Made by a program: the position numbers and the translations under genes. Below the pieces are notes generated by a model. The model was not told the origin of the DNA, made no database searches, and saw nothing but the letters and a program-made list of their open reading frames with translations. 64,000 bases of DNA from the NCBI GenBank assembly GCA_026419775.2, contig JAOPGA020000657.1, forward strand, positions 62,001 through 126,000, given 5' to 3'. This stretch comes from Acrasis kona. Lineage: Eukaryota > Heterolobosea > Eutetramitea > Acrasida > Acrasidae. Below are positions 1-64,000 of the stretch, one piece after another. Positions within the stretch are counted from its first letter, which is position 1. The number at the start of each line of letters is the position of its first letter.

Positions 1-685
1 CAAGGTAGTTGTTACCCCAAGTGAAGAGCTCGCCGAGATGGTTTATAGCAGCCATGTGAGATGAACCGCAAGAAACGGAAACAATGTTCTCCTCTTCGAT
101 TGCTGTTACTTGCTTTGGTACGAATAAATCATCTTCGGACCCATGACCAAGTGCACCATTAAGACCTCTGCCCCATGTGAACACTCTTCCGTCCTTGTCA
201 ACAGCGGCAGCACTCTCATCGCCACATGCAATGTGAACAATTCCACTCAACGTCTCAATCAAGTAGGGTTCTGGAATCTTGTACTCTTCGTGGCATTTAA
301 CCTTACTTTCTTCGTGACCTAGCTGTCCAAAAGCTCCTGTTCCCCAAGAATAAACATTCCCTGACTCGTCAAGTACAAGAACGAATTGATTTCCACACGT
401 GACCTGAACTATGTTCGTTGAGGATAATTGTGACCACAATCTAACGGCAAATTCATCCAAATTCTCATCTTCGTATGAACTTGGTATGAACCAAGAGTGG
501 CTACCTAATGTAAAAACGCGACCATCTTCCGCTAATGCTACAGAGAAGTGTGAACCACTAGACACACTTTTAATAGGAACATCAAAGAGAGCTGCCACTG
601 GTTGAGGCTTTTCTATGACACTTTCACTGTCACGAGAGCATCTTCCCCAGTGATAAAGCCTGCCAGACTGTGTCGTAACAGGCAT
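1..685 (-). CDS. RCC1-repeat protein, 3' end outside window
   Basis: Minus-strand frame starting at the ATG at 685-683 and open without a stop to the left edge (about 228 codons). It shows repeated RCC1/BLIP-II propeller blades: LYHWGR, then GRVFTLGS, GNVYSWGTGAFGQLGHE, GRVFTWGRGLNGALGHG and ELFTWGNN, each followed by a conserved cysteine-glycine (VTCGNQF, IACGDES, VSCGSSH). In the family such propellers act as Ran exchange factors or protein-interaction scaffolds; which applies cannot be told from this half. No signal peptide or membrane segment is visible. The first blade begins almost at the N-terminus, so this is a bare propeller, at least in the part seen. Confidence 0.9.
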   Translation of the reverse strand, partial: MPVTTQSGRLYHWGRCSRDSESVIEKPQPVAALFDVPIKSVSSGSHFSVALAEDGRVFTLGSHSWFIPSSYEDENLDEFAVRLWSQLSSTNIVQVTCGNQFVLVLDESGNVYSWGTGAFGQLGHEESKVKCHEEYKIPEPYLIETLSGIVHIACGDESAAAVDKDGRVFTWGRGLNGALGHGSEDDLFVPKQVTAIEEENIVSVSCGSSHMAAINHLGELFTWGNNYL

Positions 686-894
686 AATGTTTTAGTTTGA
701 TTGGTGACAGGTTGGCTGTGTCACTAACTCTTATTTTTAACTAGATTAATGCGATACTGCGGATTATTTAAGAACCCATAGGTTTTCTTCCTCTCACAAT
801 GAGGTGTTCAAAAGAAAGGTACACATAAGCGTTAGGAACGCAGGCATCTCAATGAGGAGACTAATTATATATTATATTATAACTAGAGAGAATA

Positions 895-1681
895 AGGGGC
901 AACCAGAATCGAAGTAATTTTAAATGATCATTCTGTTGGTCCAATATTATCTTGATGTTCCAGGATCATAATGTTCATAAATAAACAAACTAATTGTGAT
1001 CGATTAAATTAGTTTTGGTTGTCCGAAATAATTTTGTACGAACGAAATCAAAACAATCGAACAAGCAGAGCCCCGGACCAACATGATTACTAGTGCACAA
1101 ACAAGAAAACTTCAGATCTAAGATACCACATACATTAGACTTGATAATTAACACATAGGGTGTTGAATCAATAAATTACTTAAGTAACAGTGTTGGTTTA
1201 TCAAAATAGAAAAACTTTAGCAGAGATTTGAAACGTAAAAACAATTATTTTTAAATGTACATGGTATACAAGTTGCTGAAAACAGTATGTAAGGACTATT
1301 TTTAAACATGACCAACAGTTTGGGTGCTCCCAAAGAGGTGTGATTTAACAAAAGGACTATACTATTAATGTTTAATAAGACGAGCTTTAAAAACCTATTA
1401 ACTTAATGCACTAGGTTAGAACTTGTTGGTTCGGAAGCTATATGACTTGTGCACTAATAATCTTGTTGGTCCGGGGCTCTGCTTGTTCGATTGTTTTGAT
1501 TTCGTTCGTACAAAATTATTTCGGACAACCAGGATTATGTTGAAAGACCATGATTAATACAACTAACCAGCAGCAACATATTCAAGCACAATTATTAAGG
1601 TTAAACAGAAATAGTTTAAATTGGTGGGCTTATGCAGGATTATTTTGTTCGTCCAGGATTATTTTAATTCTGGTCACCCCT
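895..1681. mobile_element. Non-autonomous inverted-repeat (MITE-like) element
   Basis: A gene-free 0.79 kb segment bounded by imperfect terminal inverted repeats: 895-915 against the reverse complement of 1661-1681, 16 of 21 matches with every mismatch a transition. Inside lies a second, near-perfect inverted repeat (separate entry). The termini are close to TA dinucleotides (TA at 893-894 and 1684-1685), as for mariner-type insertion, but a clean target duplication is not certain. No ORF of transposase size exists, so mobilisation would need an enzyme in trans. The motif ATAATCCTGG and its complement recur near both ends. The family is not recognised. Confidence 0.6.
1017..1530. repeat. 84-bp inverted repeat arms, 346-bp spacer
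   Basis: Positions 1017-1100 are the reverse complement of 1447-1530 with only two mismatches (near the inner end). The outer ends read GGTTGTCCGAAATAATTTTG and the inner ends reach TAGTGCACAA. The 346-bp spacer is AT-rich and has no ORF. The near identity of the arms implies recent insertion or gene conversion. A transcript through it would fold into a long hairpin. Confidence 0.9.
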
Positions 1682-1948
1682 CATAGTCAAATACGATCAT
1701 CATGAATGGCAGTTAATTTTTTAATAATAATATTCATGTTGAACATCACATAATTTGCTTATTATAGTTGGTTGATCTTCACTAACTGCTTGTAGCTGGC
1801 TAGAATTTGATGGAGCTCTATTAAGGTATATAGAGACTGATAATGTTTTTTTAATAGATTGGTTAGTTCGAAACATGGTTATCCGAATTTTTCATATTTT
1901 TCAGTTTGTTCAAGTTTTTAGCTTCTTTTAATCGTTGTAATAATCAAC

Positions 1949-4729
1949 ATGGTTCTTGCAGAGACCCAGAATTTCGATTACGAACCTGAAGATGAAGATA
2001 CAGAAGACGAATATGATGTTGAATCAAACCACTCCAAGATCATCGCGACGCTTACAGCCTCACTTCCCTCTGGATCTACATCAACATTCAACTTACATGT
2101 TGGACGAAACTTAATTGGTAGAGAGAAAACCACTGCAGATGGACAAGATATTGATGTTAGTATATCACAACCCACTATATCCAGGCTTCATGCCGAAGTT
2201 GAAATTAGCTCAGATGGAACTTCATTCATACAAGACTTGAATTCAAGCAACAAAACACGATTAATAATACCAATACTTCATTTCAAAACAAATGTACCGC
2301 TATTCCGTAGAAAGAAAAAGAATACAGAGACCATTTTGAAACCAAATAGGTTTTATCAAGTTAAACATACAGACAAGATTATTTTTGGAAATGTTTCTTG
2401 TGATTTCAAGCTGAGGGAATTTGATGTTGAATCCGACATTGAAGCAGAAACACAACGATATGGTGTAGCAAACGACGACGACCACACACAACAATATGGA
2501 GGGATGGATGGAGATCCGGAAACACAAAGGTATGGTGGAGATGATTTGGATGTAGAAACCCAGCAGTATGGTTCCAAAGATAACTTTGATGCAGAAACTC
2601 AAATGTACGATGGCCATCCACGACGTATACTTGTACAAGACACACCAGCGCCCAAAAAGAAACGTGCAGTTTCTTTCGGAGATGAAGTAAGCTTCATTTT
2701 TTCTTTTACTTAAACATTTTAGATTGGTGCGACTTTGGATTATGGTTACGAAGAAACACAAAACTACGATCTTGAGGATTGTGTCCAGTCCACACCACAA
2801 CGTGAATTAAAACAATCAACAACGTCTGATGATGATGAGGTGGAACCTACTTTGGACTTTGACATTTCGAGCATACATGCTGATCATGTCAACGAAAGTG
2901 CCTTTATTGACGATGAAGAAGAGATCAAGAAGCTTGATCTTGTGGGTAATGACGACGAAACGGATGATGAAAACATTCCTCCTCCGACCGACATTACAAA
3001 CCAACAAGAAGATGAAAAACATTCACCTGCTCCTTCGACTACCAACATCAACATTTCACATCCACTCAATCAAGTGTCAACGTCGCACATTCACGAAGAG
3101 GACCAAGACGAACCCCAATCTCCATCCATCCTAGAAACATCAACTACGTCAGAAAAAGAATCAACCGTACATGATCAAATGGAAACTTCACGAACAGAAC
3201 TGTCACCACCTACCTTGGACACATCAGCAATACAAGAGGAAAATAAATCAACGAACGAATCATCCATTTCACACAAGGACGATTCAACCACTCACAATCA
3301 GTCACCTCAAAAAAATAACAATTCGGACGCCAAGATTTCAAATGACGATCAAGACAATGTTGATGACCAAAACATGAACGAATCAATCATACACGAAAAT
3401 ACATCAAATAACATTTCAACAAATTCCAACGCAATGGAACCACCAATCACATCTCCAAACGTCAACTCACCAACAATGGCAACGAATCAACAACAACACG
3501 TAACATCACCACAAATCACATCAAAATCTCCACAAGAAGAAGAAATCAATCCACAAAAAACAAACACATCTTCCAGCAGTAACATTAGCGATAGTTTAGA
3601 AATACAAGCAGATGATGAAATCGACGCCAATCCAATCGTCAATTACAACACGCCATCAGATTCCGAAATCATCGAAGAAACGCAAGTGATACAATCAACG
3701 CCTGCTCCACAACAACCACCAACTCGAATCGATACCACCACATCCTCCAAACAAAACACCATGGAACCACAAAAGAAGAAACGAAAATTGTCGAAAAAGT
3801 CATCGACGCCACCTCCATCGTCTCCTATTCAAGACGTTTCGTCATCCACGCAACCCATCGAAGAGGAACGAGACGATACGTCTCCTCGTCGAACGAAAAG
3901 AAGCATCAAGAAAACACCAAAGGCATTGGCTTCCACTAGTACTTCTCCCGTAAAAAACAGCTCAAAGAGCAGCAGCAGCAGCAGCGGTGGTTCTTCGGTG
4001 GTGGGTGGTAAAAGAAGGAGATCTAGTCAAAAAATCAAAGACGAAGAGACCGAGAGCGACGAGGACCAAGAGCATGTTAGTAATGGACATCCTTATGTTT
4101 TATTCACGGGCACTGCGGTCACCAGTGCTCAAAAAAGCATTATTAATAAATTAGGCGGGCGTTTGGTGAGCACGGATGCCACTCACGACCATATTGTTGA
4201 ATTGTTTCGTAAAAATGTTATTACTCATTTGGTTGTTGATAAGATTAGACGTACTTTTAAATTCTTGTGTGCTGTTAGTACTTGTCCTCATATTGTAAAT
4301 GAAAACTGGATAAAGGACTCTGGTAAATTGAAAAAGTGGGCTGATGAGTCGAAATATGTGTTGCATGATCCTGAAGCGGAGAAGAAATTCGTCATGTCGC
4401 TGCCGGTGACCATGAAGAGGAGAAGAGAGATGAAGATGAAGAATCAACATCTTTTTGATGACTTTTCCTTCTTTATGACTCCGAATGTGATGCCTCCGTT
4501 GGAGGAGATGAAAGCTATTATAGAGTGTTCGGGTGGCAAGATTTTAAAGACTTTATCTTCCATCAATCCAAAAGTCATTATTGTGACATGTGAAAAGGAT
4601 AAGAAGTATTGCGTGGATAAGATTTTGCCAAAGTCCAGTCTAGAGTGTTTTTATTCTAATGAGATTGTATTATCTTCTGTAATGCATTATCAAGTTGATG
4701 TTAGCAAGAATAAGATGAAAATAAAATAG
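1949..4729 (+). CDS. MDC1-like FHA and tandem-BRCT DNA-damage mediator
   Basis: Exons 1949-2686 and 2723-4729, joined over a 36-nt GTAAGC..TTTTAG intron, give 914 residues. An N-terminal FHA domain (about 45-155) has the GR..IGR, SRLHA and D..SSN.T signatures of phosphothreonine binding. It is preceded by an acidic N-terminus carrying TQNF at residue 6. Six TQxY motifs follow (Thr 168, 180, 192, 204, 217, 258). A long Ser/Thr/Gln-rich disordered region with basic NLS-like stretches leads to two BRCT repeats (about 703-912; LFTG, LGG, THLVV, RTFKFLCA). FHA, TQ-cluster and tandem BRCT in this order is the architecture of metazoan MDC1, which binds gammaH2AX and recruits RNF8 through phospho-TQxF. 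The homology is inferred from domains; Nbs1-type proteins are an alternative but lack C-terminal BRCTs. Confidence 0.8.
2687..2722 (+). other. 36-nt spliceosomal intron of the FHA/BRCT gene
   Basis: GTAAGC donor and TTTTAG acceptor. The intron contains a stop codon in the exon 1 frame (TAA at 2711). Removing it joins GAA (codon 246) to ATT GGT in frame and restores a seventh TQ motif, TQNY, just after the junction. It is representative of the very short introns in this window. Confidence 0.85.
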
Positions 4730-4879
4730 CGAGTTGGTGCACTAGTATTTGGTAGACGATGAGTGTAGTTTTATGTGTTAGAAACTGCATAACAAAGAAG
4801 GAAATGTGATGATGACTTTAACTATTGTTATTTAATAAAACTTGATGTTCTCTCATGTGTTACTCAACTTGCTTACAAT

Positions 4880-5824
4880 ATGCTGAGGTCTGCTTTAGTG
4901 GGGATCAACAATGTGGTGATAAGAAAATACCATGCAGACAATAAATTTAGGATGATAAGATCTCTATTATTCGTTCCAGGAAATAGCGTGAAAATGCTCA
5001 ACAAAATACATCAGATGGATTCTACCAACCTACCAGATGCTTTTGTACCTGATCTAGAAGACAGCGTTCCGTTTGATCAAAAAGAGAATGCAAGAAATGT
5101 AACCAAAGAATTTTTGAAAAGTATAGACGTTGATAAAAAAGAGTACCTCATCATACCGAGAGTAAACATGGTGGAAGAGATACTAAAGTTGGATATCGAG
5201 GCTGTTTACGAGTCTGCTGATGCTATAACAGTCGGAAAGATTCAAACAGTGGAAGATGTTGATAAAATCTGTAACATCATGGACCAATTGGAACAAGGGC
5301 AAAACCGTGTCAAGTTAATTCCGACAATTGAAACGGCACTCGGCATTGTCAACTCATACTCCATTTGTAGCAGACGTCCAGACCGAATCGTTGGTGTTGC
5401 TTTTGGTGCCGACGACTATGCCGCAGATCTTGGATTTACAAGAACTACCGAAGACTTTAACAAACACGAACGAGAACTATATTTCGCAAGATCTACACTA
5501 GCAGTGGCAGCAAGGGCTGCAAATATATTGTCGCTCGATACACCTTTTGTTAACTTTAAGGATTCTAAAACATTAGAAATGGAGTGTGATTCTCTAGTCA
5601 GCATGGGGTTCAAGGGGAAGTTTGCAATTCACCCAAACCAAATATCTTCTTTGAATAAAAAATTTGGAATTAGCAAAGATGAATATGAGTATGCAAAGAG
5701 AGTTGTTGATGCATACAACACATCTCAAAAAGAAGGAAGAGGAAGTACTCAGGTGGACGGTAGAATGGTTGATGCACCGGTACTAAAGAGGTGTTTAGAT
5801 GTGATGAAAATGTACAAACAATAA
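4880..5824 (+). CDS. Mitochondrial CitE/CLYBL-like (citramalyl-CoA lyase family) protein
   Basis: A 314-residue HpcH/HpaI-CitE family TIM barrel. The N-terminal 20 residues are basic and free of acidic residues, as in a mitochondrial transit peptide. Motifs seen: RSLLFVPGNS at the barrel start, DLEDSVP (metal-binding region), PRVN, LIPTIET (metal-binding Glu strand), GADDYAADLG, then the C-terminal KFAIHPNQI typical of the family. Animal CLYBL splits citramalyl-CoA into acetyl-CoA and pyruvate in mitochondria and links itaconate breakdown to B12 metabolism. Malyl-CoA or malate synthase-like activity is the alternative. The gene is intronless and full length for the family. Confidence 0.85.
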   Translation: MLRSALVGINNVVIRKYHADNKFRMIRSLLFVPGNSVKMLNKIHQMDSTNLPDAFVPDLEDSVPFDQKENARNVTKEFLKSIDVDKKEYLIIPRVNMVEEILKLDIEAVYESADAITVGKIQTVEDVDKICNIMDQLEQGQNRVKLIPTIETALGIVNSYSICSRRPDRIVGVAFGADDYAADLGFTRTTEDFNKHERELYFARSTLAVAARAANILSLDTPFVNFKDSKTLEMECDSLVSMGFKGKFAIHPNQISSLNKKFGISKDEYEYAKRVVDAYNTSQKEGRGSTQVDGRMVDAPVLKRCLDVMKMYKQ

Positions 5825-6734
5825 ACATAGATTTTGTTAGTTGACCAGACCATAACTAAGAATTAAAGTTGAGTGAATGCAACATGATGTTATAAATACA
5901 CCATCAATGACATCTGATGAACAACCTTTAAGGTGAACAATCTCTGACTCCTGATTAATACAAACATACGCTTTGCTGAGCTAAACCTTTTAATAATATC
6001 AAAACGTGAATTTTATTGTGTAAACATGTTCGAGGAAGTGGGTGCTTCTGTTGCAAATGTTATGACTTGTTAGTTAAATACATTTTTTATGAAAGCTTTA
6101 TTAACGAGTAGAAATTACAATAATTCTACCGAGCGACCAACAATGAGGTACAGTAATCATCCATAAGATAATAGCTCCAGTTCGTAATGATGTGTTGAGT
6201 AATACCGGCTTGGTTCTATTTAGTTATAATAGAACTGAGTAAAATGCCGAAGTCAATCATACTCCCCACGTATAATAGTTGCTTTACCCATAAAACCTAA
6301 CAGTGTGTAACATTATGGATGAACAGATTGATGAAATCTATTTTTCAAGACCGCGAGCGACATCATCTGCCCTTTTACGCGAAATCAACGGTTTTCTCCT
6401 TTTATAATGCCGTTATTTTCATGACTACATCATAAATGTTGATCTTGGTAGTGGAATCAAATTGATTTGTTAAAATTTTAATTCCCTAATTGTGGTTTAC
6501 CGCCTTCTTTGTTAATATTTAATACTAGTAATGTCAGCCGCCAAACGCTTGCCGGTCATTGTGATGGTTGTGTCAATCATTCACAATCTCTACCTTGACT
6601 TTTCGTTAGTGGTCACGTCAAACGTCTCGATAACAATCTAGGTGGCAATATTCATAATCAAGTCCTTGCGTCCTTGGGATGTTACATCGTAATCATAGCA
6701 TCTTTTATGGAAACAGTTGCGGGTTGGCTTTACA
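5825..6734. other. Intergenic region with a short upstream ORF
   Basis: About 0.9 kb without a convincing gene. The only notable item is a 36-codon ATG-initiated frame at 6531-6641 with a hydrophobic middle, ending 93 nt before the next gene. It could be an upstream ORF in that gene's leader or chance. No repeats or RNA genes were recognised. Confidence 0.5.
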
Positions 6735-7907
6735 ATGAAATCGAAGCCACTTGCCACACTACTATTGTGCACATTTTTTATTTACTCCCTGTGCGACTTG
6801 ACCAACAATGTTCGTGAACTATTTGCTGATAGAAATATAGTCGAAGGGAGACTAGTCACTGGAGGAAAAAGAGCATACTACGTTAACCCAACAACAAATC
6901 TAATTACGGCGTTCTATTTCAACTCAAATTATCCTGCTGATACGAAATCAATACCAGGATATTCGGACACATCTGCATTCAAATTACAGTCTTTCTTTAC
7001 TGAATCTGAAAACATTATTCGTGTGTTCGCAACCGCATCAACAGGGGTAGATATGATATCGTACGATTTTGACAAATCAATTATAATATCAACTAAGAGA
7101 ATGAACTTTAAAAGGGTTGTGTGCTCGGTTCGCGACCCTTCCACAAAACTCATGTGGGTGAATGATGGCAATCAATTATTTATTATTGACGAGGCAATGT
7201 CGTACGCCCAAAAAAAGAACCCGATCAAATTGATTTCAACATTCCCTTCATCGTCGACTCTCTGTCAACTCGACAGTACTCACAAAAGAGTCTTCTTCAT
7301 TAGCGACTCAGGAGTTAACATTTTTGATAGCAAGAAGCTAATCCTGATACAAAAGATTGCAGTTTTAAATTTATCAAAAAAGATTGTCAACATTTTGGTT
7401 GACTCCATACAAAATAAAATTTATGTGTCTTCTGATGACGGAAGGGTCATTCGTATAGGTGGCAGAACTTATGCTCTTTCTACAACTAAACTTCAAATAA
7501 AACCAACATCCGCTTTTCTAGACCCCTCAAAGGGTATAGCCTATTTTTTGTCCGCCTCTAACATTGTGTCAAGTGTTAATTATGATACAAGTTCATCCTT
7601 AAAGCTATTATCTAGTGATAAAAAAATACTAGGGCTTGGAATATATGATACCAATACACAGGTAGCCTACGTGCTGCAGGAAGGAAAAGGTGTGTTTGCC
7701 ATGTCCGAACATGCGTTCTCTTACTTTTATCTGACCACCGGTAATGTTGTTGGGATCGTAACATTAATGTGTCTTGCTGTGATCTCTTTAATTTGTGTAC
7801 TTTACATTGGATGTTGCTGTGAATTACAAAATAAGCAAAAATATTCAAGCGTCCCAAATAATGAATATGAATTGGCACATAAAAGCGACGAAGATGATGG
7901 CTATTAA
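6735..7907 (+). CDS. Type I membrane protein with propeller-like ectodomain
   Basis: A 390-residue protein. I start it at the ATG at 6735, because the frame upstream is open only from non-ATG codons. A signal peptide (MKSKPLATLLLCTFFIYSLC) is followed by about 310 residues of repeating beta-strand units containing aspartate/serine turns (for example VFFISDSGVNIFDSKK, KIYVSSDDGRVIRIGG, GIAYFLSASN), suggestive of an NHL/YVTN-like beta-propeller. One transmembrane helix (VVGIVTLMCLAVISLICVLY) and a short acidic cytoplasmic tail with YELAHKSDEDD, a possible sorting motif, complete it. I do not recognise a named family. Its 3' end faces the F-box gene 26 bp away. Confidence 0.75.
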   Translation: MKSKPLATLLLCTFFIYSLCDLTNNVRELFADRNIVEGRLVTGGKRAYYVNPTTNLITAFYFNSNYPADTKSIPGYSDTSAFKLQSFFTESENIIRVFATASTGVDMISYDFDKSIIISTKRMNFKRVVCSVRDPSTKLMWVNDGNQLFIIDEAMSYAQKKNPIKLISTFPSSSTLCQLDSTHKRVFFISDSGVNIFDSKKLILIQKIAVLNLSKKIVNILVDSIQNKIYVSSDDGRVIRIGGRTYALSTTKLQIKPTSAFLDPSKGIAYFLSASNIVSSVNYDTSSSLKLLSSDKKILGLGIYDTNTQVAYVLQEGKGVFAMSEHAFSYFYLTTGNVVGIVTLMCLAVISLICVLYIGCCCELQNKQKYSSVPNNEYELAHKSDEDDGY

Positions 7908-7933
7908 GATGTAATTGTAATAAAAACAAAGTT

Positions 7934-9013
7934 TTAATTGTAAAGTAGTGTTTTTATTGTTTGTATGTGTTGGTTTGATGGAAGGATGCGGATTGTTTTC
8001 GGAAGTCTCAAGACATTTTTATTAATCAGCGGACAATCACTCAAAACAAGATCCTTCAGATCATGTAGACATTGAAGACCAGCATTTGTAACGCCAGGTA
8101 CACAAACCAACACAAGCCTTTGCAGCGTTCCTAAATACAAGAACGCTTTATCAGTAATATTGCTGCAAAAAGTAATGTCTAACGAACGTATTCCTTGAAT
8201 GTGAGAAAATGCGTCATCAGCTATACTTGTGAACGACATGTTCAGAGTGTGAATGCCCTTCAAGTGTACAAAAGCAAGACTCGTAATATTATTGCAACCA
8301 AATATTTCTAATGTGTGAATGCCGCGCAAGTGCACGAAAGCTTGGTCTGAAATGAGTGTGCAGTGATTCATGACCAACTTGTGAATTCCCTTAAGATGTA
8401 CAAACGCCTTGTCTGTTATATTGATGCACCGTGACATGTCTAAAACCTGTATGCCCTTCAGATGGGAAAGTGCATTATCCGACACATACATGCAATCTGA
8501 CATGTTTAACGTGTGTATGCCCGATAAGTGCACAAATGCTGCATCCGTTAGACCTACGCACCCCTTTATAGTAAGCGTGTGTATTCCCCTTAGGTTTGCA
8601 ATTGCATTGTCAGTTATCTGTTTACAATCCGTAATGTCCAGGGTATGTAACCCTCTAAAGTGATAAAAAGCCTCGTCTGTAATTATGTGTTGTGGCCAAT
8701 CGAGGAAAGGATTGAAAAAGTCGTGATAATCCATTCTAACATGGAATAAATTATTTGCTGCTCTTATCCTGAGCTTAGCGATGTTGGAAAAAATGCCTTC
8801 GTATAAATCTGTATTCCGAATAGCCTCTCTCAACGTGTATAGTTTGTTCGACACCACATATTTTCTGTTCTTAAGCACGCTAATGCTTTTGCAGGTGTAT
8901 GAAAGCGAAATCCACTCCCTTGTGTTCAGGAAAGATATGATGTAGATGATAATGTCCTCACCAACATCTAAAATCGACATTGTTCTGGGCAGAGTCCATT
9001 GGCTTCTTCTCAT
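7934..9013 (-). CDS. F-box and leucine-rich-repeat protein
   Basis: 359 residues. An F-box-like segment lies near the N-terminus (about 15-55; EDIIIYIISFLNTREWISLSYTCKS), followed by at least nine regular LRRs of roughly 24 residues. Each carries the core ITDxAFxHLxGIHTLxMxxC, unusually uniform both in protein and in DNA. In the family such proteins are substrate receptors of SCF ubiquitin ligases, the LRR arc binding the target. The extreme regularity indicates recent tandem expansion. From memory, a similar GIHTLxM core occurs in LRR proteins of some giant viruses of protists; this is not verified here. Confidence 0.85.
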   Translation of the reverse strand: MRRSQWTLPRTMSILDVGEDIIIYIISFLNTREWISLSYTCKSISVLKNRKYVVSNKLYTLREAIRNTDLYEGIFSNIAKLRIRAANNLFHVRMDYHDFFNPFLDWPQHIITDEAFYHFRGLHTLDITDCKQITDNAIANLRGIHTLTIKGCVGLTDAAFVHLSGIHTLNMSDCMYVSDNALSHLKGIQVLDMSRCINITDKAFVHLKGIHKLVMNHCTLISDQAFVHLRGIHTLEIFGCNNITSLAFVHLKGIHTLNMSFTSIADDAFSHIQGIRSLDITFCSNITDKAFLYLGTLQRLVLVCVPGVTNAGLQCLHDLKDLVLSDCPLINKNVLRLPKTIRILPSNQHIQTIKTLLYN

Positions 9014-9354
9014 TCAAAATAGATTTGTTCCGAAAGTCCGGACCAAATGAAGTATGTGGCCCAAAAAAACAAGAACATGTAAATGTTGTAGTTTCATCTT
9101 TTTCATCTTTGCTACACAAAGGATAATACTAAAAACAACAAATAAATATGCATTGAATTGAATCTTTATGATAATTTAATGTCACCTTGATTACAATAAA
9201 AGACTGGAGTTGGAGCCAGATAGGATGACGAAGTCATTGTCATTCGATTTTGTACAACGTCTTTAAGCGAAAGTAGAACGATGTGCTAAAGAGAGAATTA
9301 AATCTACACCACCAAAGAAAAATAGAAATGCCCAAAAGGAAGTATTTTTATTGT
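9014..9354. other. Intergenic region, nothing recognised
   Basis: 341 bp of AT-rich sequence between two minus-strand genes (the 3' end of eRF1 and the start of the F-box gene). There is no ORF above 20 codons with an ATG and no repeat. It presumably carries the F-box gene promoter and the eRF1 3' UTR. Confidence 0.5.
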
Positions 9355-10675
9355 TTAGATGAAGTCTGACAAGTCGTCTTCTTCGCTGTCTGATTGATAA
9401 AAGCATTCGTCCTCAAATGACATCTTGTATCTCAATATTGCACCCATTCCTCCAAATCCCATTAAAAGTTGTCTCCCCTCAGAAGTTTTGTCGCTCACAA
9501 TGCTCAACTCAACATTAGTATAAACTTTTTTCTGATATTGTTCAACAATCCATTCTAACACTTGTGTTTGTTCAACAAGATTATAACCCCCTTGTAACCT
9601 TTTATTAAATTCTGATCTTGACATGAAGTGAGTGGCGAGTCCACCATCACAATCTGTAAAAGTCGCTCTCACAGCATCGATGTTTTCGTTAACAACAAGA
9701 GTCTTGACCACTCCTGCTTCTAGGGCCTGCACAACATGATTAACACCAAAAACAGCAAGATTTTCATTATTACAAACATGGTCCATAAATTCACAAACAA
9801 TCTTTTTTTCTTGTAAATGTTTCATATTTTGTAGAATGTGCGCCACTTGCTCTATAGCCTCTCTCAAACCAATTTCTCCGCCATAACACACAGTGATGAC
9901 CTTCAAAATAATCTTTTTGATGCGCTCGTCCAAATAATTTCCATTAAAAAACTCATCTTTGAGATTGGCAGCGCCTGCAATAAAGATGCCCTTTACGGCA
10001 GGGAGGTTGGTTCCTTCGTCAATAAAGTTCTTGGTTGCCTTCTCTCCGATCTGACTCAGATAATGTTTGATGGCAATTTGTCTATTTCTTGCGAAACGCG
10101 ATTGGCTTTGACCACCCTTGTTGTGCTTCTTTGGTAATTCCTCCGAAAAGGAGTGTAATACCTTTGGTGTGTCGCCTTGTATGGTTGCGTATAGAGTTCC
10201 AGTGCCGGTTAGGATGATGAATCCATAAGAATCACCACGGGTGTGTTCTTCTAACTGATCAAGTAATGGCTCTACGTGAAATTTGCTGTCGCAATGGTAT
10301 AGGTCGTGTTTGATTGGATATATGGGCTCAACAACAACAATCGCCTTCTTCATCTTTTTTCTTCCTTGGTCGTTGTCGTCGTTCACTAGTCCACAGAAGA
10401 CTGCCAACCCATTTGGAGGGGTAGTCTTGAATAGCTTGAGCCTACTAATGACTGTGGACATGGCGGTTTGGACAGATTGACGGTTAAATGCACGACTTAA
10501 TGCGGCCAGTGGAGCTCAATTTGTCGTTCATAATGGATACTACCTGTGCCACTTGAGTGTTAGGTTGGATCAATAAAGAAATCACAGAAGTTCCATCTCC
10601 ATTCAAAGATTTCAGCTGCATCATTTGATTCTTAAACTTCCACACTTCAATATCGTTCTGTTGCTCTCCTGACAT
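9355..10675 (-). CDS. Eukaryotic release factor eRF1, +1 frameshift needed at an in-frame UAA
   Basis: Two frames make a complete 439-residue eRF1: 10675-10487 (63 codons from the ATG) and 10485-9355. Domain 1 has GTS at 28-30, RIKS at 58-61 (normally NIKS) and the Y-x-C-x-x-x-F motif (YHCDSKF). The catalytic GGQ loop reads NKGGQSQSRFARNR, and an acidic C-terminus follows. eRF1 recognises all three stops and triggers peptide release with eRF3. After codon 63 the reading frame meets TAA (10486-10484). Skipping one base continues into AAC CGT.. (NRQSV), which aligns without gap to the conserved eRF1 sequence. A 49-nt intron (GTGCAT..CATTAG) could also fuse the frames, but it would delete about 15 conserved residues and has an atypical donor. 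An assembly indel is possible. Confidence 0.88.
10483..10492 (-). promoter_or_regulatory. Candidate programmed +1 frameshift site (TGC ATT TAA C)
   Basis: The mRNA reads UGC AUU UAA C. The zero-frame stop UAA is followed by C, a weak termination context in eukaryotes. The P-site codon AUU can re-pair as UUU after a +1 slip (positions 2 and 3 retained), and the next codon AAC begins the correct downstream frame. This is the arrangement of prfB (CUU UGA C) and resembles antizyme (UCC UGA). Low eRF1 would favour slipping and so raise eRF1. The mechanism is inference; the frame change is seen directly. Confidence 0.5.
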
Positions 10676-11362
10676 TGTTATTTTATACTCGCTCAAATAA
10701 ACTCAACCAATTTATAGTCAGGTATTTGTTCGGTATGTGAACATCAATTCTGAGATGCACATCCTCATAAAGCTTACAAAGATTTACAATGTTACACTAA
10801 AAAACAAAATTCATATTCACTAATCATGTATTATTAAAGAATTATATCCTGCTCATCGTGCTCACCCTTCTATACTTACATTCGTTATTGCAATCTAGGT
10901 GAATTTTAATTGTCGGGTGAGAAATTGGTGCCAGGTGAAGATTTTAATTGTCAGGTAACAAACCTCCATTTGTTTATTGTTTGTGCGCGAGTTGTTTCTT
11001 CAGATGTCACTTAAGTATCTTGAGTATAGGCAGCATGTACTATTTTAGTTCATTGTGACTTGACGATGTTGAAGCACACGCCCTGCGTCATCATGCTTGA
11101 CTTCATTAACATTTCATATTGTTGATTTTAGGCTTCGTTTAAATGAACTGCTCTGCCTTGCTGTACTTGGATGACTGTTTCATTTATTTGAACTGTTAAT
11201 CAACCTGCAGGTCTCGAGACTATACTCATGTTCAATGTTGCACAAAGATGTGGCTGCATTTNATATCAATGCTGCATTATTAACTATAATTAGTACACTT
11301 TAATCAGTTGCAAAAGATGCAAACAAATTGATTTTTCAAAGGTATTTTATGTACATTGATAT
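10676..11362. other. Intergenic region with one ambiguous base
   Basis: About 690 bp between the eRF1 start and a small minus-strand gene. No supported ORF. Position 11262 is an N, showing an unresolved base in the assembly. TTTTAATTGTC followed by GGGTGA or AGGTAA recurs at about 10907-10960 as a short direct repeat. Confidence 0.5.
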
Positions 11363-11662
11363 TTACAAGGCAGATATTCCTGCATCCACTATTTCAGCAG
11401 TGTTTTCAAGTCCCATTCGTAGACAAGACTCCTCTGTGAGAAATATATCCTTAGGGCATAGATCTGGTGAGCATGACATAACTTCATCACGCATGGTGCA
11501 CAGTTGAGATTCTGAGACATGACCTCTTATTCTATCATCATATGTTATCCACTCAACAATATCTATGGCTCTGTTGAATCTATTGATGCTTCCTTTTAGT
11601 AGTCTATAGTCTCTCAGAACATTTATTAACAACGATAATGACTCCACGACAGTTGTATTCAT
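11363..11662 (-). CDS. Hypothetical 99-residue protein
   Basis: The ATG at 11662 follows an in-frame stop upstream, so the gene appears self-contained and intronless. The protein is helix-rich (ESLSLLINVLRDYRLLKG, NRAIDIVEWITYDDR), has no signal peptide or membrane segment, contains four cysteines and ends in an acidic-hydrophobic tail. I recognise no family. Composition and codon use look coding, but it could be a short exon of an unseen gene. Confidence 0.5.
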   Translation of the reverse strand: MNTTVVESLSLLINVLRDYRLLKGSINRFNRAIDIVEWITYDDRIRGHVSESQLCTMRDEVMSCSPDLCPKDIFLTEESCLRMGLENTAEIVDAGISAL

Positions 11663-12039
11663 GACCCCTTGCTCTGTGTCTGTTTGCTTGTAATTTTGCA
11701 AGGGAAATTATTCACTTTTTAAGTGTCCAGGAAAAATAAAATCTACAAAATTAGACAGTCAGAATCTGATCAGTGCATCAAATCTTAATATACGGACCGA
11801 CTGGATGTAAATTGCAAAAAAGTCCGAATCGAATCTTTTAAATGCCGGTGAATATCCAGCCAACTCCGAGCAATATTCTTTCACAACAGCTCTAAACACT
11901 CCCGCTCAAGCGAGTTAACCAAAGAAACCTGCACTGGTAACAGTTAAAATATTGTGACACAGCTCGCATGCCCAACTTGGCAACAAACCAGAAGAAAAGT
12001 ACATTCACAAAAAAGTTAATCATACCAATTGTTTTTATT
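11663..12039. other. Intergenic region, nothing recognised
   Basis: About 380 bp between a small gene's start and the 3' end of DLST. No ORF of note, no repeats and no RNA-gene signature. Confidence 0.5.
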
Positions 12040-13341
12040 TTATGCTAATAATAATTGTGCTGGGTCTTCCACCAAACTCTTAATTCTCTTCAAGAAAAGT
12101 ACACCCTCTCTTCCGTCGATAATACGATGGTCATATGTCAAAGCGACATACATCATTGGCCTAATCACAATTTGATCATTAATGACTACTGGTCTCTTGA
12201 ATGTTCCGTGCATACCCAAAATAGCGCTTTGAGGTGGGTTGATGATTGGTGTTCCGAATAAACTTCCAAATACACCACCGTTGCTGATTGTGAACGTACC
12301 TCCCTTCATGTCTTCCATAGTGATTCCACCCTTTCTTGCCTTCTCTCCCAACTCTCCAATGTTCTTTTCGATATCGGCGTAGCTCTTTTGGTCGCAGTCG
12401 CGAAGTACTGGTACTACGAGACCACTTGGTGTTGCGACAGCAACTGAGATGTCGACGTAGTCACGATGTACAATGTCTTCTCCATCGATAACAGCGTTGA
12501 CGCTTGGGAACTCTTTAAGAGCTTGTGCGCTTGCTGCAACGAATGCGCTCATGAAACCTAACTTGACACCATGTTTTTCTTGGAATGCATCCTTGTACTT
12601 TTCACGCAAGTTGGTGATGCCACTCATGTCAATCTCATTAAAAGTGGTTAGCATTGCATACGTGTTTTGGGCTTCCTTCAAACGGGAACCAATCTTTAGA
12701 CGCATGCGACTCATGGGAGATCTGGTCTCTCCACGGCTGCTTCCACTAGTTGCAGGTGTTGATTTGGATGATGTGGGTGCAGGTGTTGATTTGGGTGCCT
12801 CCTTTTTGGGTTCCTCTTTTTTAGGTTCTTCCTTCTTAACCTCCTTTTTAGGCTCTTCTTTCTTGGGCTCCTCCTTCTTAATGTCCTTTGGAGCTGCCTC
12901 GGTTGCTGCTGGGGCATCACCTGGTGTGAACTTGAAAAGTTCGGCTCCAACACTAACTGCGTCCTTTATCTTTGCTAGTTGTGCAGTTAATGTTCCTGAA
13001 GCTGGGGCTCTGACATCGGCAGTAGCCTTATCGGTCTCCAATTGAACGACTACATCATCTTCCTTAAAACTTTGTCCAACTTCGAACAAGTACGATTGTA
13101 CGTAACCTTCGCTGATGGAATCTCCCAAATCAGGAACTTTAACGGTAACCTCCTTTGCGTCGGCATAGCACCTCACTTGGTTGGATTGTGTGTGAGGAGT
13201 CGAGTTTCTTTTAAAAGTATTGTTCAAAGAAGTAAAATTTCTCTGCGGGCAGGCAACAACGTTGATGCTGGTCCTCTTGGCCAATGATTTCACCGTGTTA
13301 CGAGCACATGTGCGCACTTTGGATGGGGTGGGACGGAACAT
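12040..13341 (-). CDS. DLST: Dihydrolipoyllysine succinyltransferase, E2 of 2-oxoglutarate dehydrogenase
   Basis: A 433-residue mitochondrial E2o. The N-terminal basic transit peptide runs to about residue 60. A lipoyl domain follows ([13 protein letters not shown]; lipoylated lysine in ETDKATADV, about 108). The linker is a run of repeated KKEEPKK units and Pro/Ser/Thr. The catalytic domain starts [19 protein letters not shown] and ends with the active-site [11 protein letters not shown]. No E1/E3-binding domain is visible between linker and catalytic core, which is typical of eukaryotic DLST. It transfers succinyl groups from lipoamide to CoA in the TCA cycle. The gene is intronless; the charge-repetitive linker is the only unusual part. 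Confidence 0.95.
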
Positions 13342-13425
13342 TGCTAAAGAAAATTCTTGAGGTTACAAAAATTTTGAATTGATTGAAAAAATCAAAAAAA
13401 TTTACAATTTAATTTTCCTACATTT

Positions 13426-15874
13426 TTAATGGCTGTATTGTCTGGTCATGTACGCATTAATGACCTGAAGACCATAACACAACTCCATTTGCTTTCTCGC
13501 CTCCACGCACAACATGTTCAAGTGTATCTTCTCCTTGTTCCTCAAACTAAATCCCATATCGATCCATTGCTCTCGCCTGGTTCGTTCGGGATAACAAGTA
13601 ACCGTTTTGATATATTTTTTCAAATTAATGTTTAGTAACAAATTAGTACTTTCGTAATTAAAATCATCATGCATCATTCCGTACAATCTATGAACATAAA
13701 ACCATATTGCGCTTCTAAAGGCGCTAGTATCAATATTTGTGACTTTATTAAATTTCTTTTCGGTTAAATTATAAATCAAATCAAACTCCATGTCCAGCAG
13801 ATCGGCACTTCCATTGTAAAAACGATTCAACATTGTGAATGCGTGGTCCTTCCAGTTATATTCCTGTGCGCTCAATAAATTGTAGTCCTTGCTCCTCACA
13901 TCAAAATCAGTATAACTCAAATGTGCGTCGGCTACATATCTCTCCAGACCTGGTTGTTGTTGTTGCCTCCTTACGTTTTGTTGTGATTGTTTTTGTTGTT
14001 GAGATTTTAATTGTTGAAACAATCCTTCTGGTCTTGTTTGTTGTGTGGAGTCGGAGGAAGTGTTGACCTGTTGTGAGAGGTTGTTCCAATAAGTCATGCT
14101 GGCGTAGGGAGGCGGTACGAAACAATCGTAATTGTTTAGATTGGCGAAAACACCGGATGGTGGAATAAAAGTTTGCGCGGATGGACATGTGTCGTGTGAT
14201 TTGATTCTCTTGTGTGAAAATTGTGACGACAAGCTGGATTCTCTGGTTTGTTCAATGATTGGATCCAAACACGTGTTTTCTTCTTCGTAGTCTCCAGAGA
14301 TCTTGTGTAGGGTCTCCACTACTTTCAAACTCTCTCCTTCTAATGCGACACTTTGTGTACGTTTTTTTTAGTTTGTCAATGTCTTGCATGAGCAGATCAA
14401 TGTTTGTTGGTTCGTTGTCGGGTAGGATTCCATTTCCATAAACGAAACCTGACATGGAATGAAAGTGGCACATGATGACCACTGCATGGACTAGTTCTGC
14501 AATGCTCCATGCGTCTGCTCCTTTGCAAAGTACTTCCACGTGTTGTTCGGTTAGTGTCCAAGGTTGGTGTGCTAGTACTTGATTGTACTTTAATAGGTTT
14601 TGTATCTTGTGGGGAGCGTATTTGATTCCTTTGAGCCAGGTCGGATCTCCTCCGTTTGATAAAAATTCTGCTTCTTGACGCCTCACAATGTAGTGACAAT
14701 TGTGTCTGCTGGCGGCCTATAAAATAATTAATTGTTGACCCGTGATGATGACTTACCATGATGCCAATGTAGTTGCGCCACGTAATAGGCAATGGTCCAA
14801 TGTTACGCATAATAAAGTGGTAAGAGTTGAAAAAGACTTCTGCAAATTGAGGATAAGCCATCAGTACTCTGCTGTGATTCGCAACACTAAAGAAATGAGA
14901 ATACGTATCAGCGTTCGTGACTTACATTCCATTTTCCAAAAAGAATTCACAGAACAGCGTCTTTGCACCAGGCTGCTTGTTGTTTATTGTTTCCAGGCTG
15001 GTTGGTTTGAAGAACCATGAAGGAGAGTTTAGGTAACCTAGTGTTGGTTTCTGTATGGATATGCCATTCTTTATCAATAGTGCAGCAACTTCTTGGAACC
15101 GTGTGGAAATGTCTTCAAAGGGACAGTCGTAAGCAAAACGAGCAATGATGCTACGGTATCTATTAAAGAAACGATTTGGCTGAAGTAGGTCCTCTTGTGA
15201 TTCCTGCTTTGCATTCTTAATGTACTCTGTCAAGTGTGTTTTGATGACATCTATGACGTTCGTGACTCCTTGTTTCCGCTTTTCAACTGTAAAGTAATGT
15301 TAGTCGAATTGAAAATGTAAAATGTACCATTAGGATGTAAACATTGTCTGAATAAATGTGACTCTGATAGTGTCACGCCTTCATCTATTTCTTGTGAATA
15401 CAATTGGGGTGTGGTGACGTTGCTCAACTCTGAATCACTGTCCTCGCTTGATAAATCGTCCTCGTGCTGTTGCCTGGGTGTGTTGCGGGTAGCGCTCGAG
15501 TTGCTTTTTCTTTGTTTGTTTTTATATTTGTTCAGTTGAGATTCTTCGTCTTGGTCGTTGTAGACGTTATATTCTGCGTCGTCACGGCCAGTGAAAATAT
15601 TATCCTTCATCCAATTAGGGCTTGTCCCTAGCATGCTGGACATTGGTGCTGTGCTGGGTAATGTTGTGTCGGTGGGATCTTCGAAACGTGCCCATTTGGG
15701 ACTATGAGGGCTGGGCGACCCATCATCACGGTTTTGTTGTGATTTATGGTCCTCATATTGATTGATCAGGCTATTCTTTAACCAGTCGGGGGTGACGGAC
15801 AATGCATCATCAGAACTAATATTTAGATTTTTGTTAATGGCCTGGCCGTCCGTATTGATGTTGCCAGGCTTCAT
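13426..15874 (-). CDS. Sestrin with long disordered N-terminus; one-base frame break
   Basis: Exons 15874-15328, 15286-14926, 14886-14757 and 14716-13426, with introns of 41, 39 and 40 nt. About the first 200 residues are low complexity. The sestrin (PA26) fold then begins: IGPLPITWRNYIGIMAAS, the conserved RHNCHYIV with its peroxidase-type cysteine, WSIAELVHAVVIMCHFHS and FVYGNGI. The C-terminal block is KKYIKTVTCYPERT..IHLNMLCVEARKQMEL, which corresponds to the leucine-pocket region of metazoan sestrins. Sestrins restrain TORC1 through GATOR2 and limit oxidative stress. Within exon 4 the frame changes by one base at a T8 run (14362-14369, A8 in mRNA). No GT..AG intron repairs it, so I suspect an assembly indel. 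Confidence 0.85.
14362..14369 (-). other. Homopolymer frame break in the sestrin gene
   Basis: An eight-base T run (A8 in the mRNA: CTA AAA AAA ACG). Upstream sestrin homology is in one frame, downstream homology in the next. Deleting one A restores continuity (KLKKRTQSVALEGESLKVV). The break lies in a variable linker between the two conserved sestrin lobes. Confidence 0.75.
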
Positions 15875-16192
15875 CAATGTTAAAATTAAAAATCTTGACC
15901 GGTGGTTTGTGCAGGCTGTATTGTAATGTGAATCTATATTAGACTATATTCAATTACTGAGACGCATTTCTCCATCCGCAAGCAAATAAGAAAAAAAACG
16001 GAGATATACTGGCAAAAGGTTGATGGGTGATAGTAAAATGGTCATACAGCTACCAACACTTTTAGAGGAGGGATTCGTTCACGATGTCTTGAGTGGAGTG
16101 GAATAATGTGATGAGAGCCATTCAAGTTGAAAGGACACATGTTAAAAACTAGAAAGAACCTTTATGAAAATATTTTGTAACAAGGTCAATTC
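15875..16192. other. Divergent promoter region
   Basis: About 320 bp between the sestrin and tetraspan-protein start codons, which point away from each other. No ORF or repeat was seen; it probably holds both promoters. Confidence 0.5.
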
Positions 16193-16878
16193 ATGTTGTA
16201 CCCCGCAGTCTGCATATCTTTGGTGTCTGCTTTATGGTATTCGATATCAAAGGCTGTGGTAAAGAACAAAAAGTTAGGACAACTATATGTCGATACATCA
16301 GTCCCTATTAGACACATTAATACATGTTTGCTTATGATACAAATACCTGTTCAAATTCTGTATTTATCGGTTCTTTGGACACGCTTTAGTCATCATAATT
16401 GGAATATCTATTATAACAATTTCATATTATTGGACACCGTCATCCTCTCCACAGTTATTGTGCAGGGAATTACTGCTGTCTATTTGGACCAAGGCCTTCT
16501 ATACAATGTATGTGTGAAAATTTCGGTTTAAACTCACCATTGCATAGCTTGTGACAGTAATAGCAATAGTTTTATGTATTAGCTTGAATACTTTTGGAAA
16601 AGTCCACTTGTTTCTTATTGCGTCACTACTAACACTGACCATTGCAGTAAGTCGAAGTCAAACTTATAATTTAATCAATCGCACAGAAATTCGCAAGAAG
16701 CACTTCAAACCCAGTTCCAGTAACCGTGACAGTTGGAGATGTATCTGATCCGATCATAATACAAAGTCAGCAAGCAGATTACATTCCTCCACCTTCAATA
16801 ATACCTCTTCACGAAGACCAAACAACCCGTCTATCTAGACCAAAATATGAAGGTGTACAATTAAAAAGACCCATCTAA
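16193..16878 (+). CDS. Four-helix membrane protein, unknown family
   Basis: Exons 16193-16507, 16548-16646 and 16687-16878 (two 40-nt introns, GTATGT and GTAAGT donors) give 201 residues. Hydrophobic helices lie at about 2-20, 41-64, 78-98 and 106-138 (the last may be two short helices). The C-terminus is a polar proline-rich tail (DYIPPPSIIPLHED). There are short loops and no cysteine pattern of true tetraspanins. I recognise no family. Splicing is supported because each unspliced frame hits a stop inside the intron and both junctions are in phase. Confidence 0.7.
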
Positions 16879-16897
16879 ATTGTGAATTATACATTTA

Positions 16898-17521
16898 TTA
16901 CAACATTATATACTTGTCCATATCCATGTCCAAATCAAAAACTTTATCATTACGTTTTGTGTCCTTGTTTTGCTGTAGTGCAAGCGACATTTGATACATT
17001 TGCTCTACCGTTAGGGCAGGTGTCTTAGCAGGTACCGGTATAAAGGACGGCGTGATTGGCGTCGTTGGCGTCCTAAGTATATCGTCAAGAGAGCATAGCA
17101 TCTCTTCCTCTGTTCTAAATGGGTCCGACAGGTTGTTTGCCACATCACAAACATCAAAGCTGTCAAGAGGTTCATTTGTTTTGAATCTCTTGCAATCTTC
17201 GTGGTCATTGAAAGGCAATGCCCTCTTATTCCCGTTTACTAGACCTACGTACGGATTACCTACTATGCATGTTTCCTCCTGATCATTCTTAATGTTCACT
17301 ATAATAATCGGACTTTCAGCATCGTACTTTTCAGGGAGATCTGAGAGTTGGCTCAGCACTTGGTCCGTACTAAGGTTCTTCGTTGTATTTATGACCACAG
17401 AAGAGGACCTTTTTCTTTTTCTCGTCTGTTTTTTTGATGGTGGTGTGAAGGAGTTGTTATGGGCTGAGTTCATAACGTCGAGAAGCATTAGCATGGTGTC
17501 GGTGTAGGAGTGTGTGGTCAT
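16898..17521 (-). CDS. Hypothetical nuclear-type protein
   Basis: 207 residues, intronless, ATG at 17521. A strong basic cluster at about 30-41 (KKQTRKRKRSSS) is NLS-like. The rest is acidic and Ser/Thr/Pro-rich with TPTTPITPSF, a possible proline-directed phosphorylation cluster, and a short predicted helix near the end (TVEQMYQMSLALQQ). No domain is recognised. The stop is 19 bp from the stop of the convergent tetraspan gene, so their 3' UTRs must overlap. Confidence 0.6.
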   Translation of the reverse strand: MTTHSYTDTMLMLLDVMNSAHNNSFTPPSKKQTRKRKRSSSVVINTTKNLSTDQVLSQLSDLPEKYDAESPIIIVNIKNDQEETCIVGNPYVGLVNGNKRALPFNDHEDCKRFKTNEPLDSFDVCDVANNLSDPFRTEEEMLCSLDDILRTPTTPITPSFIPVPAKTPALTVEQMYQMSLALQQNKDTKRNDKVFDLDMDMDKYIML

Positions 17522-18417
17522 ATTTTTAGTGTTTGTGTCTGCATTAAAAATAATGTCAGATCCTAAAATTAATGGGAACTTTCGGATTTAGGTAAAATTC
17601 CAAACAGATTCATTGAAAATACCCTTAACGCGCCTATAGGAGTTTATCGTTTTTAACGTAATGGATCTTTAATATAACGACTGCACCTACAAATGACATT
17701 AAAGATCTTTTTTTTATTCTGTAACAATCCGAGTGGACTAGCACAAGTTTAGAAATTCTTAGTTTCGATGAAACTCCGTGACTGTGGCAGGGGATTTTAG
17801 ATAGTGTTTCACCACGCTACGGGGATTTTTGTTGGTGCACGGTTCATCTCCGTATGAAAGTATTCAAATACATTTCGCCACCATCATTTGCCACTTAATC
17901 AATGAAATACAAACTATCGTCAAATAACGGTTAGAGATGTACTTTAAAATTTATTGTGTTATTGAAGAAAGTATGACGATCGCTTTACAAAAAACTTGTT
18001 TTCGACCAACATACTAAAGGGCACTACGCCTTTGAATGAAATAAAATCCTACATTAAACATTCTTTAATGTTAATGAAGAACTAGCGTGTCTTTTTTCGT
18101 CAAAGTAGTAATTTATTTGAAGATTTAATTTCGTTAATGCCATTATCTAAATTCGATGCCTCTGCTTCGTCGTGGTCATACCGAGTCGCTAAATATAACT
18201 CTGCCACTTTGTTCTCTTCAATATTTTTACCAGGATGGTAACTGTCTGCACACTGCAGAGTACGCGCAGTGTTGATTAATTTGAGCGATAATATCCCTAT
18301 CCGAATAGCACTCGGTTGTTCGTCAGGTTCTATTGAATCGTCTAGGTTATCCTCCTTGTAATCTTAATTGAACTACCAGAACTTGAACTCAATAATTGTA
18401 TTAACAACACATTTCAC
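17522..18417. other. Intergenic region containing an ATG-less open frame
   Basis: About 0.9 kb. The minus strand is open for 87 codons from 18363 to the stop at 18102-18100, with protein-like, acidic composition (DDSIEPDEQPSAIRIGILS, ENKVAELYLATRYDHDEAEA), but it has no ATG and an in-frame stop directly upstream. It could be a decayed gene or a terminal exon whose 5' part would have to overlap the next gene. The remainder shows nothing recognisable. Confidence 0.4.
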
Positions 18418-19338
18418 ATGCCAAGCAGGTCACATTCGAAAAGTGGAAAGGGCAAAGCCAAACTAAGGCGTGGAAGAGCCTACAGAGCCCAGAGATCATC
18501 TGCTAGGAGAGGTGGTGGTACATTCACCTCTGAAGATTCGCTAATGAGCAAAGAATTGTCCGTTGCAGAGGAGAAGAAGTCGAAACAAAGTAACAAACCG
18601 GTGAAAGGAGATGACGTATTCGTTAGCAAAGCGTTGAGAATGATGATGGTCGCACAAAAACCAAAACCAACTGTCGATGGTGTAGAAAAAAAACCTTTGG
18701 GAAGCAAAAAACGCATTGCAATGGAACAAAAAGAGAAAAAGGACAAGGAAAAACAAGAGAAGGATGAAAGACTTACAAAAGTTCTTGAAATGAAGCACAC
18801 ACCACAGGTGGCCGCAGCCATAAAAGAGACGCACGACCAAGTTTCACATTTAACCAAAAAAAAACAAAAGGTAAAGCTTTACTTCAAAATGAAACGGGAG
18901 AAGGCAAGTATGAAGAAGCTCAAGACACAATTAATCCAAGCGACTGCTTTGGAGAGGAGCAAGCACAAACGGAAACCAGTCGTTGAGGAAAATTCAAACA
19001 AGAGAGATGACGACGACGATGATGATGATGTTCTTGAGGAAGAAGATTTACTTGACATTGACAGCGACGATGAAGCACAAGAAGATGCTTATGGTGAGGT
19101 TGAATTTGGAGAACAAGCACAAGAACCACCAAAAGAACTGTCGAAATTATCCTCAAAGTTGGAAAAACGCATACAACAACAAAAGGAAAGTAGAGGTAAA
19201 ATGTCGACGAAGGAGCTTCTACAGGAAAGGCAGAATGAAATTCTAAGGAAGAGAGTCATTGAAAATTACAACAAGAACAGACAGGCGCGGATAGAGAAGA
19301 GTGAAAAACAAAGAAACCAAAATAAAGTAATGTATTAA
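18418..19338 (+). CDS. Highly charged nucleolar-type protein (CCDC137-like?)
   Basis: 306 residues, intronless. The N-terminus is strongly basic (KSGKGKAKLRRGRAYRAQRS). A central Lys-rich region KKKQKVKLYFKMKREKASMKKLK and a run of eight Asp (about 197-204) inside an acidic segment follow, with a C-terminal helical Lys/Gln-rich stretch. The pattern of basic blocks alternating with acidic runs is typical of ribosome-biogenesis or nucleolar proteins. The basic helix slightly recalls CCDC137, but I would not assign a name. No enzymatic motif. Confidence 0.65.
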   Translation: MPSRSHSKSGKGKAKLRRGRAYRAQRSSARRGGGTFTSEDSLMSKELSVAEEKKSKQSNKPVKGDDVFVSKALRMMMVAQKPKPTVDGVEKKPLGSKKRIAMEQKEKKDKEKQEKDERLTKVLEMKHTPQVAAAIKETHDQVSHLTKKKQKVKLYFKMKREKASMKKLKTQLIQATALERSKHKRKPVVEENSNKRDDDDDDDDVLEEEDLLDIDSDDEAQEDAYGEVEFGEQAQEPPKELSKLSSKLEKRIQQQKESRGKMSTKELLQERQNEILRKRVIENYNKNRQARIEKSEKQRNQNKVMY

Positions 19339-19349
19339 TTCAAAATGTT

Positions 19350-19771
19350 TTAGTGATGATCGTTCCCGTGTACTTTAATGAAACCTTTTTGGCAGTAGCC
19401 GCATCTCCTATTAAAAGTTTTAAAAAAATAGACGCAAAGTAAACATACTCTACAAAGTTGTAGTTAACTTTAATGTGTTCGGAGGGGTGACCGTGACCGG
19501 CTCTTGAGGACCCATCGCAAACGGCTACATCGTGTGTGACTTCAATTGGAGGAAGTGTTGTTCCGTCCATCACAAATGCACTGCTAATTTGTCTGTATTG
19601 GACACCGGTTGGAAGACCTGGGTCAATGTCGGCGAAAATGTCAACATCATCCTCTTCATTTTGTTGATTTGGTAGATTCTCTTTTCGGGGAATTGGTACT
19701 GGTTCGCTGTTTGAGTAACACCTTCTGATAGCGGCGACATGTACTGTACGTAAAAACCTTCTGCTCAACAT
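19350..19771 (-). CDS. NDUFS6: Mitochondrial complex I zinc-binding subunit NDUFS6
   Basis: Exons 19771-19449 and 19407-19350 over a 41-nt GTATGT..AATAG intron give 126 residues. A basic transit peptide (MLSRRFLRTVHVAAIRRCYS) is followed by the family core: PPIEVTHDVAVCDGSS..GHPSEHIKVN, then RCGYCQKGFIKVHG at the C-terminus. The C-x(n)-H-x(n)-C-x2-C zinc site is split by the intron and restored only by splicing, which proves the junction. NDUFS6 stabilises the peripheral arm during complex I assembly. The stop lies 11 bp from the stop of the convergent upstream gene. Confidence 0.9.
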
Positions 19772-19801
19772 TTTGTCAAGTTGATTATTTTATTGTTTGA
19801 A

Positions 19802-20524
19802 TTACAACGTATCACCAATTAAGCCTCTTTCCTCTCTTCCCTTGTTTCCTTTACGACCATAATAAAAGTATTGGAACAACAACACACAATCAACAACAAG
19901 TTGGAAAACGCCGCATGCAATAAATTGAATTGGTTGATTTTTGAAGATAAAATAGAATGTTTTGAATCCATCTCCTAAGAACCATGTTCCAAGAAGGATA
20001 GGTGATAAACCTTCTACACTTTGACTCTTAAAATTTTTGATAGCCTGTGGGAGTCCAAGTACAGCCTCAATTGTAGTACTCATGGTTCCAAGCAATTCGA
20101 CATATGCACCACTTATGGGAATCATGAACAAAGACAAAGTGCCAACGCTCAAGCAAAACACAGCTGTGAAGGCTACGTATGAAAAAAAATCGCTCCAGTT
20201 CCAGAATTGAGATACGTCCAAGTCAGTGATTGTTGATGCCTTCTTCGCATTTTTGCCATACCTAACACATATTTCTAGCATTACAAGTTGAACTGCAATC
20301 ATCAAAACACTTTGCAAAAGTAGTGGTGTTTCAAATCTTTTTCCCATCCAAAAGTATATCCTCAAAATGTTGGCCAACAAAAGCACTAGCGACACCATTT
20401 TAGAAAAGCCAGAAGAATCACGAGCTTTTGCAATCTTTCTGTATTGATCCACATAACCGATGTTTGGTGCAAACACCATGAGCACATCGATAGCTCCGTC
20501 TAATATTGTGGTCACAATGCTCAT
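19802..20524 (-). CDS. PQ-loop transporter, SLC66A2/PQLC1-like
   Basis: 240 residues, seven hydrophobic helices. Two PQ-loop repeats are visible: the first (about 19-80; PNIGYVDQYRKIAKARDSSG) has a degenerate PQ, the second has GLPQAIKNFKSQSVEGLSP. The pattern MSIVTTILDGAIDVLMVFAP..GYVDQY matches SLC66A2. Relatives act as lysosomal cationic amino-acid or cystine exporters, or scaffold lipid scrambling; the substrate here is unknown. Intronless. Its start codon is 24 bp from that of the divergent ERA GTPase gene, so the two share a very short promoter. Confidence 0.85.
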   Translation of the reverse strand: MSIVTTILDGAIDVLMVFAPNIGYVDQYRKIAKARDSSGFSKMVSLVLLLANILRIYFWMGKRFETPLLLQSVLMIAVQLVMLEICVRYGKNAKKASTITDLDVSQFWNWSDFFSYVAFTAVFCLSVGTLSLFMIPISGAYVELLGTMSTTIEAVLGLPQAIKNFKSQSVEGLSPILLGTWFLGDGFKTFYFIFKNQPIQFIACGVFQLVVDCVLLFQYFYYGRKGNKGREERGLIGDTL

Positions 20525-20548
20525 GAACTTTTAAGTTTACTGTTACAA

Positions 20549-21898
20549 ATGTTCAACATTCAACTCAGAGTTTCAACACAAACCACAAGATTATTTCAAT
20601 CATATACATATGCAGTATTTCGTAAAAACCGATATGACAAATCAAAACCAAAGAAAATCGAACCAACAAAAATCGATCCAAAAGTAAAAATGTTGAGGGA
20701 AAATGGATTTGTTAGCAATGACGCCGACCAAGCCAAAGACATAATCGAAAACAACAGTTTCAGGGCATTACTTTCAGATTCAGAACAATCCACGTTACAA
20801 AATCTAAAGCGCAATCCACTCAACAAACCACAACACCTATTGGAGGAGCAGCCAGTAGAATCAGAAAGTGAAGAGCAAGATGTACAAAAGTCACATGAGG
20901 TCAGGCCAGAAAACAAAAGGTTACTAAAGGTTGCATTCTTTGGGAATCCAAACGCCGGAAAATCAACATTAATAAATCGTCTTTTAAAACAAAAGGCATC
21001 AGCTGTGTCCATGAAACCTCAAACAACACGTGAAAGATTGTTGGGTTTGCTTATTGACGAAGACGTGCAGCTAGCACTGTACGACACTCCTGGTGTTCTG
21101 GACAAGAGAGCACTGCGCGACATTTACCGAAAACACAAGGACAATCAACAGTTAAGCCAATTACTAAACGAAGCAATGGAGCCTGCCGTTGAAGCGGACA
21201 TGATTTTAATCATTGTAGATGCAAAAAGACCAACTTATGAGCTGGACCATTTATTAGAGAAATTATCCAACGGAATGCAAGGTGCCACAAAGAAGCCAGA
21301 GTTGGTTTGTGTGTTAAATAAGATTGACATGTTACAGGACAAGGACGCCGTGGATCAAGTTCGCACCGAAATCATAACAAACACTCAAGATAAAATCTTT
21401 ACCGACGTCATTGCGGTTAGCGCCAAGATTGGAACGAACATTGAAACTTTGTTGTCCTACATGAAGATGAAGTCCATCAAGAGCGAATGGATGATGGATC
21501 CTCCTGGAAAGAAAACTAGTATGGTTCCACATGTTTCTGCGCGTGATAGAGTCAAAGAAGTCGTCAGGGAAAAGATTTATCGAAGATTGAACAGAGAAAT
21601 TCCTTATCAAACTAGTGTAGAGGTTAATAAATTTGATTTGTATCGTAGGGGTGAGGAATGGATATTGAATATATCTGTCAATGTTCACGTCCAAAGGTTT
21701 AGTCATAAGCTCATCTTGTTGGGTGCCATCAAGGACATTCACACTCACTCCATATCAAACCTAAAAAGTATGTATGCTGGTGTTCAACCTTATTTGTCGT
21801 TGGAGGTGATATGCGAAGAGGAAAAGACAAACACAATACCTCACCACGAAAGCAGGAGACAAGAACTAGAAAGGAGGAAAAAACAAAATAAGAAATAA
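20549..21898 (+). CDS. ERAL1: Mitochondrial ERA-like GTPase with KH domain
   Basis: 449 residues. A mitochondrial presequence is followed by a polar linker. The GTPase domain has G1 GNPNAGKST (about 132), the G2 T in TTRERLLG, G3 DTPG, G4 NKID and a G5-like SAK. The C-terminal KH-type domain has ERA-like VREKIYRRLNREIPYQTSVEV and a shortened GxxG region. In the family ERAL1 binds the small-subunit rRNA 3' region and helps assemble the mitoribosomal small subunit. The stop is 4 bp from the stop of the convergent DBF4-type gene. Confidence 0.9.
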   Translation: MFNIQLRVSTQTTRLFQSYTYAVFRKNRYDKSKPKKIEPTKIDPKVKMLRENGFVSNDADQAKDIIENNSFRALLSDSEQSTLQNLKRNPLNKPQHLLEEQPVESESEEQDVQKSHEVRPENKRLLKVAFFGNPNAGKSTLINRLLKQKASAVSMKPQTTRERLLGLLIDEDVQLALYDTPGVLDKRALRDIYRKHKDNQQLSQLLNEAMEPAVEADMILIIVDAKRPTYELDHLLEKLSNGMQGATKKPELVCVLNKIDMLQDKDAVDQVRTEIITNTQDKIFTDVIAVSAKIGTNIETLLSYMKMKSIKSEWMMDPPGKKTSMVPHVSARDRVKEVVREKIYRRLNREIPYQTSVEVNKFDLYRRGEEWILNISVNVHVQRFSHKLILLGAIKDIHTHSISNLKSMYAGVQPYLSLEVICEEEKTNTIPHHESRRQELERRKKQNKK

Positions 21899-21902
21899 AA
21901 AG

Positions 21903-22872
21903 TTATGTTTGTTCAACTTTTTTATTTGATTTAAAGTCTTCTACTTGTCTCTTCCTCTTACCTAGTGTCAGTTCGTCGTCAAGCACAATCTTGATTTCCT
22001 CTCCTTGTGACATTTTTCGAAAAAAGTTATCAATCTCGCTGTAATGCTTATCTTCTCCGGCTATTCTTTTATGGAGGTCGGTCGACCGATGAAGTTCAAT
22101 GTCACAATCATAAAACCTTTCGCAGACTTGGCAATAAGGAAACTTTTTAGTTCCAGTGTTGGCATTCTGTGTGTTCTGTCGTGAAGAAGATTGGTCGAGC
22201 GACGACAGGTATTCACTCTTTTTCCTCATCTCTTCTGCACACTTTTCTCGTTCATAAAATGTTTGAAAAGGAGATTCATTATATTTCGTATCGTAGTTGA
22301 TGAAAGGTACGTTGTACTTTACAACTCGGTTATTAGGTTTCGACTTTGATTCCATAATGATGGGATGAAAGTACTTTATGCTTGATTGACCCGTCTTGAG
22401 GTCTTCTATTGTCATGTATGCGTTAGGTACCAACACATCTCTTCTTTTTTTATTAAGCGAGTTGAACATTTGTTTAACTGCAAGTCGAGACGGGGTTTCT
22501 TCTATTATTATTGGATGCTGCTCATCGAGACCCTGATCTTTAAAATTGATAAATGCCTGAGAGTCGCCGCTTAGTGGCTCCGGTGAATGGCTATCCCTTT
22601 TTCTTAATTTGATTTTCAATTCGGCTAGTAAATTTTTAATGTTCCATATACGAAGTGATGGTCGCTGATTATTGACTTTTGAGTTTGATTTTGCCTCTGT
22701 GGTAACTAAGTCAGTGGTCTCATCATTTAATGTGTGGCATATTTTCTAAGTGATGCTTACATTAACAACATATATGTATACTTACTGCTTTAAATTTTTG
22801 TACTATTCTCTTTTCTAAGGCCTCTCTTTGCTCTACAGACAGTTGAACTGATATGTAGAAGAACCTTGTCAT
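21903..22872 (-). CDS. DBF4-type zinc-finger protein, Cdc7 kinase regulatory subunit
   Basis: Exons 22872-22786 and 22745-21903, joined over a 40-nt GTAAGT..CTTAG intron, give 309 residues. An N-terminal motif-N-like segment (SLRIWNIKNLLAELKIKLRKR) and a motif-M-like PFINYD stretch are followed by a DBF4-type zinc finger: YCQVCERFYDCDIELHRSTD with a second His, then YSEIDNF. Dbf4 activates Cdc7 to phosphorylate MCM at replication origins; motif M and the finger contact the kinase. The protein is short for a Dbf4, lacking an obvious full BRCT in the N-terminus. The zinc finger is the firmest evidence. Confidence 0.72.
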
Positions 22873-23181
22873 GATTATTTTAGAATTGTAAACATAAACC
22901 TTCAAGTTGTTAAATTTGAAGTTCAACAAATGTGTGCATCGAAATTTAGTGGGTTACTTGAGAAGTTTCATTATTGATAAAAGAGTTCATTATCGTCTCT
23001 TTATTATTTAGAACGCTTGAAACGACGCGCAAGAAGACAACAAAGAGGGCATCAAAAAGTGAAGGGTAGTTTGAGCAAAAAAAGGAAGATTGAATATCAG
23101 ACTTTATATGATTTACTGTTGATGTGATCCCTCATTCAGTAATACCACCAACAAGCATTTGAATAAGTTAATAATTTACAT
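22873..23181. other. Intergenic region, nothing recognised
   Basis: About 310 bp upstream of the DBF4-type gene and downstream of a small secreted-type gene. No ORF, repeat or RNA gene was seen. Confidence 0.5.
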
Positions 23182-23625
23182 TTAATTTCTCACAAATACA
23201 CTATTTCCAAACGCTACTTTATCGAACATCATTCTAACCTTATTTATCTGAACACCTTGATCATTAACAAGTTCTACGACAAAACTCTGATTCTTCTTCA
23301 AATTTGAAGTGTCATCTCTAGGTGATTTACAAGATAGCATTAGAAAACCACTTCCATCGCCTAGTAGTTTGCCTTGGTTCTCTATTTTTATTACATTCGA
23401 TGTTTTTGAGTCCTTTATAGTAATATTTCTAATCTTCATTTCTCCGTCAAATTTTTCTAAGGTTATATCTTGTACAGGTAGTATGGAATCTACTTTTTTG
23501 CATGAGTTCGTATGTCCTGCTGTTGTGGAACCTGGACTAACTTTGCACTCTCCTGCATGAATACCAGGGCTAATGGACGGGGATTTTACTTTAACAGCAC
23601 CTGCAGTAAGAATCTGTAATAGCAT
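23182..23625 (-). CDS. Hypothetical Cys-containing protein, 5' end uncertain
   Basis: 147 residues from the ATG at 23625. Features: cysteines at about 27, 42 and 100, a Ser/Thr/Gly-rich N-terminal third, and beta-strand-rich remainder (KIRNITIKDSKTSNVIKIEN, SFVVELVNDQGVQINKVRMM). No family recognised. A second open frame starts at the ATG at 23777 and could be spliced in frame over a 101- or 113-nt intron (GTATTA or GTATAA donor, CTGCAG acceptor). That would be long for this genome, so the shorter model is preferred. Confidence 0.5.
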   Translation of the reverse strand: MLLQILTAGAVKVKSPSISPGIHAGECKVSPGSTTAGHTNSCKKVDSILPVQDITLEKFDGEMKIRNITIKDSKTSNVIKIENQGKLLGDGSGFLMLSCKSPRDDTSNLKKNQSFVVELVNDQGVQINKVRMMFDKVAFGNSVFVRN

Positions 23626-23978
23626 GATGATTGTTGTGGTATTATGATAAAAAAGTTCTTGAGATTGTTGGTTTTGTTGTCCATGGAGCTTCTAATAATA
23701 CCTTGACTTATACCATAATTGGAAGTGCTCTTTATTTTTAAATTTGAACAGGTAACGGTTTTGGTATGATGTGTCATTTTTAGTTTCGATGGTGAATCAT
23801 CTGAAAGTCAGGATTAAAAGTGATTTCAAACTTGTGTTGGGTATTTTATTGTGAATCTCGATATGCTTCATTAATGACGCTGCGAAAGTGACTGGTCTAA
23901 TTTTAATATTTTATTAAGTTCAAATTATAGATTGTATTATAAGTATTTCAGAAGTAAAGCTCTGCGCCATCTTACACA

Positions 23979-24935
23979 ATGATAAACTTCAAGGACACCT
24001 GTGATGTAAATACTTCCGAATCAGATATTGAAGTTGATTGGAGGGATATTTTGATGGACATTGATATGTGTCAAAAAAAAGCCTCTGAAAAAGATACCAA
24101 CATGGAAGCAAGACAAAGAACAACTCTTAACTCACAGACGTCCATGAACGTAAATACACTAGGCTTCCTGAACATGTCGTTACGTACTGTTAACGAAACG
24201 AACGTAGTCCATCCCTCAACAATTCCAGTGAACATTTTATCACATATTTTGAACTTGGTCACAATCGATCACCCTGGGCCGCGATTGCAAACATATACCA
24301 ATGTTGAAATAACTGGATACAATTCCCCGATGCTTCTTAATAATGCCAACCAAGGTATAATGCACAGCATTGTAACGGCCGGTTTTGAAGCTGTACCTGG
24401 CCATGAATATGCGATATGGTTCGAGGTGAGCGGCCCAGTTACCATAATCCACCGTGTGGATGTTCAAGCGGTGGGAAATGCGCCACTACCTAATATTCCA
24501 AACCTAGTGCCATATGCAGCTCCGGTCGTCGCAGCCCCAATCGTCGCATTTCCAATTATAGTGACATATCAGTATTCTGGTCAGTTTGACCATATACTTC
24601 GTATTTATAATATAAAGCAGCCCGTGATACTCCCCCTCTCGTTCAATGTGTATAATATTGAATTTCGCAAATTGTGTCGGGTGTGCTACGATTTGGTGCT
24701 TGGAACAGGGATAATAGCTTGGACAAGAGACAACACGATTCCAGCTCAGGCAGGTGGAATTAGATATAGAGGCTTGGCCAGGTTTAGAAGTAACTTGATT
24801 GAATTCTCTATTGAGGAAAATCTGCCAGCATCACGTTTTTCTGTTATGATAGGTATGAATCATCGAGGATATACATCTGCTTATTTAAATCGGGCTCACA
24901 GAGCAATGATAGACTTCTATGAATTGAGAGCTTAA
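23979..24935 (+). CDS. Orphan 318-residue protein
   Basis: Intronless, ATG at 23979. The first 60 residues are acidic/polar. The rest is rich in beta-strand-like stretches (SIVTAGFEAVPGHEYAIWFE, FPIIVTYQYSGQFDHILRIY, FSVMIGMNHRG) with an internal Pro/Ala/Val-rich loop (VPYAAPVVAAPIVAF). There is no signal peptide or membrane helix. The predicted beta sandwich is unassigned. Codon use differs from the neighbours in having more mixed third positions. A 13-bp piece of its Pro/Ala/Val coding DNA (24532-24544) recurs at 24943-24955, just after the stop. Confidence 0.55.
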   Translation: MINFKDTCDVNTSESDIEVDWRDILMDIDMCQKKASEKDTNMEARQRTTLNSQTSMNVNTLGFLNMSLRTVNETNVVHPSTIPVNILSHILNLVTIDHPGPRLQTYTNVEITGYNSPMLLNNANQGIMHSIVTAGFEAVPGHEYAIWFEVSGPVTIIHRVDVQAVGNAPLPNIPNLVPYAAPVVAAPIVAFPIIVTYQYSGQFDHILRIYNIKQPVILPLSFNVYNIEFRKLCRVCYDLVLGTGIIAWTRDNTIPAQAGGIRYRGLARFRSNLIEFSIEENLPASRFSVMIGMNHRGYTSAYLNRAHRAMIDFYELRA

Positions 24936-25780
24936 CAAAGCGCCGGTCGTCGCAGTTCTAATCCTCACGCCTTTGAGATTAATAAAAGGAATATTGAATT
25001 AAAAGATGATATTAATAAGTATATTCTTCTTCTTAATACCTTCACAGTCAAAAACCGATCTATCCTGTATTCATCATCCTTATTGTCACTCATTTTCTCT
25101 ATGATGTTTTCTTAAAGGGATAACCTTATAGAAGTATTGACAGAATGATGGAGAAGAGAAAAACAATGAGTGCTGGCTAGTCTACAGCTATAGATCATCT
25201 TGCTCTATTCTCTACATCCTTTAAGAACTGGCGTAGTACAAGATTTGAAGTAATTGCACACACCTCATTCAGAGGATTAAAGCTTTTTAGAGGTTACTAA
25301 AGCAGGAAAATAGTCTCCGGTGATCGAAATTTATTATTCGGTTAAACCTCACGTAATCGTCCAAACTCTATAGAGTTCAGATCCGGGTCTACTAGAGTAA
25401 AAAGACGTATTAGATTAGATTTTTGGCATTCATCTTTTTAGACTATTATGGTCCACAGGATTGCGCAATCAACGAACTAGCTTTGCTTCAATTTCTACCT
25501 TTCAACCATAGGACACCATTAATATCATATTTACTCGTAATCGATTTTCGAGTTGTTAGCAGATGGTTCAGATCATCCATTACCAGTCCATGTTTCGTAG
25601 ATGGTGTTATGTTCTCTGAGTTCGTGTCTCCGATGCCTGATGAGTTGGATTTGGTGAAACAACCATCAGATTAACCCAATCAAATAAGACCTGTTATTAT
25701 CCCTCTTCTTTACAACGACCGAAGAAAATTATCCGTGTTTTCTAACCAGCACACTCAATTATACCAGAAGAACAAGTGGC
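24936..25780. other. Low-gene region with an uncertain open frame
   Basis: 845 bp. An open frame at 25423-25674 (+) starts only at TTG and encodes 83 residues, with an acidic end (FVDGVMFSEFVSPMPDELDL). It could be a terminal exon or remnant. A 13-bp copy from the upstream gene lies at 24943-24955. The frame of the next gene is open for 29 codons upstream of its ATG, so an upstream exon is possible. Nothing else recognised. Confidence 0.35.
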
Positions 25781-26149
25781 ATGAGCGCGCAGAAGAAGCT
25801 AATATTCGTAAACATGGACTTTACCACAAAGCAACAACGCATGAAGTCAAGGAAGCTTCAAGTATCCACCAAGCAGCTTGCAGAATGCATGCATCTGCCG
25901 CAGACCGTTGCCTGCAAAGAACTCAACATTTCCTTGTCCACATTGAAGAGGAGGTTCTACGAGCTTGGCATTGGGAAATGGAACGCAAACAACAAATGTA
26001 CAAAACAAAAAAAGACATTACAGAGCAAGGCTGACATATCATATATCCTGAACAAAAAAGACGGAGTGGACTCTACATGTGTGAATTGTGGAGTAGACTG
26101 GTTGGACAAGGCTCTTAAGCATGAGACGAAATGCATTAGTAAAAATTAA
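25781..26149 (+). CDS. Mini RWP-RK domain transcription factor
   Basis: 122 residues from the ATG at 25781. The centre matches the RWP-RK domain: LPQTVACKELNISLSTLKRRFYELGIGKWN, a helix-turn-helix where GIGKWN replaces the usual GIxRWPxRK. A C-terminal CVNCG..H..KC (C-x2-C-x14-H-x3-C spacing approximate) could bind zinc. Such proteins regulate nitrogen response and gametogenesis in plants and occur in amoebae. This one is little more than the DNA-binding domain. The key Pro-x-Arg-Lys tail is missing, so DNA binding may differ. Confidence 0.75.
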   Translation: MSAQKKLIFVNMDFTTKQQRMKSRKLQVSTKQLAECMHLPQTVACKELNISLSTLKRRFYELGIGKWNANNKCTKQKKTLQSKADISYILNKKDGVDSTCVNCGVDWLDKALKHETKCISKN

Positions 26150-27486
26150 TTATTCTCTCTTCTTCTATAATTGGATAGTTGTAGCTCGTGAATATTTATT
26201 TATATAAATACAATACTGGAAACTTCCAGTCGGACTTTTCTCCAAGCACAAATCAAGAAACACACACAAATTTAGCAAAAAGATTCTTCGCTGAATCTTA
26301 ATCTTATGATATCAAAGGACTTCTCTGAACATCAAGGAATGATTTCAATAACAATATATCTTTTAGACTGCTATCTGGGTATTGGTGCCCAAGATTTATT
26401 TTAGCTTCAATCTACTCTTTATATGTTGCTGTGATAGTGTGTGAAGTTTCAATCAATTTTATATTACCAATACGTCACTTTACAGAGCTTTACAAACAAA
26501 AGATCCTTGTTGTATCTTATATCCCTTTGAGTGGATCTTTTGTTTGTAAAGCTCTGTAAACAGTTAGAATGTAAATTAAAATGCAGGCACAGGATTCTTC
26601 CGTCTTACTGTGGAACCTGCCGACGCATGCTGAATCCTCCAATGGACTATTGAATCCTCCGATGACATGATGAATCCTTCCATACTCTTTATACTAGTAG
26701 TTAAACTATAGAGTTTAATGTCTACATACAATGACGTCAGTGGGAAGTATGGCGCTATCATAACTGACCCCATTATGTGAATTCCCAAACTTATATGTTG
26801 GTCACCATTTGATCAAGAGAATCAAGAGTAACATTTACATGCTTTATGTGAGTATTTTTATATTGACATGCAACACGATACATGGGCATTGCGATAACGA
26901 CATTTCTTACTTCGCCATTTTTTATTTAGTGTTGGCAGTTCTTGATGAGTGATTCATTTTGAAGGAGAGGTCTATTTGTCGGATTTCTAGTTTGGTTGAT
27001 TTTTTGATTACTCCCATCACTGCCGGACAGTTCGTTTCCAAGTATTTTGCATTAACCAAAGTGAATGTCAGTCATTTTAACTGCAAAGTGGTGTTGTCGA
27101 GCGTTTGTTCGCTTTACTATTTTTTTCTTATATCTTGATAAAACAATAAACAATGCATTTGTTATGTACTCTATATTGTTTTGACTAATATTGTGGCCAC
27201 CAACGATAGGCAAAGACTTATACATAATGGCGTACATATACCTTTAGAAGGAAGCGGATTAAACACAGGGATCAAGACTAATAATAAACAAGCCGACATA
27301 CAAACAGTGCGATTTTTTTTATAGAAGCGGCCGTGGGTCAAATCATAATGCCATAAAAGTATATATATTACAATAGATATTAAAAATAGCACGACAAATT
27401 TCTCAACATGGCAAGTGCAGAGGTCTTGTCCTAAATAAAACACTTATAAATTTACCATTTCCACAGGTCAAATCAACACAACAAAA
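26150..27486. other. 1.3-kb intergenic region, no gene recognised
   Basis: No ATG-initiated frame above 60 codons with protein-like composition. It holds a perfect 28-bp inverted repeat (separate entry) and, at about 26628-26680, three irregular copies of TGAATCCT(C/T)C spaced 20-21 nt. The rest is AT-rich. Confidence 0.5.
26479..26560. repeat. Perfect 28-bp inverted repeat (hairpin), 26-nt loop
   Basis: Arms 26479-26506 and 26533-26560 are exact reverse complements with a 26-nt loop. There is no flanking poly-T terminator or conserved RNA context. As RNA it would form a very stable stem. Possible origins are a mobile-element remnant, a small-RNA precursor or a transcript-end structure; none can be decided. 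Confidence 0.9.
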
Positions 27487-28122
27487 ATGCACCAAATAAT
27501 CGCACTCACTATCCTATGCCTAATCGTCGCTACAAGCGCAGAATACACCGACTTACAATTAAGAAGAGATATGATGTATAATCAACAAGGCAGTCCTAAA
27601 GAATACTCTCACAGCTACATGATAACCGACACCAACAGCATATTCCTCACATCTTACGATCTATCGAGCATATCATCAAACATTAAGATCGTGTCAGCCT
27701 CTCTATACATTGCAAGCCAAGACATCGACGAAAAGGAGCATGAAGCACCAACGTCAAACGAACACTCATTATTACAGACACTAACGACAAACATCGACTC
27801 AACCGTGACCATTTCTGTTTCGAAGTACTTTGATGAAAAGATATCCTCTGCAAAGGTTCAGTCTGGTCTTGTGCCAATAACACAACAAACCATCCGCAAA
27901 GGAGAAACAATTGCGGTGGACATCACACAAGCAGTCACTAGTGCAATTGAAGCAAAGTTACAGGAACTCAGCCTTGGTTTTAAGATTGTCGACTCACGGC
28001 CAGTGTCTTTTGCATCCAGAGAAGACGACCCAAGATCATCATACATAATAGTTCAGTATGAAAAAGAAAAACCTAAGCCATCACTACACATCAGAGTAGT
28101 CACAAGCGACCTCAAAAACTAA
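27487..28122 (+). CDS. Secreted DNRLRE/CBM96-like protein
   Basis: 211 residues. Signal peptide MHQIIALTILCLIVATSA. One domain follows with the pattern of DNRLRE (CBM96-like) beta sandwiches: SIFLTSYDLSSI..IKIVSASLYIAS early, AVDITQAVTSAI in the middle and PVSFASREDDPRSSYIIVQY near the end, the family's typical FxSRE..P.L.V.Y. Such modules bind polysaccharides on bacterial and eukaryotic surface proteins. Here it stands alone, so it is probably a secreted carbohydrate-binding or cell-surface protein. Intronless. Confidence 0.6.
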   Translation: MHQIIALTILCLIVATSAEYTDLQLRRDMMYNQQGSPKEYSHSYMITDTNSIFLTSYDLSSISSNIKIVSASLYIASQDIDEKEHEAPTSNEHSLLQTLTTNIDSTVTISVSKYFDEKISSAKVQSGLVPITQQTIRKGETIAVDITQAVTSAIEAKLQELSLGFKIVDSRPVSFASREDDPRSSYIIVQYEKEKPKPSLHIRVVTSDLKN

Positions 28123-28205
28123 TTTGTATACATAAAACTTTTATATTCTTTTTACATCTGCTGTTTATCTCTTCTTGTTGCATTGCTTGGATGTTAACAT
28201 GAATA

Positions 28206-30671
28206 TTAGTCTTTACTTGTACTTTTTAAATTTATAGCATCCATCAAGTTTAAAGCTACTTGATCGTAGGGATTTTTGTTAAAATGCTCTTGTAAAAGTT
28301 CCTGTGCTTCTTTGTAGTTCTTAGTTAAATAGCACTGGTATGCTTTATTATACCCGTCCCAATCTCTTCTTTTTTGTGCATCTCTCAGCTCGTACATCCA
28401 CTCATCCGTCTTGACTTCTATTTCCTCACCAACCTCTGAGATACCAATTTTTGACCCGTCAGGCAGTATTACGGTTGTAATTGGCCTGGTTTGGTACTTT
28501 GAGTTAATGTACTCGGTTACGTCTTGATCAACTACTAGATCTGCATTTAATTTATCCAGGTGACATGTGGCTTTTGACGCATCAATAGGTTTGCCCATTA
28601 CAACAAATTGCCTCATTGACCTGCCACCAATATTCCCAATCTGAGCTAAACCAGTGGTAACACATAATTTAATTTTGAAGAAGTGAATCCCACTGCTAAC
28701 ACTATTTATTAAATTTCTAACCATATATGCAGCGGTGAAAGCCCTCATAACATGGTTTTTTTCAGATTTCCAAACAGACTCAATAGTGTCTCTGTCAAAT
28801 CTACATACTTGACCAGATGTCCTCCTAGTATTGATCTGTATGATGTCTATCAACTTACCAAATTGATCCATGACCTCTGTTAGATTTTTGTCAGTGTCTT
28901 GAACCAACTCTTGCAAATTTGTGACTCGAACAGTTAGTATTGACACTTGTTTGTGCTCCATACCAACAGCAAATTTCTTGTCTACTCCATCGATTATCGA
29001 ACTGTCTTTCGTAGACGTGGAGTTTCTCTTGTCCGATGAACCAAATTCGTCGTTAGCGATTGGGACATCTTCTCTTTCATAAGAATCTTGCTCTATTAAA
29101 TGATCTGGAACAAACGATTTAAACAAGCGAAGCTTTTCAACCATGCTACCAAAAGCCGACTCCAAGTTATTCATCTCTGTGAAATAATGTTTAACGGATT
29201 TGAAGTTCAAATCCATGTCTTCAACTCTCCTTAGTTTGTTTATTAATTTGTATATTGGTTGTAAGGACAGTGCAGTAAATCCGGCAGTTGCAGTAATGGT
29301 CAACAACATGATACCTATGGTAACACAAATTTGAATCACCACAGAGATACGAAAATCTTTCCTAAAGAAGGATATGGACTCCTGGCGCAAAATAACAAGG
29401 TCTAGGCCATAACCATTTTCATATCGATACACTCCAAGATAATAATCGGCAGAAGAAAAAAACACTGGGCTATTTTTAGGAATATTTTTTAAATCAAATC
29501 GGTATTTGGACATGACAGTATTAATTGATTGTTTAAAACTAGGATTATTATAGTTATAAATATCCCGCCTGATATTCATCCCATCTATTTTAAATGATTT
29601 CAAATCATCATTAAAAATGGAGCTAGCGACTACATAGTTTGAGCTAGTTTCTAAAATATATACACTCTGTCTAGCCTGGTCACTAAGAAGTTGTAGATAC
29701 TTACTCAAGCCGTTCACTTCATCTGACACTGCACAAAAACCTTGGAATTCTCCAGTAAGAGATGTTATTTTATACGTTGTGGTGATCCACACCACATCAG
29801 GGACAGTGTAATCTACGTATGTTCTTTTAAGCTAAATAACAAGAGAATGAAACGACATACTTGGTGTAGGTTATGGTTCCTGTTGTATTGTAAGTGGTCT
29901 GCCAGTATATACTTTTTTTTACATCATAAACAGGAGTAGTGATTCTATTTGCCCAATCCAAAGAGCTTATATTTGAGCTATCTAACAGCTGTACGTAATT
30001 CAACGATCCGTTCAACACTTCTTTCCACACCTCAAAAAATGTGATTGTGGTTGAGTTGGCATCTCCCAACCAACCTACATTATCTCCCCTAGCGCTGCTC
30101 CAGAAGAAGAGTTTGTTCCTAGTCGAATTTTCGATGGTTGATAGGTCAGACGTCATGTATAATTTATAGGTATAATATTTCATTGCTTCATAGTCCGTAT
30201 AATTGATTTTACTACCCATTAACCCTGCTGCTCCAATTGTTAATAGCCGCAGATTTGATTCGAACCTAGCTTTGACGTAATCTGTCACAGAATCTAGAGA
30301 GTATCTCCTTATAAAATTGGACTGTTGGTCGGTGGACAATGCGAATGACACACCCGAAACCACTAGAAAATTAAAAAATAAAAAAATAAATTTGTACCCG
30401 ACACTATTGATACTGAAGACACCACTATTAAAGATATTATTATAGTATTTGTGAACCTCAAACTGCGCAGCCAAGACAGCAGTTTTTCAATACTTTTTGG
30501 GCGTGATGGAATCATCTCCGAACATTCGTCTTCGGCCGCTTCGCCCTCACCCCATATCATAAATGGCTTTGCTGAATGTGGGGAATGTGGAGTGGTCACT
30601 TTGATATTATTGTAATAAAGTATGGTTGGGACCAACATCTGTTCAGATTCGGTAGGATATTTGTTGGACAT
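28206..30671 (-). CDS. Two-pass CACHE receptor with degenerate class III cyclase domain
   Basis: Exons 30671-30398, 30362-29861 and 29823-28206 (introns of 35 and 37 nt) give 797 residues. A cytoplasmic N-terminus of about 70 residues is followed by TM1 (NTIIISLIVVSSVSIVSG). The roughly 330-residue ectodomain is CACHE-like (FIRRYSLDSVTDYVKARFES, many N-glycosylation sites). TM2 is VVIQICVTIGIMLLTITATA, then a HAMP-like linker with LESAFGSMVEKLRLFKSFVP and a cyclase homology domain (about 520-700). The first metal-binding Asp is replaced (ILTVRV), one Asp remains (RFDRD), and the NxxxR transition-state pair reads DASKATC, so catalysis is unlikely. It may be a partner subunit or sensor. A TPR-like tail follows. 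Confidence 0.75.
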
Positions 30672-30728
30672 CAACTTAGAGTGAAACTACGTATGCCACA
30701 ATAAAATCTGACCAACAAAACATAAATA

Positions 30729-30902
30729 ATGATCAATTCATCACAAGAAAAGAGACTACTTCCACACTTGCAGCCAAAACCAGCAGATATCAACGACATT
30801 ACTTACAGAGAAGAGAGTGTCGCCTTTAAAACCTACAAACCATCGACTCTGTACCCACTCCCACACCTGGACCAGTTATCAGAGAAGCGCAAAACTTTGT
30901 AA
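30729..30902 (+). CDS. Possible 57-residue small protein
   Basis: An ATG-started frame whose start lies 57 bp from the divergent receptor start codon. It encodes a polar, Pro/Leu-rich peptide (RLLPHLQPKPADINDITYRE). No homology recognised. Composition is protein-like with few rare codons, but length gives little statistical support; it could be a leader ORF. Confidence 0.35.
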   Translation: MINSSQEKRLLPHLQPKPADINDITYREESVAFKTYKPSTLYPLPHLDQLSEKRKTL

Positions 30903-31155
30903 TATGAACAAAAAGAAGCTCACAGAGTTTCCACAAAAGTTTTCAAAATCAGTTTTTTACAACAACACCATACCTTTCACTGAAGGTATTGAACAGAGTA
31001 CATAACAACTCCCCCTAAACTGCCTATACAAAATTAATTGTATTTAAAAGAAAAAAACAGGCGTAATCAGTTTTGTTTATTCCATTTAGCTTCTATTGTC
31101 ATGTTAAGTCATTAATATTTTTAAATGGTCGAAGAATATATAAGGTTTCGATAAT

Positions 31156-31469
31156 TTATTTGTTGTTTGTACTGTACATTTTTCCTCTAGCGTTCAAACC
31201 ACTGTGAATGATTACATTCAGTTTGTTGTTGAGATACTTAACAAGGGCTTCTTCTTTGGCGACATTGTTTTCTTGGTCCTCCGTAAATGGGTGGATACTG
31301 TCTTCAGTGAGGATGGGCTTACATTAACCTCTATTGAAGGTTGTCTAACAATTAATGGTTTATCAAGGTATGGGTTCAGAATGTCTGGTATGACGTCTTC
31401 ATTGTAGTTGTTCTCTACGTCCTCATCGAAGGAAATATCGTATGGGTAGAGTGCGTTCAATGTGCTCAT
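31156..31469 (-). CDS. Small hypothetical protein, two exons
   Basis: Exons 31469-31243 and 31201-31156 over a 41-nt intron (GTTAAG donor, TCACAG acceptor) give 90 residues. The N-terminus is acidic (DISFDEDVENNYNEDVIPDI), the centre polar, then a basic segment (THLRRTKKTMSPKKKP) and the spliced tail GLNARGKMYSTNNK. Without splicing the frame ends 13 codons after the donor. Unknown function; the acidic-then-basic layout suggests a nuclear or RNA-associated small protein. Confidence 0.5.
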
Positions 31470-32015
31470 GTTATTGTTGTGTAATTACGAACGAGTGCGA
31501 AGATTTTATACCTCGACAGCCTGTCATACCGTTCTATCAAAATATGTGATAATAATCATCATTTCAAGACATTGTGTATGTAAACAGGTCGTAATTCACA
31601 CCGCCTCCATGCATTTGTGACTAAAACTATCAAAAAAGGTGTCTTATCAACAATGTCCCAACCTAATAAGGATTGTATCGTTGTTTTAAGGTAGTATTAA
31701 TGTCTTTTCGTACAGCTTTGTGCCATATATCACCTAAAACTTCTACGAACTATCTGTATTAAAGATAGTTGCGGTGACACCAATAATCCGCACTTATCAT
31801 ATAGGAACAACTCTAAATGAAGCTTTGATCTAATTTATAATACATACTATTTTTGTCTAGCTTGTTTAAAGAATTACTACTTCGCTTAAACACTTGGCCG
31901 ATAAGGCAAGGAATAAAAGATGAGGGCAGTAGCGACTAATTTAAAACTGCTGAGCAATACCAAAATCAATTGAAATCGGATTGACACATTGTGATTGATT
32001 AGTAAAGTTTTTGTA
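31470..32015. other. Divergent promoter region, nothing else seen
   Basis: About 550 bp between two divergently oriented genes. No ORF with coding character, no repeats. Confidence 0.5.
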
Positions 32016-32747
32016 ATGAGCATCATCAGTGAAGAAGACAAAAAGACTCTCGGCTCAGCCGTAGAACTCAAATTAAAAGAATTGAAGCATGACTTATCAA
32101 CTCTGGATGGATGGACGTTCCTTAAAGAAGAGAGTGGAATAAAATCATACAGCATAACAATCGAAGGTGACTCCAATCTAAAGGTTAAAGGTGGGGGAAT
32201 TATCAAAACAAACAAAACTCCTGAACAATTCATGGATTGGTTAGATGGTAGGCGATCAGTACAATTGTTGCTAAAATAGTGTTTAGAGCAGAACTGCAAT
32301 GCAGAGAAGAGAAAAACTTATGACCCAACCATCATCTTTAGGGAAATCATAGATAGGTTCGGTCCCGATTGGTACGTCTTCCATGCAGTAAGTCACATCA
32401 ATGATGCAAATTGTAAACATGTTTAGGGTATGGAATCCGGAAGCATGATGGTATCCAACAGAGAGTTACTTGGCCAGAACAAGAGATTTGTAGAGGGAGA
32501 CAAGGTGTACCGCGTCGCCACATCTTGCGAACATGAATCATACCCAGAGGTTAAGCAAGGATTCGTTCGTTTAATCTCCAAACTCAACGGATGGTATGCG
32601 GCTAAGAAGGGAGAAGGCGAACTTGAAGTATGGTACGTTAACCACAGCGACCCATCAGGATATGTCCCCGCATGGTTGGTTAATACTAGACTTGGTACTA
32701 CTGCATTGTCTGTTCTTAAATGTAAAAACATGATTGAGAATGAATAA
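32016..32747 (+). CDS. START lipid-binding domain protein
   Basis: Exons 32016-32247, 32287-32387 and 32427-32747 (two 39-nt introns) give 217 residues, nearly all one START domain. Landmarks: DGWTFLKEESGIKSYSI at the start, KGGGIIKTNKTPEQFMDWL, YDPTIIFREIIDRFGPDWYVFHA, MMVSNRELLG and YVPAWLVNTRLG at the end. START domains carry sterols, phospholipids or ceramides between membranes. There is no membrane anchor or extra domain, as in StarD4/StarD10-type proteins. Both junctions are in phase and remove in-frame stops. Confidence 0.8.
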
Positions 32748-32889
32748 ATGTTTATACATACATTTGACTAGCGTCCAGATCTCTTGTAATAATAAAGTTG
32801 ACCACCAACCAAACATGTAAAATAAACACTCAACAAGCAGACACGCAGTGATTGAATCGCGATCAAACAAAATATTACAAAACATTAAT

Positions 32890-33707
32890 TTATTCTTGTT
32901 TAGCAGATAGTGAATCAACTCTCTTTGTTCTCTTTTCGAGTAGCTTTCTGTGTGCAGCTGGTACGTAGTCCAAATCAATTTGTTGAGATTCCAATGGGCC
33001 GGTGCGTAAGATGTTGTTGCTGACGCTGGTGGTGGTGACTGTGCTGGTTACCTTCTTGGGTGCTCCGAAGTATTTCTTGTAGCTTTGTGTTTGACTTGCC
33101 AACTTGAATGCACCGAAACCTAATAGACCCAACATGATGAAAAGGAACAAGTATGAGAAGATGTTCTTAGCATCAATGCCTTCGGATGCCTCAGTGAAGT
33201 TCAAAGTTCTGTTAAAGAAGGTGGTTGCGAAGGTATCGCGATCTTCGTTCAAGTAAAAGACATCTACAACAACGCCGAATTCACGGGCGTCCATTTGTGG
33301 GTTGGTCTTGAAGCGGTACAATAGGGTGGCAACTTCTTCAGCTTCAACTGTGACGTTGACTGGGGTTCCAGTGAAGTTGTATAAAATGTGAGTGGGGTCA
33401 ACGGGGGATACCAAGTATCCACGAATGTATTGAACATTGAAGGGTCTGTCTCCGTTGTTAGTGAAGCCCATGAGTACGTCTGCGCTCTTTCCGACCTCGA
33501 TTGCTAAAAATATTAATACCATGCTGATCGCTTGAACATACTGTTGTCATGAATGGAGGGTAAGAATGAATAAACACCAACATCAGGTGATGAAATAAAT
33601 CCTGATAGAGAGTCTGCGTTCTCGTTTAGAATATCGTCATCTTGTGCGCGAACCAAAACTATGCAAGCCAAGACAGCGAAAAGGGCTAGGATGCTGCTGA
33701 TCTTCAT
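32890..33707 (-). CDS. SSR1: Translocon-associated protein subunit alpha (TRAP-alpha)
   Basis: Exons 33707-33542 and 33503-32890 (38-nt intron, GTATGT donor) give 259 residues. A signal peptide (MKISSILALFAVLACIVLVRA) and a short acidic lumenal stretch precede the conserved TRAP-alpha domain (GKSADVLMGFTNNGDRPFNV, ILYNFTGTP, EVATLLYRFKTNPQMDAREF, FFNRTLNFTEASEGIDAKNI). One transmembrane helix and a cytosolic tail rich in Ser/Thr and Lys follow. The protein sits beside the Sec61 channel and helps insertion of weak signal sequences. Length is close to that of animal SSR1. Confidence 0.88.
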
Positions 33708-33907
33708 TGTATGTATTTTTTCAACAAATTTTCTGTCAACGTGGCCAATTGGACTGGGAATTATTTGGTTGACCAGGCAATGCCAAGACGTGGCAACGTG
33801 GTATAGCGCACAAACCATTCATTACTTTGAATTTGAATGTTATATTCTTAAGCAATTTAATCTGAATGTAAATTATGAACATGTTGTTAAATTATAAATT
33901 TATTAAA

Positions 33908-34312
33908 TTACATTAGTTTTGTCAATGACTCTTTTCCACTCTCTTCTTGCTTTGTGTCTTTGAATTCTGAAAGATTATCGACAAATCTAAATTTTAAAAA
34001 ATGTATTAATTAAATGGATGCTTACATAGGCTTGTGTTCACTTAATTCCTGTACGATTTTGTCTATACTGAATTGGGATGGGATACAATCATACTGAGTG
34101 CTGTTTGTTTGGGGTGGTCTTCTAATAAATTGATATTGCAGAAAACGAGAAGTTGCCGCATCATTTTGATTTGTTTTCTTGTTGAATGTAATTGGAAAGT
34201 ACAGGTGAGCTAAACTGTTCGGTGTAGTAGTATCTTGATCACTGGTAACACTAGTCTGTGAATAAATCTCATTTTCAAACAAGTCTGAACCTTCCATGGT
34301 CACATCATCCAT
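33908..34312 (-). CDS. Hypothetical protein, two exons
   Basis: Exons 34312-34026 and 33986-33908 over a 39-nt intron (GTAAGC donor) give 121 residues. It is acidic and Thr/Ser-rich at the N-terminus (DLFENEIYSQTSVTSDQDTT), has a central basic/aromatic part (RFLQYQFIRRPPQTN) and ends in the spliced helix VDNLSEFKDTKQEESGKESL. No signal peptide or membrane segment. Not recognised. Confidence 0.5.
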
Positions 34313-34452
34313 TTTGGTTGAGTAGTGCTTTACAAAGTACTAGATAGACAGAGTGATGTATGTATTTCATCAGCAGCTCTGGGTTGCTTCTTTCTGTGCT
34401 TCAGTCTGTAGTAAACCAACATGATGTTGTAATATTAAAACTTCAAAAAACT

Positions 34453-36046
34453 TTATTTAGTCTTCTTTGTTTCTTCCACAACGACAGGCTTTCTTGGTGG
34501 TTGAGGAAGAGCATTGGCTATAACATAGTACAACAACAATCCAATATGGCCACAGAAGTACATTTCTTTATACCAGTGCATGGACTCCTTCAAGTCTAGA
34601 ATGTGGAAGCTAGCAGCAAAGTAGGAGAATGCCAAATGAGTCAACACAAAAGCACCTGCATGATAGATGGCCTTCACGACGAATGGCTCTCTGGACAAAT
34701 CTTCTGGATGATCTTTTGAGTTTTGGAAAATGATTGGTCTTAACCTCTTGTGAAGGGTCCTGTGAACGGAGGAAGCAATAGAAAAACAAATCCACATCAA
34801 ATAATAACCAGGATATAAACCATGCCAGAAGGCACTAATTAAGAAAGTGAAAAAAAGTTTTTGTGATCTGACTCTTGAATAAACGTAATTTCTTAGCCAC
34901 TTGGACACACCAATGTTCCATCCTGCAATTAACTCACGAATAGTCGTTCCAAACTCAACATGACGGAAGTGGGCTTGCTCAATGTCAGTCCAATTGTTCT
35001 TTTCTGGATTGTAACCAAAACCGGCTGCGATGCATGCTCCCTCTCCCAAGAACCATGCCACATAATACTTGGTGCGACAGAATGTGGTGGCGCCGACAGT
35101 GTAGAACACCCTAAGAGGATTAATCCGTCACATCAAGTCACACAACTTACTTTTCAAGGAACGTTAATTGACTTAGTGTTGGTTCCACTAGATTAGCTCT
35201 TGTGAAGTAGGGTGCGACCAGAACAAAGATCGCAATGTTCAATAGGGACAAACTTACTTTCTTAAGCACGAGTGGGACTTCTACTGGAAGATCTTTACTG
35301 TTAGCCCATCTTTTATATGCAGTGAATTCATGGATGGGTCCTGATATCACAGAGGGGAAGAAGAACAAGTGACCAAAGTACTCAAGAGGGTTTGGTACTC
35401 TATCAATGGAATTCCTCTTAAATGTTGCAAAAGCCTTTAATGCTTCTGGGTTATCTGTTTTGGGAGCGGATCTTCCACCGTCGCTATAATTAAAAGCAAC
35501 GCTAATGGTCTTAAGAGTACACAACATTTGAAGTGTAGAGAAGTCGAGGGTCCATCCACCGTAATCCACGGTCATGCGGTACAAATGACTACAAGTGTGA
35601 TGTGATGTCGTGCACATAAGTACTTACCATAAAATTAAGTAGGTGAATGCGAAAACAAAAGCGAACGTTTGTTGAAAGTGACGTGGCAGGACAAGCATAC
35701 CAAAATAGACAACAAGTGGTTGAATGATTGAATGAATGGCTAGCCACTTGAATGCAACAAATGAAAATAGCACACCCCAGAATAAAGAAAAAACGTGCCT
35801 GGTGTTTCCTGTTGGTAAATATCTGGTGATTATTCCTAGTGGGAACGACATAACCAAAAACACGATGTACATTATACTTCCGCTGGTCAATCCCATAGTG
35901 TTCGCGAGTGCATCCAAGCCGTCATAAAAAGGTTGGAAAATTGGAGCTATTGGTTCTCCGATCAAAGATGTGTATGGCAATGTGTGGTTATAAATCTCTC
36001 CACTGAGGTACAGAACTCTCTCCTCCCATGTAGAGCTTGAGTTCAT
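34453..36046 (-). CDS. MBOAT-family lysophospholipid acyltransferase
   Basis: Exons 36046-35628, 35588-35151 and 35110-34453 (introns of 39 and 40 nt) give 504 residues with about ten hydrophobic helices. Family signatures: HLYRMTVDYGGWTLDFST, the WNIGVSKWLRNYVY block with the conserved Asn, and the catalytic His in SAFWHGLYPGYY. This set fits the ALE1/MBOAT1/2/5 lysophospholipid acyltransferases that remodel ER phospholipids with acyl-CoA. The C-terminus ends Lys-rich (EETKKTK), a possible ER-retrieval dilysine-type tail. The acyl and head-group specificity cannot be read from sequence. Confidence 0.88.
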
Positions 36047-36219
36047 CTTAAAAATAAAATTAGATCAATCAAAATTCGATTACAACTCAAACACGCCGCA
36101 ACTCATCCCATATTTTCCAGGAGACGTTGGACCAAAATCCACCGTAAGTCTCATTCATTCGGAAAATTAGGAGAATAACCCTTACGTACTTGAAAACAAC
36201 ATTTAAAACATTTAAAAGT

Positions 36220-37108
36220 TTATTTAGTTTCAGTTTCATTGCCTTCCTTCTCAAGTAACCTTTCTTGGTCATATTGTTCCACGGAACCCTTAAGGAGCTC
36301 TGAGACCTTTGCACTTGTTTGATTGGAAGAAAAGTACTGTGAAAAGTTACCTTCAGGATCTTGTAGGTAAATGAACACGGAGTGGTCAATGTTGTAATCC
36401 TTATTTTCTTTTTCGGCTGCATCGGGTGCAGAATAGAAAACCCTGTACTGCTTACTAGCATTTTTGATTTGTTCCGTGGTGCCAGTTAATCCAACGAATG
36501 ATTCAAATCCGTCTTGTTTAAAGTATTCTGCTATCCTTTCACAAGAGTCTCTTGTGGGATCTACAGTGATAAAGATTGGTACGATTCTACTCGCAATGTC
36601 AGGGTGTGTGTTGTTAAGCAATCTTAATGCTGCTTTCATCTTGCGCATTTCAGTGGGGCAAATGTCTGGGCAGTGTGTGAAGCCAAAGTAAACAAACATC
36701 CATTTTCCTCTGAAATCTGTATCCTCCACCACTTTACCCTGTGTGTCGACAAGTGTGAACGGACCTCCAAGTTGTATTCCACCTGCGATTTTGTTTGAAG
36801 TAGGTCTATCGTTTTTAGATCCTAAAATCTTTTGTTGAATTTCTCTATTTCTCTTTCTAAACGATAAATCAAGGTAGTAATAAACTCCTGATATGGCTAA
36901 AAGAATAACAGGTACTGCAGCGGTAACAAAGTTCATCTATTACAGTTAAATTATTAAGAATGTTTCTAGCTGTTACTGGAGATCTTGCTTTAGGCTCTGG
37001 TACTACTTTAAATCTATCATTCCTAAGATGTTGTGTTGTGGAGAAGTGTCTTGATTTAGTGTTACGAAGCTTTACAAGTACGCCCCTCAGCCTTGATACA
37101 TTGAACAT
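36220..37108 (-). CDS. SCO1: SCO-type copper chaperone for cytochrome c oxidase
   Basis: Exons 37108-36977 and 36936-36220 over a 40-nt intron (GTAACA donor, AATAG acceptor) give 282 residues. Presequence (MFNVSRLRGVLVKLRNTKSR), one membrane anchor (FVTAAVPVILLAISGVYYYL), then a thioredoxin-like domain: GPFTLVDTQGK, VYFGFTHCPDICPTEM with the copper-binding CPDIC, ITVDPTRD, and the copper-ligand His in NIDHSVFIY. SCO proteins load the CuA site of COX2 in the intermembrane space. The gene lies downstream of another small mitochondrial membrane protein on the same strand. Confidence 0.93.
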
Positions 37109-37208
37109 GTTTGTGTAAGAATGGTCAACTATATGGAACACAACAATGAAGACTTTCAACAAGAAAAATTAAAATATATTCAACATGATATTTTTATTAG
37201 GTTTGCTT

Positions 37209-37613
37209 TTATGCTGATGATGCATAGGGATCTTTAAGAACTGCATTAGATGTCTGAATGTTTGTAACGATCTATTCTAAATATTTTATATTGCACTTAC
37301 CTTTCTGCCAGACACATCACGGAAAGCCAAAGTATACAACGCAGCGATTAACGCAAAAGTAAATGCGCTGTAATAAAGATTAATGCTCCTCTTCTCTTGT
37401 AAATAGCTTTTGTTTGGGAAAACGCGCTGAAAATTTTAATATAACAATTATAATCGATCGAGTTCGAACCTTTGTCAAGTATTTTTCTTCTAAACTCACA
37501 GTTGCTTCTTTGGTGGCCTCTTTTGCGGAGGTGGATGTAGAGGCACTTCTTCTTTGAATGTTACGAATAGTGCGAACAGCAATGTTCCTTCCTCTGGATA
37601 AAACTGTGTTCAT
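37209..37613 (-). CDS. Small mitochondrial single-helix membrane protein
   Basis: Exons 37613-37470, 37426-37301 and 37253-37209 (introns of 43 and 47 nt) give 104 residues. A basic presequence (MNTVLSRGRNIAVRTIRNIQ) and an Ala/Thr/Lys stretch precede one hydrophobic helix (INLYYSAFTFALIAALYTLA) and a short polar tail (FRDVSGRKTSNAVLKDPYAS). The layout resembles small cytochrome-oxidase subunits or assembly factors, and it sits directly upstream of SCO1. I cannot assign a name. Both junctions are in phase and remove stops. Confidence 0.6.
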
Positions 37614-37703
37614 CTTTTCCTGGTTGATTCCTAATTGTAATAAACAACCAAACAAAATGCCAAAGTCTTCATCAACAAAAGAACAATCTGAACAAAATTT
37701 AAT

Positions 37704-38927
37704 TTATTTTGGTATTGCTTCAACAACGCTATGTATACTCCTTGTAGAAACAACTTTGTTCAAAACAAAACCGGCCTCGCTTAATAATCTCTCAAATTGA
37801 GATCTTGACCTTTCTTTTCCACCAATAATCTGCATTGTAGTATCAGACCTCCTCTTGGCTATATTGTAATCATAAGGTTCGTCAAAAACAATTTCAATGA
37901 TTAACAACACTTTGTCCTTCGGAATTGCCTTTCTAACAGTTTGCAGGATGGATAAGCTCGCATCATCGCTCCAATCATGCAAAATTGACCTCATTATGTA
38001 AGCATCAATTTGCCGATCATCAGACAATGTTCGTGATGGAATTTTATCAAAGAAGCTTCCGCTAATCATATCAACACGTTCAAAAGTCATATTAAGTTCA
38101 CTTGTCCACACAAGTTTTGCATCTTCAATCACTCTTGGCAGGTCAAACAAAACACCAGTCATATTTTTATTGTTTTTTAATAAATAAGCAAGATAATGTC
38201 CGTTACCACCACCAATGTCTGCAATAACATTAAATTTAGAAAAGTCATAGTCCGAAGAAATGATCTCATTTTCCATGGAAGTGATTTGTGTCATTGCGTT
38301 TGCAACTGTTTTTCTCATCCTTGCATTAGTCTCCAAATTGGCCCAATACTGTTTGCTCTTTTGTGTTTGCGCTCCAACTTTGACCGTCTCTAAAAGATTA
38401 GTAAAGTCAGCGTAATGGTCGCTCATGTGTATGACTACATCTTTCATGGTATACGGATCTGACTTCATGAGTACATTAGAGTGTCTGTTGTTTTTGAAGG
38501 AACATGTGGTGTAATCAACCTCTGTGAAATAGCCCACGCTGACCATGAAGCGCAATAGTCTGCAAAGACTTTCTGGATGTACATTGGAGAGTTTGGCTAA
38601 TTCTTCCGCTGTCTTTGTTTCCGTTCCCAAGTAATCTGCAATGTCAAGCTTGGCTACTGTGTACAATGATTGTGCTTGCAGAAAATCTGTGGCGATCCCA
38701 AATGTCCGGAATTGGGGTGGTATGAGTAGATTGGGAAGGTGTTGGAGCAAAACATGTCCCATGAACATGATGAATTTATAAGCCACAATTTTACTGACAA
38801 GATCAAAATTTGTTTGTATGAATGCTTACGGTTCTAACCACCGACCCTCAGGATCATTTTGCGATTGGTAAACAAGGTATACTATAGTAAAAGATGATAA
38901 CAGCAGTACAAGTGTAGATAATTTCAT
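37704..38927 (-). CDS. Membrane-anchored plant-type O-methyltransferase
   Basis: Exons 38927-38830 and 38793-37704 over a 36-nt intron (GTAAGC donor) give 395 residues. The first exon supplies an N-terminal hydrophobic anchor or signal (MKLSTLVLLLSSFTIVYLVY). A dimerisation helix region follows (DFLQAQSLYTVAKLDIADYL, SLCRLLRFMVSVGYF). The SAM-binding fold has DIGGGNGHYLAYLL, LFDLPRVIEDA, the catalytic His in MRSILHDWSDD, and ERSRSQFERLLSEAGF near the end. This is the caffeate/ASMT-type small-molecule O-methyltransferase family. The substrate is unknown; the N-terminal anchor is not usual for the family. Confidence 0.85.
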
Positions 38928-39392
38928 GTGAATGGGTTGTTGTGTTTCAATCGCGTAATTTATTTATAAGACGGAAATTGTAATAAAGTCTAAACTTTTC
39001 CCTTTTTTCAAGTTTTTCAAAACCAATAGTGTTAGCACAAATTATCAACCTCACAATCAAAACCAAATATTGCATCAGAGCGCAGTCAGTCCGTCTAGAT
39101 TTTTTAAATTTTTACAACCAATGCAATCTGATTCTTTCATCGTCCAACGTCGGGAGTAGTTATGGCTTTGACACCAATATAATTCTACGAAGTGGTTTCC
39201 ATGGTTGCTATGTGCTGAATCACATGTCATGAATTCCACTACCATCCGCCTCGCCCCAACTGCATCGATTGCTTGGTTTCTTGTCTTCATAATCCACTCG
39301 ACCGATTCCTAACATGCTCCCACCCAACAATCTTCTCACATGTATGAAGATTCGATGGTTGATTGTAATTTGGTTTCTATCAACTGAACAAA
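38928..39392. other. Divergent promoter region
   Basis: About 465 bp between the start codons of the methyltransferase and TRAPPC12 genes, which diverge. No coding frame or repeat recognised. Confidence 0.5.
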
Positions 39393-40718
39393 ATGAGCGA
39401 TGAAAACCTGGACGAGTCTGTGTCACATCATCCACTAGAGAATAGACCAAGAAGGTACACCAGTAGTCAATATTATTTATAAACATACAACAGATCTACT
39501 GCATTCAGACCGCATCTCGGACAAAGGGATTCTGTTCAATTGTTCCTTCATGATAAACAATTTCCAGTAAAAACCAAAATTACACTTTCAGATGTATCGC
39601 TCGACGAAAAAGGCGTAAGAATTCTTGCAGAAAACCAAGCTTGGAAGGAGGTTTTAAAGATTTGCGAAAAGTGTTTACAGCTGGGCTCTGCCCCACATGA
39701 ATTGCTCCAATACCGTCTATCTCAGACCATATCCCTCCTAAGGCTACATTTACACACTTTTGCTCAACAAAACATTGACTCTTTGGGTGATTTAAACAAT
39801 AACAGCGTTTACTTTTATGAGTTCTATTCTAATCTGTACAAACAGAAAAAGGGCAACATGGTGCCATTTTCTCTGTTGCTAATTAAAGCGGTTGTGCCTC
39901 ATTTTTGCGGATCTGATGTTCAAGATGATCCCAACCAACCATCATCCGAAGACAACAAGCAAACATCAGGTACAAACATTGCTCTAGATAGACTTTACAA
40001 ATTACTACAAATATGTGGATCCAACCTAAAAGATGGAGGAGCGCTCAGCAACAATAGACATCACCCACCTCAGGAACCCATCGACGAGGAACAAGAAGCC
40101 ATATGGAAAGTGCGTCAGAGTCGTGTCATCTTGTTCATCATCAATTGCCACATCTCCTCCAAGCAGTACTCACTTGCAATCGAACTTTTAGAGAAGTTTA
40201 CGGAAAAGAATTCAAACTTTACTGAAACAAATCCTGAACAATTTATTGTGCTGATTAGCATGTTGGGTTGCTTGTATCTACAATGTGGAATGCTTCCTTT
40301 TGCAGAGAAATGTTTTCAAAGAGCTCAATCCACAGCTTCTGCTGTTGCTAATCCTCATGTAAACGTCACATGCCGTCTTCGCCTTAATGCTGGTTATTTA
40401 AAGTTCTCAATGGGAAGATACGCCGACGCAATAAAAGATTTTGAAGCAGTGTTGCAATTAGATCCTTTTAATGTCCAAGCCGCAAATAATCGTGGCATTT
40501 GTTACTTGTACTCCAAAGACTTGATTTCCGCCATCAACAGCATCGAAGAGTTTATTAGAAGGGATCCAACAAAGACTCTGGATGAGACCATTGTATATAA
40601 CCTTTCGACCATGTATGATTTGGAGAGCGAAAATAGTGCAGTCAAGAAGAAGACGATAATGACGATGATCGGAAGGTACTGTGGAGATGACTTTCCTACA
40701 AGTGCTGTAAAACTATAA
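39393..40718 (+). CDS. TRAPPC12-like TPR protein
   Basis: Exons 39393-39454 and 39494-40718 over a 39-nt intron (GTACAC donor) give 428 residues. After a polar N-terminus come helical repeats: ILAENQAWKEVLKICEKCLQ, VILFIINCHISSKQYSLAIELLE, LISMLGCLYLQCGMLPFAEKCFQRA, LRLNAGYLKFSMGRYADAIKDFEAVLQLDP and NNRGICYLYSKDL. The terminal TIVYNLSTMYDLESE is characteristic of TRAPPC12, a subunit of TRAPPIII that activates Rab1 in ER-Golgi and autophagy traffic. The distance to the actin gene is only 226 bp. Confidence 0.8.
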
Positions 40719-40944
40719 TAAAATACATGTTTTAAAATTTTGAACTTCAATCAACATGCGTCTGGATCAACTCTCATATTGTCTTTATTTAGATTAGAAA
40801 ATTTTTGGTCCACATGTCAATCAATCAATTGATTTTGAAATTAGGGGAATTTTTTATTGGACAGTGTACCTGTCAGACATACTTTAAATTCGATTTTATC
40901 GAATACATCAAAACACATCTTCATAAGAAAGAAACACAAGTACA

Positions 40945-42072
40945 ATGGCAGACGAACCCCAAGCTTTGGTTGTTGACAACGGATCCGGTATGTGCAAGGC
41001 CGGTTTTGCAGGAGATGATGCACCACGTGCTGTCTTCCCCTCCATCATTGGTAGACCCAAGCAAAAGTCCATCATGGTTGGTATGGGAAACAAGGACGCC
41101 TACGTTGGTGACGAAGCCCAATCCAAGAGAGGTATCTTGACTCTACGTTACCCAATCGAGCACGGTATTGTTACCAACTGGGACGATATGGAGAAGATCT
41201 GGCATCACACCTTCTACAATGAATTGCGTGTTGCCCCAGAGGAGCACCCCGTCTTGTTGACTGAAGCCCCATTGAACCCCAAGGCCAACAGAGAGAAGAT
41301 GACCCAAATCATGTTCGAGACCTTCTCCGTCCCAGCCATGTACGTCGCCATTCAAGCTGTCTTGTCCCTATACGCCTCCGGACGTACCACTGGTATTGTT
41401 ATGGACTCTGGTGATGGTGTCTCCCACACCGTACCAATCTACGAAGGTTATGCTCTACCCCACGCCATCTTGCGTTTGGATTTGGCCGGAAGAGACTTGA
41501 CTGACTACTTGATGAAGATTTTGATGGAACGTGGTTATTCATTCACCACCACCGCCGAACGTGAAATCGTTCGTGACATCAAGGAGAAGTTGTGCTACAT
41601 CGCACTTGACTTCGATGAGGAGATGAAGAAGGCTGCCGAGTCATCCGCTTTGGAGAAGAGCTACGAACTTCCCGACGGTAACGTCATCACCGTTGGTAAC
41701 GAGCGTTTCAGATGCCCAGAAGTCTTGTTCCAACCCAACTTCATCGGTATGGAAGCTGCTGGTGTCCACGAGACCACCTTCAACTCCATCGGTAAGTGCG
41801 ATATCGATATCAGAAAGGACTTGTACGGAAACGTTGTCTTGTCCGGTGGTACGACCATGTTCGAAGGTATTGCCGAGCGCATGACCAAGGAGTTGACCAA
41901 CTTGGCACCAGCCTCAATGAAGATCAAGGTTGTCGCCCCACCAGAACGTAAATACTCCGTCTGGATCGGTGGTTCCATCTTGGCCTCTCTATCCACTTTC
42001 CAACAAATGTGGATTTCAAAGGACGAGTACGAAGAATCTGGCCCAGGAATTGTCCACAGAAAGTGCTTCTAA
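40945..42072 (+). CDS. Actin
   Basis: 375 residues, intronless, conventional actin. It has [23 protein letters not shown] (phosphate loop 1), [15 protein letters not shown] (phosphate loop 2), [13 protein letters not shown] and the C-terminal IVHRKCF. Length is exactly that of canonical actin and there are no indels. Codon use is strongly biased to C-ending codons (GTC, ACC, TTC, AAG), unlike its neighbours, which marks very high expression. Short leader; the upstream 200 bp is AT-rich. Confidence 0.98.
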
Positions 42073-42127
42073 ATTGTTTTTTCTCTGCTCAAATAAATTC
42101 TGTATTACTTGTAATTTGTATTGTATA

Positions 42128-44152
42128 TCATCTGAACAGATCAAAATTATAAACAGTGCTTCTAACATCAAAAGGAGTGTAACAAGAAGAGTCATCTCCA
42201 CAAAGATCAACTTGTGGCTTTTCAATGTAATCTTTAATGTATTGTCTTCTTTTGATGACATCTTCTCTGTCAGCATTTGGGTGAGGAAGTCTTAGTGAGT
42301 TTAAAATTGGATGAACTTGTTTCACCAAATTCAAAAACTCTCTTTTAACAGATGTGGTGGGAAGTACAATTTTAATGTTGTTTCTATACTTTTCTTTGTT
42401 TGGAATTTTATTGTAAATATCTTTCCATTTCAACAAGAATGCAGACCAAAGGTCTCTGTCATCAAGCATTTTAGGGAACGCAACCAACTCAGGGTGGACA
42501 ATTTCCTTCATGACAGATTTCTGTTCTTGGTCCTTTGTCAGCATGAGTTCAGCCGACAAAATTGCACGATAAATGCCCAATACATTCATCGTGTCACAAG
42601 AATGAACAAAATCAATGGGACAACCAACATAATTTATGCCATCGTTAAAAGGGTCAAGTATTTTTTTACATCGAAAAGAAATCTTCGGTGTAGGTTTTCC
42701 TCTAACGATTTGTTCAATTCTACCAGCGACATCTCTCCTCTCAGAGTTAATATCTCTAGATGCTATTTGCACCGGTGCAGAAAGCGTACCGCCAGTTACA
42801 AATCTATGATATACGCGATCTGCATTATCCACTCCGTGCATCAAATCGAATGCTGCATTTCCACAAGTAATCTCTTGTGGTTTCGAATTTGCAGTGCGCA
42901 CGACGATTACAAATTCAATTACCAACTTTAAATTCAAATCGCTAATATTTGTACAAATAGCGATTCGGTCTGAACCTTCAAACACCCATTCGTCAGGTCT
43001 GCTTGGTTGCCACTGAGCTACCACACAATATACATTACTGACCAAATCACTTCCGTCGTTAAGGCACATGTATACCTTACGCTCCAGTATCAATAAATCA
43101 GCTGCGTCTCTAGCTGGTGGCATCGGAATGCCTCTAGCTTCTATCAGAGACATGCTAAAAGTGTTTTGTCTTCTCACATCTCTACCTAGCAGTTGCTTTA
43201 TGTTACAATCTATTCTCAAATCATTAGCTCGTAGTCCGCTCTCGCTCAGCAACGGACGCAAGTACTGAGAGGGCGATTGAGAGCCATCTATCAATCTCCG
43301 ATAGAGTATGCTCTTTCTAAAGGACGACGGAAGGTTCTGAAAACCTTTCAAGTAATCAAAAGGGGAAGGACGAATCATGACCATGAACCTTTTTAATTCA
43401 TACTGGTTGTTGGCATTAAACATTTCAATAATATCTGCCCAAGCTACTTTACCTACATCTTGACAATCAGCTAGCTTAACTAGCTTATCTACTTCTTCAT
43501 GTTCTAGCGCTGCTCCCATGAAACCACTGCCGCCAGTGCTTGTAGCTAATTGTTCGAATGACAGTTTGAATTCGTCGCTTGTGATGACTCCGTCGTTATC
43601 CAAATCGAACAGGTTGAAAGCATTTTGGAGCTGACGCAATACAATTTCTGGTTTATAGTAGAGATTGTAATAGTTGCGGAAGGTTGGCTCCATGAGCTCT
43701 ACGAACTCGTTGAATTCTATGGTTCCGTTGCCGTCGGTGTCGTATTGTTTAATCATATTGGCAGCTTCTATGGGCGTGATTTTGCGCCCGAATCCTTGAA
43801 ATGCTTTTATTAGTTCGGGATTTGATATTGTGCCGTCCTTGTTGTCGTCAAAGTGTTGGAATAACTTGTTCAAGTGTTTAATCTTTTCGTCGTTTAAATT
43901 TTTTGAGTTTTCGCTCATTTCATCCTCACTGTAATATGATTCTTCATCTTCTTCGTCAATGTATGATTCTTCTTGGGATTCAGGTTGATTCTTTGGTTGT
44001 GTTCTTGCCACGGGAGGAGGTTGTGAATCCTCAGAAGATTCGTGCTTCTCGTAATCTTCTTCATCCCCCTCGTCTCCTTCTTCCTCCTCTTCATCCTCTT
44101 CCACTTCGTTTGACAACCCATACACTGGAGATGTGATCTTTTGCTTGCTCAT
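42128..44152 (-). CDS. EF-hand protein with nephrocystin-1-like C-terminal domain
   Basis: 674 residues from the ATG at 44152 (the frame upstream has only non-ATG starts). An acidic Glu-rich N-terminus leads to three good EF-hands with calcium-loop residues (DDNKDGTISNPE, DTDGNGTIEFNE, DLDNDGVITSDE) and a degenerate fourth. The long C-terminal part has EIVHPELVAFPKMLDDRDLW, KWKDIYNKIPNKEKYRN, RLPHPNADRE and a final PFDVRSTVYNF. These align with the C-terminal homology domain of NPHP1, the ciliary transition-zone protein. Animal NPHP1 has an SH3 domain instead of EF-hands. The assignment rests on my recall of the family pattern. Confidence 0.65.
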   Translation of the reverse strand: MSKQKITSPVYGLSNEVEEDEEEEEGDEGDEEDYEKHESSEDSQPPPVARTQPKNQPESQEESYIDEEDEESYYSEDEMSENSKNLNDEKIKHLNKLFQHFDDNKDGTISNPELIKAFQGFGRKITPIEAANMIKQYDTDGNGTIEFNEFVELMEPTFRNYYNLYYKPEIVLRQLQNAFNLFDLDNDGVITSDEFKLSFEQLATSTGGSGFMGAALEHEEVDKLVKLADCQDVGKVAWADIIEMFNANNQYELKRFMVMIRPSPFDYLKGFQNLPSSFRKSILYRRLIDGSQSPSQYLRPLLSESGLRANDLRIDCNIKQLLGRDVRRQNTFSMSLIEARGIPMPPARDAADLLILERKVYMCLNDGSDLVSNVYCVVAQWQPSRPDEWVFEGSDRIAICTNISDLNLKLVIEFVIVVRTANSKPQEITCGNAAFDLMHGVDNADRVYHRFVTGGTLSAPVQIASRDINSERRDVAGRIEQIVRGKPTPKISFRCKKILDPFNDGINYVGCPIDFVHSCDTMNVLGIYRAILSAELMLTKDQEQKSVMKEIVHPELVAFPKMLDDRDLWSAFLLKWKDIYNKIPNKEKYRNNIKIVLPTTSVKREFLNLVKQVHPILNSLRLPHPNADREDVIKRRQYIKDYIEKPQVDLCGDDSSCYTPFDVRSTVYNFDLFR

Positions 44153-44263
44153 CACAGATTTGCGCCAAAATAGAATTATAATTACAATAATGGATGTCGA
44201 TGTGACAATCAAATTCTACTATCTTGAACAGTCCAATTGAAATAATATATTTACAATTTATTT

Positions 44264-45229
44264 TTAAAACAAGTTCCTCTTCCTCATTCCTCCTGGCTTC
44301 AAAATCTTGAAACTACACATTAAATTTTCATCCACGCACATCATGGCACCAGCATTATCGAATTCACCACAGTAATTGGGCGCACTAAATATTGTTACAA
44401 GCCTTCTTCTCGCAAAGAATTGATAACCCTCCTCCTTGACTTGATGTGCTCTGCAGATGAGGTCTAAATCGTGTTTTTGTAGGAATTCTTCTATAATGTC
44501 GGCGCCAAAGGTCCATGACACGCCCCTATCGTTATCAGACCAGCCACCCTCTCCACGCTCATTAGGATCAGACCACATTAAATCACACATCAAACCAGAG
44601 GATGGGACGTCGCATGGCCTTCTTATTTTGTTAATGTCCTCTAGGCTCTTCAGGTCTGGAGATAACCCTCCGTGGCAACAAAATATTTTATCATCGACCA
44701 CGGCCGCAACGGGCATGGAGTCAAACACCTCGGTAAACGTCTTCCACAGCTTTACATTGAACCTTCTTTTACACTCCTCATAAAACCCGTATATGCGATT
44801 GACACCCTTTGATTCATGGTTACCTCTAAGAAGAAAAATGTTTTCTGGATATTTTATTTTGTACGCTAGTAAAAGCGATATTGTTTCTATACTTTGCTTT
44901 CCTCTATCGACATAATCTCCTAGAAAAAGGTAGTTCTTTTCAGGTGGGAACCCTCCGTTATCAAACAAACGAAGAAGGTCATTATACTGCCCATGGATAT
45001 CACCACATATATTGACAGGTGCACATAATTTAAGAAGGCATGGTTGTTTTAGCATGATATCCCTGCTCCTAAAGATGAGTTCATCAATCTCCCATTGTGC
45101 TATTGGGGTTTTGCCCTGGGTGGCTCCTCTTGCGGCAAGTAGCTTTGTTATTATGGCGTCAAGGTTGAACTCTGAGGGTGGCGATTTGGTAAAGAGCATG
45201 TGTAAACGTTTTGCCGGTTGACGACTCAT
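44264..45229 (-). CDS. Protein phosphatase 1 catalytic subunit
   Basis: 321 residues, intronless, with all PPP signatures: [39 protein letters not shown], the metal-binding histidines in [10 protein letters not shown] and [11 protein letters not shown], and the [14 protein letters not shown] loop of the beta12-beta13 toxin-sensitive groove. GYEF-type features ([22 protein letters not shown]) and the hydrophobic RVxF-docking groove residues place it in PP1, not PP2A. The C-terminus ends GGMRKRNLF and lacks the TPPR CDK site of mammals. A manganese/iron-dependent Ser/Thr phosphatase working with many regulatory subunits. Confidence 0.95.
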
Positions 45230-45535
45230 TATCCATGTTAATATCCAAATGCGGTTCGTTATGAAATGGATACATCATAACGAAAAACATCCAGATATGT
45301 CGCATTACAACCGTTTGAACCACAAGAGCTATTGAAACACATCTGTTTGGCTACTTTATTTCCACTCCAAGACATCATCTTTATGGTTTGTATGTATGGT
45401 TTGGTCGGAGTGAAACAGATTATTGCGGAGCGAGCACATTTCCTTAAAATAAACATTTATTACGACGAATAACCAACAAGCTCAGTTCAAACTTTATACA
45501 AAACATTACCAACCAAGAATTCTACATTTTTCAAA
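45230..45535. other. Short intergenic region
   Basis: 306 bp between two minus-strand genes. A 65-codon ATG-initiated frame on the minus strand (45456-45259) is Cys-rich by chance or coding; I see no support for it. Probably the PP1 promoter and leader. Confidence 0.4.
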
Positions 45536-46228
45536 TCAGTATTCCTGATAATAGGGTTGTGCTGCCGGTCCCGGTCCGTACATGTCTTGACCTGATCTGA
45601 AAGGGTCTCCGTAAATGTCACCTCCATAAGGATCCCCATAAATGTCATTGTCTTGATGGTATCTTTGATATTCGTAAACCGATTGGTCTTCGTAGGAGTC
45701 TTCTGCTGGGAGTGCACTATTGTCAACTACGAACCTGGCGCCCCATAGTAATTGGAATAGTATGTAGGTAGTGCGACGTAACTGTAATACCAAATGACGG
45801 TAACGCCAGAGCCCAAATGCGTTCATTAGGTACAGCCAAAATTCAAAAGAGCTCATGACCCTGCTGTACCGTTGAAGCCAAGATTCTAATGTAGCGGTGA
45901 TGCTCTGAGAGTTAATGCTGTTTATATTTTGCATTAATGATTGTACGTAGTTTTGTTTCGGTTTTTCTTGTTTTGTTGATGTGATTTTTTTGTTGCATTT
46001 TCTCTTCATCGAGTTTTTTTTATAAATTTCATCCAGCCAAATGGGGTTTGTTGTATTCTTGAAGTGGTTTTGGACAAAAGTTTTGTTTGATCTGTATTGA
46101 TTTAACAAATTCACTAATTGAGACTCCACAATTGTATTATAAATATGGACCAACAGCATTCATACCTTGGATTGATTGTACTCAACAAAATTGTCGCCGT
46201 GCGCCTCAACTTCATCAGTGTGCTCCAT
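45536..46228 (-). CDS. Hypothetical protein with amphipathic helices and Tyr/Gly/Asp tail
   Basis: Exons 46228-46166 and 46123-45536 over a 42-nt intron (GTATGA donor, GTGGAG acceptor) give 216 residues. An acidic start and a Lys-rich middle (KRKCNKKITSTKQEKPKQ) are followed by amphipathic helices rich in Leu/Tyr/Trp (SSFEFWLYLMNAFGLWRYRH, TTYILFQLLWGARF). The C-terminal tail is Tyr/Gly/Asp/Pro-rich with repeated IYGDPYGG. No clear transmembrane helix, no known family. The start lies 46 bp from that of the divergent carboxypeptidase-like gene. Confidence 0.55.
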
Positions 46229-46274
46229 TTTGATTTGTAACAGCAAACCAAATTTGAAAAGAAATGCATGCAAG

Positions 46275-47543
46275 ATGAACTGTGTGCTTTTTATACTCGT
46301 TCTAGTCACAATTTGTGCATGTGATATGGTAGACGTTGTACTTCGATGTGCACCACAGACATCAATCAAGGAGCTAGAGCATCGTGGATACATTCTCGCA
46401 GGTTCAACATCACAAGATACATACAAAGCATCAATACCACGAGAGGAAATTGCCCAAATCTATCAAACCCCTTGTCGCATTATCGACTATGTCACAACTC
46501 CATCCGGATCGAACTTTTTTGACACCTACGCCAACTTATCCAGTACACGATCCTTTGTACTTGATGCCCATCTCAAGAACAAAAACATTTCAAGGTACAT
46601 TGAATATGGTGCAAGTCACCTGGGAGTGCCCCTGTTCGCATTATACCTTTCAACCAACATCTCTAACATGATACCTCCTGCAAACAGTACTTCTCGTACT
46701 AATCCAATTGTCATGGTTACTAGTCTCTCACACGCAAGGGAATGGATCTCAGGTATGGCAACATGTTACATAATCAATCAGTTGATCGACCAAATGACTC
46801 AAAACAATTCTCTTGTAGATTATCTCATTGTACCCGTTCTAAACCCTGACGGATTCAATTATTCCCACCATCATGATCGTTTGTGGCGGAAAAATCGTCA
46901 CACAGCAACATCAGGTGCACCAAGCAACGGCGTTGATCTTGATCGCAATTTCCCTTCAGGATGGGGTAAAGGATCCATCGACTCTCACCAACCAGGTCGG
47001 CTCATTTACAATGGAGCACACCCTTTGAGCGAATCAGAAACAATGTCTTTTGCAAACAATTTAACAAAACCATTCGTCGGCAGAGTCAAAGCGTTTCTTG
47101 ATCTTCAATCATTTGGTCAGATCATCTCCCCTTGTCCGCTATATACGAAACAAAAAGATGATAATTACGATTTACTAAGAAATCTTACTTTGCGTATCGC
47201 AAACACAATGACTTTAGTCAATGATGTGAAATATTCTGCAAAGGGTTCTACTGACTTGGGATTTACTATGGGAGGGACGTTGACTGACTTTATGTACGAA
47301 CGAGTGGGAGCTGCTAGTTTTACGGTTTATCTTAGAGATAAGGGAGAGAACAAGTGGTTACTACCTAAAGAACAAATTATACCGACATGTAAAGAAGCAT
47401 ACTCTGCCATTAAGGTCATCTCACATTGGGTCGAAAATGAAAACACAACATTAGTTGGTGTTCCTTTAGCACAATCACGAGCAGTCATGTTTGGTCCTGG
47501 ATGGACTTTGATGATATGTATTTTCCTATTAATGTATGTATAA
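46275..47543 (+). CDS. M14 carboxypeptidase-like pseudoenzyme, secreted
   Basis: 422 residues from the ATG at 46275. Signal peptide (MNCVLFILVLVTICACD), a propeptide-like region, then an M14 zinc-carboxypeptidase fold: SLSHAREW (zinc His and Glu present), PVLNPDGF, RLWRKNRH, VDLDRNFPSGW (Arg145 equivalent present) and IPTCKEA. Two essential residues are replaced: the third zinc ligand His in the usual HSYSQ reads LQSFGQ, and the catalytic Glu of FTFELRD is Tyr (FTVYLRD). It therefore should not hydrolyse peptides. A hydrophobic C-terminus (TLMICIFLLMYV) suggests a GPI signal or membrane anchor. It may act as a binding protein. Confidence 0.85.
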   Translation: MNCVLFILVLVTICACDMVDVVLRCAPQTSIKELEHRGYILAGSTSQDTYKASIPREEIAQIYQTPCRIIDYVTTPSGSNFFDTYANLSSTRSFVLDAHLKNKNISRYIEYGASHLGVPLFALYLSTNISNMIPPANSTSRTNPIVMVTSLSHAREWISGMATCYIINQLIDQMTQNNSLVDYLIVPVLNPDGFNYSHHHDRLWRKNRHTATSGAPSNGVDLDRNFPSGWGKGSIDSHQPGRLIYNGAHPLSESETMSFANNLTKPFVGRVKAFLDLQSFGQIISPCPLYTKQKDDNYDLLRNLTLRIANTMTLVNDVKYSAKGSTDLGFTMGGTLTDFMYERVGAASFTVYLRDKGENKWLLPKEQIIPTCKEAYSAIKVISHWVENENTTLVGVPLAQSRAVMFGPGWTLMICIFLLMYV

Positions 47544-47566
47544 ATAAACTTGGATTCAGAATGCAA

Positions 47567-48402
47567 CTATTTATTATAATCATACAATCCGTCAAAGTTG
47601 AGCAAATATTTAAAAGTACCGTAGTGTGGTGGATGTTTGTCGAGGGTGGCATTAACTACTGATTTTGTTTCTTTGAAAACTTCTCCGAATTTAAAGTAGT
47701 GGGCAGTTTCGTTGTTTTTAAGCTCTGAAATGTCCCAACCTTCTTGTCTTGTTGTCCAAATTGCATCGAAAAGTTCTGTTACCATCCATAGCATCTCTTC
47801 AAACAAGAAGGCCTGATTATTTACAAGACATCTTTTTTGGAAATCAACACTTTTCATTTCTCCTTCCATGAGCTTAAGCATCGGAGATTTGTTGTCTACA
47901 ATAACAAAATACCAGAAACGTTTGACTTACCTACTACAGATCCTGTATTTTTGGGACCTGGTTTCGACAATTTAGACATCACATAGTTTGTGATGTTAAT
48001 TATTGTGCAGCATAGTGGGTAAGTTCGCGTTGTCATTCGTATTGCCTTGTCCGAATGAACTTGTGCAATATACAATAAACTTGTCAAGGATAAAAGACCC
48101 ATGCCTCTAAAATCAGTGGATGGATTGCTTCCTTGAAAACCTACTTCGGGCCACCTGGGATCATTGTGCACTGTCTCTCTATACATAGGCCTATCATTAG
48201 GTCGTAATTTAGCCCACACTGTTTGTTAGACATGGGTGTGAATTTGATCTTTACGTGATATCAACATGTTTACATGATATTCGTTCGTCGCGTCGTACTT
48301 GTAATTAGTTGTATTCTTGGCCTGCCTAATCATGAATAACGCCGCAGAACTCGGTTCTTCCTTCAGAGGGCGCATCATCCTGTACCGCTCAGTAGATGAC
48401 AT
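47567..48402 (-). CDS. ELMO-domain protein (ELMOD-like)
   Basis: Exons 48402-48255, 48218-47931 and 47895-47567 (introns of 36 and 35 nt) give 254 residues. The ELMO domain spans about 45-230: LISLWAKLRPNDRP, RWPEVGFQGSNPSTDFRGMG, LLSLTSLLYIAQVH, and a C-terminal helical part with FLFEEMLWMVTELFDAIW. Stand-alone ELMODs act as GAPs for Arl2/Arf GTPases, with the conserved Arg in FQG.xPxTDFRGMG. There is no PH or RhoGEF partner domain. Both junctions are in phase. Confidence 0.88.
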
Positions 48403-48553
48403 CTCAATTTATTATTAGAAGCTTCTTATTTTTAGTAGAAATCAGATCAGATGGACGACCAGTTTATTTTACAAAATCTATATAATACCCAACATGTTAA
48501 TTCAATCATCAGTCGAGATGAGACCAAAGGATAATATCACATACATAAATAAG

Positions 48554-49508
48554 TTATTTATTTTTTACAAGATCAGCAATGAACACAAAAGCAACTGCAA
48601 GGATTCCCATAATGGCAATCATTCCAAGCAGAATACAAGTCCACCTATTCAAACTCTTTACACCTACGAGTGCTTTGTCCACTCTTTTATTTAAATTTCT
48701 TAATCTGTCAATCTCTTTAGTTGCTTTTTTGTCCAAGTCGTCTAGATAGGTATTTTGTTCGTCTAACTCGGTATGTATGCTGTTAGCCATATCATAAAGT
48801 TTTTCGAGTTTGTTCCCAAAAACATCCAAGTGTTGATCTAAATCGACCTTGTTCTGTTCAAGTAAAGCTATACCTTGCGATATATCAATCTCTGGAAGAT
48901 TTGTGATTCTTTCATCGACCAGTCCTTGTGTTGGGTCGTTGAAATCTACACTTGAAAACCCACTCAAGTTGATGTTTGTGCCGGGACTGACTTGGGATGA
49001 ACGTGGTTTTTTTGACTTTTCCTTGTGTCTATCCTTATCTGATTGCTCTATGCGTACTATGTACTGATTTATTAAATCAATGTCCTCTGCTTGTGCTGAT
49101 ATCTTTTCTTCGTGTGTCATTTTCTTGTTCTTTGTAATGAAGAAAATCTGAGTGTGTTAGCTGGTCGCGGTTGTGTGTGCTTACCTTTTTGTTGACAGTT
49201 TTGTTGTGTAATTGCTTGAGATCTTCAAAATCTTCTTTGATTGAACGAATCATTAATTTCACCTCGTGTGATAATCTTATTGTCTTTTGTTTTGGTAGCT
49301 TTTGTGAGATTGAATCATCTCTCTCTTTTATTCTCTTATCTGTAGCCTCTAGCTTTAGCTTTATGTTGAGCTTTAATCTTTCGAAGCCATTCAATCCATC
49401 AAGCACAGCTTTACTTTCATTATTTCCGTATGGAACACCAGCTATCTCTTCATATGTGTTCCCTAGACGCTTCATAAGAGCGTTCATTGTTCCTCTTGAC
49501 ATGTACAT
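48554..49508 (-). CDS. Qc-SNARE, SYP7-like
   Basis: Exons 49508-49185 and 49147-48554 over a 37-nt intron (GTAAGC..CTCAG) give 305 residues. The N-terminal half is helical (Habc-like). The SNARE motif (about 204-265) has LDVFGNKLEKLYDMANSIHT, the zero-layer Gln in ELDEQNTYLDDLD, and KRVDKALVGV. A C-terminal transmembrane anchor (CILLGMIAIMGILAVAFVFI) follows. The pattern LEKLYDMANSIHTELDEQN is close to plant SYP71, a Qc-SNARE of ER and plasma-membrane fusion. A cryptic acceptor 18 nt downstream (TTACAAAG) would drop six residues. Confidence 0.8.
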
Positions 49509-49895
49509 TGTAGATTAAGTTGATTACTGTATAATAAATTTATTTAAAACATTCTATTAATAAATTACTATTGTTAGTATACTTTTACAATAATCTCGTC
49601 CAGCCCTCGATTGGCAATAGAGAAGAGAATTACTTTGTATTACTGGCTAGGCCTTACAAAACTTCAATTTATTAGGGTTGTACAACACTGAGAAGGGGAG
49701 CTATTGCCTCGTATGACAAGACTGAAACAGTGGTACCAAACTCTACTCAAAATGGAAGAACCACAAGGATTTGAAAATAAGTTTATAACGTTCAAACAGG
49801 CACATCGCCGCCGCAGCTTCTCCTATTTTCAAACATTTTATTTGTTGCATTATCTGGTCAACCACTTTTCCGAAGAACTTTCCATTTGAAAGGAT
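49509..49895. other. Divergent promoter region with in-frame upstream ORF
   Basis: 387 bp between the SNARE gene and the 7TM gene. It holds a 58-codon ATG-initiated ORF (49713-49889, +; basic, e.g. KQAHRRRSFSYFQTFYLLHY) that is in the same frame as the downstream 7TM protein and separated from it only by one TGA and two sense codons. Confidence 0.6.
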
Positions 49896-51208
49896 ATGGA
49901 TTGGGGAGTAGATGGTATGCAATATCTACTATCAAATGTCACCAAGGAGGATAACCAAACCCTTTACCTGAATAAATACTGCAACGATATGGGATATACA
50001 GGTCTAATATTTGCGGGGGTCATGCTTTTCCTTTTCGGAGTGACTCTGTTGTTTATAATATATGTTGTACTTTTAAGAGTGCGAAAGAGTAGGATTTTTC
50101 AATCAGAACTTGTATTTTATTCTTTTGTACTTCTATATGTTGTACTACGGATTTTTTACTTTTTTTTTGTGCTGTTCATGGACCATAAGACCGTGACTGA
50201 TAATTTGTATTGGTCGGAGCGCTCGGTGACACAAGAAGTACACATTTGGTTGACGGCCACGTCATATCATTTAAGGTTAGTCACAACAAATCAACACTAA
50301 CATGACATGACATAGTTCTATAATATACTACTGTGCCTTTTTAATTTTAATAATAAATTACGCAGAAAATCTTTTCCTAGCAAACGGAATGTCACTACAA
50401 AAATCAAAAAATGAAACAATGGACATGAAACTTATTGTGGTTTGTATCATACTTGGAATCATTGTGACGGAAATCGCCATACTATGCACAAGAGGTTACT
50501 ATCCAGCCAGTGACAAGGGACATTCCAGGGAAAGCGACGAAACTTACCGCTCAATAACTTGGATTGCATCCATTGTTCAGCGATGCTTTCATTCTTTTTG
50601 TGCTGCAATTAGTATTATAAGTAAGTGGAGATTCTTTGTGCATTTTACTAAAATTAAAAGTGTTTTCTTCATGGATGTTCATAAGTGGCAGGAGAGTCGT
50701 TGAAGTGAGTTTACATGTTTTCTTCATTACATAACCACATTAAAAGGGACTTGAATACAATCGTCCTCTAGGAGAGTGGGTCAAGAGAGTTTCATTGTTT
50801 GCATCTGTACTTTGCATTATCCTTGTATTTAAATTTTCAATCAATTTGTCTTTGGCTGCGTATATTTATGTGTCAAAAAGTGGTGCCTGTCCAAACCTTG
50901 AAATTGTACTTGCTAGTTTGACTTCTCTTTTTGTTGATATTCTTCCGATCATTAAAATAATGTTTACATTCCGAAAGTCAACTGTTAACGATTCCATGAT
51001 GGCTGAAGAGACTGAGGTCATGACAAATACCGGAGGTATGACTGGACATTTGCTTTCGCCGAATCGTATTATTGAAAGGGACAACATGGAGATTACATTG
51101 TATGGAACAAGTTTAAGCACTCTTATTATTGAAAAGGAAAACGATCTTTATGAGAATAATATGATGACTGAGGATGACTGCGACATATCAGAGAGGGAAG
51201 TAACATGA
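49896..51208 (+). CDS. Seven-transmembrane protein (GPCR/TOM1-like)
   Basis: Exons 49896-50275, 50316-50620, 50661-50704 and 50747-51208 (introns of 40, 40 and 42 nt) give 396 residues. A short glycosylatable N-terminus is followed by seven hydrophobic helices, for example GLIFAGVMLFLFGVTLLFII, LVFYSFVLLYVVLRIFYFFF and LIVVCIILGIIVTEIAILC. The C-terminal tail of about 90 residues is acidic and Ser/Thr/Met-rich. The spacing and polar helix ends resemble GPR137/TOM1-THH1 proteins more than classical GPCRs, but no diagnostic motif is present. All four exons are needed for the full helix set. Confidence 0.7.
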
Positions 51209-51336
51209 TATAAATAAAAATTTTGGTCCTTTTAACTTTTTTGGATGTTTGGTCTCTTGACAATTTCAACTAAGAGCATTTCCTTTTTAAAAGATTATTA
51301 TGTCATAATAATCATTACTCACCACAAATTGTGAAA

Positions 51337-51744
51337 ATGCAATCTATTATCCTTGTTGATAACTTTATACTAACGAGAGGTGTATTGGCCAAAGCGCTAA
51401 GAAATAATGGATTTGAAGTCACCATGCTATCGAGTTATGACGAACTTTTGCTTTATTTTGAGGAGTTGCTACTTATTATGAGTGATGGAGGTGTTATCGA
51501 TATACCTATAGTTGTTGTACAAGAGATTAGTGGAGGGAGGGTTACATTCAAGGAAGTGGCTTCATTCATAAGAGATTTGTTCCCGGACATAAAATTGGTA
51601 CTTCTCGTAGATAATTTACTTGGGTCGTACGATTTTGATTTGGTACTCAAGAAGCCGATAATGTCTGAAAGGGTTATACACCACTTGAAAAGTCTTATGC
51701 AGCACACTTTGTGTAGGAGTAGCATGAATGCTGTCGTGGTCTAA
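51337..51744 (+). CDS. Stand-alone degenerate response-regulator receiver domain
   Basis: 135 residues, ATG at 51337. The whole protein is one CheY-like fold: IILVDNFILTRGVLAKALRN (first acid kept, second is Asn), a VVVQEISGG strand where the phospho-acceptor Asp should stand, LVLLVDN for the switch Thr strand, and the conserved Lys-Pro in LVLKKPIMSERVI. With the phospho-Asp replaced and the switch Thr lost, it is likely a pseudo-receiver. Heterolobosean and amoebozoan genomes use two-component proteins, so a partner kinase is possible. Intronless. Confidence 0.6.
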   Translation: MQSIILVDNFILTRGVLAKALRNNGFEVTMLSSYDELLLYFEELLLIMSDGGVIDIPIVVVQEISGGRVTFKEVASFIRDLFPDIKLVLLVDNLLGSYDFDLVLKKPIMSERVIHHLKSLMQHTLCRSSMNAVVV

Positions 51745-51951
51745 ACACAAGTCTTACTTTGTAAGTTTCGGAATCAGCTGTAAATACGGACGGTATATCG
51801 TGCTATAATAAACAAAATATAACAGTATTCAATACGTGTACCATTCTCGATTTCATGCTTTGTGTGATGTTGAAAAAGCTAACTGATTGCTTTGTCGTTC
51901 ATGAATTGTAATAATACAAAGAACAACAACAGAACTCCTGGAAATTGACAC

Positions 51952-52527
51952 ATGAGAGGAACAACGTCCATGGGAGTGAATGGCCCAGAGATCGACAATT
52001 ATTTGGGGCAGTGCGACAAATACGAGCAGGTAGTTGTCAATATGACCAAAATGTCAGACAGATACAATTGGCATAGAAAATGTTTGGGTATTAATAACTG
52101 CAGATTTGTGAAGTTTATTCAAGAAGAAAGGTGTATTAAAATTACTATTGCAAATTGTTCGTACATTGACATAAAAGTTGATAAATGCATATCTGGGGTA
52201 GAGCTCCATAACTGTAAGCACTGCTCTGTATCATACTCCAAATACATTCCATCTCTACAAGTTGATTCCTGCTCTAACATTACCTTCCACATGCATTCGG
52301 ACAGCATGGATAATTTTTCATTCATCTCCTCAAGAAGTTCGGACATTGCTGTTGATTTCTTTGGCAAAAAGCATTTCATGCCAGATATATTTTCAAAGAA
52401 CGAAGTTATTACTTTTACTGACTTTAATACTATTCGAGCGGAGAATGCGAAAACGATAATCAAGAAGGCTGCACATCCGAAATGTATAGACATTTTGGGG
52501 GACATTGAAATTATTACTCAGAATTAG
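51952..52527 (+). CDS. CARP/C-CAP-type beta-helix protein
   Basis: 191 residues, intronless. Repeating Cys-rich coils (NCRFVKFIQEERCIKITIAN, CISGVELHNCKHCSVSYSKY, VDSCSNITFHMHSD) form the right-handed parallel beta-helix of CARP domains, as found in cyclase-associated protein C-termini, tubulin cofactor C and RP2. No N-terminal helical or Pro-rich CAP domain is present, so it is not a full CAP. Candidate roles are actin nucleotide exchange or tubulin/Arl binding. The C-terminus ends with DFNTIRAENAKTIIKKAAHP. Confidence 0.65.
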   Translation: MRGTTSMGVNGPEIDNYLGQCDKYEQVVVNMTKMSDRYNWHRKCLGINNCRFVKFIQEERCIKITIANCSYIDIKVDKCISGVELHNCKHCSVSYSKYIPSLQVDSCSNITFHMHSDSMDNFSFISSRSSDIAVDFFGKKHFMPDIFSKNEVITFTDFNTIRAENAKTIIKKAAHPKCIDILGDIEIITQN

Positions 52528-53041
52528 GATTTCAAACGCTTGTAAAAATAAAAAATCTGATGTTGCATCTAATGTGTATTATTGAATTACAGTAGGTCAA
52601 TTGCGGCACGACGACCTTTAATGTATTTCCAATGCGTTTTGTTTCTAGTTTTCAAGGAATTGATTTCGGTAAGCTGGATTGTAGTTGATTTTTGATGCTC
52701 GTGGATGAGCGAGGCTGAATGACTTTGCCCTCATTATGTATCCTCATCCTACTTTTAGGGTAATCTATCGATCTGTAAAGTACCAACTATACATGTAATG
52801 AATGTAGTGGAGTAAATTATTTATACTATTCTGGTGATATTTTGTCAATAATATTCCAGCTGAGCAAGAATCTTTCCAACTTAGCTAAATTGTGAACTAA
52901 GTGAGATTCAACCATAAATAGTCCACACCCCGCGCGACCTGTAGAAATAGAGCTTTTATTGTAATCCTTTATCAATAAGGGAACGGAGGACCATTCATAT
53001 TTTCCTTCGTACACCTTGTATATTTCAAGAAACCGTTCGAA
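52528..53041 (-). pseudogene. Possible broken minus-strand gene
   Basis: Two minus-strand stretches look coding but have no start. First, 52826-53060 is open from an upstream stop with no ATG (YEGKYEWSSVPLLIKD, VESHLVHNLAKLERFLLSW). Second, 52587 to about 52775 reads SRMRIHNEG in one frame and continues HSASLIHEHQKSTTIQLTEI in the next, up to RRAAIDLL and a stop; a one-base change at a GGG run, or a 23-nt GT..AG segment, would join them. Neither matches a known family. They may be decayed exons or a gene damaged by assembly indels. The 5' part overlaps the start of the opposite zinc-ribbon gene. Confidence 0.35.
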
Positions 53042-53410
53042 ATGGTGAACATCAACGCTGTAGGTGCGGTGACATCAAGACCGGCATCAGAGTGTCCACT
53101 TTGCTCGACGAAGCTAAAATTTATAAACAAAGAGTTAGGAACATGTCGATGTCCTACATGTAGAGGTAGATGGCATTGTGTAGATAACGGATGTGTATAC
53201 TCAACACACACACGAATGACACCACAAGCTACACAAGCAACGCAGAAAATATCTTTAATAGAGATGAAGAAGATAGCCGCTGACCGGAAAGAAGAAATAA
53301 ATAGACTAAAAGAGGCAACAAAAGAGCTAAAGCCAATAATTATCCCAATAAGAAGACTCTTTTCCAACAAAGTGTCACCTACCAGCATATCATCCTGCAG
53401 GCGCAATTGA
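53042..53410 (+). CDS. Zinc-ribbon/coiled-coil small protein
   Basis: 122 residues. A treble-clef or zinc-ribbon-like cluster near the N-terminus: ECPLCSTKLKFINKELGTCR, then CPTCRGRWHCVDNGC, giving C-x2-C, C-x-C-x2-C and C-x4-C spacings. A helical basic/acidic segment follows (EMKKIAADRKEEINRLKEAT). No known family; the CRCPTCRGRWHC core is like that of RING-less zinc proteins. The cysteine spacing and ATG start favour this strand over the overlapping long minus-strand frame, which has a random look. Confidence 0.6.
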   Translation: MVNINAVGAVTSRPASECPLCSTKLKFINKELGTCRCPTCRGRWHCVDNGCVYSTHTRMTPQATQATQKISLIEMKKIAADRKEEINRLKEATKELKPIIIPIRRLFSNKVSPTSISSCRRN

Positions 53411-53539
53411 ATACATATAAAAGCAAACATACAGTTTATGTCAATATTAATAGAGAGACGTGGAAGGTTTCTAATCATTCTTAACACCAGTGCCTTTGTA
53501 GTACATTTTAATAAAAACAAAATCATTTAACAAATAAAT

Positions 53540-54650
53540 TTATTTTTGAATGTCAAAAAAGAATTTGTTGAGAGCATCTTCTGTTTGAATGTCCTCCCCA
53601 AACTCCAAATAGTACTCAACCCATTCATCTCCATCCATCCCTAGAATACGTATTCCAAAGCGGTCCAAAGCGAACGCAAATTTTGAATTGATCTTCAGGT
53701 TGTAGTGATGAAGCATGTTGTCCAATACATCAGAACTTGTATTCAGCCTTGAAATTAATTCCGTCTGCTTTTTAGAGAACGTATCTGGTTGAGCGGATCT
53801 AAACTCTCTACAAAATAGTTAAAAACAAAAAAGACGATGCTTACTCAAGATCAGAAATTAAAGTAACGTCGGAACTAATGTTAACAAACTGAGCGGATTT
53901 GAGACCTCCCAAACGGTACATGTGCACGTCGTTCATCTTTAACTTGACGTTGACGTTGGGGTGATGTGCAAAATGTTGCTTCCACAGCAACTTGAATGCT
54001 TTGCTCTCTTTTGGTACCTTCTCAATTGATGCAGAAATGACACATCTTGGTGGATATCTTGAGGCTGCGTTGAACTTTTCGTTCAGTTCTGTATTGTTGA
54101 GTCCTACTGACATTGAAACTAATCCTGGACCAGAACGGAAAATCGCTTCTGATGTATGCCCTTCAAAAACGTTTGGAACAGATGAAAAATTAATGTTATG
54201 GGGTGAATCATTTTTAGTACACAATATAATGTCAAATTTTTGAAAGCACTTCGATGGATCGTAATCATAGTGTTCAATTGAATCGTCACTCTTCATCATG
54301 CCTGGTCTCTTTTTGGCTTTTAGGGTTGGTTCAGTGGTGGTTGGTTCTTCGCTTTCATCTTTCTCAGGTAGAGATCCATTTGTTTGTTGCAGTTCTGTAA
54401 ATATTTCGTCCGCTTGTGATTTACTGATCATAATATAGGGTAGTATTGAAGTATATACGCTTGAGCTTGAATTATCCTCATCCACTCCGCAAGGTGTAAA
54501 ACTAGACAATTGACACAAGAAATTTGACGAAAGGAGCGATACTACGCGCTCTGATGGTGTTTGTTGTGTTGCATAATGTCTTGTGTTAAATATTTTTTTT
54601 GATTGAGTTAATCTACGAATGCATCCATTCACACGTAAAATAGACCTCAT
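53540..54650 (-). CDS. Mitochondrial DUF2470/PNPOx-like protein
   Basis: Exons 54650-53845 and 53807-53540 over a 37-nt intron (GTAAGC donor) give 357 residues. A mitochondrial presequence (MRSILRVNGCIRRLTQSKKI) leads to a split-barrel-like N-terminal half (LLSSNFLCQLSSF, YTSILPYIMISKS). An acidic low-complexity insert and further barrel strands follow, then a C-terminal DUF2470 domain (ISRLNTSSDVLDNMLHHYNL, FALDRFGIRIL, DEWVEYYLEF). Relatives bind heme or glutamyl-tRNA reductase, or use flavin. The acidic insert is unusual. The intron splits the DUF2470 boundary. Confidence 0.6.
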
Positions 54651-54693
54651 TTATTCAGTTGACTTTACAAAACAAACAATCTTACAAAATTTT

Positions 54694-55479
54694 TCAAAAG
54701 TCAGGAGAAAGGATTCTTCTGTGAGTACTCAGAGAATAGCTTAAGGCTTCGTATCGATCTTTATATTCTTGTTCTTTCCTAATGTTCTCATTTATGCGCA
54801 TCAATTCGTTCTTCAAATTACTTGACTCCAATCTACATTCCGAAAGTTCCTGGGACAGTTGGTTTACTTTTAGGTTCATAACGTTCATGTACTTCTTAAA
54901 ATCTTCAAAATCACTTTTCTTATTCACAAGTAACGTAGCAACTTGGTCCATTAAGGCCTTGTGTCTTGAAGCTTCTTCCTTCCTCTGATCATCATAAAAG
55001 GTCATGACTTTTCTAATCTTGTTGTTAACGACGGCCATTGTTTCATGCATAACTTCTTGCTTGATAATACTATAGACTTGTTGATCAATATCATCCTCCA
55101 TCATGTAAGGTTCGTTTTCTTGATTAGTGGTAGTTTCAGTTGATTTGGGAGTAGCAGTGTCCTCTTGATCTAACCACCAGCTCTCATTAAAGGAAGTAGA
55201 AGGATGATTGTTAGGTGTGGCCACATCATCAAAGATCAATAGTTGCCCAGTAGTTGGCTGTATAGAATTGTTAAGATTACTAGTGTTAATAGTGAGTGGA
55301 GTCAAAGGTTGTCTGTTCTTGTTTGAGGATGGCGTATATGGAGCAGCACCATATGGCGCGACGTTCTCCTTGTTTGATGTATCTGGTTGTTTAATAAATT
55401 GATTTGTTGGTGTTTGATATCTTGGGGATGGAGGCGCACCTTCTTTGAGTCTTAAAGCAAATGGGGTCTTCCTGAACAT
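54694..55479 (-). CDS. KEN-box coiled-coil protein, possible cell-cycle factor
   Basis: 261 residues, intronless. A disordered Pro/Thr/Asn-rich N-terminal half has SPRYQTPT and TPLTIN proline-directed sites, a KEN box in context (TSNKENVAPYG) and RQPL, a minimal D-box-like RxxL. The C-terminal half (about 130-250) is a continuous coiled coil (KIRKVMTFYDDQRKEEASRH, LKVNQLSQELSECRLESSNL). KEN-box plus CDK sites suggests APC/C-regulated turnover of a spindle or chromosome protein. No specific family could be recognised. Confidence 0.6.
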   Translation of the reverse strand: MFRKTPFALRLKEGAPPSPRYQTPTNQFIKQPDTSNKENVAPYGAAPYTPSSNKNRQPLTPLTINTSNLNNSIQPTTGQLLIFDDVATPNNHPSTSFNESWWLDQEDTATPKSTETTTNQENEPYMMEDDIDQQVYSIIKQEVMHETMAVVNNKIRKVMTFYDDQRKEEASRHKALMDQVATLLVNKKSDFEDFKKYMNVMNLKVNQLSQELSECRLESSNLKNELMRINENIRKEQEYKDRYEALSYSLSTHRRILSPDF

Positions 55480-56185
55480 TTTTTGGAAGTTTTAAAAATA
55501 AAAAATAGTAATATTTTGTAAACAATTCGAATCACCCTGAACACCGTCGGTACTCACGCGTGTCTTACAGATTAGACGATATGGAAGATAAGAATTTAGC
55601 CAAACAAAGCGGCTCATCGTTGATCAAGATACACCAATATGATTAGAGTGATTAAAAACGCTGCCAAAGAGCAATAAAAATCAATAAGGCAGTAAGAGAG
55701 TTGATTCAAGGAGACAAGAAGACCAAAGAGAAATATTTTATGGGCTGAAATAAACTTTTATAATTGTGTTGTTTGAATTTCCTCACATATAAACTATTCA
55801 TTTTTAAATGCCGTCAATAGCTGAATTGCTTCAGTACGTTAGTATTAGCGTCGGTCGAATATATCTGGATAGCCTATACAAAATTTTCCGTCACTTCTTT
55901 AATGATTCCAATTGATGTCCTCATCTTTAGCATGTGCGAGCGCTAAGTTTTAATCCATAAGCTAAATTTAGTTTTTAGAACGCATTCCTCTTCCTCATCT
56001 CCTAGTTACAAAAAAACGGTAGGATAATTTTAGGACGTTACAACATCTAATTCCTTTTTAATTATTGATTCCCATATTAAGGAATCCATAACCGTCTAAC
56101 CAGAAAGCGGTTGGATCGTTTATCGGATCTTAAACAACTGGAGCAGCCTTTTTATTTGATATTAGAAATAAATCAATCACACATC
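55480..56185. other. Divergent promoter region, nothing else seen
   Basis: About 700 bp between divergently oriented genes. Contains only very short ORFs (the longest starts at about 55580 and is 21 codons). No repeats or RNA-gene signature recognised. Confidence 0.5.
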
Positions 56186-57615
56186 ATGAGAGCTGTTGTC
56201 CGTGTTCTGCTGTTAATAGCACTATCAATAGCCGTTGTGGTAGGACAAGATGTGACAGCTTCACAGATGAGTGATTACTTCTTATGGTCTACAACAGATG
56301 GAAAGAATGCTATTATATTAAGAGATAACACAGTCAAGACGGTCTTGTCTTTATGGTATGGAGTTACTGGATGGAACGACGTCAACGGCATACAGAACTG
56401 GATATACAACGCATATAGCCAAGGAGCCATACCCTATTTTAACTCATACAGCTTCGGTAACATGGTCTACGGAATGACCGCCCAAGCTTCAGCTATTGTA
56501 ACTTTAGACATGCACGTCGCACAGGCTATCGGGAACAGATATGCCTTCGTAAACTTTGAGACCGAGTGGGATGCGGACGGCGTTTACCAGTACACAAAGT
56601 CAACAGAAGGAGTACAGAATTTATTGGACAGAATTGCTACCTTTAGAAGATATGCTCCAAACGTCATCCTTACTTCTAGTCCAGGTTTATGGCAAGCCCC
56701 ATGGCAAGCACAAATGTTCCCCTTCTTCAAGCCTGTCGACTCAAAGTTGGACCTGAGGTCAGTGTTATACAGCGCAGTATCTAACGTGAATGACTGTTGT
56801 TGGAGACAATTGGCGGGAAGCAACGGAGCCACTACAATGTTCACCGACGGAAAGGTTATTTCAACCGCTTCTCAATCATACAAGCAAATGTCAACAAACT
56901 TTGACTTTGGTAATCAATTCTGGGGCACGACCACCAGGAAGTGGATTTCCGCCGATGTGGCTGTTACTGACTGCGGATGGGGATCAGCTGGACGCGTGGC
57001 CATCATCAAAAACATTGTCGATAATTTACCTACATTAATCTCGTCCGGATGGAGAGGAATGATTTTAAGAGACGAATCTGCACCAGCGAACTTGAGATTT
57101 ATGGGTATGAACAACGAGGCGGGATTTGTTTGGAGCCAAGATGCTGCGACAGTATCGATCATGTCACAAGGATTAAACACTGCTAGAACATTAATGAGAC
57201 AGGTTTGGAATTCAGCCACCACTACCACTAGAGCTCCAACTACCACAAAAACACCAACCACTACCAAGGCCCCAGCTACAACCACAAGATCACCGACTAC
57301 TACAAAAGCTCCAGTCACTACCACAAAAACACCAACCACTACCAAAGCTCCAGCTACTACTACAAGATCACCAACCAGCCAAGTCTCTATTCAACTACCA
57401 CAAAGGCCCCCGCCACTACAACCAGATCGCCCACAACAACAAAGGCAACTGCAACCACCACCAGAGCCCCAGCTACTACAACAAAAACACCTACTACAAC
57501 TAAAGCTCCTGCATATGACACTAGAGGCTGCTGGACTTGTCCAGCTGGTTACACACATTGGTTCGTAACCGGAAGTGGATATAGCTCCGCTCCCAACAAC
57601 GACCAATGCGCTTAG
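56186..57615 (+). CDS. Secreted glycosidase-like protein with Thr-rich stalk; frame break in the repeats
   Basis: From the ATG at 56186: signal peptide (MRAVVRVLLLIALSIAVVVG), then about 330 residues of a TIM-barrel-like domain (VLSLWYGVTGWNDVNGIQNW, AIPYFNSYSF, YAFVNFETEWDAD with candidate catalytic acids, VILTSSPGLW, WRGMILRDES). A mucin-like stalk of TTTKAP/TTTRSP repeats follows. At about 57371-57400 the zero frame loses the repeats; the same repeats continue in another frame to a Cys-containing end (GCWTCPAGYTHWF..NDQCA) and TAG at 57613. Either an indel or a 23-nt segment (57383-57405, GT..AG) joins them. The enzyme family is not recognised. Confidence 0.65.
57219..57520 (+). repeat. 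Thr/Pro/Lys-rich tandem repeat (mucin-like stalk)
   Basis: Coding repeat of 15- to 24-nt units translating as TTTKAP, TTTKTP and TTTRSP, in at least nine copies, of the kind that is heavily O-glycosylated. Unit sequences differ mainly at third positions. The frame break of the host gene lies inside it, as expected if replication slippage or assembly collapse caused it. Confidence 0.85.
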
Positions 57616-57640
57616 TGTAGTAATTAGGAAGCGCAATGTT

Positions 57641-59209
57641 ATGGATGCCCCTGAAGAGCAAACGGAAGAACAAACAAACGTTGAAAGTGATGAAGTACCA
57701 ACTGAAGCAGAGGATGATTCCACATCCGTTCAACCACCTGTAGCAACTGAACCAGATATCATATTTGAATTGAGACCAACGTCCTTGTATATCTCACCAA
57801 ACAAAGCATTCGCAGGAGATAGAATCGACATTTATGGATACAGTTTCTCATCTCTTATTGGTGATGTTGTTTGCGATTTCACTCACTTTGAAGATAATGA
57901 CATCACATTGGGCAATACAATTCAAGTTAAGGCTCAGTGCAGTGACTCTACCTGTTCATGTATTGCACCCAAGTTTGAAACGGCTCACAACAGTGTTGTA
58001 TGGGTCGATCTCAAGATTGGCGATGAGTTGCTACCACAACCCAATGGAAGATTATCTTTCATTTACACCGACGATTCTTTGTTCACTTTTGTTGCTGATA
58101 AGTCTGGACAAATTGCGAACAAGTTATCAGGTGATGCAAGTGTTTTAAATGCTAAAAGTGCAGTGTCCTCTGATATTGAAAACGGTATCGAGTTGAGTTC
58201 AGTCATCTCAAGTTCACAAACAAGAATGGCACTAGTCAGTTCTGAAAGTTTCCCTGCAGTGAATAAATTCGCCCAAGTTGACTTCGAAACTAGATTCGAT
58301 GGAGAGTCACCATCACACGCACATATCATAGAGTTGTCTTTGGTATCGAGTGAAATGACATTCTCTGCATCTCTAGAAAGAGCATCTAGAAACATCTACT
58401 TGATCCACAACTCTACAAAGAAATCTTTCATTGTAAATGATTATTGCGCTTTCGAAGACAGCACAAAATACAGACTCACTATCTCTATAACAGGACCATC
58501 CAAAGAAGTACCATATGCAGTAAATGCTGAGTTGTTAACTGCGTCCCTAGAACCTATTTGCAAGATCTCACTACCATTGAAGAATCTTGACGTCGGCGCC
58601 TACAAAAGCGGAAGCTTTAAAGTAGCCCTATCACAAAGCAACATTGAATATCTAACGAGATCTAGTGCTGTTGTGCCAAAATCTATCGTTGCCGTTGATA
58701 TTATCAGTGTTGCAGTAGGATGCCAGAGTGGTGCTTCTTGTTCAGCAGATTCCGTAGAAGGTGGAAGCACACCAGCTGGTACCATTATTGGAGCTGTTGT
58801 TGGAAGTGTACTTGGTACTATATTGTTGCTATCAATTATAATTGGAATTATTGCTCTCACTGTTCGTGCGGTAAAGATTAGGAGGAGAGGATATAAACCA
58901 GAGGTCGTTATACGAGCACAAGACAAGGAGTTGGTCAATTCGCCAGGTGTAGCCCAATACACTCATATCATGAGTCCAGGTAGCCCCGGTAGCAACACAC
59001 AACCACAATTCGCGTTACCACTAAATCTCAACACAAAGATGGACAGCGACAGTAAAGGGTCATATCAACATCTCACATCCGGTACTCCATTCTCACCAGA
59101 CCCAGACGCAATAAGAGTTGCAGTTATGACACCATTATCACCAGAAGATAGAGGGTCTTTTGCTTTTACTGGAGCTATGATGAAGGGACAGGAAATTGAG
59201 CAAGTGTAA
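57641..59209 (+). CDS. TIG/IPT-type single-pass membrane protein, 5' end uncertain
   Basis: From the ATG at 57641, 522 residues. An acidic start (EEQTEEQTNVESDEVPTEAE) is followed by an IPT/TIG-like domain (LRPTSLYISPNKAFAGDRID, GYSFSSLIGDVVCDF) and further beta-rich ectodomain. One transmembrane helix (GAVVGSVLGTILLLSIIIGI) and a cytoplasmic tail with many Ser/Pro sites (MSPGSPGS, TPLSPED) complete it. No signal peptide precedes the ectodomain and the gap from the previous gene's TAG is only 25 nt. The real N-terminus may therefore be the upstream glycosidase-like ORF, reached by splicing, recoding or a corrected sequence. Confidence 0.65.
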   Translation: MDAPEEQTEEQTNVESDEVPTEAEDDSTSVQPPVATEPDIIFELRPTSLYISPNKAFAGDRIDIYGYSFSSLIGDVVCDFTHFEDNDITLGNTIQVKAQCSDSTCSCIAPKFETAHNSVVWVDLKIGDELLPQPNGRLSFIYTDDSLFTFVADKSGQIANKLSGDASVLNAKSAVSSDIENGIELSSVISSSQTRMALVSSESFPAVNKFAQVDFETRFDGESPSHAHIIELSLVSSEMTFSASLERASRNIYLIHNSTKKSFIVNDYCAFEDSTKYRLTISITGPSKEVPYAVNAELLTASLEPICKISLPLKNLDVGAYKSGSFKVALSQSNIEYLTRSSAVVPKSIVAVDIISVAVGCQSGASCSADSVEGGSTPAGTIIGAVVGSVLGTILLLSIIIGIIALTVRAVKIRRRGYKPEVVIRAQDKELVNSPGVAQYTHIMSPGSPGSNTQPQFALPLNLNTKMDSDSKGSYQHLTSGTPFSPDPDAIRVAVMTPLSPEDRGSFAFTGAMMKGQEIEQV

Positions 59210-60415
59210 ATAACATTATAACAAGTAAACTTTTAAATTATGCATAATACTCTTGTTAATCCATGGACAAACAATGAACACCTTTTATACCCTTCAATAT
59301 CCCCGCAGAATATTAACATATGGACTTATTTGAGTTAATTTATTTGAGTTAATAATAGATGGATTCCAATTTTCGTTAGAAGTATTTGAAGGAAGTCCAT
59401 ATACCCACTATATGTATACTCATGCAACGATATTACTATATGAGGTTTGTGACCATTATTTTCAATACATTTACGTAACACTCGTCCCCAAAGTATGGTT
59501 TAAGCGTCATAAAAACTATTGGGTTTCATAAAGATTTTTTTAATACATCGTTTCTATTACGAGTTATTTATACCGGTTGGATGAAAACAAAAATATCTAT
59601 TTTCTCAAACATGCGCAACACCTAGTATGTCGCAACACCAATACTCGATAGCACACTCATACTCTCGCATCACATACACCACACGCGCCTCAATCTTCAA
59701 CTTGATCACGACTCAAAAAAAGTACGGGGATGCTTTCAAAAACACGCGTCCCTCCGAACACACTCGAGCAAACATGAAGCTAAAAAAACAAAGTGCTCCT
59801 CCTTCAACAAAATACCCTCCTCCAAGCTTTCATGTAAAACAACTCTGCGCCAAACATGAACTCTACATATCATATGTTCGTCCTTTCCCCTCGAACACTC
59901 ACAATGCTATAAAAAGTAACAAACAAAAAACAAGCGCCACTCACTTTTATCCAGCTTCTAGCACATGCGTATGTGTATCCACGAGCGCATGCCTTCATAG
60001 TAACCCTCATAAAAGGAGCCGCATACGTCCCTAGCCGAAAGTATCTCTGTACAAGAAAAATAAATAACTTCTTTCCTACTTCAACACCTTCATTGAATAT
60101 TCACAGGAATCCTCTATATCCATAATGGTAATAATATTGGACTTTCCGTACCCGCTTCCATATCCATCCATAGTGAAAGATGACAACTTGTTGCTTCTAC
60201 CTCCCTCATCAAGAAAGTGGTTCTGAAAGAAATCTGACACGTGAAAATAAAAAGCTATTTCGATCATTTAAGTCCGGTGTTATTGATTAAAATATACTAC
60301 AGTTATTTCCCTTGCTATTTATGCTGTCTATCCTAATAGTTGATGTCGGAAAAACTCCTATCGTTGTGGTTCTCGATTGGCTAACGTAACGACGTTGAAA
60401 TTATAAAAAACTACT
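59210..60415. other. 1.2-kb region with only weak ORFs
   Basis: A 135-codon ATG frame at 59627-60034 (+) has unusual composition (His/Ser/Thr/Lys, no domain) and codon use unlike other genes here; I do not call it. At 59331-59351 a 15-bp unit (TTTGAGTTAATTTAT) is nearly repeated in tandem. A 63-codon frame is listed separately. Confidence 0.35.
60076..60267 (-). CDS. Possible 63-residue small protein
   Basis: ATG-started minus-strand frame with balanced composition (SDFFQNHFLDEGGRSNKL, MDGYGSGYGKSNIITIMDIE). There are no homologs that I know. It lies between a gene-poor stretch and the divergent TALE gene. It contains a TTTCAG that could be a splice acceptor, so it might be part of a longer gene. 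Confidence 0.3.
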   Translation of the reverse strand: MIEIAFYFHVSDFFQNHFLDEGGRSNKLSSFTMDGYGSGYGKSNIITIMDIEDSCEYSMKVLK

Positions 60416-60862
60416 ATGACCACCTGTCAACAGCTACCACATCTTAATGAGTTATTGTTACCTTTGTACCAAGAACCTGAGAGATTTGCTCAGCAGGCTC
60501 AGAACATTGAATGGGACCAGAGGCTCGATATGTCCTACGAAAAACAAACCATACAAGAGCCCACACTAAACAATGTTACAGACATGGTCATCAAAGAAAA
60601 TGAGGTGGACAGTACCACGCTCTTCACCAAATCCACCAGTGTAGAATATACTAAGCAACATGAATATCAGAATAAATCAAAGATCAAGGCTCACCAGGAA
60701 ATTAGACTGCGCACATGGCTTCGCGACAACATCAATAATCCATATCCATCAAAGAGGAAAAAGACTATTTTGGCTGAAGAATTGGGAATGACTGAGGAGC
60801 AGGTAAATAATTGGCTTTATTGCCGACGCAAGAAACACAATGCTCATCACAAGGCTGAGTAA
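60416..60862 (+). CDS. TALE (KN-type) homeodomain protein
   Basis: 148 residues, intronless. The C-terminal 60 residues are a TALE homeodomain: LRTWLRDNINNPYPSKRKKT (the NPYPS three-residue extension loop), ILAEELGMTEEQVNNWLYCR and RKKH. The recognition helix VNNWLYCRRKK keeps the invariant W and N. The N-terminal part is short and acidic without a MEINOX or other dimerisation domain. TALE proteins set cell type or mating state in algae and control development in amoebae. Such a short stand-alone form probably dimerises with a partner. Confidence 0.9.
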   Translation: MTTCQQLPHLNELLLPLYQEPERFAQQAQNIEWDQRLDMSYEKQTIQEPTLNNVTDMVIKENEVDSTTLFTKSTSVEYTKQHEYQNKSKIKAHQEIRLRTWLRDNINNPYPSKRKKTILAEELGMTEEQVNNWLYCRRKKHNAHHKAE

Positions 60863-62128
60863 TGCCAATAAACAACTATTTTCACTAGTATTTGATATTC
60901 CTGTAAATATTTTCATAAAAGTAGGATTGGCTCAGTGATGTGAGATTACCCACCTGTATGTAGAGATAATCGTTTAATTGGTTCTGCCGTGGGGTTACTT
61001 TTCGTTTTACTATGATGGTTAAATAAATCTACGTCCGAGGGTTAAATATTCAACACATTCTTTCATCTCTGATATGCCGTTCGCCTCTACATATTCTTTG
61101 AATGCCACCCTAATAAATTATAAACGTCGAATTTAATTTTAACAGCGTGGTTGTTGGTCACAATCAAATGCAAGTTAATGTCCTCAACACTCACCAACAA
61201 CCAGATTATCATCCTTGAAATATTATTGGCAGCGCTTCAACATTATTTTAAAAACATTCCATAAGGTCACCATTTTAATCAATTCACATGTCACGTCAAA
61301 TACCGAAAGGTACAAGGATAAAAACCTTTATGACGAACACCATATCAGCTGAAGCTATGTCCGAAATTCACCAATTCTAGCGCACTTCTAAGCATGAAAA
61401 ACAACTCTTCCAAACAAATATTTATACGTAACGATGAATTAAACTCGAGGAGCATCCAATACCAAAAATAAGTGAAGTGCGGGGATTGACTTTTTTATAG
61501 GTTTGTGTGTGATAAATTAGGCACACAATGCACAGTTAAAGGTCTGACGATAATCAGACTGTGCAAGAGCTAAACATACATCGATTGTTAGCTCATCTTT
61601 AATGATTAGAACCTTCTTTTTATCGCGAGCTACGTGCCTGTATTAATTGATGTAATTTGTTGATTGACCTTTTAAAGTTTAGTGTTGAATGTTTGTGGAC
61701 CTGTTATTACAACAGCAAACACATGCCATCTCATAAGACCAGTCTCAGTCATGATTTTCTGCGTTAGTCAAGTAAGTGCTTATGTTTATAGTATGATACT
61801 AACAAAAGACCTGGTTAACATCATATGCGCCCACGGCAGTTGTTCGTTCTATGTTTATATTTGTCTGTGCCATTCAAATCTCCAACTTTTTGGCGTCTGT
61901 TGTGTGATATTCTCCAGCGGGATTGTATATAGAAAAGGCGATGTCATGGTTGTGTGGGGTTAACAACATTACAAGCACTTCTGGAACGCCGCTAAAATGA
62001 TTAATCATCCAGAAAACCAAATGCGGTCGTACAGTCGCCATAAGACGAGGTCCCATCGGTTGTTTTTAATGCTTATAAAAATATCCGGGAAGTTGTAAAC
62101 GAAAACAACAATGAATGAAATTATTTTA
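60863..62128. other. 1.27-kb intergenic region, nothing recognised
   Basis: Downstream of the TALE gene and downstream of the chitinase gene (convergent). No coding frame with an ATG and domain, no repeats seen. A 93-codon frame on the plus strand (61682-61963) has no protein-like character. Confidence 0.45.
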
Positions 62129-63060
62129 TTAACAGCCAGCTGGGTTGGGATTTTCTTGAACACCAAATACCTTTAGAATTTTGGAGTACATTTCGAATCG
62201 AGTGTTACATGATCCACGGCAGGGACTGCAATCATAAGCTCCATTGATTTTTTTTGTAGAGCTTCCAAACTGTCCGTTCTGGACTCCAGGGTCGCTGTGA
62301 ACATTGACCTTCCAGAAGTAGAAGGCAGTATTCCAAGAGAGTTCTTCTGAACGAGAGACGGCGTCAGGGTCATTGAATAACCTGTTTGGATCCCCGAATA
62401 GGTATTGACTAGCTGCCTTATAGTTACTAGAAACATCAATCAAAATCTGTTAAATTTAAAATACATACTAGCTCCAAGTTAGTTGGATGTAACCACGCCC
62501 ATAGTAGAACTTATTACCTGGATCTCCAGGTGAGCGGTATTCGTTCGGGCATTTGTTATCCTTGCACCTTGTCTCTTCCTTAAACTTCAGACCTCCACTC
62601 TCATGCAAGCTGTTGTAATAAATATTTTGTGAAATTTCTAGAAGACATACATATGCGCAAGGAACATGGCTAATTCTCTATTATTGGTAATGCCGCCCTT
62701 TGTTTGGTAGTTGTTGATAAATGCATTGTATTTGTCTTGAGATGGGGAGGGATATCCAAATGCTGTCACTGCATTGACAAATTGGCCGAATGAAATTTTA
62801 CCACCTGGTGATGGTGGCGATGGTGGTGAAGGTGGTGAAGGTGGTGATTGTCCTCCATCACGTACGCATACCACGACACCGAGCTGAAGGTTGTTGCAAT
62901 TTAAACCAGGATTGATTTGGTAGAATTTGTCCAAGGTCAAGCCATGGTCATTGGCAATCTTCCAGCAGTAATCACCTGAATTAACAGTGTAGGTTTGGGC
63001 ACACGAATGTACGTAATAAACCAAACACAGCAACACTAATGAAAGCTCTACAGCTTTCAT
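62129..63060 (-). CDS. LysM-GH19 chitinase, secreted
   Basis: Exons 63060-62651, 62609-62469 and 62426-62129 (introns of 41 and 42 nt) give 282 residues. Signal peptide (MKAVELSLVLLCLVYYVHS), one LysM (YTVNSGDYCWKIANDHGLTL ... LGVVVCV), a linker of SPP repeats, then a GH19 domain. The latter has FLAHILHESGGL with the catalytic Glu, RGYIQLTWSYNY (the family's GRGYxQLTWxYNY), CKDNKCPNEY and a C-terminal CSPCRGSC. It cleaves chitin. LysM and GH19 together point to digestion of fungal or bacterial wall material, or cyst-wall turnover. Only splicing restores the HESGG and TWSYNY motifs. Confidence 0.92.
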
Positions 63061-63137
63061 TTTGACTGATTATAGAGGTAAACCGAAGGAATAATTGCCG
63101 ATTGTAAACAAAACCACCGGTGCTGTCCTACTACGAT

Positions 63138-64000
63138 ATGGACATAGAGGAAGATGAAGCAGTAGAACAAGAATTGAAGCCAACAAATGATATCGAAGAC
63201 AATAGTGAAAAATGCATTCGGATTCTCAACGACCTTTTAAATCAGAAATCGATTGGTGCAGATGACTTTAAATTTTGGAGGAAGAAGTTTGAACATCTGA
63301 ACAGCACGTTTTTTCAGATTATGGAACGCGAGACAGCTTATCACAATAAAGGTAAAAAGCTTAATAGAGAGCTACTCGCAGAGAAAAAAAGACTTCGAGG
63401 AACTGAGAAGGACAGAATCAATAACCAGCAATATTTGACTGACTTGAAACGAGACCTTCTTAAATCTGAAAACCAACTTGCTTTGAGTAACGAAAGCGAA
63501 TCTGTACAGCAAATCAAAATCATTGAAACAGAGAGAAAGATTAGTAGTTTGGAGAGGGACAAAGCTTCATTATTGGAGCAGAAAGATCAACTCGAGCGTC
63601 CCATCCTAGATAAATTGAAAAATGAAGTGAGAGATTTGAAGAACAGCATTAGAGAAACTACGGATAGAATCAAAAAAGAAGAGGCTAATAGAGTGTACAA
63701 CATGGAAAATATCAAAAATTTAGAGTCTGAAACCAAAGATCTTCGTGAAAAGGAAACTGAACTATCAAAAGAGCTATCAACGTTTCGTCGAGAGCCTGAA
63801 CGGACAAAAAAACAATGTAGCATCGTACAAAAGGCTTTGAAAGCAGCTCATGAAGATTTAAAACTCAAAAAAGAAAAAATAGAGTCTTTGGACCAGGAAC
63901 TATCGAAACAAGAAAGCAAAAAGGAGGAGGTCACCAAAATTAATTATAACATTTTTATTTATGGTGACAACTCTCGCTTAAAGTTTCAGCAAATTGAGAA
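63138..64000 (+). CDS. Long coiled-coil protein, CCDC146/MBO2-like candidate (3' end outside window)
   Basis: From the ATG at 63138 the frame is open to the right edge (about 287 codons). After an acidic start it is almost wholly coiled coil (KLNRELLAEKKRLRGTEKDR, ERPILDKLKNEVRDLKNSIR, LREKETELSKELSTFRREPE). There is no signal peptide, motor or kinase motif. FRREPERTKKQ followed by VQKALKAAHEDL is reminiscent of the CCDC146 (Chlamydomonas MBO2) flagellar protein family, but coiled coils align easily, so the name is tentative. Confidence 0.75.
   Translation, partial: MDIEEDEAVEQELKPTNDIEDNSEKCIRILNDLLNQKSIGADDFKFWRKKFEHLNSTFFQIMERETAYHNKGKKLNRELLAEKKRLRGTEKDRINNQQYLTDLKRDLLKSENQLALSNESESVQQIKIIETERKISSLERDKASLLEQKDQLERPILDKLKNEVRDLKNSIRETTDRIKKEEANRVYNMENIKNLESETKDLREKETELSKELSTFRREPERTKKQCSIVQKALKAAHEDLKLKKEKIESLDQELSKQESKKEEVTKINYNIFIYGDNSRLKFQQIE

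Follow-up and report, generated by a model that had tools for sequence, protein, structure and literature searches.

A divergent second eRF1 gene of Acrasis kona with a probable +1 frameshift at UAA-C

The heterolobosean amoeba Acrasis kona carries a second, divergent gene of the eRF1 family, here named eRF1B, whose reading frame is interrupted by a single base at an in-frame UAA-C. It is probable that a conserved +1 frameshift at this UAA-C gates a back-up release factor according to the cell's termination capacity. The one-base break has been kept under selection in two copies, which makes such a shift the best reading of the site. The break itself is real, is shared by both copies and probably by relatives, and most likely marks a site of programmed +1 frameshifting, for which control by termination capacity would be the likeliest purpose. 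Release-factor frameshift switches are already known from bacteria and from giant viruses (PMC3521657; PMC5009743). The available part of a frameshifting review (PMC5009743) names one giant-virus case and no cellular eRF1 case, and no report of a frameshift in a cellular eukaryotic eRF1-family gene was found in the literature searched, which lay mostly outside subscription journals.

Layout of the eRF1B locus

The window analyzed here is a stretch of 64,000 nucleotides that forms part of contig C320 in the 37.4-Mb assembly of A. kona. On its minus strand, the sequence TGC ATT TAA C (10492-10483) closes an ORF of 63 codons (ORF1), which opens with an ATG at 10675-10673, has AAG TCG TGC ATT as its last four codons, and ends at a TAA (10486-10484) followed by C (10483). 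The +1 frame (AAC CGT CAA TCT GTC ...) stays free of stops between 10515 and 9358 and reaches a TAA at 9357-9355, and when one four-letter step is read at the break the result is a 439-aa product of the eRF1 family. The best match to a solved chain spans residues 4-421 of the joined protein without a gap at the junction, where STGRIKSCI, the last residues before the break, and NRQSV, the first after it, align with TASNIKSRVNRQSV of the best solved eRF1 chain. The break falls directly behind the stop-codon-reading motif, and no homopolymer of four bases or longer occurs between 10440 and 10520. The locus consists of two ORFs, the second in +1, with homology throughout the joined product, which is the arrangement expected of a programmed frameshift. 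These results bear out much of a preliminary description of the site: the minus-strand reading reproduces its 63 codons, its TGC ATT TAA C, and its continuation in AAC CGT CAA once one base is dropped, the translation and the gapless alignment agree with its total of 439 residues with none missing or extra at the junction, and the C that it had reported after the UAA is seen in both copies of the gene. The coordinates of the features are collected in Table 1.

Table 1. Features of the eRF1B locus in the window
Feature	Position	Strand	Supporting observation
ORF1, 63 codons, N-terminal part of an eRF1-like N domain, ending in RIKSCI	10487..10675	-	Open reading; 5 synonymous/0 non-synonymous vs the C100 copy
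Proposed shift site ATT TAA C: P-site AUU, in-frame stop UAA, then C, +1 continuation with AAC	10483..10489	-	Identical in the C100 copy
ORF2 (+1), AAC (N64) to the final TAA: remaining N domain, M domain, C domain	9355..10485	-	dN/dS 0.19; Pfam PF03463 above cut-off
RIKS (residues 58-61), where the NIKS stop-codon-reading motif is expected, near the end of ORF1	10493..10504	-	
YHCDSKF, fitting YxCxxxF	10279..10299	-	
GGQ, catalytic motif for peptide release	10108..10116	-	
Internal ATG (M72), corresponding to the start of the public 367-aa protein of the C100 copy	10459..10461	-	
Block shared with G000:C100:40683-42170 at 94% identity: gene plus ~121 bp upstream and 41 bp downstream	9314..10796	-	

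Identity of the gene

The PF03463 profile recognizes four places in the A. kona genome, on contigs C937, C504, C320, and C100. The C937 locus was taken by eye for Pelota, C504 holds the intact canonical eRF1 of A. kona with SNIKSRVNRLSV, and C320 and C100 hold the two copies of the broken gene, both of which exceed the PF03463 cut-off. A whole-genome protein search returned one further match only, at E 0.34. The eRF1B protein is 38% identical to the canonical A. kona eRF1 and carries the marks of the eRF1 family, namely Pfam eRF1_1 and the eRF1 fold, together with GGQ and YxCxxxF, the latter two being present in 10/10 family sequences. The NIKS motif, on the other hand, is replaced by RIKS in A. 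kona eRF1B, while the letters NIK are found in 222/226 of the non-family matches listed, and in a rooted tree the gene does not group with canonical eRF1s. With RIKS in place of NIKS, it was filed as an eRF1-like paralogue rather than as a canonical eRF1.

The broken gene is a second, divergent member of the eRF1 family and not the main eRF1 of A. kona. The earlier statement that the break lies in the gene "that terminates translation" must accordingly be given up, as the canonical gene on C504 is intact and it is the divergent paralogue that is broken. Since an intact canonical eRF1 exists elsewhere in the genome, eRF1B is best regarded as a back-up or specialized paralogue.

Structural modeling is consistent with this family assignment. 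An AlphaFold2 model of joined eRF1B, calculated with 55 sequences, has a mean pLDDT of 87.7 and places the junction within a helix formed by residues 62-79, and its N domain superposes on the human N domain 2llx with 1.6 Å over 135 columns. The best structural matches of the model are full-length eRF1s, in which the domains are rotated relative to each other, so that rmsd values are mostly 5-12 Å. The joined protein is thus predicted to adopt the eRF1 fold. ORF2 alone, by the same model, would start inside the helix and would be devoid of half of the N domain. The structure search also retrieves giant-virus eRF1s, the best of which is 28% identical; one of them is named an N-fragment and another an N-terminal-domain protein.

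Second copy and selection

The second copy, on contig C100 (ATG at G000:C100:40812), is 94-95% identical to the window copy over 1.49 kb, and the flanks of the two are unrelated. The tight boundaries of the duplicated block led to the origin of one copy by retro-copying being considered, and no poly(A) trace was found. The ATTTAAC break is identical in both copies, with open frames on either side, and neither copy has any frame-breaking lesion beyond ATTTAAC. Because the same bases recur in the second copy, the break is not explained by a single miscalled base. Two substitutions, both silent in ORF1, separate the copies in the 13 bases leading up to the TAA; they fall in codons 59 and 62.

Comparison of the two copies by the Nei-Gojobori method yielded 5 synonymous and 0 non-synonymous differences over the 63 codons of ORF1 (P 4e-4), and approximately 33 synonymous and 24 non-synonymous differences over 375 codons of ORF2 (dN/dS 0.19; P 5e-9), with dS between the copies at about 0.15. 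When ORF1 is read in its two wrong frames, the corresponding synonymous/non-synonymous counts are 1/4 and 0/2. Both halves of eRF1B are under purifying selection as protein, and the site is maintained along with them, as judged from the two A. kona copies.

Relatives and trees

Homologues were drawn from the best 120 of 393 matches and the best 120 of 600 matches, which together gave 235 different proteins. The start points among these 235 listed homologues fall at residue 10 or earlier in 209 cases, at residues 11-60 in 18, at residues 70-72 in 8, and later in none. Of the eight that start at residues 70-72, directly after the break, one is the public model for the C100 copy and seven are apparently environmental proteins; all eight are assigned to the eRF1B family. 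Eight relatives are 36-62% identical to eRF1B. The short contigs of five environmental relatives retain 235-666 nt beside the ORF, leaving room for an ORF1.

A gene model from Willaertia magna (P0126) has an ORF1-like start (...NGTSVITLFISPKTAL), after which SPKTAL is joined straight to IFNRQSVLTAL; the model skips the segment just before the break and has L, not M, at position 72. It may be read as containing a spurious intron laid over the same break, in which case its FN would fit TTT AAC. No Naegleria-named proteins were present among the matches listed (best 120 of 393 and best 120 of 600), and a search for small proteins resembling ORF1 found none. Outside A. kona, the case for conservation comes from predicted protein starts and one odd gene model, which suggest that the relatives may carry the same break in their DNA.

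A rooted tree was built from the ORF2 region alone, with nine family rows, 33 other eukaryotic eRF1s including the canonical one of A. kona, and six archaeal aRF1s as the outgroup, the latter obtained from a genome-contig scan (best 80 of 164 loci, archaeal by title except one titled "bacterium"). It omits 18 of the 50 other rows of a first tree, P0014 and further long branches among them, as well as the second A. kona copy. In this tree, all nine family rows come together as a single clade (90/55), with a core of eight at 98/92, outside the 33 other eukaryotic eRF1s, with which the canonical A. kona eRF1 is placed; the fork that joins P0223 to the family has just the 90/55. In the first tree (61 rows, midpoint root, without an outgroup), the family is not one group, as P0014 falls inside it and P0223 beside it. 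P0014 is a fast, long-branch row, and its protein runs unbroken through NIKS. Given the long branches, the depth of the eRF1B clade in the tree is unsure.

The proposed switch

To make full-length eRF1B, ribosomes would have to shift by +1 at AUU UAA C, a site directly behind the loop that reads stop codons. Under efficient termination they would halt at the UAA, and the product would be an inactive peptide of 63 aa. With low activity of eRF1/eRF3, the ribosome would linger at UAA-C, the P-site tRNA would slip by one base, and the full eRF1B, including its GGQ, would be made. The efficiency of such a shift at AUU UAA C would depend on eRF1, and the eRF1B protein is presumed to be active; the site would then sense termination capacity and turn on a back-up factor for release (or rescue). 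The main eRF1 presumably reads this stop, so that cross-regulation, in which less termination leads to more eRF1B, would be the simplest loop. Strict autoregulation is not needed, since the canonical eRF1 is intact, and would arise only if the RIKS-bearing eRF1B itself also reads UAA.

A slip from AUU to UUU would keep two of three base pairs, and this re-pairing should be poorer than that of the CUU used by RF2 and the mimiviruses. In the window copy, no stable RNA structure was detected at the site (z -0.73). Among 132 ORFs of at least 200 codons in 314 kb sampled, the stops are TAA in 91, TGA in 23, and TAG in 18, and TAAC ends 8 of the 132, two of these after an xTT codon. The sequence xTT TAA C is therefore also used as an ordinary stop, although the context is uncommon, since two long ORFs end in this way. 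UAA-C has been described as a weak, shift-prone stop, and in yeast UAA-C and UAG-C have been counted among the most efficient inducers of frameshifting (PMC3521657).

Comparison with known systems

The closest precedent for eRF1B is provided by the giant-virus eRF1 genes, Mimivirus R726 and Megavirus mg280 (Jeudy et al. 2012, PMC3521657), with more viruses described subsequently (PMC6582330). As is proposed for eRF1B, the viral genes have a +1 shift at xUU UAR C in their 5' part that is conserved between relatives, and control by the level of release factor has been proposed for them as well (PMC3521657). Unlike eRF1B, they possess an upstream UGA-C readthrough stop and use CUU as the shift codon (PMC3521657); ORF1 of eRF1B is open from its ATG to the TAA, with no upstream UGA-C stop of the Mimiviridae type. 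Moreover, the Mimivirus shift has been demonstrated in E. coli by mass spectrometry (PMC3521657), whereas that of eRF1B is proposed from sequence. The suggestion that the site is a eukaryotic counterpart of the prfB switch is partly supported, in that the break in an eRF1-family gene is real; the giant-virus eRF1 is an earlier published case (PMC3521657), which the preliminary description had not named.

Bacterial RF2 (prfB), with its CUU UGA C, resembles eRF1B in having a short ORF1, a stop followed by C, a +1 continuation, and a release factor as the gene product (PMC5009743). It differs in belonging to an unrelated protein family, in that its UGA is read by RF2 itself, in its Shine-Dalgarno-like stimulator, and in its CUU (PMC5009743). 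In contrast to RF2, eRF1B is a second eRF1 beside an intact one. Both A. kona copies have the stop followed by C (UAA C), and both have AUU where an RF2-type site has CUU.

Ornithine decarboxylase antizyme shifts at UCC UGA, stimulated by an RNA structure. It has, as is proposed for eRF1B, a eukaryotic cellular +1 shift at a stop and differs as a polyamine sensor and in the gene concerned; antizyme frameshifting is mentioned in PMC5009743. In Euplotes, +1 shifts occur at UAA after an A/T-rich codon, for example AAA UAA, but at thousands of sites that are described as being without regulatory function and in a genetic code in which UGA is reassigned (PMC10235951; PMC5009743). Finally, Acanthamoeba castellanii also has a second amoeba eRF1, although this paralogue is described as free of internal stop codons (PMC3521657).

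Additional observations

The preliminary description had also mentioned other one-base breaks in the window, and one was indeed seen in a sestrin (PA26) gene (13429-14921, minus strand), whose frame switches near 14362 at eight consecutive T (A on the coding strand). Here the assembly probably has the length of the homopolymer wrong, while the other frame switch of the gene, at 14756, resembles a 40-nt GTAAGT...TAG intron. An MBOAT acyltransferase gene (34456-35623, minus strand) is also split by an apparent GTAAGT...TAG intron of 40 nt, a length usual in this genome. Elsewhere, an HSP70 gene (G000:C708:1100-3000) has a one-base frame change at a CCC inside KATAGDTHLG, at approximately base 700 of the locus, which is likely an assembly error or the mark of a damaged copy. 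Two HSP70-like matches (G000:C793:2488-3621 and G000:C480:142619-143752) end at profile position 382 within open frames of 436 aa, and both are apparently without the substrate-binding part. Another query on viral contigs (IMG/VR) returned three aRF1-like loci on contigs resembling prokaryotic viruses, not giant-virus eRF1; the main stretches of these loci show ~22-28% identity to the queries.

Alternative explanations

The preliminary description had itself raised the possibility of a miscalled base at ATTT. An error of base calling or assembly, with one extra T, would find some encouragement in the hybrid 454 and Illumina origin of the assembly (PMC11589745) and in its one-base breaks in other genes, i.e., in sestrin at a run of eight and in the C708 HSP70 at CCC. 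A lone sequencing slip is nevertheless rejected, as the C100 copy has the same ATTTAAC in spite of the two differences just before its TAA; the site lacks any homopolymer of four or more bases, the predicted proteins of relatives begin at the same residue after the break, and an error is very unlikely. That both copies are decaying pseudogenes sharing one break inherited from before the duplication could be argued from the non-canonical RIKS and the existence of a canonical eRF1, but neither relaxed selection nor several lesions were found; the purifying selection on both ORFs at a dS of about 0.15, on which this explanation was rejected, the intact frames beyond the break, the GGQ and YxCxxxF of all ten family sequences, and the 36-62% identity of eight relatives make it very improbable. 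Production of ORF2 alone, as a shortened factor begun at M72 or from another promoter, with ORF1 as a leader or uORF, would account for the public protein that begins at M72 and for the ATG in both copies. It was rejected as unlikely, since ORF1 is eRF1 sequence under amino-acid-level selection right up to the break, the residues from the break to M72 (NRQSV.TA) are common to Willaertia, which has L at 72, and the shortened protein would begin in the helix described above. Mending of the frame in RNA, by a small intron or by editing, is compatible with the range of A. kona introns, 9-95 bp (PMC11589745), and GT...AG stretches of 52 and 55 nt starting from 10496 span the site and would both produce the right frame shift. 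Their removal would, however, delete NR.SV...S, a stretch that eRF1s and the relatives conserve, and the protein alignment is gapless at the junction; the small intron was rejected for the loss of these conserved residues, and RNA mending in general has very little likelihood.

The two remaining alternatives concern the meaning of the shift. If A. kona tolerated +1 shifting at stops throughout its genome, the site could be without a regulatory role, and the A/T-rich codon before its UAA invites comparison with the AAA TAA of Euplotes (PMC10235951). A one-base break is also present in an HSP70 gene; there, a shift at the TGA that follows the CCC join would insert RR into KATAGD, which we take to be a conserved HSP70 stretch. 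Furthermore, among 15 split-match joins worked out by hand, a small sample, 13 are intron-sized (26-53 nt), one is the single base at CCC, and one is a larger loss, and long ORFs in this genome end at all three stops in the numbers given above, all of which renders general tolerance quite improbable. Acquisition of the gene from a giant virus, with the viral recoding site kept, would be compatible with a regulated +1 frameshift as its origin. In its favor are the CUU UAR shifts of Mimiviridae eRF1s (PMC3521657; PMC6582330), the retrieval of giant-virus eRF1s by the structure search, and the branching of the family outside the other sampled eukaryotic eRF1s, in a tree without giant-virus sequences. 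Against it stand the low identity of the best viral match, the lack of a UGA-C readthrough stop in ORF1, and the region of the C-terminal mini-domain, which, as read from alignments, is largely present in eRF1B; viral eRF1s are said to lack this mini-domain (PMC6582330). Scans of viral contigs with eRF1B and two further queries found no relative, and the DNA pattern NIK..CTTTARC gave 98 stretches there, none with an eRF1 (tblastn, E 0.01); the mimivirus eRF1 DNA was likewise not found in these contigs with the protein and pattern queries used. A viral origin is possible but on balance doubtful.

Significance

On the frameshift reading, the 367-aa public model of the C100 copy would seem to be truncated. 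If true, the proposed switch would provide a cellular example of a release factor governed by eukaryotic termination capacity, and an RF2-like switch of eukaryotes would become testable in culturable amoebae. It would also bear on the direction in which the eRF1 recoding of giant viruses has traveled, i.e., whether it was taken from amoeba hosts or given to them. A broader proposition, for and against which the scales are about even, is that heteroloboseans have kept an ancient eRF1B gated by a +1 shift at UAA-C behind the stop-reading loop, as a cellular termination-capacity switch akin to those of RF2 and the giant-virus eRF1s. Such a switch would supply a spare or specialized factor when the main eRF1 fails, and it may have been invented independently, for a third time, or be the cellular counterpart of the giant-virus gene.
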